Source of the DNA: Alloprevotella sp. oral taxon 473 str. F0040 | GTDB taxonomy: Bacteria; Bacteroidota; Bacteroidia; Bacteroidales; Bacteroidaceae | NCBI RefSeq assembly: GCF_000318095.2 | Contig: NZ_KB290710.1 | Coordinates: forward strand, 238,346-276,241 | DNA: 37,896 bases | Direction: 5' to 3' | In this document: positions 1 to 37,896 of the stretch, piece after piece | Layout: each line of letters begins with the position of its first letter | Position numbering within the stretch: position 1 is the first letter of the stretch | The notes under the pieces: model-generated | The model's input: the letters and a program-made list of their open reading frames with translations, nothing else | Database searches by the model: none | Told to the model about the DNA's origin: nothing | Translations under genes and position numbers: made by a program

Positions 1-132
1 GTTTTTTCTTTCCCCACAAAAATAAGAACTTTGGAGCTTACACACAAATTATGGACACTATCCGATTTTTTCACTCTTTGGGCACATATCTCCTCATATA
101 TAGAGGGCAAGACATAAAACGAAAGCAATAAC

Positions 133-163
133 TTTGAGATTCCAAAATATATCGCTACTTTTG
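133..163 (+). promoter_or_regulatory. Bacteroidetes-type promoter of the first gene
   Basis: TTTG at 133-136, a 19-nt spacer, and TACTTTTG at 156-163 match the -33/-7 consensus of the Bacteroidota primary sigma factor. The implied start lies about 50 nt before the ATG at 219. No Shine-Dalgarno sequence is visible. Confidence 0.7.
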
Positions 164-218
164 ACAGTAGTTTCTAGAAAAGCTCCTCTATATCAATCCT
201 AAACCAATTCCATCCATC

Positions 219-980
219 ATGAAAAACTTTATTCAACTACTTATTCTCTATCTTTTCTTGTTTATCCCAAACAATGTTGCCACAGCTCAACAGAAAAGTG
301 CACAATATTCCACATTAGGCAAGCATATCAAGGAATACAAAATCCCTTCAGGAGTAGGAGAAGAAGAGGAGGAAGAAGCAGACGAAGATCAAGGTGTTTA
401 TCGCATAGAGCTCACATTCACGGGCAACTTGGCAGTATTCTCCCCAACTTTGGTCGTTTCAGGCTATATCGACTCTACAGCTTGCCCCAAAGGACTGATA
501 AGCAACCCTCAAAGCATGATATCACAAGAAGAACATGAAAGTCTTTACGACAACATCAACGAAATCATGTTCAACGAAGTACCTCCGCTTCACAATTTTC
601 TCATATACGAGAAGTCTCCTAAAGTTTTCTCATCTCCTTTAATCTTTACCTCTCTCCCCAAATCACATGGGATGGATGTCTATATGTATTCTACTCCCAA
701 AAACACTGCAATCAAAAATGAGAGCTCTAAAATCAAGGTTACAATGAAGGGCTTCTTCAGGGACAAACTTATGAAAACTGATACAATTGAAGTTACCTCA
801 ATCTACGCAGAAGATGCAGACTATAGCCTTCCTAGACCTTTTTCCTTTTCTGTGCGCGATCTCGATGCTGGAATGAACTCAATGCTAGATATCGTAGATT
901 ATTGTGCAAAACAATCAGGAGAGATTATGACTAAAAGGATGGATGAGATTATCAACCGCAACAAAAGATCACATAAATGA
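219..980 (+). CDS. secreted protein of unknown function
   Basis: 253 residues. The N-terminus (residues 1-24) is a clear Sec signal peptide ending in ATAQ, followed by a soluble chain with no further membrane segment, so export to the periplasm or beyond is expected. A run of about ten acidic residues (around 48-57, mostly Glu) interrupts an otherwise ordinary sequence. I do not recognise a family. It has two scattered Cys residues and no lipobox. It stands alone with its own promoter at 133-163, and the next recognisable gene is cmk on the opposite strand. A hairpin (arms CAGCAAGTA/TACCTGCTG, about 984-1007) follows the stop but lacks a T-run, so its role as terminator is doubtful. Confidence 0.75.
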   Translation: MKNFIQLLILYLFLFIPNNVATAQQKSAQYSTLGKHIKEYKIPSGVGEEEEEEADEDQGVYRIELTFTGNLAVFSPTLVVSGYIDSTACPKGLISNPQSMISQEEHESLYDNINEIMFNEVPPLHNFLIYEKSPKVFSSPLIFTSLPKSHGMDVYMYSTPKNTAIKNESSKIKVTMKGFFRDKLMKTDTIEVTSIYAEDADYSLPRPFSFSVRDLDAGMNSMLDIVDYCAKQSGEIMTKRMDEIINRNKRSHK

Positions 981-1593
981 AAGCAGCAAGTACCATTGTA
1001 CCTGCTGCCACGTGACACTATACGATTACCATAAAAGAGGGAACCAAATTGAATGGTATCCGCAGATTTTCAGAAAAATACAACCGAAGATGACTAAAGC
1101 TCCCCCAATGCCCAAGGTGAGTTCGATGGGATAAGCGTTAACTTTTTGGGAATTTCTATCTGATGCGGTTTTTACGAAAGGCTTGAGAATCTGGTTTTTG
1201 TGGGTAAAAGTTTCATAAGATGTTTGGAATTAAACCCAAATCGGTCATTAGACCGTTATAGTGCAAATTGTTCTGGAGAAGAAAACTTCCTGTCATCTTT
1301 CATTTTCTTGTTGGCATCTTGTTTCTCGTTGGTTCTCGACGTAGCCCGCTACGCCTTCAAGCTAACAACAAACCATCTGCTCAACAATCAAATAAAATCT
1401 GTTCAGAATCTAATGACCGATTTTGGTTAAAAGATAAAAAAAGAGTTATTAGGGCGACAAAAGGGAAAGAGCCGCGGTCGCGCTAGAAGTTGACGACACA
1501 CAGATACTTTCCCTGATGTCTGATGATTGCTATTGGATGAATACCGACTAGTACCGCTTGGGCAGGCAAAGAGGATGCTAGATGGCGGACTAC
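981..1593. other. gene-free stretch with a repeat-bounded element
   Basis: No open frame here has codon use or similarity that I would call a gene. The only structure I see is the inverted-repeat-bounded segment 1230-1430, plus AT-rich filler up to the cmk stop codon at 1594. Confidence 0.5.
1230..1430. repeat. ~200-bp segment with terminal inverted repeats (MITE-like)
   Basis: The ends are inverted copies. Fourteen bases (AAATCGGTCATTAG) at 1238-1251 match the complement of 1410-1423 exactly, extending to about 21 bp with a few differences (TTAAACCC versus TTAACCAA). The interior has no gene. The form suits a miniature inverted-repeat element or a decayed insertion sequence, but no target duplication is obvious. 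Confidence 0.45.
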
Positions 1594-2292
1594 CTATTGG
1601 GCATTGCGCACGGCAGTGTCAAACTGCTGCAACAACCACTGGTTTTGAGCTTCTCGTGTCAGTTGCGAATTGTCGAGCACGAGGGCATCTTCTGCTTGTC
1701 GCAGAGGGCTTACTTCGCGATGAGAGTCGATGTAGTCACGTTCTTGCACGTTTTTCAAGATGTCATCATAGGAAGCAGGCAATCCTTTCGTTTGGAGTTC
1801 GTCATAACGGCGTTGCGCACGCACTTCAGCAGAGGCGGTGACAAAGATTTTGAGTTCTGCATGAGGGAACACAGCAGTCCCGATGTCGCGACCATCCATC
1901 ACGATGCCTTTCTCCTCGCCCATGGCTTGTTGTGCAGCGGTCATGGCTTCGCGCACGAAGGGCAAAGCTGCAATGGGACTCACATGCTGGCTCACTTCAA
2001 GAGTGCGGATTTCATCTTCCACACGTTCTTCGTTGAGGTAAGTCACAGGCAGGTTAGTGGCAGGATCGAGTTTGAAATGCACTTTGACGTCTGACATACG
2101 CGCCTGCAGGTCTTCGGCTTTCACACTGCCATCGGCATTGAAAAGTTGATGGCGAAGGGCGAAGAGGGTGACAGCACGATACATGGCGCCACTGTCTACG
2201 TAGATGTAACCGACTTGTTGGGCAAGGGCTTTGGCCATGGTGCTTTTTCCGCACGAACTGTGGCCGTCGATAGCTATGATGATTTTAGACAT
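1594..2292 (-). CDS. cmk: cytidylate kinase
   Basis: 232 residues, the normal size for bacterial (d)CMP kinase, which transfers phosphate from ATP to CMP or dCMP in pyrimidine nucleotide synthesis in the cytosol. A P-loop, GHSSCGKST, lies at residues 10-18. It is followed by [11 protein letters not shown], the substrate-binding Y-R of the family. [23 protein letters not shown] carries the conserved DGRDIGT motif, and RAQRR lies in the lid. The start at 2292 gives [10 protein letters not shown] and leaves the P-loop in the usual place. The start codon is embedded in a 7-bp repeat (TTCTAATG), the same context as the rsh start at 34909. It lies downstream of porX in the same direction, with a 235-bp repeat-rich gap between. 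Confidence 0.95.
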
Positions 2293-2416
2293 TAGAATTT
2301 AGATGTTAGGGGTCGTAGACCCTTTTATGTTCGCCACGACAAGCGTGGCTCAGGCAAGGAGATTAGAGAGTAGACGTTAAGGGGAGGGGTAGACGTTAGA
2401 AATTAGACGTTAGAGG
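2285..2416. repeat. 7-bp repeats TTAGANN next to the cmk start
   Basis: In-phase heptads TTAGACA, TTAGAAT, TTAGATG and TTAGGGG occupy 2285-2312 and include the cmk start codon on the minus strand. A second cluster (TTAGAAA, TTAGACG, TTAGAGG) runs 2396-2416, preceded by degenerate units from about 2363. Read along cmk these are NNTCTAA units. Confidence 0.75.
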
Positions 2417-2431
2417 CTGTGCATGCTTGGA

Positions 2432-2467
2432 CTAGAAGAACTAGTAGTGCTAGAAGAGCTAGAAAAG
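2432..2467. repeat. four 9-bp tandem repeats beginning CTAG
   Basis: CTAGAAGAA, CTAGTAGTG, CTAGAAGAG and CTAGAAAAG follow one another without gaps in the cmk-porX gap, between the two oppositely oriented 7-bp arrays. Confidence 0.7.
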
Positions 2468-2484
2468 GACAATTCTCTATAATG

Positions 2485-2530
2485 TCCAATGTCTAATCTC
2501 TATATTCTAACATCTAATATCTAACACCTA
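2485..2530. repeat. 7-bp repeats TCTAANN abutting the porX stop
   Basis: TCCAATG, TCTAATC, TCTATAT, TCTAACA, TCTAATA, TCTAACA run in phase to 2526 and touch the porX stop codon (2528-2530). They are oriented opposite to the units at 2285-2416, so a porX-cmk read-through RNA could fold the two arrays together. Confidence 0.75.
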
Positions 2531-4078
2531 TTTTGGTCGCAGGGTCACGAGTGGCACCATCACCTCCTCCATAGACACACCGCCATGCTGGAAGGTGTCG
2601 CGATAGTACTGCACATAGTGGTTGTAATTGTTGGGATAGGCAAAGAAGCGCGTGCCCGTGGCAAAGATGTAAGCCGTAGAGAGATTGGGCGAAGGAAGTT
2701 TCAACGCGGCAGGATTGCGCACCTCAAACACCTCTTTCTTGGGATAATCGAGATTCTTCCCTAGTTTGTAGCGCAAGTTAGTATTGACATTGCGGTCACC
2801 AATCACCTTGCAGGGACGGTCTACGCGAATAGAACCGTGGTCGGTGGTGAGGATGACCTCAGCATCCCCTTCGGCAAGACGTCGGAAGAGCTCGCGGATG
2901 GCAGAATGACGGAACCACGAGAGGGTGATGGCGCGATAGGCTGCTTCATTGGCTGCTAATTCGCGTACCATTTTACTCTCCGTGCGCGCATGAGAGAGCA
3001 TGTCGATGAAGTTGATGACGATGACATTGAGCGGATGTTTCGACCATTCGGAATAACTAGACAACACTTGGTCTGCCGCTGAAGAGTCATTGAGTTTGTG
3101 GTAAGAGAAGGGCGTGAGCTGGCGCAAACGTTCTAGCTGCTTGCGAATGAGTTCCTCCTCATGCAGATTCTTACCTTCATCTTCCTCCTCATCCACCCAA
3201 AGATTGGGATATTGAGTCTTGATGTCAAGTGGCATGAGGCCAGAGAAGAGCGCGTTACGCGCATATTGCGTCACCGTGGGGAGGATGGAATAATAGAGAT
3301 TCTCCTCGATGTCGAAATCATTGGCGAGGGCTTTTGCCAGCGTGCGCCACTGATCGTAGCGGAAGTTGTCGAGCACCACCCACACCACTCGCTTTCCCTC
3401 CTTGAGTTTAGGGAGCACGGTCTGGCGCATCACCTGTGGCGAAAGCAAAGGAGTGTCTTCCGCATCGGGATGTTGCACCCACGATTCGTAATATTTGCGA
3501 ATGAACTTGGTGAACGCAGCGTTGGCTTCATCCTTCTGGGCGCGCAGGAGTTCGTTCATCGCAGAGTCGGGCGCTTCCTCGAGTTGCAATTCCCAGTGCA
3601 CGAGTTTTTTGTAGAGTTCCTTCCAAGCTTCTGCATCTTGGGCATCGTCCATGCTGAGCGCAATGCGAGAGAAATCTTGACGATAACCGATTTCGGTGTG
3701 CTCTTGTCGGATTTCCTGCGCGTGGATGTGCTTTTTGAGCGCGAGGAGAATCTGCATCGGATTCACAGGCTTCAAGAGATAGTCGGTGATTTGGGCACCG
3801 ATAGCTTGATCCATCAAGTCTTCCGCCTCGTTTTTTGTCACCATCACCACGGGTATCTCAGGGTGCAGAGCCTTGATGGCGGAGAGGGTTTCCAAGCCAG
3901 AGAGTCCAGGCATGTTCTCATCGAGAAGGACGAGGTCGAAAGCCTGTGCTTTGCACAACTCCACGGCATCCGCACCGTTGTTGGCGGTGGTGATATCGTA
4001 TCCTCGCTTCTCGAGGAAGATGCAGTGGGGACGGAGGAGATCGATTTCGTCGTCGATCCAAAGAAGGCGTGCGCTCAT
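2528..4078 (-). CDS. porX: PorX, response regulator with PglZ-type domain (type IX secretion control)
   Basis: 516 residues. Residues 1-120 are a CheY-like receiver: acidic pocket D9-D10, phosphoacceptor D53 in LLDENMPG, a Thr/Lys switch in VMVTKNEA and PVNPMQ. After a helical linker, residues about 215-516 are an alkaline-phosphatase-superfamily PglZ domain, with VVLDNFRYDQW holding a metal-site Asp and TTDHGSIRVDRP holding D-H. This architecture is that of PorX. In Porphyromonas gingivalis it works with the PorY kinase to control type IX secretion, and its PglZ domain cleaves oligonucleotides. No porY is adjacent here. A TAACTTTG -7 element lies upstream. A secreted alpha-galactosidase upstream has a C-terminal region resembling sorting domains, so the neighbourhood is compatible with type IX secretion. 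Confidence 0.93.
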   Translation of the reverse strand: MSARLLWIDDEIDLLRPHCIFLEKRGYDITTANNGADAVELCKAQAFDLVLLDENMPGLSGLETLSAIKALHPEIPVVMVTKNEAEDLMDQAIGAQITDYLLKPVNPMQILLALKKHIHAQEIRQEHTEIGYRQDFSRIALSMDDAQDAEAWKELYKKLVHWELQLEEAPDSAMNELLRAQKDEANAAFTKFIRKYYESWVQHPDAEDTPLLSPQVMRQTVLPKLKEGKRVVWVVLDNFRYDQWRTLAKALANDFDIEENLYYSILPTVTQYARNALFSGLMPLDIKTQYPNLWVDEEEDEGKNLHEEELIRKQLERLRQLTPFSYHKLNDSSAADQVLSSYSEWSKHPLNVIVINFIDMLSHARTESKMVRELAANEAAYRAITLSWFRHSAIRELFRRLAEGDAEVILTTDHGSIRVDRPCKVIGDRNVNTNLRYKLGKNLDYPKKEVFEVRNPAALKLPSPNLSTAYIFATGTRFFAYPNNYNHYVQYYRDTFQHGGVSMEEVMVPLVTLRPK

Positions 4079-4139
4079 GAGAGGAGTGTTTTATCTGTCT
4101 TCCCACACAAGGTGAGAGGACGGTGAGAGAATCTTCCTA

Positions 4140-4147
4140 CAAAGTTA
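4140..4147 (-). promoter_or_regulatory. -7 element of porX promoter
   Basis: On the minus strand this reads TAACTTTG, a match to TAnnTTTG, about 60 nt upstream of the porX start. No convincing -33 TTTG is visible at the right spacing. Confidence 0.5.
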
Positions 4148-4314
4148 GTGTAATTTGCGCGGTTGTGCAAGCGATTCTAAAGATTTGGAGTCGCTATTTT
4201 TAGTGATAGGTGGTATCAAGTGGCCACTTGAAAAGGGTAGATATATGGGGGAATTCCTTTTGAATGGGAGATGTCGAGGCATGGAAGAGTTAGCCTGTCC
4301 ACCTTAGCCAAAAA

Positions 4315-4355
4315 ATGAGGCCGCATCAAAACTTCAGCTTTTGATGTAGCCTCAT
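4315..4355 (-). terminator. rho-independent terminator of the alpha-galactosidase gene
   Basis: The arms 4315-4331 and 4339-4355 form a long stem (ATGAGGC-GCATCAAAA with one mismatch region). On the minus strand the stem is followed by TTTTTTGG, directly after the gene ending at 4379. Confidence 0.8.
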
Positions 4356-4378
4356 AAATATGAAGTGTAGCTCAGAGT

Positions 4379-6568
4379 CTAGAGCGTAAGTTGTTTATTG
4401 CCTTCTGAGATGACAAGTTGTCCCGCAGTAGGATGCTCCACTTTGCGCCCACTGAGGTCGAAATTTACGGTTGCCTTCTTGTTCTTCTTAGTAGGAATAG
4501 AAGAGACACCAGTGATCTTATTGCGACCGAGACGGTAAACGACAGTAGCGTGTTTACGAACAGGAGTGCGGAGCACAGCCTTCACCGTGGTTTCCCCTGC
4601 CTTTTGGAGTTGGCAATCGTAGATATAATAGTCCATGGTGGGATCGAGAGCCGAGAACTTGGAGAAGTCGAAAACAGCTTCCTTGGTGGCTTCGCTCATG
4701 TTGGTGGCAGAAATAGCCACATCTCCATTAGCAAGGTCTTTCATGAAGTAGACCATGTTGTCGGTAGTGCCGATGTATTCCGCTTGTTGTCCTAGATCGT
4801 CTTGATCAAGGGCGATGAGATCGGCATTGGTCATGAGCTTCTTGTCGTCGGCAGTTATAGGTTTTGTGAGGTCGAAGGAGAGAAGCAAGGGAGAAGACCA
4901 CATGCACCAGAGGGCAAACTGCGTGCGATATTCATCTTGTGTCATGCCAGGCTTTCCTGCCACGAGGTCGTTGCTCGATTTACCCGTGCCGTGGATACCC
5001 ACACACATCATGTCGGCATCGTTGAAGCGGTTCACGCCAGAATAAGGCCAGAGGTCTTTCATCGCGGCAATACTTTGGATGATGCCGATGCCACCTTGCA
5101 CTCCGTTCCATCCATCGCGAGTGTCGTAAGTGGCGCGCCAAACGGGTGATCCAGTGGTAGAACCCCATTTCCAAGGTTCGCGCGCCCCCCATTCGCACAT
5201 ATACAATAGGATGTTGCGGCCAGAAGCTTTGAGTGCATCGCCCATAGCTTTGTAGCGCACTTGAGCAGTGGCTGCATCTCCAGGTGCATGGCAGTAGTCA
5301 TACTTGAGCAGGTCTACGCCCCACTCTGCATATTGCTTGGCATCTATTTTCTCTTTTCCAAACGAACCGAAAGCACCAGCGCAAGTGCGATCGGCAGCAT
5401 CGGAATAAATACCAAATTTCAGTCCCTTGCTGTGAGCATAGTCCACCGTGGCCTTCATGCCTACTGGGAACTTGGCTGGGTCTTCTTGAGGACGGCCATC
5501 GGCATGGCGAGTCTTAGCGTGCCAGAGGTCGTCGATGATGAGGAAATTGTAGCCAGCATCTTTCAGGCCTTGTTTCACCATGGCATCAGACACTTTCTTC
5601 ACCACATCAGTGGAAATCTTATCTTGTACCACGTTCCAAGAAATCCATCCCATCATGGGCTTTGCCATGGGGAGGTTCTTCTGAACGTTGAGAGAAGCCT
5701 TTGCAGTGGAAGGCTCTCCTTTGCCTTCCTGCATCACAACCGTGTATTTATAAACACCATCAGCTTCAGGCGCAGTACCTTCTACAGCGCGACGCTTGGC
5801 ATTCCAAGTCAGACCATCGGGGAGATCGGTCACAGAGATATTGAGGGTGGAATCTGTGGTCACAATCTTGTGTAATACCCGGTTACCAGGAAGTGCAAAG
5901 ATATCCATAGCGCAAGCGAGTGGAGACTTCAATACATCAGGAGAAACCATCTCAGGACGTGTGGAGTTTTGCTCGCGATAGATGAAATAGGCATTAGCCC
6001 AGTCGAAGTGATCTCCCCAGTTGCCTTGACCACCGCCGTTGTTCACCTCGAGAATCAGATACTTTGCATTGCGCACGTCGATATCGAGCTGAATAGGGGC
6101 AGAGTCGCGATCCATAGAACCGCTTTTGATCACTTGGTCTTGACCGTCTTGCCCACGGAGCAACACACGATAATCCAAAATGGCCGCTTTGTCGCGAGGA
6201 TTGTTGGGATGTTCTACTTCTGCATCAATGCCACCCACAGCACGGAACGTGGTCACTGCGCCATTGAGTTTTACAACGATGCGAGAGGGGGCATGTACTC
6301 CCACGCCACTTTCGTAAGTGGTATTGCCCAAGCGAATAGGGTTTCCTTCGATGCTTTTATTGCGTTGTGGACTCTTCCAGCCATTTTCCATCTTTGACAG
6401 GTCGAGGCTGCTCAGTGGAATGAATTCTAGACTGGGGTCAGTCGAAACTGGAAGTTTCACCACATTGTCAGTGGCAACTTGCATCATAGGAGCAGCATGT
6501 GCTAGAGTTTGCAGTGCAGGTGTGCAGCAAGCCAGGCTTAAGCCAACAAGAAGAGTAGAATATTTCAT
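4379..6568 (-). CDS. secreted NPCBM-GH27 alpha-galactosidase
   Basis: 729 residues from the Met at 6568. A Met 36 bases upstream is also open, but the chosen start places a clean signal peptide (residues 1-25, ending LAHA) at the N-terminus. Residues about 45-200 form an NPCBM/F5-8-type carbohydrate-binding domain (YESGVGVHAPSRIVVKL). About 205-295 is an Ig-like putative domain. About 300-620 is the GH27 barrel, with GWISWNVV, the nucleophile D424 in LLKYDYC, and acid/base D482 in WRATYDTRD. It should release terminal alpha-galactose from plant-type oligosaccharides or glycans outside the cytoplasm. The last ~50 residues contain FDLSGRKVEHPTAGQLVI, a pattern like the C-terminal beta modules of Bacteroidales secreted proteins. 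It stands alone, with its own terminator. GH27 alpha-N-acetylgalactosaminidase is an alternative. Confidence 0.9.
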   Translation of the reverse strand: MKYSTLLVGLSLACCTPALQTLAHAAPMMQVATDNVVKLPVSTDPSLEFIPLSSLDLSKMENGWKSPQRNKSIEGNPIRLGNTTYESGVGVHAPSRIVVKLNGAVTTFRAVGGIDAEVEHPNNPRDKAAILDYRVLLRGQDGQDQVIKSGSMDRDSAPIQLDIDVRNAKYLILEVNNGGGQGNWGDHFDWANAYFIYREQNSTRPEMVSPDVLKSPLACAMDIFALPGNRVLHKIVTTDSTLNISVTDLPDGLTWNAKRRAVEGTAPEADGVYKYTVVMQEGKGEPSTAKASLNVQKNLPMAKPMMGWISWNVVQDKISTDVVKKVSDAMVKQGLKDAGYNFLIIDDLWHAKTRHADGRPQEDPAKFPVGMKATVDYAHSKGLKFGIYSDAADRTCAGAFGSFGKEKIDAKQYAEWGVDLLKYDYCHAPGDAATAQVRYKAMGDALKASGRNILLYMCEWGAREPWKWGSTTGSPVWRATYDTRDGWNGVQGGIGIIQSIAAMKDLWPYSGVNRFNDADMMCVGIHGTGKSSNDLVAGKPGMTQDEYRTQFALWCMWSSPLLLSFDLTKPITADDKKLMTNADLIALDQDDLGQQAEYIGTTDNMVYFMKDLANGDVAISATNMSEATKEAVFDFSKFSALDPTMDYYIYDCQLQKAGETTVKAVLRTPVRKHATVVYRLGRNKITGVSSIPTKKNKKATVNFDLSGRKVEHPTAGQLVISEGNKQLTL

Positions 6569-6766
6569 GATAAAGTATATAGTTTCATAGGATTCTCTTT
6601 TCAAAATACACGAGCATTCAAACTTTAATCTGTAAAGTTGTGCAGGATGTCATGAAAAAGTAAAAAGTCGCCGCAAAGATACAAAATTATAATTGAATCC
6701 CATTCCTACTTTATTCGTTATTTTGCTATGTTCACTGTAAAAATATGGGGAATTATGCACAAAAAT

Positions 6767-6805
6767 AATCCAGCGCAATGGTAAAATATACCATTACGCT
6801 GGATT
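6767..6805 (-). terminator. strong terminator of the saccharopine-dehydrogenase-family gene
   Basis: Seventeen-base arms (6767-6783 and 6789-6805) pair with a single mismatch around a 5-nt loop. On the minus strand TTTTTG follows the stem. Confidence 0.85.
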
Positions 6806-6897
6806 GTTGTATATTCATGCTTAGACTTCTATTTAGCAAACTCGCTGCGGAGTGCCTAGGAGAGTCTTACAAGTATATGGTAATTAGCTAAGCTATT

Positions 6898-8103
6898 TTA
6901 GAGTTCCAAATCGCCGTCGTGGATTTCGTGCCAAGGAAGACCTTGCTTGTTGAGTTCTTCCATGAAGGGATCGGGATCGAACTCTTCCACATTGTGCACA
7001 CCGGGTTTGTTCCACACTCCTTGCATAAAGAGGCGAGCACCGATGCAGGCAGGAACACCAGTGGTGTAGCTCACGCCCTGCATACCCGTTTCGTCGTATG
7101 CTGCTTGGTGAGAGCAATTGTTGTAGACATAGTAAGTGCGCTCCTTGCCATCCTTAATACCACGGATGCGGCAACCGATAGAGGTTTCTCCTTCGTAGTT
7201 TTCGCCCAAGTCTTGAGGATTGGGGAGAACAGCCTTGAGGAATTGGAGAGGCTGAATCATGTGCCCCTCATAGTTGATAGGTACGATAGAGTCCATGCCG
7301 ATGTTTTGGATGACACGGAGGTGAGTGAGATACTCTTGTCCGAAAGTCATCCAGAAACGCGCACGCTTGATGGTGGGGAAGTTGATGACAAGGCTCTCGA
7401 TCTCTTCGTGGTGGAGGAGGTAGCTCTCACGAGGGCCTATGTTAGGATAGGTGAGAGGTTGGTGAATCTCGAGGGGTTCGGTTTCCACCCATTTGCCATT
7501 TTCCCAGTAAAGACCCTTTTGAGTGATCTCGCGGATGTTGATTTCGGGGTTGAAGTTGGTGGCAAAAGCCTTACCATGATCACCAGCGTTGCAGTCCACG
7601 ATGTCGAGATAGTGGATTTCGTCGAAGTGGTGCTTTGCAGCATAGGCGGTGAAAATAGAGGTGACACCAGGGTCGAAACCACAACCGAGGATGGCGCAAA
7701 GACCAGCCTTCTCGAAACGCTCGCGATAAGCCCACTGCCAGGAGTACTCGAAGTGAGCTTCGTCCTTAGGTTCGTAGTTGGCAGTGTCGAGATAGTGACA
7801 TCCAGCTTCGAGACAAGCCTCCATGATGGTGAGGTCTTGATAGGGGAGTGCAAGATTCATCACCAAGTCGGGTTGAAACTCCTTGAAGAGCTTCACCAAC
7901 TCGGGCACATTGTCGGCATCCACTTGAGCAGTTTTGATGTCGTTGCGCAAGCCCATGTCGGCAATGCGTTTGGCGATGGCTTCGCACTTAGAGACAGTGC
8001 GAGAAGCAATCATGATTTCGTCAAAAACATCTGAGTTTTTGGCCACTTTCACGGCGGCTACGGTGGCGACACCACCAGCGCCAATGATGAGAACTTTACC
8101 CAT
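6898..8103 (-). CDS. saccharopine dehydrogenase family protein, probable carboxy(nor)spermidine dehydrogenase
   Basis: 401 residues. The N-terminus MGKVLIIGAGGVATVAA is a Rossmann NAD(P) site (G8-x-G-G-V-A-T), followed by the saccharopine dehydrogenase C-terminal fold (CGFDPGVTSIFTAYAAKH, LDTANYEPKDEAHFEYSW). Length and motifs match the carboxynorspermidine/carboxyspermidine dehydrogenases. These condense an aldehyde with putrescine or diaminopropane in the Asp-semialdehyde polyamine route that gut Bacteroides use for spermidine. Lysine-pathway saccharopine dehydrogenase is the main alternative. No decarboxylase partner lies next to it, so pathway membership is inference. A TACCTTTG -7 element precedes it and a strong hairpin terminator follows it, so it is monocistronic. 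Confidence 0.85.
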   Translation of the reverse strand: MGKVLIIGAGGVATVAAVKVAKNSDVFDEIMIASRTVSKCEAIAKRIADMGLRNDIKTAQVDADNVPELVKLFKEFQPDLVMNLALPYQDLTIMEACLEAGCHYLDTANYEPKDEAHFEYSWQWAYRERFEKAGLCAILGCGFDPGVTSIFTAYAAKHHFDEIHYLDIVDCNAGDHGKAFATNFNPEINIREITQKGLYWENGKWVETEPLEIHQPLTYPNIGPRESYLLHHEEIESLVINFPTIKRARFWMTFGQEYLTHLRVIQNIGMDSIVPINYEGHMIQPLQFLKAVLPNPQDLGENYEGETSIGCRIRGIKDGKERTYYVYNNCSHQAAYDETGMQGVSYTTGVPACIGARLFMQGVWNKPGVHNVEEFDPDPFMEELNKQGLPWHEIHDGDLEL

Positions 8104-8176
8104 TTCTTGTTGAGTTATGCGTGAGTTGTGAATGGTTATCTGTAAATATATTGTCTGTGAGCGTAGAACTTACCTG

Positions 8177-8184
8177 CAAAGGTA
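8177..8184 (-). promoter_or_regulatory. -7 element of the saccharopine-dehydrogenase-family gene
   Basis: Reads TACCTTTG on the minus strand, about 75 nt upstream of the start at 8103, and lies in the gap after the next gene upstream. Confidence 0.6.
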
Positions 8185-8234
8185 GTGATTTCTAGTGAGA
8201 TGATGTTCTTCTTTTCTGAGAAATCGCTATTTTT

Positions 8235-8840
8235 TTACTGCACCTCGTTTCCGTTGATGCCTAGTGCAGCCATCAAGCTGTAGCCGAGGAGTTCTTGTTG
8301 GAATCCACGCCCCATGATGGGTTGCATGGTGAAGAGGGTGATGTCTTTGCGGGGTAGCTCACTTCCCTTATCGTCTTTGGGAGGGTTGGCGCAGAGGTTT
8401 TTGATGCGCTGTGCTAAACGTGCGCTTTCATCGGTCATGCCATCCAAATCTGCAATCACCATGACACGCTCGCAGGCTGCATCACGCAACACTTCTTCAA
8501 ACACCTGCACGAAATAGTCCTCAGGCGAAACGATGTCTTCTACACCATAGGCATTGAGCGCAAATTCTCCCAACTCATCGCGGAAGGCTTTTCCGTTGAG
8601 TTCTTCAGCAAAGTTGCAGGGGATAAAGTGTTGCAACTGTGTTTTATCTTTGGGGTGAATGAGATAAACGCGTGTTTCGTGGTCACCAGGGCGTAGTCCG
8701 CCATCCAGTGCCACGCAATCGAGCCATTTTGGGAAATCTCCTTTAGAAATTTGTCGGCCAATCATGCGCTCAAAATTTACGATGAGGTCGAATGCCACGT
8801 GGTCGAGGTGGGCAGTGTCGACAAGAATGATGTTGTGCAA
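8235..8840 (-). CDS. conserved Bacteroidales protein of unknown function
   Basis: 201 residues, no signal peptide and no membrane segment. It starts MHNIILVDTAHLDHVAFDLI and contains an acidic beta-strand end, VMVIADLDGMTD, reminiscent of a Rossmann or receiver-like alpha/beta fold. FTMQPIMGRGFQQELLGYSLMAALGI lies near the C-terminus. I believe it belongs to a Bacteroidales-specific family of unknown role (possibly DUF6621), but I cannot verify the number. It is codirectional with the saccharopine-dehydrogenase-family gene, 131 bp downstream of it, but both genes have their own -7 element. Confidence 0.75.
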   Translation of the reverse strand: MHNIILVDTAHLDHVAFDLIVNFERMIGRQISKGDFPKWLDCVALDGGLRPGDHETRVYLIHPKDKTQLQHFIPCNFAEELNGKAFRDELGEFALNAYGVEDIVSPEDYFVQVFEEVLRDAACERVMVIADLDGMTDESARLAQRIKNLCANPPKDDKGSELPRKDITLFTMQPIMGRGFQQELLGYSLMAALGINGNEVQ

Positions 8841-8937
8841 AACTTATGCGTTAGAGTGATATGTAGAAGAATCCCCGACCAGTGTAGAGGATTCTAGAAA
8901 TAGGGATAGAAAACTTCATTTCCACTGCAAATTTACG

Positions 8938-8945
8938 AGAAATCT
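8938..8945 (-). promoter_or_regulatory. -7 element of the 8235-8840 gene
   Basis: Reads TAAATTTG on the minus strand, about 100 nt upstream of the ATG at 8840. No good -33 is visible. Confidence 0.45.
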
Positions 8946-9196
8946 GTGAGTTAGACAAGCATCGCATGTGCAGGAGCGGATAGGAAGTAGGAGCTGTGTA
9001 TGCGGTATTGCGCAGGACTCTCTATAGTATATGGGTTGATAGATGTTAATATTGGGGTGTAGTAGTGTGAAGAATCTTATAAAAGCGTGTGATTTTGAAA
9101 TCTTTTAACGGATAGGGTGGAGAATCAAGCCAGCAGAGGATGTGAGGTGGACGGTTACTCACGCGCGTACGACATGCGCGCCTTCCCTGGAGTTTT

Positions 9197-9437
9197 GCAC
9201 TTTTTGCTTTCACAACCTTCACAGAGTAGGGTGAAAACTCGGCGTTTCTTCTCCAAAGGAGAGAGACTAGCTACTGTCCCTCTCTTAAGGTTTTGCTCCT
9301 GCCTTTTTCCTGATTGCTCCGCCTTTTAGGAGGGATAAGAAAGGGAAGTGTTAATAAATGTCCGAAATATTGTTGTAATAACTTGTTTGCCAGAAGATTA
9401 TGAAGAAATTGGTGAAGGTTGTGAAAGCAAAAAGTGC
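9197..9437. repeat. 26-bp perfect inverted repeat flanking 189 bp
   Basis: Bases 9197-9222 are the exact reverse complement of 9412-9437 (core GCACTTTTTGCTTTCACAAC), with a further GCGCGTACG copy outside each arm (9163-9171, 9452-9460). The enclosed 189 bp has no gene and no full TAnnTTTG element. It could be a decayed mobile element, or a DNA segment capable of inversion. No recombinase is adjacent. Confidence 0.7.
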
Positions 9438-9450
9438 GAATTTGCTGTAA

Positions 9451-9473
9451 TGCGCGTACGCGTGCGTATGCGT
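9451..9473. other. alternating pyrimidine-purine tract
   Basis: Twenty-three bases alternate strictly pyrimidine-purine and are rich in CG/TG steps (TGCGCGTACGCGTGCG and on). Such tracts can adopt Z-DNA under negative supercoiling. It sits just outside the right arm of the 26-bp inverted repeat. Confidence 0.6.
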
Positions 9474-9538
9474 TGATGCTGTTTTTAGAAGTTTTCACAG
9501 TGCAATCCTCGGATAAGTGTAGGCTAGAAGGGTGTCGC

Positions 9539-9650
9539 TCCCAGTGGGCAGAGAATATCTCCGAGAGATTTCAAAGAAAGTCTGAGAAAATCAGGAAAAA
9601 ATCCGAGAGGTTTTCAAAATGTTCCGAGAGGATTAGGAAAATCGTGGAGA
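9539..9650. repeat. helically phased TCCGAG repeats upstream of tRNA genes
   Basis: TCCCAG (9539), TCCGAG (9560), TCTGAG (9581), TCCGAG (9602), TCCGAG (9623) and a degenerate TCGTGG (about 9642-9644) recur every 21 bp. Weaker TC-A units (about 9571, 9591, 9614, 9634) fall midway, giving a period near 10.5 bp. The array ends about 70 bp before the tRNA-Arg promoter. Confidence 0.75.
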
Positions 9651-9717
9651 AAAGATTGAAGTCATGAGAGAAAGCCTTGGGGAAGGCTGTGCTGATGAAT
9701 ATGAAATAGTGGAATCG

Positions 9718-9749
9718 TTTGGTCAAGTCAAGGGAAAGGCGTATTTTTG
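9718..9749 (+). promoter_or_regulatory. tRNA-Arg promoter
   Basis: TTTG (9718-9721), a 20-nt spacer, then TATTTTTG (9742-9749): a near-perfect Bacteroidota promoter ending 10 nt before the tRNA. Confidence 0.8.
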
Positions 9750-9759
9750 CAGGGTCTAA

Positions 9760-9833
9760 GGCTCCGTAGCTTAGCTGAATAGAGCGTCAGATTCCGGTTC
9801 TGAAGGTCTTGGGTTTGAATCCCAACGGAGTCA
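9760..9833 (+). tRNA. tRNA-Arg (anticodon CCG)
   Basis: The acceptor stem pairs GGCTCCG with CGGAGTC. The anticodon stem TCAGA/TCTGA encloses TTCCGGT, giving anticodon CCG, which reads CGG as Arg. The T-loop is TTTGAAT. CCA is not encoded. It has its own promoter and lies 151 bp before the tRNA-Phe pair. Confidence 0.93.
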
Positions 9834-9923
9834 CTTTGCTGTGCATGAATAGAGTTTTTTACCCTAGAAAAGGGGTGGAAAATTGTAGAAATGTGCTGTG
9901 TGAGAGAGAAAAGAACGCAAAAA

Positions 9924-9955
9924 TTTGGTAGTTTCAGAAAAACTTCCTACTTTTG
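9924..9955 (+). promoter_or_regulatory. tRNA-Phe promoter
   Basis: TTTG (9924-9927), 20-nt spacer, TACTTTTG (9948-9955). The sequence around it (TTGGTAGTTT, then GCAATCG after the -7) recurs in almost the same form at 37763-37806. Confidence 0.82.
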
Positions 9956-9984
9956 CAATCGCAAATGAGACATGCGCTCCATGA

Positions 9985-10057
9985 GGTGCCATAGCTCAGT
10001 TGGTAGAGCAAAGGACTGAAAATCCTTGTGTCCCCGGTTCGATTCCTGGTGGCACCA
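9985..10057 (+). tRNA. tRNA-Phe (anticodon GAA), copy 1
   Basis: 73 nt. Acceptor stem GGTGCCA/TGGCACC, D-arm GCTCAGTTGGTAGAGC, anticodon stem AAGGA/TCCTT around CTGAAAA (anticodon GAA), T-loop TTCGATT, discriminator A. CCA is not encoded. It is identical to the copy 33 bp downstream. Confidence 0.96.
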
Positions 10058-10090
10058 CTCTTTTCAACGCAAGTCTTTATTTGCAACCTT

Positions 10091-10163
10091 GGTGCCATAG
10101 CTCAGTTGGTAGAGCAAAGGACTGAAAATCCTTGTGTCCCCGGTTCGATTCCTGGTGGCACCA
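10091..10163 (+). tRNA. tRNA-Phe (anticodon GAA), copy 2, island insertion target
   Basis: Identical in all 73 nt to copy 1 and presumably cotranscribed from the promoter at 9924. Its last 20 bases and the following C recur at 21610-21630, marking this gene as the attachment site of the 11.5-kb island. The gene remains intact because the island supplies or restores its 3' end. Confidence 0.96.
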
Positions 10164-10164
10164 C
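10144..10164. repeat. left attachment repeat (within tRNA-Phe)
   Basis: Twenty-one bases from the T-arm to one base beyond the tRNA (core TTCGATTCCTGGTGGCACC) are identical to 21610-21630. Copy 1 of the tRNA also contains this sequence (10038-10058). Confidence 0.85.
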
Positions 10165-10187
10165 TTTGAAGAAAAGCAAAACGACGT

Positions 10188-10230
10188 AAACTCCTGATTT
10201 CTAAACGAAGTCGGGAGTTTTTATTTTTCC
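10188..10230 (+). terminator. terminator after tRNA-Phe, supplied by the island
   Basis: Arms 10188-10197 (AAACTCCTGA) and 10211-10220 (TCGGGAGTTT) form a 10-bp stem with one G-T pair, followed by TTATTTTT. It probably replaces the native terminator now found beyond the island at 21639. Confidence 0.7.
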
Positions 10231-10453
10231 CACTTACGCAAAATATAGCAGAATATTACCGGTTTTGGTGGAGCAAAAGGTGGAGCAAAAACAGCAGAAT
10301 GAAATCTCCACCGAAAAAGTCTCTTTACCACTGATATGCAGTGATTTGCGTGTCGACAACTCGTGAGTGATTTCCTGTCTTTGTTACAATTTCCGAAATA
10401 GAAACTCATAGAAAGAGAGGAGAATTAATGTCTCTACTCTGTAAATAAAAGCT

Positions 10454-10479
10454 CCTAAGCTTTCGGGCAAAAGCTTAGG
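10454..10479 (-). terminator. terminator of the ABC transporter operon
   Basis: CCTAAGCTTT (10454-10463) pairs with AAAGCTTAGG (10470-10479). On the minus strand the stem is followed by AGCTTTTATTT. The same stem sequence is used at 17852-17881 after the divergent operon. Confidence 0.75.
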
Positions 10480-10567
10480 TGGTTTGGAGAGTAAACTAAA
10501 GACTATTCGTTTGAACAAGAAAAAGCAGGCAGTAAGATTCTTCTTGCTGCCTGTTCTTGTTACGAGC

Positions 10568-12265
10568 TTACTGTATCGCCAGCAGCTTGCGGTATATTCC
10601 ATCTTTTGCTTTGAGTTCGGCATGCGTGCCTTTCTCCATAAGTTGTCCTTTCTCAATCACGATAATTTGGTGGGCATTGCGGATGGTCTGCAAATGATGG
10701 GCAATGACCAAGACCGTGCGATTTCGGATAAGGGCAGACATTGCCTGCTGTATCTTGTATTCATTGACAGGATCAACATTGCTCGTTATCTCGTCCAAAA
10801 GAATGATGGGAGCGTCTTTCAAGAAAGCACGGGCGATTGAAAGCCTTTGTTTCTGCCCTCCGGACAGTCCCAAACCGTTTTCTCCGATTTTTGTTTCATA
10901 ACCTTCTGGCAGACTGATGATAAAGTCGTGTATCATCGCCCGTCGTGCAGCTTCCTCGATCTCTTCCTGCGTAGCATTGCGGTTGCCCACTTTGATATTA
11001 TTGGCAATGGTGTCTGAAAAGAGAATAACATTCTGCATCACCACACTGATTTTACCAAGTAGATAATCATAGTCCATTTCTCGAATGTCTATACCACCGA
11101 TACGGATACTGCCGTTCTGCGGTTCCCAAAAACGAAGTAACAGGTTGGTAATGGTTGTTTTACCAGAACCTGACGAGCCAACAAGTGCCGTTACCGTCCG
11201 TTCGGGAACGTTGAACGTGAGATTTTTCATCTCAAAACTTTCTTTCTCATAATGGAACCCGACTCCCTCAAATGACAGGTCGAAGCGTTCCGCTGTTTTC
11301 GGCTGTGATGGATTGACGACAATGGGAGCGTCCAACAGGTGGGAAATGCGTCCGTAGCTGTCCTTTACCTTGATGTAGTTCAGCCAATGACTCTCCATAT
11401 TGACAAAAGGTTTGTAGAACTCTTTCGAGACAATAATGAACATGAGGTAGGCAAAAACGGAAAGTTCTCCGTGCCAAGTCCACCAAAGACCGATTGTAGC
11501 CATCAGAGCGAAAGCCAACTCTATAAGGAAAGTGTATCTGCCCACACTCACAGCTGCCAAACGTGAAGTCTTCTTACTGCTTTCTCCAAATTCACTGACA
11601 GAGTGGTCGAGTCTGTCACGGAACATTCCTTTTCCTCCAAACACTTTCAAAACTGGAATGCCTTTGACGTATTCCACAAATAGGCTGACCATATCCGCCA
11701 GATTGTCCTGTGATTCCTCCTGTGCTTTCATTCCCGAGCGAATGCCTCGATACAAAGAAAATAGGGCAATAGGAAGAATGGCTACCATTGTCAATCCCAT
11801 GAGCCAGTCCACACAGAAAAGTCCGATGCCAAGTATCAGAGCTACAATGAAGTCGGCGGACATCCGTGTCCATAGATGTCCCACAACCATTTCCATATTA
11901 TCCACGTCTTTGTGTATGACGGTGCTTATTTCGCCCAGTCGTTCATTGGTATAGAAACCGAGTGAGAACATTTTCAGTTTCAAGATGATTTTCTCACGGA
12001 TGCGTTCCACAAGGTCGAAGCCGGCAAAATGCTTGCTCATATCAGCAATGGCATTGGATATTGTTTTCAATACCAGCAGCCCGCCGAGTACCCATGCTGC
12101 CGAAATGAAAGAGATGCTTTCTCCCTGTATATGACGGTCGATAAGGAACAGGACGGTTAGCATGATTGCCGTGCCACAAAGAGCATAAACCACGAAAAAC
12201 AGTGCAGAGATTATCAGATGCCGCACTCCGCGGGCGGTTAATTCATTCAGTATATTGCGTACCAT
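10568..12265 (-). CDS. exporter-fold ABC half-transporter, second subunit (YbtQ/IrtB-like role proposed)
   Basis: 565 residues. I place the start at 12265 because GGAGGAATAAGA precedes this ATG, a rare clear Shine-Dalgarno, while an ATG at 12295 would overlap the upstream gene. Residues 1-300 hold the six-helix transmembrane domain and about 325-565 the nucleotide-binding domain: Walker A GSSGSGKT 363-370, Q-loop near Q411, signature LSGGQ 467-471, Walker B IILLDE 487-492, H-loop H523. All catalytic residues are present. The D-loop reads SNVD instead of the usual SALD. It starts 2 nt after the stop of the upstream subunit, so a heterodimer is likely. Exporter-fold pairs next to a TonB receptor and an AraC regulator import metal-siderophores in the Ybt and Irt systems. 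Export of a peptide or drug is the alternative. Confidence 0.9.
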   Translation of the reverse strand: MVRNILNELTARGVRHLIISALFFVVYALCGTAIMLTVLFLIDRHIQGESISFISAAWVLGGLLVLKTISNAIADMSKHFAGFDLVERIREKIILKLKMFSLGFYTNERLGEISTVIHKDVDNMEMVVGHLWTRMSADFIVALILGIGLFCVDWLMGLTMVAILPIALFSLYRGIRSGMKAQEESQDNLADMVSLFVEYVKGIPVLKVFGGKGMFRDRLDHSVSEFGESSKKTSRLAAVSVGRYTFLIELAFALMATIGLWWTWHGELSVFAYLMFIIVSKEFYKPFVNMESHWLNYIKVKDSYGRISHLLDAPIVVNPSQPKTAERFDLSFEGVGFHYEKESFEMKNLTFNVPERTVTALVGSSGSGKTTITNLLLRFWEPQNGSIRIGGIDIREMDYDYLLGKISVVMQNVILFSDTIANNIKVGNRNATQEEIEEAARRAMIHDFIISLPEGYETKIGENGLGLSGGQKQRLSIARAFLKDAPIILLDEITSNVDPVNEYKIQQAMSALIRNRTVLVIAHHLQTIRNAHQIIVIEKGQLMEKGTHAELKAKDGIYRKLLAIQ

Positions 12266-12267
12266 TC

Positions 12268-14013
12268 TTATTCCTCCTCTTCTTTTAATTGCCATTTACT
12301 TACTTGTTCCTGCGTCTCTGTCATATTGTGATACAGAGAGCAGTCTTTCATCAGTTCTTGGTGTGTTCCTTTTGAAACGACCTGCCCCTTGTACATCACG
12401 ACAATACGTTCCATCTCCTGAATGGTATTGAGACGGTGAGCAATGGTAATGACGGTCTTGTTGCGCTGCAATTCATCAAGAGCTTCTTGGATTAGTTTCT
12501 CATTCTCTCCGTCCAATGCGGCAGTGGCTTCATCGAGAATAACTATTGGAGAGTCTTTGAGCAACATTCGGGCGATGGAAATACGCTGTTTTTCTCCGCC
12601 AGAGAATTTTACGCCGGCTTCGCCCGCCAGCGTATCATAACCATTCGGCAATCCCATGATAAAATCATGAATACGGGCACGCTGTGCTGCCATTTCCACT
12701 TCTTTTTGTGTGGCGGTTGGTCTTCCTATACGGATATTATCCCGAATGGTTGTGTTAAATAGAAAAACCTCCTGCTGTACCATCGAAAAGTAATCAGCAA
12801 TGTTGCGTTCGGAAAGCTCCGCAATACTCTCTCCTCCCAGTCGGATGGTACCCGTTTGAGGTTGCCAGAACCCCATCATCAAACTTGCCAGCGTGGTTTT
12901 TCCCGACCCTGACTCGCCCACGATAGCTGTATGGCTTCCTCTCGGAAATTGAAGACATACATCTATCAACGCATTGTCTTCCTTGTTTGGATAGGAGAAT
13001 GTAACATGCTCGAAACAAATGTCTGTCTGTGTCGTATCCGTTTTCTTGTCCGCTGTATCCTTTGTCTGTACCTCTGTAATGGACTGTACCTTTGTCAGCG
13101 ACTGCCCATAGACGATTCGGAAATGTTGGAATGTAGCCAATTTAGCAAAGGAAGACGAGAACAGTCCGCCCAAAATCAGGGCAAGGATAAAACGTGCCAC
13201 AATCAGTTCGCCCGAACTCATCAGCCATAGACCGACAAGGGTCATTACCACGATACCGCCTTCCAAGAACATCGTTATCAATGTCATGGGAACGGTGACG
13301 CTGAACATGCTTCGCTTCACCCAACGAATATAATCGCGCATACCACCGAGTACCCGTTCCGTTCTGTTTTCCTCGTTACTGAAAGCCTTGATTACCGGTA
13401 TGGTAGCCACATATTCCAAAAGGTCTTCCGACATTTTTTGCGTACTCTCCATAAAGTGGAGAAAGCTCTTGCCCCAAAGCGTTTTGACAGCCATTTGCAG
13501 AAGAAATGCCATAGGCAAAAGAGAAACGAGCGACAATCCCAACCGCCAGTCCAACAACATGACAATCACCCAAATCAAGGCGGGGAAAAGCGTTGCCGAG
13601 AGGATTTCGGGTAATCCGTGTGCCAAATAAATCTCGATTTGCTCCACGTCATGGTTAATGATGTTCACCAAGTCGCCCACCTTACGCTCCTGAAAAAATC
13701 CGAGTGGCAAGCGTTGCAAATGACTTATGATACGCAACCTCAATCGTGTAAGGGCATTGTAAGCCGAGCGGTGCGCCTGCCAAATCGAAGTTCCGTAAAA
13801 CACGCTTCGAAGCAGTGCGAATAGTATCAATACTCCTCCAACTCCCCAAACTATTGTGGAAGAGAATGTGTCGTTCATCAACTTGTCCACCGCCCATACC
13901 ACGAGCAACAGGGGCAGTGTGCCGAAAACGAGTTGCAGCACAACCACTGCATTGGAGAGCAGGCTACGACTCTCCCGTTCCTCTTCAAGAGGCTTCATTT
14001 TCTCTTTATTCAT
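12268..14013 (-). CDS. exporter-fold ABC half-transporter, first subunit (YbtP/IrtA-like role proposed)
   Basis: 581 residues. A transmembrane domain of about six helices (residues 20-310) is followed by an ATPase domain with Walker A GESGSGKT 366-373, signature FSGGEKQR, Walker B IVILDEATAALD and H-loop IAHR. A low-complexity Thr/Lys/Asp linker (about 316-330) joins the two. Unlike mycobacterial IrtA it has no siderophore-interaction domain at the N-terminus. The gene is first in a two-gene minus-strand operon transcribed from the symmetric divergent promoter at 14043-14184, and is presumably coregulated with the TonB receptor on the other strand. Heterodimerisation with the downstream product is inferred from adjacency. 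The substrate is unknown. A ferric siderophore or other metallophore is my preferred reading. Confidence 0.9.
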   Translation of the reverse strand: MNKEKMKPLEEERESRSLLSNAVVVLQLVFGTLPLLLVVWAVDKLMNDTFSSTIVWGVGGVLILFALLRSVFYGTSIWQAHRSAYNALTRLRLRIISHLQRLPLGFFQERKVGDLVNIINHDVEQIEIYLAHGLPEILSATLFPALIWVIVMLLDWRLGLSLVSLLPMAFLLQMAVKTLWGKSFLHFMESTQKMSEDLLEYVATIPVIKAFSNEENRTERVLGGMRDYIRWVKRSMFSVTVPMTLITMFLEGGIVVMTLVGLWLMSSGELIVARFILALILGGLFSSSFAKLATFQHFRIVYGQSLTKVQSITEVQTKDTADKKTDTTQTDICFEHVTFSYPNKEDNALIDVCLQFPRGSHTAIVGESGSGKTTLASLMMGFWQPQTGTIRLGGESIAELSERNIADYFSMVQQEVFLFNTTIRDNIRIGRPTATQKEVEMAAQRARIHDFIMGLPNGYDTLAGEAGVKFSGGEKQRISIARMLLKDSPIVILDEATAALDGENEKLIQEALDELQRNKTVITIAHRLNTIQEMERIVVMYKGQVVSKGTHQELMKDCSLYHNMTETQEQVSKWQLKEEEE

Positions 14014-14042
14014 ATCGATTTCTGTTTGATTTTTCTAAGATG

Positions 14043-14184
14043 CAAAGGTACGGAGATGAGCACGGATAAAATACCCTGAATGAATAGAAGAATGCCCCGA
14101 AACAATGTATCATAGAAATGCTACAACAGGGGCATACGTATGGAGAATAGGGGTATTTTCTGCGGAATAACCATTTTAACTTTG
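14043..14184. promoter_or_regulatory. dyad-symmetric divergent promoter and operator region
   Basis: The minus-strand -7 element TACCTTTG is at 14043-14050 and the plus-strand -7 TAACTTTG at 14177-14184. Between them lie AAAATACCC (14068-14076), ATGCCCC (14092-14098), GGGGCAT (14129-14135) and GGGTATTTT (14151-14159). All six elements are symmetric about 14113.5. Within each half the two motifs are about 21 bp apart, two helical turns, as in AraC-family half-sites. The outer motif covers the -33 zone on each side, where no TTTG is present, which suits activator-dependent promoters. The AraC-type gene at 19626 is the obvious candidate binder. Confidence 0.75.
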
Positions 14185-14212
14185 CAAGAAATTTCAAAGA
14201 GGAATATACTGT

Positions 14213-16588
14213 ATGAAAGTTTCAAAATATGATTATACTTCAAAGTGTGTAAGTCTGTTGCTTCTTTCAATACTATTTCCGCTACACCTCTATGCGCAGA
14301 CAAATACAGTCGAATTAAAGGTTGTCGATGCAGATAATGGAAATGGAATAGAGGCAGCAACTGTTCAATGGAAACTAATAGGAGCTCCTTCTTTTAAGAA
14401 TGGTGCTTTAACCAATCGGCGTGGTATTGTACAAATACAAGCGAAAGGAGTCGATTCTTATGTTGTTTTAACCCGATATGTCGGTTATGAAACGGCTATA
14501 GATACGTTGAAATCGTCCATAGAAAAGCATACAATACGTCTTCGGGCAAATGCGCGAGAGTTGGATGGCGTTGTTGTTACAGGTAAATCCAAAGTTCAAT
14601 TTATGCGTGAGTCTCCTGAAGCAATTACTGTAATCAATGGTAAAGATTTACAAGGTCGCTCAGTTTCTTTGGAGACCATCTTAGATAAGACCATAGGATT
14701 GAAAGTCGGACAAACTGGTGGTTTGGGAAGCAGTTCAAGAATTATTGTTCATGGATTAGAAGGCAATCGCATCCAAATACTGTGGGATGGAATTCCTATG
14801 AGCACTTCGGACGGTACGTTTTCTCTTGATGAAATTCCTATAGATATTATCGAACGGATAGAAGTCTATAAGAGTATCATTCCTGCTCGTTTCGGTTGCG
14901 ACGGATTGGGGGGAGCGGTCAATATCGTTACGAAAGAATTCAGTACGGACTATTTAGATGCTTCGTATGAATTAGGTTCTTATCAAACACACAAAGGAAG
15001 CGTCTTCTCTCGCAAGAATTTCCCAAAGAGTGGTATTTTGCTCGGTGCAGGAGGGTATTATACTTCTGCAAAGAATGATTACTCCTTCAGAGTTCCCGAA
15101 AGAGAGAACCTATTGGTGAAGCGAGACCATGACCGTTTTCGTTCGTATATGCTGAAAGGGAAAGTCGCTTTTACGAAACTTTGGTTCGATGAGATTAGTA
15201 CAGAGTTCGGGTATTACAACCGTTTTAACGAGATACAAGGAGTCCTGAAGAATATCCAGCACGCTGAAAACAAATCCGGGATGTTTATGCTCGAAAACAA
15301 ACTGATAAAAAGCGGAATACTGAACAATCGACTTAACTTCGAGTCGCATTTCTCTCTCTCGCATACGACGAACAATTTTGTGGATACGGCACGAGTTAAT
15401 CACGATTTTGAGGGAAATATATATCCGAGCCCGAACGGACAGGGAGAAACGGGGGACGTTCCTCACAACTCAAACGACAAAGGTTTGGAAATCAACGAAC
15501 GTATCAACCTTGATTACAAATTGTCCACCAATCACAGTTTGAACCTGAACACGCTTATTAACTATGCCCAAAGACAACCGAATGATGACATTGCGAGTCA
15601 GCACGCAGGGTTTATTATCGGAGGATTTCCAAGCAAAAAGACCAGTATTGTCTCAGGATTGACTTGGGAAGCGAAACTCTTCGGTAGAAAACTGACGAAT
15701 ATGTTCTCAGCAAAGTATTTCCATCTCCATTCCGAGATAGAGGATTTGACTTCATACGAGATGATCGAGGCTCCGAAGAAAAAGAGCAATACGACATCGC
15801 AAATCGGCTGGATAGAGGCAATGAAGTACGAACCGTTCAGAGGTTTTCACTTGAAGGTATCTTACCAACGGGCGATACGACTCCCCAATTCGCAAGAGCT
15901 GTTCGGCGATGGTATCATTACCTTTCCTGCTGCCGGACTGAAACCGGAAAAAAGCCATAACTTCAATCTGGGTTTCTTGATAGATAAAAACGATGTACTC
16001 GGCCTGTCGCGATTGCAATTTGAAGTGAATGGCTTTTATATGCAGGTGAGCGATATGATAAAACTGATGAAACAACATATGGCAGCCGGATATGTGAATG
16101 CGGAAAAGGTACATATCAAAGGTATAGAGACCGAGTTGAAACTGGATATATCGCCGACGGTCTATGCTTACGGGAACCTGACTTATCAGGACGTCCGCGA
16201 TGTTTTGGACTATTTGCCGGGCACCCAAGCCCCTAATCCGACAAAAGGATTGCGACTGCCGAATATTCCCTACCTGTTTGCCAACTTCGGAGCGGAATAC
16301 CACAGCGACCGATTGTTCAAGAATTGGTATGTCAAGGCATTCTGGGACGGGAAGTTCACGGAAGAGTTCTTCTACTTTTGGGAACTTACTGAATTGCTGA
16401 AACGACGTATTCCTCGCAGTTTCGTCAATGATATTGGTCTGCTATTGACCTACAAGAACAAATATTCCATCGCTTTGGAATGCCACAACCTGATGAATAA
16501 AGAAGTGTGGGACCAGTTCCGCCAACCGTTGGCAGGACGGACATTCCACCTCAAATTCAGATATGTCTTCTCGAAAGGTATTTTATAA
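14213..16588 (+). CDS. TonB-dependent outer-membrane receptor
   Basis: 791 residues. A signal peptide ends at LYAQ (residue 29). A CarboxypepD-regulatory-like domain follows (about 32-115), then a plug (about 120-240) with VVVTGKSK, ESPEAITVINGKDL, RIIVHGLEGNRIQILWDGIP and GLGGAVNIVTK, then a 22-strand-type barrel to the C-terminus (FHLKFRYVFSKGIL). It is a stand-alone receptor without a SusD partner, so a siderophore, haem or metal chelate is likelier than a glycan. It is first in an operon with the lipoprotein 18 nt downstream and is divergent from the ABC operon. FyuA of the yersiniabactin system is the functional parallel. Sequence alone does not give the ligand. Confidence 0.92.
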   Translation: MKVSKYDYTSKCVSLLLLSILFPLHLYAQTNTVELKVVDADNGNGIEAATVQWKLIGAPSFKNGALTNRRGIVQIQAKGVDSYVVLTRYVGYETAIDTLKSSIEKHTIRLRANARELDGVVVTGKSKVQFMRESPEAITVINGKDLQGRSVSLETILDKTIGLKVGQTGGLGSSSRIIVHGLEGNRIQILWDGIPMSTSDGTFSLDEIPIDIIERIEVYKSIIPARFGCDGLGGAVNIVTKEFSTDYLDASYELGSYQTHKGSVFSRKNFPKSGILLGAGGYYTSAKNDYSFRVPERENLLVKRDHDRFRSYMLKGKVAFTKLWFDEISTEFGYYNRFNEIQGVLKNIQHAENKSGMFMLENKLIKSGILNNRLNFESHFSLSHTTNNFVDTARVNHDFEGNIYPSPNGQGETGDVPHNSNDKGLEINERINLDYKLSTNHSLNLNTLINYAQRQPNDDIASQHAGFIIGGFPSKKTSIVSGLTWEAKLFGRKLTNMFSAKYFHLHSEIEDLTSYEMIEAPKKKSNTTSQIGWIEAMKYEPFRGFHLKVSYQRAIRLPNSQELFGDGIITFPAAGLKPEKSHNFNLGFLIDKNDVLGLSRLQFEVNGFYMQVSDMIKLMKQHMAAGYVNAEKVHIKGIETELKLDISPTVYAYGNLTYQDVRDVLDYLPGTQAPNPTKGLRLPNIPYLFANFGAEYHSDRLFKNWYVKAFWDGKFTEEFFYFWELTELLKRRIPRSFVNDIGLLLTYKNKYSIALECHNLMNKEVWDQFRQPLAGRTFHLKFRYVFSKGIL

Positions 16589-16606
16589 TTCTAAACATAA
16601 ATAAAA

Positions 16607-17785
16607 ATGAGAACAACATTGAAGAACATAGCCCTTTCTGCTATGCTGGTCGGCTCCATAGGGCTGACGTCCTGCGACAAGAACGATGACCCGAAACCAA
16701 CGCCCAATGAGGTGCAACAGCATTTTGCCTTTGTGCATTATGTGGACAAAAGTGCTTACGTCGGCACGTTCGGTGATTTGACACCTCAAGCCACCAACAA
16801 CAAGAAAGCATTCGAATTTGGCTTTGGGTGTTATCTCTTCGCAAAAGGAAACACGGTACTTGTGCCCGAAGGGAAATTCGGAGATAAGGTACACAAGTTT
16901 ACAAGAGGGGCGCACGGCGAACTGCTAAAAGTAGGTACGATGACCTTTGAACAGATGGCGCAACCCGGAGAAATCAATTTCATCGACGAGCAGCGGGCAT
17001 ACGTCGCTTTGCACGGAAGGGGAAAGATTGCTCTAATCAATACCGCTACGTTGCAAAAAGAGGATGAAATTGACCTCTCGTCTTATGCTGTTCAGGACAA
17101 TAATCCCGACCCCGGTTGCAACGTCATTCGAGACGGAAAGATGTATGTAGCCCTCAACCAGCTTAATTCGCCCCACACCTCCGTACCGGGGACGGGTGCA
17201 GAGGTGGCTGTTATTGACCTTAAAACGAAAAAGACCGAAGTCATTAAGGACAGTCGCACAAGTGTTGTCGGATTGTTCCGTCACTCCGATGCCTTTATGG
17301 ACGAGCGGGGCGACATCTACTTTTACAGTGCGGGCAACAACTTCAACGTTGCCAATAAGGAAGGTTTCCTGCGTATCCGCAAAGGAAGCGACCAATGGGA
17401 CGCCGACTACCTGTTCAACCTGTCGAAGACAACCATAAAAGGGATTGGCAAAACGGGGCAGTATATGATTAAGTCTTACTATGCGGGTAATGGCATTGTA
17501 TATAGTTGCTTGAAAGTAACGGATACGGAATTCGGAATACTCAAGAAAGACTTCCAACCCGTGAAAATCGACATTTGGAACAAAACCATCGAAAAACTCG
17601 ATTTGCCAATGACCGACAGCAATGGCTCTTTTGCCATAACCCGCTACAAAGATTTCATCGTCTTTGGTATGACGTGCAATAATGGAACGGGCTACTATAC
17701 CTACAATACCAAGACGGGTGAATGCTCGCAAACTCCCGTCGTTACTGCCGTGGGAATACCTTCAAGTTTAGTCGCGTTTGAGTAA
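16607..17785 (+). CDS. lipoprotein with beta-propeller-like repeats, receptor partner
   Basis: 392 residues. A lipoprotein signal ends in the lipobox LTSC (Cys at residue 23) followed by DKNDDPKP, a linker typical of surface lipoproteins of this phylum. The rest lacks membrane segments and shows recurrent blocks of the type 'GKIALINTATLQKEDEIDL' and 'GAEVAVIDLKTKKTEVIKD', the look of a seven-bladed propeller. I think it falls in or near the DUF4374 group, which is often found beside TonB receptors, but cannot confirm. It begins 18 nt after the receptor stop, so they are cotranscribed, and a strong terminator follows. A role as ligand-capturing lid is inferred. XusB of Bacteroides thetaiotaomicron, a siderophore-binding lipoprotein, is a precedent. 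Confidence 0.85.
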   Translation: MRTTLKNIALSAMLVGSIGLTSCDKNDDPKPTPNEVQQHFAFVHYVDKSAYVGTFGDLTPQATNNKKAFEFGFGCYLFAKGNTVLVPEGKFGDKVHKFTRGAHGELLKVGTMTFEQMAQPGEINFIDEQRAYVALHGRGKIALINTATLQKEDEIDLSSYAVQDNNPDPGCNVIRDGKMYVALNQLNSPHTSVPGTGAEVAVIDLKTKKTEVIKDSRTSVVGLFRHSDAFMDERGDIYFYSAGNNFNVANKEGFLRIRKGSDQWDADYLFNLSKTTIKGIGKTGQYMIKSYYAGNGIVYSCLKVTDTEFGILKKDFQPVKIDIWNKTIEKLDLPMTDSNGSFAITRYKDFIVFGMTCNNGTGYYTYNTKTGECSQTPVVTAVGIPSSLVAFE

Positions 17786-17851
17786 CCAAATACGATATAC
17801 GGAAGAACTCATAAGAAACCCATCAAAAGCACCTAAGCTTTCTGCCGATTA

Positions 17852-17881
17852 CACCTAAGCTTTTGAGCAAAAGCTTAGGTG
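17852..17881 (+). terminator. terminator of the receptor-lipoprotein operon
   Basis: A 13-bp perfect stem (CACCTAAGCTTTT / AAAAGCTTAGGTG) with loop GAGC is followed by CTTTTTG. A second copy of the left arm (GCACCTAAGCTT, 17829-17840) could compete for pairing. The stem sequence matches that of the ABC operon terminator at 10454-10479. Confidence 0.88.
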
Positions 17882-17900
17882 CTTTTTGCAATAAATCAAG

Positions 17901-17908
17901 TACATTTG
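17901..17908 (+). promoter_or_regulatory. -7 element for the HU-like gene
   Basis: TACATTTG matches TAnnTTTG about 85 nt upstream of the ATG at 17992. A GGAGG lies at 17972-17976, about 15 nt before the start, which is further than usual. Confidence 0.45.
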
Positions 17909-17991
17909 CGTTATCGAACAGAAAGCCTTTGCCGAAAGCCAATACCTCCGACTTCGGCAGGGGAAGTAAAAGGAGGAAAAACTATTGATTT

Positions 17992-18441
17992 ATGGCTAAC
18001 AAACCATTACAGTTCGTTCTTGTAGAACGCAAATTGAACGTCGGTGCAAATGCCGGTAAAGTCGTGCAAATAGCCCAGCCAACGGGTAGACATCGAGTGC
18101 GTTTCCGCAATTTCTGTGAGCGTGTGGCGAAATCGACTACATTCAACCGTCAGGAAGTGGAAGCCGTATTGAACTACGCCACCGAGATTGCCAGAGATAT
18201 CGTGGTAAATGGCGACATCGTAGAATTTGGTGATTTAGGTACGCTCAAACCTTCATTCAAGAGTAAATCCGTCCCTAAAGGCGAGGTTTTTAATGTGCAG
18301 AAGCATATCGAGAAACCGGTTGTACGTCTCAGCCCATCGAAGAAATACTTTACACTTACCGATGTGAGCTACGAGCAAACGACGGCCAAACCCAAGAAAG
18401 GTGAGAAGCCGAACGACAGTGGTAATGAGGAATATCCGTAA
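17992..18441 (+). CDS. HU-like DNA-binding protein
   Basis: 149 residues. Residues about 10-105 carry an HU/IHF-type fold with a longer N-terminus: RVRFRNFCERVAKSTTFNRQEVEAVLNYATEIARDIVVNGDIVEFGDLGTLKPSFKSKSV, the helix-helix-strand order of HU, including the GDLGT turn. This is the variant HU family of Bacteroidota that ends in a lysine-rich tail (here KPKKGEKPNDSGNE) and is common on mobile elements. It should bind DNA with little sequence preference. Its 3' end overlaps a small ORF that starts at 18425, which in turn overlaps the nuclease-like gene, so the three are one transcription and translation unit. Confidence 0.88.
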   Translation: MANKPLQFVLVERKLNVGANAGKVVQIAQPTGRHRVRFRNFCERVAKSTTFNRQEVEAVLNYATEIARDIVVNGDIVEFGDLGTLKPSFKSKSVPKGEVFNVQKHIEKPVVRLSPSKKYFTLTDVSYEQTTAKPKKGEKPNDSGNEEYP

Positions 18442-18520
18442 TTTCATTAAAGTGGCGGAGCGACTGGCGGCAAAGGCAGTTGCTTCACTTATATCAATAA
18501 TTAATATAAAAACGCAATGA
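18425..18520 (+). CDS. 31-residue small protein overlapping both neighbours
   Basis: The ATG lies 17 nt inside the HU-like gene in another frame, and the stop TGA overlaps the ATG of the next gene as ATGA. The peptide has a basic N-terminus (MRNIRNFIK) and a continuous hydrophobic or amphipathic helix (VAERLAAKAVASLISII), so a membrane-associated peptide is possible. Bacteroidota often encode very short peptides next to variant HU genes (the 'smalltalk' proteins), but this sequence does not share the residues I remember for that family. It may instead be a translational coupler. Translation is unproven. Confidence 0.5.
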   Translation: MRNIRNFIKVAERLAAKAVASLISIINIKTQ

Positions 18521-19455
18521 GAATAGAAGTTGAATACAAAAATCACACTGGGGAACTAACCCCTAAGACATTCCCAATGACACGACTTGCTTTTGCTAAA
18601 CATTTAGCGATTGCCGGACAAGCTTATGCTCCTTGTCTACAGAAATTTATTCGATCCGTTGGTATGTATTGGAGTTATAGCTATTATATACAAAAAAGGG
18701 CTTTTAATGAAGATCGTTTTTCAGAGCCACCAATTCAACTCTCGGATCCTACAGAAAAAAGTCATTTTTCTAATCTTGCAGGGAAAGCCATTGCAGATTT
18801 TCTTTCAAAACGAATAGATCAGAGTATTTTCACCGTGAATTATGAAGCTGCAATGAGGTTAAGGAATATACCTATTAAGGGTTGTCGACCGGATTTACTT
18901 GCTTATAAATCCAATGAGAATATATTCGCTATTGAGGCTAAAGGCTATTCGGGCGGATGCAGAAATATGCAAAAACATAAGGATCAATCCCAACAAGGTG
19001 AAATCCCTGTTAATTTTTCGGTTGCATGTGTCTCATATGATCTTTACAAAAAGGTTAAGTGCAACTATTATGATCCGTTCAATGACAACATTCCATTTGA
19101 TGAAGAGCTATTTAGAGAGCTAACGAAAAATTATTACAGAGGGCTTTCGGAGTTCTTGATCTTTCCCCATAGAGAGCACCAGATTCAAGACGAATCTTTT
19201 TATGAAGTAGAATTGTTTCCTCATTTTTTTGAAGAAATTCTATCAGACAATATGCATTTTCGTTATTACAGAGACTTTTGTCGAGATGTTTATTATCGTT
19301 GCCCAAGATTAATATTGCCTGGTAGAATCAGAGAATATGCAGAAGCTGGTTTGCCAAGAGAAACAAGACCTTTTTCATTTGAGGGAGGAGAACGAGACCA
19401 CGATTTATACATAGATAATGACAGAGTTGGACTAATAATAAATAGCACAACCTAA
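18517..19455 (+). CDS. PD-(D/E)XK nuclease-like protein of unknown role
   Basis: 312 residues, no signal peptide. CRPDLLAY (D126) followed by NIFAIEAKGYSGG (E140-A-K142) fits the PD-(D/E)XK active-site pattern D-(13)-E-x-K, with a basic and aromatic region after it. The C-terminal half (FLIFPHREHQ, ELFPHFFEEILSDN) is unrecognised. It is clearly more AT-rich, with more AGA and ATA codons, than the neighbouring HU, ABC and AraC genes, which suggests a separate origin. There is no methylase or specificity subunit beside it, so it is not a standard restriction system. Its start overlaps the stop of the small ORF. A defence or DNA-processing role is plausible but is inference from the motif and the setting. 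Confidence 0.65.
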   Translation: MRIEVEYKNHTGELTPKTFPMTRLAFAKHLAIAGQAYAPCLQKFIRSVGMYWSYSYYIQKRAFNEDRFSEPPIQLSDPTEKSHFSNLAGKAIADFLSKRIDQSIFTVNYEAAMRLRNIPIKGCRPDLLAYKSNENIFAIEAKGYSGGCRNMQKHKDQSQQGEIPVNFSVACVSYDLYKKVKCNYYDPFNDNIPFDEELFRELTKNYYRGLSEFLIFPHREHQIQDESFYEVELFPHFFEEILSDNMHFRYYRDFCRDVYYRCPRLILPGRIREYAEAGLPRETRPFSFEGGERDHDLYIDNDRVGLIINSTT

Positions 19456-19500
19456 TAATGGTAAGTAAGTGTTCAAAATTAAACTGCAATGTGTCTTGAC

Positions 19501-19562
19501 TTCGGGACTGCGAGACAGACAGCCCTCGCAGTCCCGAAATCTCGTAGTCTCGTAGTCTCGTG
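19501..19562 (+). terminator. long hairpin and CTCGTAGT repeats after the nuclease-like gene
   Basis: A perfect 14-bp stem (TTCGGGACTGCGAG 19501-19514, CTCGCAGTCCCGAA 19525-19538) with a 10-nt loop is followed by tandem TCTCGTAG units (19540-19562). There is only a weak T-run (CTTTTATAT) further on, so it may be a terminator or a REP-like intergenic repeat. Confidence 0.5.
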
Positions 19563-19625
19563 TCTTTTATATAAACTAAATTTGCTCATCTACTTATACA
19601 AAAAAAATGCATTAATAGAACGCAT

Positions 19626-20606
19626 ATGACCATAGAATTTTGTGCAATCAATAAGCCTGAAGATTGGATGGAGATGGTAGCCGAGCAATTCGGCACATCG
19701 GTAACGAACGATGGTTTTACCGTTCCGCCCTCAGTGGGTAGCGGCTTTTTCAAGCAATACTACCCGTTGTCATGGCTCACATTGACCTACATCAGTTTCG
19801 TATCGTACGAACCGATGACAATGGTGCGTCGCTCGGTGGAAAACTCGAAATGGATTCCCGTGATGTTCTATATCAACGAGCATAAGCATGAGCAGATTAT
19901 CGGCGCAAGCACGAAAACGGTCGGGGTGGACACGCTCGACGGTATCTTTATGCCCTCAAGCAATATCCCTACGGAGTGGACTTTCGCTCCCAAACGGCAG
20001 TATGAAAACATCACATTGACCTTCAACAAGGATTGGATAGAGCAAATGGATACGGCTCACGAAACCTACATCGGTCGGCTGCTCCGGTCGGACAAGTCTT
20101 TTTATCTGTTCGAGACCATCACACCTGCGATGCAACAAGTATTGGATGGCATTAAGGCCACAGCCCAAAGCGATGTGCTTTTCTATCCCCTCCATTTGCA
20201 TGGAAAGGCAATAGAACTGCTGACGATATTTCTTGAAAAACTCGAAAAACGTTCGGAGGTAAAATCTCTTTCCAACTTGAATTTGAACGATGTGGAGGCT
20301 GTCTTCCGTGTCCGTCGTCAGATTTTACAAAGTTTGAACAACGTACCGAGCATTCCCGAACTGGCACGTGAAGTAGCAATGAGCAACTCCAAACTACAAA
20401 AGTGTTTCAAACAGGTTATTGGAAAAGCCATCGCCGAGTATGCCCTATCCGAAAAGATGGAATGGGCAAAACGTTTGCTTTCCACTCGTCTTTACTCTGT
20501 ATCCGAAGTAGGCTATAAAATTGGATATGCCAATCTCAGCCACTTCACAGAGGCTTTCCGAAAATATCACAGAATAAAACCCAAGCAATATCTCGATTCC
20601 CTGTGA
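19626..20606 (+). CDS. AraC-family transcriptional regulator of the uptake operons (proposed)
   Basis: 326 residues. An N-terminal ligand-sensing region (1-220) is followed by a C-terminal double helix-turn-helix: SIPELAREVAMSNSKLQKCFKQVIGKAIAEYALSEKMEWAKRLL, then YSVSEVGYKIGYANLSHFTEAFRKYHRIKPKQYL, the classic AraC/XylS signature. It resembles the group containing PchR and YbtA, which sense ferric siderophores from inside the cell and activate their receptor and transporter genes. The symmetric motif set at 14068-14159 is a fitting target. The gene sits after the nuclease-like gene in the same direction with its own TAAATTTG-like -7 element (about 19579-19586). I see no copy of the operator motif in front of it, so autoregulation is not evident. 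Confidence 0.92.
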   Translation: MTIEFCAINKPEDWMEMVAEQFGTSVTNDGFTVPPSVGSGFFKQYYPLSWLTLTYISFVSYEPMTMVRRSVENSKWIPVMFYINEHKHEQIIGASTKTVGVDTLDGIFMPSSNIPTEWTFAPKRQYENITLTFNKDWIEQMDTAHETYIGRLLRSDKSFYLFETITPAMQQVLDGIKATAQSDVLFYPLHLHGKAIELLTIFLEKLEKRSEVKSLSNLNLNDVEAVFRVRRQILQSLNNVPSIPELAREVAMSNSKLQKCFKQVIGKAIAEYALSEKMEWAKRLLSTRLYSVSEVGYKIGYANLSHFTEAFRKYHRIKPKQYLDSL

Positions 20607-20695
20607 GTTTAATGTAATAGGGATATAGTTTGCCATTTAAGGATCATTTTACCCTAAGCAGTCTTCCGAACTTTGCCTGCAAAATATCAGGCAAT

Positions 20696-20929
20696 ATGAA
20701 AAGACTTATCAAAAAAGAATCCTTTGAGATGCTTTCCTCCAATCAAAGCACGGAAGCAACCGACGACCTTATCGGAGAAATCATAAAGTTGGGGGATAGT
20801 GAAGAAAATCTTGTTTCGTTATTTCGCACATTAAACTTTACCCGATTCCAATTGCGGATGATAGTAGAAAGCTCAGACATAACCTCCGAAGTGGGGAAAA
20901 AATGTGTCAGAGTTGCTCTTTGTCATTGA
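20696..20929 (+). CDS. small hypothetical protein
   Basis: 77 residues, basic N-terminus (MKRLIKKESFEML) followed by acidic and helical text (DLIGEIIKLGDSEENLVSLFRTLNFTRFQLRMIVESSDI). No signal peptide or membrane segment. A short inverted repeat (TTGCCTG/CAGGCAA, 20673-20694) lies just before the start. I do not recognise it. It could be a truncated end of a longer mobile-element gene. Confidence 0.4.
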   Translation: MKRLIKKESFEMLSSNQSTEATDDLIGEIIKLGDSEENLVSLFRTLNFTRFQLRMIVESSDITSEVGKKCVRVALCH

Positions 20930-21609
20930 CACAGAGTTGAAATTGCTAAAGATGCGGATGCAAGGAGTGTTGCCCGCGTCACAAAGCAAACCTGCCAAGA
21001 AGTTCTGTTAGACAGGAAAGATCGTGGACTTGGTGGAGTTACCTCTGAAAAATAAACGGACGGCTTCGTAAAAGTCATTTGAGGAAAATTCTTTTTCTCC
21101 TGATATGCTATCATCGTTGTAGCCAACAAAGTAGTCCCCAACAACAAGCTTTAGACAAAGGGGGTATGATATTATCGCTTGTATGTCTGGAACTTGCAAT
21201 GTTTTGGGGAAGAGATTCCGTTGTAACTGAGAGATTAAGAAGATAAAACTACATATCATGCTATCATCGGAATAAAATTATAAGTAATAAAGAGTGATCT
21301 CGATATAAGAATATCGTGGCAAACTTAGAGTCGGATACAAATAGACAGGTCAACACAAAATTTTCTTCATAAGTCAGACTACCGTCACTATGCGAAAAAG
21401 AAAGGGAGAACTCCAAATGAGTTGTTTTCTGAAAATAAAAACGGAGAATAATTGCTCTTTCCCGTGAATCCTATTACCTTTGCACATAGATAAGAATATC
21501 ACCCACAAAAAAGAAGCAAAGCATTGCAGAAAATCGGTGGAGCAATAGCGGGAGATTAGGTATTTTGCAGAATATAAACTCAAAGAAATACAGCCACTTA
21601 TCAATTTTA
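20930..21609. other. right end of the island, decayed or non-coding
   Basis: No intact gene. A plus-strand frame just after 20940 (about 38 codons, containing ARVTKQTCQEVLLDRKDRGL) reads like protein but is cut by stops, suggesting a remnant. Near the end lie GGTGGAGCAA (21536-21545) and GCAGAATAT (21567-21575), both of which also occur near the left end. This is where an integrase would be expected. None is visible on either strand. Confidence 0.45.
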
Positions 21610-21630
21610 TTCGATTCCTGGTGGCACCAC
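21610..21630. repeat. right attachment repeat (displaced tRNA-Phe 3' end)
   Basis: Identical over 21 bp to 10144-10164. The bases just upstream no longer resemble tRNA, so this is only the tRNA tail left by site-specific integration. Confidence 0.88.
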
Positions 21631-21638
21631 AAGAATTA

Positions 21639-21667
21639 GACGACTACTTCGGTAGTTGTCTTTTTTT
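21639..21667 (+). terminator. displaced original tRNA-Phe terminator
   Basis: GACGACTAC and GTAGTTGTC form a 9-bp stem with a TTCG tetraloop and are followed by seven Ts. It lies 8 bp outside the right attachment repeat, the position expected of the tRNA operon's own terminator before insertion. Confidence 0.82.
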
Positions 21668-21921
21668 GTTTTGGGCTAGCGGTGATGGTGAGAGTGATGT
21701 CTGTCCATCGTAGCGCTCATGCATAGTATTGTTCGGGTTTTCTCGGTGCGATGGGGTTTAGTGCTTGAGGCAGATGTTAGGATGGATGCATAGTATTATC
21801 TCATTGTTAGATCGTGCAAAAGGATGAATGTAGAGAATCTGTAGTAGTCAATGGGTGAGTCTTTATTGTGTTAGCGACTAAGGGAGTGAGAAGGCCTGAG
21901 CCCTGCGAGAGGAGATAGAAT
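21668..21921. other. intergenic, nothing recognised
   Basis: Gap between the displaced tRNA terminator and the feoAB terminator. Neither strand shows a credible gene, repeat or promoter. Confidence 0.4.
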
Positions 21922-21963
21922 AACGACAGTGCATACTCGAAGATTTGAGTATGCACTGTCGTT
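21922..21963 (-). terminator. feoAB terminator hairpin
   Basis: A 17-bp perfect stem (21922-21938 with 21947-21963, 8-nt loop) lies 19 nt beyond the feoAB stop. The T-run after it on the minus strand is weak (ATTCTATCT). Confidence 0.75.
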
Positions 21964-21981
21964 GTTTTGAGAAAGAGTAGG

Positions 21982-24219
21982 CTACCAAAGTAGTGCGATG
22001 CGATAAGCAAGGAATGCCATGATGTAGGCAAATCCCGTGCTGTAGAGCATGGAGAAGACGGCATAACGCCATTGTCCGCTTTCGCCCTTGATAGCAACAA
22101 TAGTAGCCATGCAGGGGAAATAGAGTAGGGCGAAGACCATATAGCTCAAAGCTGAAGCTGGTGAGGAAGATTGCTGAAGTGCTTGAGAGATGGCACTGTC
22201 CGCTGCATCATCTTTGCCAGTACCTGCCGCAGCGGCGGTGTCTTCATCGAGTTGATAGAGCACTCCAAGGGTGGACACCATGAGTTCTTTGGCTGCCGAA
22301 CCTGTGATGAGGCCTACTCCCATGCGCCAGTCGAATCCGAGTGGGGCGATGATGGGTTGAATGGCGTGAGCTGCTTGACCGAGGTAAGACTGTTCTTGTT
22401 GTTCGTAGGGGGTGAGATCCGCACCACCGCGAGGGAAATAGCCCAACACCCAAGTGATGATTGAGGCGATGAGGATGAGGCCTCCCATCTTGCGGAGATA
22501 TTGGCGGCCTTTTTCCCATGTGTGGCGGAAAACGCTGCTCGCCACGGGACGGCGATAGGGAGGAATCTCCATGACGAAATGGCTCTCCTCACGACGGCGG
22601 ATGAAATGACTCATCAGCCATGCTGATCCGAAGGCGGCAAGTATGCCAAAGGTGTAAAGTCCGAACATGATCCATGTGGCATGGCGAGGAAAGAATGCGA
22701 GGGTGAACACCGTGTAGACCGTGAGTCGCGCTGAGCACGACATGAAGGGCAGGGTGATCATGGTGAGGAGGCGACTCTTGCGGTTTTCGATCGTGCGCGT
22801 GGCCATCACGGCAGGGACGTTGCAACCGAAGCCAGTGAGCATGGGGAAGAACGATTTTCCATGCAGTCCGACACGTCGCAGGATGGGGTCGAAGAGGAGG
22901 GCTGCGCGAGCCAGATAGCCCGAGTCTTCCAAAATGGAGATGAAGAAATAGAGAATGAGGATTTGTGGAAGGAAGACAATCACTGCTCCTACACCTCCAA
23001 TGATGCCTTGTGAAAGGAGTTCGGAGAACCACCAGCCTTGCGGCATCTGACTCGTTGTCCAGTCGGTGAGCCAGCCAATGCCTGCTTCCATCCAGTCCAT
23101 AGGATACTGGCCGATGGTGAATGTGGCCCAGAATACGAGCCACATCACGGCAAAGAATGTGATGTAGGAAAGACCATGTCGCACTAGCCATTGGTCTACA
23201 CGCTGGGTGAGGCGCACAGCGTGCCCTTCTTTCAGTTGATAGCAATCTGAAAGATAGTGGTGCACCAAAGCGTGTGGGTCGCTCTGGGTGTGTGGGTCGT
23301 CGGCGAGCGATTGGGTGAACGTGTTGGGGTTGTCGTAGGCAGCAATCACTTGTTCTGCGAGTGCCTCCATTCCCTTGCCTTGGCTAGCAACACAAGGCAC
23401 AAAGGGCAATGCCATGTGTTGGGATAGGCGGTCAATGTCGAGGGTCGAACCACTCTCGGTAAATTCGTCAAAGAGGTTGAGTGCGCCCACCATGGGGAGT
23501 CCCAAGCGGCGCACTTGCAGCGTGAGCAGAAGGTTGCGCTCCAGATTGTTGACGTCAAGGACGTTGATTACTACGTCGATGTCTCCTTTGCGAAGTTCGC
23601 TCATCACGTAGGCTTCTTCGGGAGAATAAGCGCGGAGTGAGTAAGTGCCAGGGAGATCGACAAAACGGAGAGTGCGTCCCTTGAAAGTGGTTTCTCCGAC
23701 CACACTTGCTACAGTGACTCCGGCATAGTTGCCTGTGCGTTCATGCCCTCCAGAAAGGGCGTTGAAAACTGTGGTTTTTCCACAGTTGGGATTGCCGACG
23801 AGAGCCACGGTGATAGTGCCTTCTGCTTTAGGGGCAAGTTCTTTGTGAGGGCCGCAGGCTGCACACCCACCACAGGCGGTAGGGGCACAAGAGGCAGGGT
23901 GATCTGAGGGTGTGTGGGAGAGGTAGGTTTCGGCTGTGCTGGATGCAAAGAAACGCTTGGAGAGTGTTTCTTCGGAGGTGTAGTCGATATTGGGGTGTTC
24001 GAGCGATACTTCGATGAGGGCGGCTTCACTGCTGCGTAGGGCTACTCGTTGCCCGAGCATGGCAAAGACGATGGGGGTGCCCATAGGGGTGGCGAAAAGT
24101 CGTGTCACCTCTTGGCCAGGCACAAAGCCGAGTTCTTCGAGGCGCAAGCGTAGCGAAGGACTTCCCGTGGTGCGTAGCACAAAGGCCGTTTGCTCGTTAT
24201 GGAGATCTGAAAGATTCAT
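21982..24219 (-). CDS. feoB: FeoA-FeoB fusion, ferrous iron transporter
   Basis: 745 residues. Residues 1-75 are a FeoA SH3-like domain (LRLEELGFVPGQEVTRLF). About 105-125 is a Cys-rich linker with C111, C116, C119, C122. From 134 comes the FeoB G domain: G1 GNPNCGKT 142-149, G2 region TGNYAGVTV, G3 DLPGTYSL, and NLFD at the G4 position (Lys replaced by Leu-Phe, usual in FeoB is NxxD). The membrane part with two Gate motifs follows, including GFGCNVPAVMATRTIENRKSRLLTMITLPFMSCSARLTVYTVF. It imports Fe(II) across the inner membrane. Such fusions are normal in Bacteroidales. It lies just outside the island, so a second iron-acquisition route has landed beside it, probably by the chance position of the tRNA. 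It is transcribed divergently from pyk. Confidence 0.96.
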   Translation of the reverse strand: MNLSDLHNEQTAFVLRTTGSPSLRLRLEELGFVPGQEVTRLFATPMGTPIVFAMLGQRVALRSSEAALIEVSLEHPNIDYTSEETLSKRFFASSTAETYLSHTPSDHPASCAPTACGGCAACGPHKELAPKAEGTITVALVGNPNCGKTTVFNALSGGHERTGNYAGVTVASVVGETTFKGRTLRFVDLPGTYSLRAYSPEEAYVMSELRKGDIDVVINVLDVNNLERNLLLTLQVRRLGLPMVGALNLFDEFTESGSTLDIDRLSQHMALPFVPCVASQGKGMEALAEQVIAAYDNPNTFTQSLADDPHTQSDPHALVHHYLSDCYQLKEGHAVRLTQRVDQWLVRHGLSYITFFAVMWLVFWATFTIGQYPMDWMEAGIGWLTDWTTSQMPQGWWFSELLSQGIIGGVGAVIVFLPQILILYFFISILEDSGYLARAALLFDPILRRVGLHGKSFFPMLTGFGCNVPAVMATRTIENRKSRLLTMITLPFMSCSARLTVYTVFTLAFFPRHATWIMFGLYTFGILAAFGSAWLMSHFIRRREESHFVMEIPPYRRPVASSVFRHTWEKGRQYLRKMGGLILIASIITWVLGYFPRGGADLTPYEQQEQSYLGQAAHAIQPIIAPLGFDWRMGVGLITGSAAKELMVSTLGVLYQLDEDTAAAAGTGKDDAADSAISQALQQSSSPASALSYMVFALLYFPCMATIVAIKGESGQWRYAVFSMLYSTGFAYIMAFLAYRIALLW

Positions 24220-24251
24220 GGAGGAAATCTTGTTGTTATGTCATTGACTTG

Positions 24252-24259
24252 CAAAGATA
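24252..24259 (-). promoter_or_regulatory. -7 element of feoAB
   Basis: Reads TATCTTTG on the minus strand, about 33 nt upstream of the feoAB start. No metal-regulator box (Fur or DtxR) could be recognised with confidence. Confidence 0.5.
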
Positions 24260-24394
24260 CGTGATTATCCTAAGAGTGGAAATACCTATATGTAGTGATA
24301 TTGGTTGTTTTATGTCTCAAAGAACCCTAATGAAGAAAGACCGTGTGCGAGAAAAAAGAAGCAAGAACATAGGCGATACTCCGTAAATTCTTCG

Positions 24395-24402
24395 TAAATT
24401 TG
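24395..24402 (+). promoter_or_regulatory. -7 element of pyk
   Basis: TAAATTTG about 42 nt upstream of the pyk ATG. Confidence 0.5.
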
Positions 24403-24443
24403 CACCAAATATTTATAGAACAGAATAAAAGCTCCTCCCCAAC

Positions 24444-25916
24444 ATGAAGAAAACTAAGATTGTTTGCTCGATCAGTGACCTGCGCTGTGATGAAAAGTTC
24501 CTTCGCGAACTCTTCTTTGCAGGGATGAATGTGGTGCGTATGAACACTGCGCATGCTGATGCTGAAGGTATCAAAAAAATCATCCGTAATGTTCGTGCCG
24601 TATCGCCACATATAGGTATTTTGATTGACACGAAAGGCCCTGAAGTGCGCACTACTCGCGCAGAAGCCCCCATCACTTATAAGGCTGGAGAGCAAGTGAC
24701 AGTGTATGGACGTCCTGGGGTGGACACTACACACGATGAAGTGAGTCTTTCTTATGCGGATATTGCCAAAGATCTGAAGGTGGGCGACTGCTTGCTTTTT
24801 GATGATGGGGCTATCTCTATGAGAGTAAACGCTATCGAAGGTGAAGCTGTGCGCGTTCAGGTGGAAAACGACGGCGTGCTTGGCTCGCATAAGAGTGTGA
24901 ATGTGCCTGGGGAGCACATTGATCTTCCTGCGCTCACGCAGCGTGACCACGAGAATATCCTTCTCGCTATCGAGCAAGATATTGACTTTATTGCTCACTC
25001 TTTCGTGCGCTCTGCTGCCGATGTGAAGGTGGTGCAAGACATTCTCGATGCGCACAATAGCGACATTAAGATTATTTCTAAGATTGAAAACCAAGAGGGT
25101 GTAGACAATATCGATGAAATCATTGAGGCTTCTTATGGTATCATGATTGCTCGTGGTGACCTCGGTATTGAAGTGCCTATCGAGTGCATTCCTGGTATTC
25201 AACGTCAAATCATTAAAAAGTGTATTCAAGCGAAGAAACCTGTGATTGTAGCTACGCAGATGCTTCATACGATGATTAACAACCCACGTCCTACGCGTGC
25301 GGAAGTGACCGATATCGCCAATGCTATCTATTATCGCACGGATGCTTTGATGTTGAGTGGTGAAACAGCTTCTGGTAAGTATCCTCTCGAGGCAGTGAAG
25401 ACGATGGCTGCGATAGCTGAACAAGCTGAAAAGGATAAGCTCCGCGAAAATGATATTGATCCTACGCCCGACTTTACTAATCAACGTGAGTTCTTGGCGC
25501 ACGCAGCTGTAGATGCTACCTATAAATTGGGGGTCAAGGGAATCCTCACCGATAGTGAGTCTGGTGCGACCGCTCGTATGTTGGCTTCTTTCCGTGGCAC
25601 TACGCCTATTATTGCGATTTGCTACAAAGAGAAAACCCAGCGTTTGCTCAATTTGAGCTATGGGGTAATTCCTATCTTCCAAAAGAAACCCGAGAGTGCG
25701 CAATATATGTTTACAGCTGCTGTGCGTATGCTTCGCCAGAAAGGATTTGTAGACTTGGATGATAAGATTGCTTATTTGAGCGGTATCCTCGGCAAGGGAG
25801 GCGGTACGTCATTCTTGGAAATTAATAAGGTGCGCTCAGTTTATGATGAATATTTCCGTTTCCATCTTCCTACTGGTAATGCCGGAAACGCGATGGAGGA
25901 AGAGTCGCACACTTAA
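24444..25916 (+). CDS. pyk: pyruvate kinase
   Basis: 490 residues, normal for the family. It makes pyruvate and ATP from phosphoenolpyruvate and ADP in glycolysis. Seen: KTKIVCSISD at the N-terminus, RMNTAHAD in place of the common RMNFSHG, DTKGPEVRT, the B-domain about 70-170, KIENQEGVDNIDEIIEASYGIMIARGDLGIEVP with the catalytic Lys and metal-binding Glu/Asp, and MLHTMINNPRPTRAEVTDIANAIYYRTDALMLSGETASGKYPLEAV. The C-terminal regulatory domain is complete. No extra PEP-utiliser domain is present. The gene is single, divergent from feoAB and followed by its own terminator. Confidence 0.97.
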   Translation: MKKTKIVCSISDLRCDEKFLRELFFAGMNVVRMNTAHADAEGIKKIIRNVRAVSPHIGILIDTKGPEVRTTRAEAPITYKAGEQVTVYGRPGVDTTHDEVSLSYADIAKDLKVGDCLLFDDGAISMRVNAIEGEAVRVQVENDGVLGSHKSVNVPGEHIDLPALTQRDHENILLAIEQDIDFIAHSFVRSAADVKVVQDILDAHNSDIKIISKIENQEGVDNIDEIIEASYGIMIARGDLGIEVPIECIPGIQRQIIKKCIQAKKPVIVATQMLHTMINNPRPTRAEVTDIANAIYYRTDALMLSGETASGKYPLEAVKTMAAIAEQAEKDKLRENDIDPTPDFTNQREFLAHAAVDATYKLGVKGILTDSESGATARMLASFRGTTPIIAICYKEKTQRLLNLSYGVIPIFQKKPESAQYMFTAAVRMLRQKGFVDLDDKIAYLSGILGKGGGTSFLEINKVRSVYDEYFRFHLPTGNAGNAMEEESHT

Positions 25917-25968
25917 AACTAAGTGTATGTAGGTTTGTCTTCTTAACGTGTTTTTTTATGTGATATTG

Positions 25969-26007
25969 ATATCCGCTTGCGTCGTATTGCGAGCGGATAT
26001 TTTTTTG
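25969..26007 (+). terminator. pyk terminator
   Basis: ATATCCGCT (25969-25977) pairs with AGCGGATAT (25992-26000), with further pairs inside, followed by TTTTTTG. Confidence 0.85.
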
Positions 26008-26147
26008 TCCGTTTGCGAAAGTTGAAGTAGAAAAAAGTGTTATAAATGAATTGGTCTAGCCATCTTAAAAATGGTATATCCTTGAGAGATGAGGTTTCTT
26101 TCTTTATTTTTTCTCTTGATTATTAGGCTAGTTTCAAATGAAAGTTG

Positions 26148-26253
26148 TACCTTTGCCGTGTGTAAATTAATATTGCCGAAGTATAACCGTTAGATTTCGA
26201 TGAGAAATAGGCTAATCTAGGATTTTTTTTAGCCTATATTTTTCATCGTTTTT
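26148..26253 (+). promoter_or_regulatory. promoter and long structured leader of the fimbrillin operon
   Basis: TACCTTTG at 26148-26155 is the -7 element, giving a leader of about 210 nt. A long hairpin (CGATGA...TCATCG outside, ATAGGCTA...TAGCCTAT inside, 26198-26248) is followed at once by TTTTTG, the form of an intrinsic terminator ahead of the first gene. Attenuation is possible. No upstream gene other than pyk, which has its own terminator, explains it. I saw no flanking inverted repeats that would suggest an invertible promoter. Confidence 0.5.
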
Positions 26254-26375
26254 GTACGGCTTTTGAGCATGAAAGTAATGCAGAATCTATAGATGTTATG
26301 TGCCTTAGTTGGTTCGGTAATTTATGTCAACTATTAAAGGCGGAACTATTAAAGACTATCACCGCAATATATCAA

Positions 26376-28109
26376 ATGATTAGATTAAATAGCTTTAACC
26401 GATTTCGTTGTGGCTTCGTTGTCTTTTGCTCAACGATACTTATGGTGACGACTGGTTGTAATCGTGCTTTTATGAACGATGAACCGGAAGAACCCGGAAC
26501 AACGGCTCCAGCTGCTCCCGTCTATATGTCGGCTTCGATTGCTGTGCGCGCCACTCAGGCAGATCTTGCTTCTAATTCTCAGAATGCGGAAGATGAGATA
26601 GCGCAGTTGCGTATTTTGGCTTTTAATAGTGCTACGGGAAAGTTGGCGATTAATAAGTTTTATGGTAGTGCTGAACAAGACCAATTCTCTAATCAGCCTG
26701 CTGGTACCACCGCAGCTTGGAAAGGAGCTTTCCAAATTGTGCCCGATAAATACGATTTCTTCTTTATTGCTAATGAAAATTCATGGCCAGAGGTGAAGGC
26801 TGCTCTTCAAGCTATGTCAGTTGGCGTGTCTACCGTTTCGGATCTTTATACCAAAGATTTTGCAATGCGTATTCCTTATGGCGTGAGTGATGCAGCCAAA
26901 AATAAAGAGAATCGTACTTTCTATCCCAGTGTACCTGGTACCCCTGGTACTCCAGGGCACTTGATTTTGGCTACCCGTACTTATCGGAATGTGACGGTCT
27001 TGCCCATTCGTAATGGCAAGGGTGGAAGTGCTACCGACCCTCAGCACTTTGAGGCGGAAGGAGATGAGAAAGTTGAGCTGATTCGTACCCTGGCTAAGGT
27101 AAAGGTACGCATACCTCATTCTGCTACTGTTGTTCCTGATGGGGCAGGTTATAAAATTAAGCAGTTCTTGCCATCTCGAATTCAACGAATTGTCTTGAAA
27201 GACGAAGTGCCTTATCAATCACTTTTTCTAAATCCTTTCTTGGATAGTAATCACTATACCAGTGGTAAGAAATTTATGAGTGATTGGTACACGAATGCAT
27301 CTACTGATGCAAAGCGTGATTATGTGCTTTATGACCGAGCATTATTGACGAATAATAATGAAACTGGGCTTTCTGTCGGTGTTGGTGCTGAGGCCATTGT
27401 GCCAGCTGGAGCTACTTATGATGCTAATCGCCGATACGATTGTGTAATCTGGTTTTATGTCCCTGAGCATCTTCGTCAACTTACTGCTGCTGAGCCTACG
27501 GTTCCTGGTATGGTGAATGGTGCAACTGGTCTGCTTTTTGAAAAAGTTGGTACCAGTGCTGGGAATACTTTTGGTATTTGGCAAAACGATTTCACTGAAG
27601 GTCAGCAAAAAGTATTTGACAATGGGGGCAGTTCTAAGTTCTACTCGCTTCCTAATGCCAACCTATACTCTAAGTTCTCCGTAGTTCGTAATAATGTGTA
27701 CGATATTACGGTTCGTTATGCAGGAGCTCAGTTGATGCTTCAATATAAGATGCTGCCTTGGGTTAAGGGTGGAACGTCGGGCGTATATGCAATGGATGCA
27801 TTTAATGTATATACAGCAGATCCCGAATTTAAGAATACCCTCACCAATATTATCCTTAGCACCACTACTCAGCGTTTTGCTGTGGGAGATTATATTGAAC
27901 TGAAGGCGAAGAACGGCTTTAAATTCGTAGCCAATGGTACTGAGTCGAATACCATAAAATATGGTGACGATCCAACGGAACGAGTGTTTAGACATTATCG
28001 TACAATACAGTTGAAAGCTGCGAATGCACCTGTAGCTACAGGTACTGCTGTCTTTGAAGTCTGGAATCAAGGTAAACTTCTTTATACTGTTAATGCCTCT
28101 GCACAATGA
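26376..28109 (+). CDS. fimbrillin-family lipoprotein (type V pilus), gene 1
   Basis: 577 residues from the ATG at 26376. The frame is open further upstream, but this Met places a lipoprotein signal at the N-terminus with the lipobox TTGC (Cys at about residue 28). After a Pro/Ala/Glu-rich linker comes the pattern NAEDEIAQLRILAFNSATGKLAINKFY and later DKYDFFFIANENSW, typical of FimA/Mfa/FimB-type subunits of Bacteroidales. These reach the surface as lipoproteins and polymerise by donor-strand exchange after proteolytic removal of the N-terminus. At this length it may be a tip, accessory or anchor subunit rather than the main pilin. It overlaps the next gene by ATGA, so they are translationally coupled. 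Confidence 0.8.
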   Translation: MIRLNSFNRFRCGFVVFCSTILMVTTGCNRAFMNDEPEEPGTTAPAAPVYMSASIAVRATQADLASNSQNAEDEIAQLRILAFNSATGKLAINKFYGSAEQDQFSNQPAGTTAAWKGAFQIVPDKYDFFFIANENSWPEVKAALQAMSVGVSTVSDLYTKDFAMRIPYGVSDAAKNKENRTFYPSVPGTPGTPGHLILATRTYRNVTVLPIRNGKGGSATDPQHFEAEGDEKVELIRTLAKVKVRIPHSATVVPDGAGYKIKQFLPSRIQRIVLKDEVPYQSLFLNPFLDSNHYTSGKKFMSDWYTNASTDAKRDYVLYDRALLTNNNETGLSVGVGAEAIVPAGATYDANRRYDCVIWFYVPEHLRQLTAAEPTVPGMVNGATGLLFEKVGTSAGNTFGIWQNDFTEGQQKVFDNGGSSKFYSLPNANLYSKFSVVRNNVYDITVRYAGAQLMLQYKMLPWVKGGTSGVYAMDAFNVYTADPEFKNTLTNIILSTTTQRFAVGDYIELKAKNGFKFVANGTESNTIKYGDDPTERVFRHYRTIQLKAANAPVATGTAVFEVWNQGKLLYTVNASAQ

Positions 28110-29209
28110 AATATAGTATCTACTCCCTCCTCCTAGCTTGTTTGCTTGGTCTGACATCGTTCGTGGCCTGTCAGCGTATGCACGAAGAAGAAGTTCCGCA
28201 AGGTTTAACCATTCATTTGTCGCAAGAGATTTTTACTAAGCGAGAAGTGCGTGCGCCTTCCGATCAGTCAGTAATTAAGACCCTAGATGTTATCTTTATT
28301 GATAACTCTGGCAATGTGCAAGCTATCGCTCCAAATAACACTGGTAGTACTAGTAAACGTGTTTTCCGATACGTGATAGATCCACTTGACCCAAGTGTGA
28401 AGTGGAAGAATAACAATCGAAGCACAAATACTATAGTGTTGACAGAGGTACAGCATCAAGTTTTTAGCAATGTCAAAATGTTTGTATTGGCTAATCTCTC
28501 TCAAACCGTGTATAATGACATTGCAAATGGCACCTTAGATACCCAAAATAAAATTAAAGATGCAGTTTCTGTATCTTTGGCTGCGAATACAGCGCACGCT
28601 TTGACTGAACCATTTTTATTGACTGGGGAAACTGCTTCTTTCAGCTGGGATGGTAACGTCGATAAGGAAGTACCTGTTGATCTAAAACGTGCTGTGGCTG
28701 CTATAGATGTTGTGATTCATTATGATTGGGATAAATTAGATCCCGCAAATCACGAAGGAAAGTACACACTCAAAGAGTTTGATAGCAAGACCTATGTCGG
28801 TGAGCATTATAGTGTGGATGACCCTGTTAATTCTACAGAGCAAACGATTCCTAGAACGACCAATAATCCTCCTACGTCCACAATCACCTTCTTCCTTAAT
28901 GAATATGATTTGACGAAGACTGGTACAACTGGATTGCCCCCTTACATTCTTCTTAAACTAAAAAAGCTGAATGGGGCTAAAGAGCTTCCTGGAGGTAAAC
29001 TACCACCACCCGCAGGGGATGAGAAGGATGTGAACGGAACTGACACTTACTATCGTATAGTGCTTCCACCCACAATTCAGCGCAATTATTACTACACGTT
29101 GCATGCGCATATTTCTCAACCAGGATCTGATACTGAAGAAGGTGCGACAACTTTGCAATTCAATTTCTCAGTACTCCCTTGGGTATATAAAAGAAGTATT
29201 CCTCAGTAA
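28106..29209 (+). CDS. fimbrillin-family lipoprotein, gene 2
   Basis: 367 residues. Lipobox FVAC (Cys at about residue 22), then HEEEVPQGLTIHLSQEIFTKREVRAPSDQSVIKTLDVIFIDNSGNVQ, the N-terminal strand pattern of fimbrillin-like proteins, and KMFVLANLSQTV in the place of the family's 'ANV/ANL' strand. The C-terminus ends YYYTLHAHISQPGSDTEEGATTLQFNFSVLPWVYK, similar to the end-strand region of Mfa-type subunits. It overlaps gene 1 by four bases. Roles of the individual subunits cannot be told apart by reading. Confidence 0.78.
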   Translation: MKYSIYSLLLACLLGLTSFVACQRMHEEEVPQGLTIHLSQEIFTKREVRAPSDQSVIKTLDVIFIDNSGNVQAIAPNNTGSTSKRVFRYVIDPLDPSVKWKNNNRSTNTIVLTEVQHQVFSNVKMFVLANLSQTVYNDIANGTLDTQNKIKDAVSVSLAANTAHALTEPFLLTGETASFSWDGNVDKEVPVDLKRAVAAIDVVIHYDWDKLDPANHEGKYTLKEFDSKTYVGEHYSVDDPVNSTEQTIPRTTNNPPTSTITFFLNEYDLTKTGTTGLPPYILLKLKKLNGAKELPGGKLPPPAGDEKDVNGTDTYYRIVLPPTIQRNYYYTLHAHISQPGSDTEEGATTLQFNFSVLPWVYKRSIPQ

Positions 29210-29296
29210 TCCTTAGTGTCTTCCATATAGACAGATCGATGCTGATAGAATGATGCTACTGCATACATTGTTTGTTCACAATTCAAATTATTAGGA

Positions 29297-30268
29297 ATGA
29301 AATATCTCCAATTGTCCATATTGGGTTTGCTCTCTGTCCTTGTCGTGGCTTGTCAAGCTTATGATGAAGAGATGGATGCAGAGTCTAACTCTCAGACAGA
29401 GCAAATAGTGCGTTTCCCACTTGGTGTGCGAAGTGCTAGCAGTATTCATGGACACCATAATCCGCCAGTCGGAGCTTCGGCAGAAGAAGCTATCAATAAT
29501 GTCGTGATAGCTGGGGTTGCACAGAGTTCGTATAATCAGACTCAACATAGTCTTGATGTTCCGAGTAGAGCGTTGTCTCGTTCTTTTTATTTTGCTGCAA
29601 ACTTAACTGCAAGCGATCAAACTAGAGTGACAGGAAGTTCTTCTCCGGAGCGTTTAGAGTTGAATACTCTAGATTATCTGAAAGACAATGGTGAACTGAA
29701 GAACCATTCTATTCCTTTGGTGGCTTCTTTGGACAACGTAAAGTATTCTGATTTTTCAGCTAATAGTGGTGTTGTTCAATCTCTCTTGCGCTATAAGAAG
29801 AATGTCGATTTTACTAGAGCTTTTGCAAAGGTTGAGTTTGTTGCTGTTCCTCAAACTAGTGATATTACTTTGACCAAGATTGAAGTAATCAATGTTCCTA
29901 AAAAGTTCGCCTTGGGAGGAGTGATAGCAGATTATGATGTGAAAGATCAAGCCACTTATGGGTACACCGTTTTCAATATTCCGTTGAAAAAAGAGTCCAA
30001 TAATTATGTGGGTACTTTTTATCTGCCCGAACATGCGGTGTTGAATCCTGTGTTTAGTGATCCAGATACTCACAATATGACTTGTTTAGAATTTACCTAT
30101 GTAGATGGTGAGAACAAGGAATATAAGAAAAAAGTCAGAATAGCAATCTCTTCAACTGACCCTGTTAATAATGCGAAAGGGAAGAATGGAATAGTCTTGC
30201 GCAATTATTTGTTTAGAAAAGGGCCTTCGCTGGACAAAACAGCTGACGTACCAGGGGTTTCTTTCTAG
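29297..30268 (+). CDS. fimbrillin-family lipoprotein, gene 3
   Basis: 323 residues. Lipobox VVAC (Cys at residue 19), then AYDEEMDAESNSQTEQIVRF and a beta-rich body with RSFYFAANLTASDQTRV (the fimbrillin ANL strand) and VDFTRAFAKVEFVAVP, a block that recurs in FimA/Mfa family proteins ahead of the central domain boundary. It lies 87 bp after gene 2 with no terminator between and a strong one after it, so it is the last gene of the operon. No Mfa2/FimB-type anchor is otherwise identifiable, and no gingipain-like protease is nearby. Confidence 0.72.
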   Translation: MKYLQLSILGLLSVLVVACQAYDEEMDAESNSQTEQIVRFPLGVRSASSIHGHHNPPVGASAEEAINNVVIAGVAQSSYNQTQHSLDVPSRALSRSFYFAANLTASDQTRVTGSSSPERLELNTLDYLKDNGELKNHSIPLVASLDNVKYSDFSANSGVVQSLLRYKKNVDFTRAFAKVEFVAVPQTSDITLTKIEVINVPKKFALGGVIADYDVKDQATYGYTVFNIPLKKESNNYVGTFYLPEHAVLNPVFSDPDTHNMTCLEFTYVDGENKEYKKKVRIAISSTDPVNNAKGKNGIVLRNYLFRKGPSLDKTADVPGVSF

Positions 30269-30298
30269 AAGACTAGGTTAGTCATATAAGTTATACTG

Positions 30299-30333
30299 AT
30301 TGCTCGATCATTGATTATCAATGGTCGAGCAAT
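30299..30333 (+). terminator. fimbrillin operon terminator
   Basis: ATTGCTCGA/TCGAGCAAT with an inner CATTG/CAATG pair form a long stem, followed by ATGTTTT. Confidence 0.82.
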
Positions 30334-30369
30334 ATGTTTTATATGGATGAATTATCATCATGCAAAGAC

Positions 30370-30385
30370 TTTTTCGCGTGAAACA
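30370..30385. promoter_or_regulatory. parS-like site in front of parA
   Basis: TTTTTCGCGTGAAACA matches the widely conserved parS palindrome TGTTTCACGTGAAACA at 14 of 16 positions. It lies 73 bp upstream of the parA start, where chromosomal parS sites commonly occur. It is the likely loading site of the ParB encoded at 31292. Confidence 0.6.
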
Positions 30386-30408
30386 GTGTGGAACAATTAT
30401 TTTTTTGT

Positions 30409-30416
30409 TACCTTTG
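30409..30416 (+). promoter_or_regulatory. -7 element of parA
   Basis: TACCTTTG about 42 nt before the parA start. The -33 region is weak and lies directly after the parS-like site, so ParB spreading could repress it. Confidence 0.5.
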
Positions 30417-30457
30417 CGGTAGTAATTGATATATTGCACCGATAATCCACTACAAGT

Positions 30458-31225
30458 ATGGGAAAAATCATTGCCATAGCCAATCAAAAAGGAGGAGTGG
30501 GCAAGACGACCACTTCTATGAATCTTGCTGCTTCGCTTGCAACGCTCGATAAGAAAGTGCTTCTTGTGGATTGTGATCCGCAGGCCAATGCTTCAAGCGG
30601 TTTGGGAGTGGAAGTCGGTAAAATCGAAACGTCTGTCTATGAATCTATGATTGGGCAGCAAGACATTCGAGAGAATATCTATACCACCGATGTGGAACGT
30701 CTGGATATTGTGCCGTCTCATGTACGTCTCTCTGGAGCTGATGTAGAGTTGTTGCAAATGGAAAGACGTGAGTTTGTGGTCAAAGAGATGCTGGCATCCA
30801 TCAAAGACGATTACGACTACATCTTAATTGATTGCAGTCCTTCGTTGGGGCTTATCACTGTCAATGCGTTGACGGCTGCCGACTCTGTTATAATCCCAGT
30901 GCAGTGTGAGTATTTTGCGCTAGAAGGCATTACGCAGCTTTTGAATACCATCCGTATGATTAAGATGCGCCTGAATCCACAGCTAGAGATAGAGGGATTT
31001 CTCCTCACCATGTACGACCGTCGATTACGTCTTGCCAACCAAATCTATGACGAAGTGAAACGCCACTTCCAAGAATTGGTGTTCAAGACCGTGATACAAC
31101 GCAATGTTAAGCTCTCCGAAGCACCATCACATGGTATTCCTGCGCTTCTCTATGATATCGATTCTATAGGTGCGGTAAATTATTTATCGTTGGCTCGTGA
31201 GATTATAGATAGAGAAAAAGCATAG
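30458..31225 (+). CDS. parA: chromosome partitioning ATPase ParA (Soj)
   Basis: 255 residues. Deviant Walker A KGGVGKTT at residues 10-17, with the signature Lys at 10, switch [14 protein letters not shown] and Walker [13 protein letters not shown]. The short N-terminus lacks the HTH of plasmid ParA, so this is the chromosomal type. Its ATP-dependent nucleoid binding, stimulated by ParB, moves origins apart. It is followed by parB after 66 bp, the normal order in this phylum. Confidence 0.96.
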
Positions 31226-31291
31226 TGCAACTTGAGTTGAGCTTTTCAGGATAACTATTTTCAAGCTCAATGTATAACTTCAACGAATAGC

Positions 31292-32176
31292 ATGGCTGTA
31301 AAGAAAAAATATCCCAACCTTGGGCGTGGACTTGATGCTCTGATTTCCACTGGAGAAGTAAGCACTAGCGGTTCTTCGAGTATTAATGAAGTCGATATTC
31401 TCAGTATTAAGGCAAATCCCAATCAGCCCCGTAGAGAGTTTGACGAAGAAGCCCTAGAAGAATTAGCAGAGAGTATTCGTCAGATAGGTATCATTCAACC
31501 CATTACCCTCCGACAGATGGAGGATGGCACCTACCAAATCATTGCAGGTGAGCGTCGCTGGCGTGCCTCACAGCGTGCTGGCCTAGACACTATACCGGCG
31601 TATGTGCGTACGGTCAATGATGAGGGAATGATGCAGATGGCCTTGGTGGAGAATATCCAGCGCGAAGACCTCAATGCGGTGGAGATTGCACTGGCCTATC
31701 AAAAACTTATTGAGCAATATAGCCTCACGCAGGATGCACTTTCTGAGAAGGTAGGTAAGAAACGAGCTACCATTGCGAACTACCTTCGATTGCTTAAGTT
31801 ACCAGCGCAAGTGCAGATGGCACTCAAGAAGCGTGAAATTGACCAAGGTCATGCACGTGCACTCCTTGGCCTGCAACAGCCTTCGCAACAAGTGAAGCTC
31901 TTCAAAGATATCCAAGAGAAGGGCTACTCAGTGAGACAAGTCGAAGAGATGGTAAAAGCACTTAATGCTGGAGAAGATGTGCAGTCAGGTCGTCGTACCA
32001 TCAAAAGTGCCAATCAACTGGCGGAACAATATGTACCAGTGCGTGACCATCTGGCCAATGTGTTTCAAACTAAAGTAGGCATGACTTGCCGAGCAGGAAA
32101 AGGGAATATCACCATTCCTTTTGCAAATGAAGAAGAACTCCAGCGTATCCTTACCTTAATGGAGCGTTTGGGCTAA
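31292..32176 (+). CDS. parB: chromosome partitioning protein ParB
   Basis: 294 residues. The N-terminal CTP-binding and ParB/Srx fold contains PNQPRREFDEEALEELAESI and IIAGERRWRASQRAG (the GERRxR motif), with ENIQREDLNAVEIA following. A central helix-turn-helix (YSLTQDALSEKVGKKRATIANYLRLLKLP) recognises parS, and the C-terminus forms the dimer domain. It loads at parS and slides as a CTP-dependent clamp. A parS-like site lies just upstream of parA. Confidence 0.96.
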   Translation: MAVKKKYPNLGRGLDALISTGEVSTSGSSSINEVDILSIKANPNQPRREFDEEALEELAESIRQIGIIQPITLRQMEDGTYQIIAGERRWRASQRAGLDTIPAYVRTVNDEGMMQMALVENIQREDLNAVEIALAYQKLIEQYSLTQDALSEKVGKKRATIANYLRLLKLPAQVQMALKKREIDQGHARALLGLQQPSQQVKLFKDIQEKGYSVRQVEEMVKALNAGEDVQSGRRTIKSANQLAEQYVPVRDHLANVFQTKVGMTCRAGKGNITIPFANEEELQRILTLMERLG

Positions 32177-32272
32177 AATTTTATAGGAGAAACTCGCTTG
32201 AATTAGGGGCTTAAAGAAGGCTATTTTTTCTTTTTCTTCGATTTAAGAAGTGTTCTCTCAATCTGTTGAGCG

Positions 32273-33085
32273 ATGAAGTACATCCTTTCTCGCATTTTAT
32301 TGATTCTGCTACTCTGCTTTTGTGTAGAGCCTCCCACTCGTGCGGCTATTCCTGTTGCCATGCCAGTAGCTAATTGGTCAGGAAGTCGTATGTTATCGTT
32401 GAACGTAGATTCATTGTCTCCAAAGGATACACTCACCACTGCCGAAGCGAGCATGAAGGCTCGTTTTGACAGCCTGGAACGAAGCCTGGCCCCTCGAGTG
32501 GATACCGTAAATATGCTTCAACAAAATCGGAAAGTTATTGCTGCGCCTTTGGCTGCTAGCCAAGACTTGCAACGACAGCTCAAGAAGCAGTTTGTTCCAA
32601 ATCCGCAGCGAGCACTATGGCTTGCCTTAGTGCTGCCTGGAGCTGGTCAGGTTTACAATCGGAAATATTGGAAACTCCCTCTATTTTATGGAGGATTCTT
32701 GGGGTGCACTTATGCTTTCTTGTGGAATCAGCAGATGTATATGGATTATTCCCAAGCCTATCTTGACATCATGGATGATGATCCGATGACTAATAGTTTT
32801 CGCAATCTTTTTCCGCCTACCTACGACATTGATAGTAGATTGGAGCAGTTTAAGACGGTTTTCAAAAACCGAAAAGACCGCTATCGTCGTTATCGCGACC
32901 TTTCAGCCTTCTGCTTCATCGGAGTCTACCTCCTTTCTGTAGTCGATGCTTATGTTGATGCGCAACTTTCAGTTTTCGATATTAGTCCTGATCTCTCACT
33001 GCAAGTAACTCCTGCTGCTATCGAAACTTTTAATGGTATCCAGCGTAATCAGAGCATGGGCATCGGAGCCACGCTCACATTTTAG
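32273..33085 (+). CDS. DUF5683 family protein
   Basis: 270 residues. Signal peptide at 1-24 (LLLLCFCVEPPTRA), a charged region about 45-105, then PNPQRALWLALVLPGAGQVYNRKYWKLPLFYGGFLGCTYAFLW, a hydrophobic hairpin with the PGxGQxYNxxxWK signature of this Bacteroidota family. A second membrane segment, FCFIGVYLLSVVDAYVDAQL, follows. Function is unknown. The position between parB and a cell-wall lytic transglycosylase is strongly conserved in Bacteroidota, suggesting an envelope or division link. Confidence 0.85.
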   Translation: MKYILSRILLILLLCFCVEPPTRAAIPVAMPVANWSGSRMLSLNVDSLSPKDTLTTAEASMKARFDSLERSLAPRVDTVNMLQQNRKVIAAPLAASQDLQRQLKKQFVPNPQRALWLALVLPGAGQVYNRKYWKLPLFYGGFLGCTYAFLWNQQMYMDYSQAYLDIMDDDPMTNSFRNLFPPTYDIDSRLEQFKTVFKNRKDRYRRYRDLSAFCFIGVYLLSVVDAYVDAQLSVFDISPDLSLQVTPAAIETFNGIQRNQSMGIGATLTF

Positions 33086-33205
33086 TGACGACCTCAAGGA
33101 CTGAATCACTATTTCTCATCATCTAATCTCATAAAGCGAAGGCCTGATTTGCCAACGCTAATCAATAAAGGGGACACAACCCTTAATGTTTAAAGTCTAA
33201 CGCTA

Positions 33206-34660
33206 ATGTCTTTATTCAAATATCTCATAGCTTGCATCGTAACAGTACCTTTTTTAGGGCATACCGACTCTGTGCAGGCACGCACATTTCCTACAAATCC
33301 TCCCACAACTCTTGTTGCGGCTGAACAAGTGCCTAATCCCGAAGTGAACCCTACAGAGGGCATGCTTCAGAATATAGACGCCCAGCTCAACACGTGGTAT
33401 GTGAAGAAGTATATGGTCATTGATTCCACTTGCCTCACCCGAGTGGCTGATGTTAATGTAGGCCCCGAGGTCTACAAAGATCGTCTACGTCGTCTTCCCA
33501 CTACCATTGAGATGCCCTACAATGATGTGGTGCAAGAATATATTGATGCTTACACTGGACGTCTTAGTCGTTCGGTGAGCTTTATGCTAGGTGCTCAAAA
33601 CTTCTACATTCCCATTTTTGAGGAAGCCCTTGAAGCAGAAGGGTTACCTTTAGAGTTGAAGTATCTCCCTGTCATAGAGAGTGCTCTCGAACCCACGGCT
33701 ACGAGTCGCGTAGGTGCAGCTGGTTTGTGGCAGTTCATGATTCCCACAGCACGTAGATTCGACCTCACCATCAATAGTTTGGTGGATGAACGCCGCGACC
33801 CCATCAAGTCTAGTTGGGCAGCTGCTCGTTATTTGAAAGAGCTCTTCAATAAGTACAATGACTGGACGCTTGCGATAGCAGCTTACAATTGTGGCCCCAC
33901 CAATATAGCCAAGGCTATTAAGCGTGCAGGAGGGGTAGCAGACTATTGGACTATTTATCCTTATCTACCTCGAGAGACTCGTGGTTATGTGCCTGCATTT
34001 ATTGCCGCCAACTACGTGATGAACTATTATTGCGACCACAACATCCCTGCGATGAAAACGCGAGTGCCTATCGAAACAGACACTGTGGTGGTGACGCGCA
34101 ATATAAATCTAGCACAGATTGCTGGGGCATGCAAAATAGATTTGGAAGCCTTGACAGCGATGAATCCGCAATATCGCACGGGGACCGTACCAGGATATAG
34201 TGCGCCTTGTGCCATTCGCATGCCACTCCCCACAATTGACCTCTTTCTGCAATTGGGCGATTCGGTTTATAACTACGCAGCTCCTGACCAATTCCAACGT
34301 CGTGATGAGGTAACCCCCGCTACGACCTCTAGTTCCAATGCGTGGAGTGAAAGTCCTGCAAGAGAAACACGTGCAGAACGTCGTGCTCGTCTGCGACAAG
34401 AAGAAGCAGAGCGTGAAGCTCAAGAAGTGGAGCAACGTGCCACATCTAAGAAGAGTAAGAAAGACAAGAAATCAAAATCAGAAAAATCTGGTAAGAAAAA
34501 GAAGAATAAGAAGGAGCGCACCAAAGAGGTAAGCATTAAGTCAGGTGACACCTTAAGTGAGATTGCAGAACGCAATGGTACTACCGTTGCAAAGCTCCGC
34601 AAAATCAATAAGATTAAAGGCAACAGTATCCGCGCGGGTAAGAAGATCCGTGTGAAGTAA
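33206..34660 (+). CDS. membrane-bound lytic murein transglycosylase with LysM (MltD-type)
   Basis: 484 residues. Signal peptide ends near VQA (about residue 26). The GH23/SLT domain at about 120-290 has LKYLPVIESALEPTATSRVGAAGLWQFM, where E in PVIES is the catalytic Glu, and AIAAYNCGPTNIAKAI. A partial second LysM-like region follows (INLAQIAGACKIDLEALTAMNPQY). A Lys-rich linker of about 30 residues (KKSKKDKKSKSEKSGKKKK, about 416-440) precedes a C-terminal LysM (VSIKSGDTLSEIAERNGTTV to the end). It cleaves peptidoglycan glycan strands to 1,6-anhydro ends in the periplasm. The highly basic linker could bind wall polymers. Confidence 0.92.
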   Translation: MSLFKYLIACIVTVPFLGHTDSVQARTFPTNPPTTLVAAEQVPNPEVNPTEGMLQNIDAQLNTWYVKKYMVIDSTCLTRVADVNVGPEVYKDRLRRLPTTIEMPYNDVVQEYIDAYTGRLSRSVSFMLGAQNFYIPIFEEALEAEGLPLELKYLPVIESALEPTATSRVGAAGLWQFMIPTARRFDLTINSLVDERRDPIKSSWAAARYLKELFNKYNDWTLAIAAYNCGPTNIAKAIKRAGGVADYWTIYPYLPRETRGYVPAFIAANYVMNYYCDHNIPAMKTRVPIETDTVVVTRNINLAQIAGACKIDLEALTAMNPQYRTGTVPGYSAPCAIRMPLPTIDLFLQLGDSVYNYAAPDQFQRRDEVTPATTSSSNAWSESPARETRAERRARLRQEEAEREAQEVEQRATSKKSKKDKKSKSEKSGKKKKNKKERTKEVSIKSGDTLSEIAERNGTTVAKLRKINKIKGNSIRAGKKIRVK

Positions 34661-34674
34661 TGATTTTGACGAGT

Positions 34675-34702
34675 CTAGACGTTAAAGATTAGACATTAGA
34701 AT
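34675..34702. repeat. 7-bp repeats TTAGANN after the transglycosylase gene
   Basis: CTAGACG, TTAAAGA, TTAGACA, TTAGAAT in phase, starting 14 bp after the stop. They are oriented opposite to the array at 34814-34911, mirroring the porX-cmk gap. Confidence 0.7.
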
Positions 34703-34813
34703 ATGGAGTAGTGCTCCACTATCTAGTGTGTAGCTATTCTCTAAAGTCTAGATTCGTCTCGTTTTAGATAAGGCTTATGATAAGGATTAAATGGCAGAAT
34801 TACTTGTTCATTT

Positions 34814-34911
34814 TCCTATGTCTATCGTCTACTATCTAATTTCTAAAAAAGTGTCTGCGGACTTCCAACTCTACTCTCCAACGTCTACCCTCTAACGTCT
34901 AAATTCTAATG
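34814..34911. repeat. 7-bp repeats TCTAANN running into the rsh start codon
   Basis: Fourteen consecutive heptads in one phase: TCCTATG, TCTATCG, TCTACTA, TCTAATT, TCTAAAA, two diverged units, then TTCCAAC, TCTACTC, TCCAACG, TCTACCC, TCTAACG, TCTAAAT, TCTAATG. The last unit ends with the ATG of rsh (34909-34911). The final 14 bases equal those ending in the cmk start codon. Confidence 0.8.
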
Positions 34912-37158
34912 ACTCAAGAAATCCAAGACGAAGCTCTCATACAATCCGCCTTTCAAAAACTGATTGACACCTATCTTGCTTCTCCACACCGCAAGAAGAC
35001 CGAAATCATCACCAAGGCGTTTAACTTTGCCAAGGCTGCGCACAGAGGAGTGCGCCGTCGCAGTGGAGAACCTTATATTCTCCATCCCATCGCAGTGGCT
35101 CAAGTCTGCTGCGAAGAGATGGGCATGGGATCTACGACCATCTGCGCAGCCCTTCTTCACGATGTGGTGGAAGATACCGACTATACACGTGATGATATAG
35201 CCAATCTCTTCGGAGAGAAAATAGCCAATATCGTAGAGGGGGTCACCAAGGTCAGTGGTGGTTTGTTAGGCAATCGTGCTTCTATGCAAGCGGAGACCTT
35301 CAAAAAGATCTTGCTCACCATGAGTGACGACATTCGGGTCATCTTGGTCAAAATTGCCGATCGCCTGCACAACATGCGCACGCTCTCTTCTATGCTGCCT
35401 TCACGACAGTATAAAATTGTGGGAGAAACTCTCTATATCTTTGCCCCATTAGCAGATCGCTTAGGATTGAATCGCATCAAAACGGAACTTGAAGATCTTT
35501 CCTTTAAATATGAGCATCCTGATGACTACAATGCGGTGATGCAACATTTGAAAGATTCAAAACTAGAGCGCGACGATGCTATCAATGATTTCACTCCTGC
35601 CATCCGTGCTGCGCTTGATTCGCGGGGCATTGACTACGAACTCAAGGCGCGCATCAAGAGTCCATATAGCATCTGGCAAAAGATGCAGCGCAAACATGTC
35701 CCTTTCGAGGAGGTGTTTGACATCTTGGCCATCCGTATCATCTTCCACCCCAAGGAGCGTGATAATGAGATCGCTGAGTGCTATGCCATTTATGCTGCGC
35801 TCACGCAAATCTACAAGCCCCATCCTTCGCGTTTCCGTGACTGGCTCTCTACGCCAAAGGCAAATGGCTATCAAGCATTGCATAATACCTTCATGTCACA
35901 CCAGGGAAAATGGATTGAAGTGCAAATCCGTTCTGATCGCATGGACGATATCGCTGAGGGAGGTTTTGCTGCGCACTGGAAATATAAGTCTCCCGATACA
36001 GAAGTTGAAGAAAGAGAACTCGATACATGGGTCAATTCTATCAAGGAAATTCTCGATGATCCCCAGCCCGACACGCTCGATCTCCTCGATACGATTAAGC
36101 TCAATCTCTTTGCTTCAGAGCTCAACGTCTTCACGCCCAAAGGTGATATTTTGACTTTGCCACAGGGGGCCACGGTGCTCGACTTTGCTTTTGCCATTCA
36201 CTCCATGGTCGGTAGCCATTGTATTGGCGGTAAAGTCAATCATCGACTTGTTCCCATTAGTCATCGCCTTGCCAATGGGGATCAAATCGAGATTCTCACT
36301 TCTCAGTCGCAGACCATTCAACCAGATTGGCTGAACTTTGTCACCACAGGTAAGGCGCGTGGTCGCATTTCTGCTGCTTTGCGCCGGGCTGCACGCGAGT
36401 GTCAGCGCAAGGGAGAAAGCATTTTGCATGAGTTCTTCAAAGCGCATGAGCTGGAAGACAATGATTCTAATATCCATAAGATCAGGTCTCACCATCACTT
36501 CGATACTCCTTCTGCTTTGTATCATGCTCTAGGCGAAGGTCGCCTTGTGCTTTCCGATGCCGATGTGCAACATCTTTTGGGCAAGAAACCTTCGCGGGGA
36601 TGGGGCTGGAGACGATTTGTACCCTTCCTCAAAGATAAATCTCTCCCAGAGAACTTAGAAGCTCAATCTGCATTGGATGCGAATTTTGTGGAACAACTGG
36701 ATCGAAAAGCCACGCTTACGCTCTCTGACGAAGTCATCAGCCATTGCGAAATCTGTCCACATTGTCGCCCCATCAAGGGGGATGAGGTGATGGGCTACAT
36801 CAATAATAATCATCATCTCGAACTCCATCGTCGAGATTGTAGCGTAGCACTCAAACATAAAACGAGCTTTGGCAATAATATTATAGCCACCGTGTGGGAC
36901 AACTCTCGTCCGTCTGTTCATCTTTACGAAGCAACAATTCACGTGGAAGGTATTGATAGTCCAAGTGTGTTGCAAGAAATCGCCTTGGTCTTCTCTCAGC
37001 ATCCCCAGTATCAGCTGCAAAGCATCCAACTCAAAGCTCACGATGGCATTTTCCACGGCACCCTCGGCATCCGCATTGCCTCTACCATCGAGGTGCAAGC
37101 TCTTTGTTCCCTCCTACTCAGTGCGGGGCAAATCACCAAAGTCAATCGTGGGAACTAG
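34909..37158 (+). CDS. rsh: bifunctional (p)ppGpp synthetase/hydrolase, RelA/SpoT family
   Basis: 749 residues. The HD hydrolase domain (1-200) is intact: H59 in ILHPIAVA, H84-D85 in LLHDVVEDT, and KIADRLHNMRTL. The synthetase domain (about 235-360) has RIKSPYSIWQKMQRK, FDILAIRIIF, FRDWLSTPKANGYQALHNTF and the conserved E-V-Q-I-R. TGS is at about 395-460 (VFTPKGDILTLPQGATVLDFAFAIH), followed by a zinc-finger-like Cys region (ISHCEICPHCRPIKGDEVMGY) and a C-terminal ACT domain. With both active sites present it should make and degrade the stringent-response alarmone. The start codon lies within a 7-bp repeat array and has no Shine-Dalgarno. It is last in the conserved parA-parB-DUF5683-transglycosylase cluster. 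Confidence 0.95.
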   Translation: MTQEIQDEALIQSAFQKLIDTYLASPHRKKTEIITKAFNFAKAAHRGVRRRSGEPYILHPIAVAQVCCEEMGMGSTTICAALLHDVVEDTDYTRDDIANLFGEKIANIVEGVTKVSGGLLGNRASMQAETFKKILLTMSDDIRVILVKIADRLHNMRTLSSMLPSRQYKIVGETLYIFAPLADRLGLNRIKTELEDLSFKYEHPDDYNAVMQHLKDSKLERDDAINDFTPAIRAALDSRGIDYELKARIKSPYSIWQKMQRKHVPFEEVFDILAIRIIFHPKERDNEIAECYAIYAALTQIYKPHPSRFRDWLSTPKANGYQALHNTFMSHQGKWIEVQIRSDRMDDIAEGGFAAHWKYKSPDTEVEERELDTWVNSIKEILDDPQPDTLDLLDTIKLNLFASELNVFTPKGDILTLPQGATVLDFAFAIHSMVGSHCIGGKVNHRLVPISHRLANGDQIEILTSQSQTIQPDWLNFVTTGKARGRISAALRRAARECQRKGESILHEFFKAHELEDNDSNIHKIRSHHHFDTPSALYHALGEGRLVLSDADVQHLLGKKPSRGWGWRRFVPFLKDKSLPENLEAQSALDANFVEQLDRKATLTLSDEVISHCEICPHCRPIKGDEVMGYINNNHHLELHRRDCSVALKHKTSFGNNIIATVWDNSRPSVHLYEATIHVEGIDSPSVLQEIALVFSQHPQYQLQSIQLKAHDGIFHGTLGIRIASTIEVQALCSLLLSAGQITKVNRGN

Positions 37159-37183
37159 TTTTCTAGGAGATCTACATCCTTCT

Positions 37184-37224
37184 ATCCCTCATTGTTCATA
37201 ATAGAACAGTGGGGGATTTTATTT
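37184..37224 (+). terminator. rsh terminator
   Basis: A 14-bp stem with two G-T pairs (37184-37197 with 37204-37217, loop ATAATA) is followed by TTTATTT, 26 nt after the rsh stop. Confidence 0.85.
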
Positions 37225-37762
37225 AGCTCTATGAGAACCTGCGGTCGCGTTGTAAATGTTCTTGTCATGCCTTTGGTGCAGCTACTTATACTATATATAA
37301 TATGTAAGCTTTTTATCGAACGAACCTCTCTTGCTGATGAGGTGATGCTAGTGACATCCTTACATGTATCACAGATAGCTACTTATGTTTAACATTCATG
37401 GTTGGATGGTTCAGAATTTTTCTCCGAGTTATTTCGAGAAATGTCCGTGTTTTTCCGAAGAAAGTCCGAGATAATTTGTGAAAAGTCCGAGTTTTTCTCT
37501 TGAAACCTCCGATTTTTCGTGTTTTCAAGCGAATGGGAGGCGGTGAACCATTGATAAAAGGAGGAAATACGAGGTAGAGTAGAGGATATCTTTAGAGCGA
37601 GACACTCCAGAAGAGCCGATTCTTCGTGATTGTCGTGTAGAAGCCCAGAAACCCCTCCCAGTCATTCTGGGGGCTAAAAAGGGTGTTATGCTATTCTTCT
37701 GTTTTGTTCATGTTACAAAATTGGGTGTTTAAAAATTTCCCTCCGATTTTTTTGTAGAAAGT
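37225..37762. other. gene-free stretch after rsh
   Basis: No credible gene. It contains the phased TCCGAG array (37423-37521) and a short C/G-rich hairpin (CCCTCCCAG/CTGGGGG, about 37656-37674) of unclear role. Confidence 0.5.
37423..37521. repeat. helically phased TCCGAG repeats, second array
   Basis: TCCGAG (37423), TTCGAG (37433), TCCGTG (37444), TCCGAA (37454), TCCGAG (37465), a degenerate TTTGTG (about 37475), TCCGAG (37486), TCCGAT (37508) and TTCGTG (37516). Spacings alternate 10 and 11, a period of 10.5 bp. The array lies about 240 bp upstream of a stable-RNA-type promoter, like the one at 9539. Confidence 0.75.
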
Positions 37763-37794
37763 CTTGGTAGTTTAGAAAACTTGCCGTACTTTTG
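37763..37794 (+). promoter_or_regulatory. strong stable-RNA-type promoter
   Basis: CTTG, 20-nt spacer, TACTTTTG (37787-37794). It shares TTGGTAGTTT and the sequence around the -7 with the tRNA-Phe promoter at 9924, so a tRNA, rRNA or other abundant RNA is expected downstream. Confidence 0.7.
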
Positions 37795-37799
37795 CATCG

Positions 37800-37896
37800 C
37801 AATCGGGACGCAAGGGTCACTTGCTAAGGCACGACGCGCTTAGATGAGACGGCGCTTGAAGGTTGGTTGCCTGACTGCAGCAAACGAGCTGCATGA
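37800..37896 (+). other. start of an unidentified transcript, cut by the window end
   Basis: About 97 nt follow the implied start. They contain GC-rich complementary patches (for example CTGCAGCAAACGAGCTGCA near the end) but no tRNA or recognisable rRNA start. An open frame from an ATG at about 37844 (MRRRLKVGCLTAANELH) runs off the end, but I do not call it a gene. A leader of an rRNA operon or a structured RNA is possible. Confidence 0.35.

Follow-up and report, generated by a model that had tools for sequence, protein, structure and literature searches.

AraC of Escherichia coli, at araI1-I2 of the araBAD promoter, binds two direct half-sites 21 bp apart, of which the promoter-near one overlaps the hexamer contacted by sigma. 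Among the one-component regulators of Bacteroidota, we know of few whose operator has been worked out. The 142-bp region described here (14043-14184 of the window, by which we mean the whole 37,896-nt stretch of Alloprevotella sp. oral taxon 473 str. F0040 DNA that was analysed) resembles araI1-I2 in its direct half-sites 21 bp apart, with the near one over the sigma-contact zone, and in the AraC subfamily encoded nearby, the HTH part of which matches the AraC DNA-binding structure 2k9s (3.4e-13 for the subfamily profile). At the same time, the half-site sequence is another one, the promoters are of the Bacteroidota -33/-7 type, and the putative operator stands at a divergent promoter as two mirror-image copies, with a third copy elsewhere in the island; a distant looping half-site is not in evidence.

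In gene content the locus can be compared with the yersiniabactin island of Yersinia, which, in the excerpts of the papers drawn on here, encodes the AraC-type regulator YbtA together with a TonB receptor and the YbtPQ ABC pair, and carries repeats in several promoters that are proposed YbtA sites, with feed-forward by the metal-loaded compound (PMC8725597, PMC11225919). Our island likewise appears to join an AraC gene, a TonB receptor, an ABC pair and repeated operators at several promoters, but its half-site differs and a siderophore synthesis gene is absent among the island genes scanned. With XusABC, a xenosiderophore system of Bacteroides thetaiotaomicron (PMC13142918, PMC10434189, both as excerpted), it has in common a TonB receptor adjoining a lipoprotein, here XusB-related, whereas the island adds the ABC pair and the AraC gene, and a PepSY (XusC-like) gene is absent among the island genes scanned; the text of PMC13142918 contains no word beginning 'AraC'. 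Since only the receptor and the lipoprotein are in common, we would not class the island as a Xus member. Finally, sets of an ABC pair, MMPL and lipoprotein-sorting genes with TetR regulators are induced by iron starvation in Porphyromonas gingivalis and Prevotella intermedia, according to the parts of PMC10434189 used here; compared by description, the kinds of transporter gene are alike, but the regulator is AraC-type here and TetR-type there. Our literature searches returned no title or abstract opening on this operator or island, and we claim absence from print no further than that.

The island and its spread

DNA common to other copies of the island spans about 10469-21037 of the window, in which the genes are as follows.

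10568..12295, minus strand: abcB, partner ABC transporter, 575 aa
12268..14013, minus strand: abcA, ABC transporter with fused membrane and ATPase domains, 581 aa; first gene behind the left arm
14213..16588, plus strand: TonB-dependent receptor, 791 aa, behind the right arm; best NCBIfam model is the siderophore receptor MxcH, below cut-off
16607..17785, plus strand: lipoprotein-like protein, 392 aa, XusB-related (PDB 9hqe, E 4.9e-9, residues 210-368, 159 residues)
17992-18441: HU-like gene, between the lipoprotein gene and araC (17786-19625)
18517-19455: 312-aa gene of no assigned family, between the lipoprotein gene and araC
19626..20606, plus strand: araC, proposed regulator, 326 aa, with C-terminal HTH_18

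The abcA product matched YbtQ at 2.1e-80 and YbtP at 1.2e-76; P-glycoprotein-type chains matched better (over two stretches each), and SAV1866 (2.7e-79) and MsbA (1.7e-73) similarly. The window carries an insertion between the receptor genes and araC, with HU-like matches also present in L032, L046, L056, L057 and L058, and with no DNA match for 18489-19610 among the compared island loci.

Scanning genome contigs for the receptor gave 30 loci, 28 of which are copies of the island (L032-L059), in Porphyromonas, Prevotella, Hoylesella, Segatella, Bacteroides, Tannerella, Alloprevotella and other genera. The order abcB-abcA, receptor, lipoprotein, araC holds in every sufficiently long locus except L057, where the lipoprotein gene is absent and the receptor shortened, and araC is missing from no island locus that reaches far enough. 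Receptors are 79-98% identical across genera, so the spread of the island would seem to be recent or frequent. The island probably travels on Bacteroidales conjugative elements, since single loci have genes of such elements downstream (RteC fragments in L032 and L046, MobA in L034, MobB and MobC in L040); frames resembling conjugative-element genes were recognised by eye in other loci. Among 72,556 plasmid records there was no match for the abcB DNA (near) or for the mirror-symmetric region, hereafter the dyad (distant). The nearest relative of the window's copy shifts along the island, from L037/L038 (90%) over the ABC genes through the dyad, to L032-L034 (about 94%) from about 14600 and L055 (96%) at araC, which we take as a sign of recombination between island copies.

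Nine loci with paralogous receptors at 33-36% identity (of matches at 29-36%) were compared. A relative of the lipoprotein accompanies all nine, the ABC pair none, and an AraC gene stands beside the receptor only in L075; these loci were rejected as uninformative about the operator. In L080 (G059:C1, 4793-15186), a 2056-aa frame precedes a paralogous TonB receptor and a XusB-like gene; by eye only, the start of this frame resembles an adenylating synthetase, and it is possibly a siderophore synthesis gene.

Geometry and conservation of the divergent promoter

The sequence-only reading had proposed an AraC-type operator in which two -7 elements and four GC-rich motifs are symmetric about 14113.5, with half-sites two turns apart and the outer one over the -33 zone. 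The features of this region are the following.

14043..14050, minus strand: -7 element of the ABC operon promoter; plus-strand CAAAGGTA, minus-strand TACCTTTG; CAAAnnTA in 27/27 aligned rows
14068..14076, minus strand: left arm, outer half-site; AAAATACCC, minus-strand reading GGGTATTTT; 17 bp off the -7 element
14092..14098, minus strand: left arm, inner half-site; ATGCCCC, minus-strand GGGGCAT; 21 bp off the outer half-site
14099..14128, no strand: centre between the arms, 30 bp; sequence poorly conserved across island copies
14129..14135, plus strand: right arm, inner half-site; GGGGCAT
14150..14159, plus strand: right arm, outer half-site; GGGGTATTTT, with GGGTATTTT at 14151-14159; covers the -33 zone
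14177..14184, plus strand: -7 element of the receptor promoter; TAACTTTG; TAnnTTTG in 27/27 aligned rows

All three pairs of elements are centred exactly on 14113.5, and the spacing was confirmed at 17 bp from outer motif to -7 element on both sides, 21 bp from motif to motif in each half, and 30 bp for the centre. Over a 71-bp half, 37 of the 71 positions are mirror-complementary (window mean 17.9, sd 3.8, over 75,506 centres), a tie for the highest mirror score that is reached by 4 of the 75,506 centres. The composite half AAATANCC-N16-TRCCC, a pattern derived from the window's own two sites, has exactly two matches in the 2.55-Mb genome, one per half, and the reversed control pattern has none there. 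Read towards its gene, each arm consists of GGGnTAT, 21 bp further on GGGnTATTT, and finally TAnnTTTG, the last G of this -7 box lying 35 nt from the outer GGG.

Alignment of the intergenic region with orthologous islands, a check that the sequence-only reading had named, comprised 26 island loci and the window (27 rows, 24 distinct haplotypes, several Bacteroidales genera), rows being loci and not genomes (L034, L057 and L059, for example, are from one Bacteroides pyogenes strain). Left out were L058 and L059, where the upstream region is absent, and L060 and L061, which are unrelated. The motifs and their within-arm spacing proved to be conserved: none of the four distances (-7 to outer and outer to inner on the left, inner to outer and outer to -7 on the right) varies among the 27 rows, and the composite pattern matches exactly in both arms in 26 of the 27, the remaining row, L033, having one matching arm and being one base off in the left inner motif. 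Within the elements 37 of 48 columns are invariant, compared with 44 of 139 elsewhere (Mann-Whitney p 6.6e-7 over the 24 haplotypes, columns being treated as independent). Some changes in the outer motif are matched on both arms (C:G in L048 and in the window type, A:T in most) and others, those of the L039 and L046 types, are unmatched, so that co-variation of the outer motifs is partial.

Of five sets, four (right arms, third arms and both distant sets) have their maximum of self-similarity within the arm at 21 bp; the left arms reach 0.60 at 20 bp and 0.55 at 21 bp. The position of the outer half-site over the -35/-33 zone is fixed, at 35 nt and without gaps in the island arms and in the distant sites, which were scanned ungapped. 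A search of 399 genomes of the family with the full-dyad pattern found 12 dyads in 11 genomes, a count that speaks for specificity and not for independent recurrence, as the pattern was built from sequences that it finds; the 11 dyads that were fetched lie between abcA and receptor homologues, and the 12th adjoins a receptor match.

With receptors as alike across genera as they are (79-98%), this conservation could reflect mere recent spread of the island, with arms that have no function. However, the centre and the flanks have diverged, with indels, while the arms have not, and the arm is kept in distant loci with AraC proteins of 21-41% identity, so that we find an explanation by spread hardly credible. 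Nor does the mirror symmetry appear to serve a hairpin or cruciform in the nucleic acid instead of protein binding. The strand does fold better than its shuffles (z -3.83; none of 200 equals it), as is expected of an inverted repeat, but the third and the distant arms are single, yet keep sequence and spacing; the region lies upstream of both proposed starts; and the inner mirror is perfect (ATGCCCC twice) in only three of the 27 rows, those of the window and its near relatives L037 and L038, the left inner motif of the other 24 being ACTRCCC or similar. On this evidence a folding role is exceedingly improbable. Since the repeat within each half is direct and gives the half a direction, and since single halves recur elsewhere, the symmetry is, as judged from the sequence, that of two operators placed back to back, one per promoter, and not that of a single palindromic site.

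We consider it very likely that the 142-bp region holds two copies of a directional class II activator operator for the island's own AraC, one for each divergent promoter. In each copy, an AraC dimer would occupy the two direct half-sites, which are spaced 21 bp apart with the outer one lying over the -33 zone; it would contact the sigma factor and activate the -33/-7 promoter, as AraC does at araI1-I2. The right copy would serve the TonB receptor and lipoprotein genes and the left copy the ABC pair. We infer activation from the invariant distance to the -7 box, and the mirrored layout would result from one operator being placed at each of two divergent promoters. A protein bound over the -33 zone could also block polymerase, and AraC might instead bind the arms mainly as a repressor, both operons being released from repression by a small molecule. 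Shifts in position should matter little to a repressor, though, whereas the distance to the -7 element is the same in 27/27 rows and in the distant arms, as sigma contact requires; moreover, by inspection of the window, TTTG, the usual -33 consensus, is absent from its usual place on either side, which fits dependence on an activator. We thus regard repression as unlikely.

The core of the sequence-only reading, an AraC-type operator with half-sites two turns apart, the outer one over -33, and with both operons under one regulator, is supported by the spacing in 27/27 rows, by the third arm and by the arms beside distant AraC homologues. Its further suggestion was that the centre may either loop or bind two dimers. 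Two separately bound units fit better than a fixed DNA loop, given a poorly conserved centre of 30 or 33 bp and single arms elsewhere. A loop is disfavoured because copies do not agree in the length of the centre: it measures 30 bp in 3/27 rows (those of the window, L037 and L038) but 33 bp in the remaining 24/27, a difference of 3 bp or about a third of a turn, and the fixed, phased distance between distant half-sites that marks araO2-like looping is not found among them.

As araC lies 3' of the receptor genes and is perhaps co-transcribed with them in some copies, activation through the right arm could amount to positive feedback. Our guess is that the ligand probably enters through the receptor and is a small molecule, siderophore-like or otherwise; it is the receptor and the XusB-like protein that suggest a siderophore-like cargo.

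A third arm behind araC

One more arm, absent from the sequence-only reading, first became apparent as an additional match to the composite pattern just after araC in five loci. In the window it is placed as follows.

20615..20678, plus strand: third arm; inner GGGATAT at 20620-20626; outer GGATCATTT at 20641-20649, decayed; -7 element GAACTTTG at 20668-20675; 21/35 geometry as in the other arms

Left, right and third arms can be aligned without gaps over 64 nt, and the third arm of the window scores 12.9 bits compared with a maximum of 6.5 in 50 simulated 16-kb sequences. The stretch 3' of araC is alignable in 23 of 25 loci, the window counted (it is missing in L057 and L058). Under a matrix made from left and right arms only, the third arm exceeds the simulated maximum (6.5 bits) in 18 of the 25 loci, among which it ranks third in 17 and first in L059, a locus without the dyad. 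The third arm of L034 scores 0.8 bits, below the simulated maximum, and the inner half-site is partly lost in L040, L041, L042 and L045. The same matrix found no arm above the simulated maximum 5' of araC itself in the island loci; a weak match (4.6 bits, 10616) lies just 5' of araC in L048.

In 7 of the 25 copies (L033, L037, L038, L052, L054, L055 and L059) the genes that the third arm faces encode a 431-aa exported protein and a 761-aa transporter, the latter shortened in L055; in L037, the single locus tested, these proteins are DUF1302-like and MMPL/HAE3. A third copy of the operator would thus face an exported protein and an MMPL/RND transporter in these seven, while in the window it has decayed and the operon is absent: no relative of the MMPL protein was found in this genome at E 1e-20, and a short RteC-like remnant lies behind the window's third arm. 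Other loci have RteC-like fragments or broken genes in this place.

RteC-type fragments follow the third arm at 13468-13794 of L032 and at 13154-13477 of L046 (both Pfam RteC), and the short, broken remnant of the window lies at about 20693-21037. In some copies, then, the third arm would drive an RteC-like frame and not the MMPL operon, which could tie the regulator to transfer of the element.

Arms beside distant AraC relatives

The window's AraC protein has a long N-terminal region and a C-terminal AraC-type double HTH (HTH_18 E 1.9e-17, HTH_AraC 1.5e-8), and the second HTH is among the best conserved parts. A predicted structure of the protein (mean pLDDT 42.6, from an 11-row alignment) was unreliable in the N-terminal region and was discarded.

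AraC proteins of 40-41% identity were found in L090 and L091, which belong to other families of the order. In both, araC is directly upstream of an operon like that of the third arm (a protein of about 430 aa, MMPL, LolA-like), and an arm with the same 21 and 35 nt lies between araC and the operon; L090 has an additional GGGGTAT 42 bp upstream, in step. Phylum-wide (392 genomes) and order-wide (393 genomes) searches yielded a further 12 distant relatives. The best site was near araC, and was kept, in 10 of the 12, and in the first pass 6 of these 10 scored above all 20 of their own simulated sequences; site and araC are separated by a small open frame in L102. L104 (best site elsewhere) and L106 (beside araC, -2.5 bits) were not used for training. 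Identity to the window's AraC in this first distant set is 23-41%. As a separate observation, L091 carries a second strong arm (3110-3173, 37.1 bits) before a 480-aa membrane-like protein.

A test matrix was then fixed beforehand from the island arms and 12 distant sites (L090, L091 and the 10 kept), and was applied to loci from a search of 323 genomes, which gave 26; dropping L107, L108 and L111 as repeats of training loci left 23. The top site lay beside araC in all 23, at 26.7-43.2 bits, compared with a maximum of 12.8 bits in 25 other AraC loci, in 10 of which the (low-scoring) top site fell in the araC flank. These controls were the 30 best-scoring AraC-domain loci of five genomes, some with hybrid or long proteins, less L137, L140, L153, L158 and L160, which are subfamily members. 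Masking the -7 part left 16.9-35.8 bits in the test loci and 2.0-11.4 in the controls, with the same site recovered in 23/23. Test-set AraC proteins are 21-28% identical to the window's and form 9 clusters at 60% identity, and the 23 loci are not all independent events: they come from two families, the arms of L116 and L130 are identical, and 18 of the 35 neighbours belong to one protein cluster.

Behind the arm, and reading away from araC, a frame starts at 17-82 nt in the 35 loci (210 nt in L093). The genes so placed fall into 14 clusters, the largest of which has 18 of the 35 (L098, L099, L112-L118 and L123-L131); its only tested member, L098, is an FAD-binding oxidoreductase. Pfam assignments, made in single loci, include FAD-binding oxidoreductase, zinc-type alcohol dehydrogenase and MFS, with others recognised by eye, and these neighbours suggest that the molecules concerned are small and often foreign.

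The sites might also be owned by another regulator, for example a Fur-kind iron regulator or one of TetR type, with araC as a passenger; comparable ABC/MMPL sets in Bacteroidales, likened to the island by gene kinds, do have TetR-type regulators and iron-starvation induction in the excerpted text of PMC10434189. Against this, an arm of the same sequence and geometry adjoins AraC relatives that are 21-41% identical, with neighbours in 14 clusters, the 25 control AraC loci are without an arm at that score, and the composite motif occurs nowhere else in the genome, all of which makes ownership by another regulator very unlikely.

We find it rather likely that an AraC subfamily across the phylum Bacteroidota uses one rigid operator code, and that one of its regulators was acquired by a mobile element in which the operator then rose to three copies, a mirrored pair among them. 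The code would consist of a pair of TAT-cored half-sites with 21-bp spacing, placed exactly 35 nt from where the -7 box ends and adjoining the regulator gene, and its targets, oxidoreductase, efflux or uptake genes, would be readable straight from sequence; tripling of the operator would let a single switch govern operons for uptake and transport. If regulator, site, target gene and transcription direction can all be predicted in this way, the code would assign targets to many 'AraC family, unknown' genes of the phylum, and it suggests that a mobile island could wire new operons to its regulator by copying sites and not by changing the protein. Once the ligand is found, the arms could possibly provide an inducible promoter for gut and oral Bacteroidales.

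The best control site, at 904-967 of L159 (12.8 bits), is arm-like, adjoins an AraC gene 18% identical to the window's and may be real, in which case the operator code may reach beyond the AraC subfamily.
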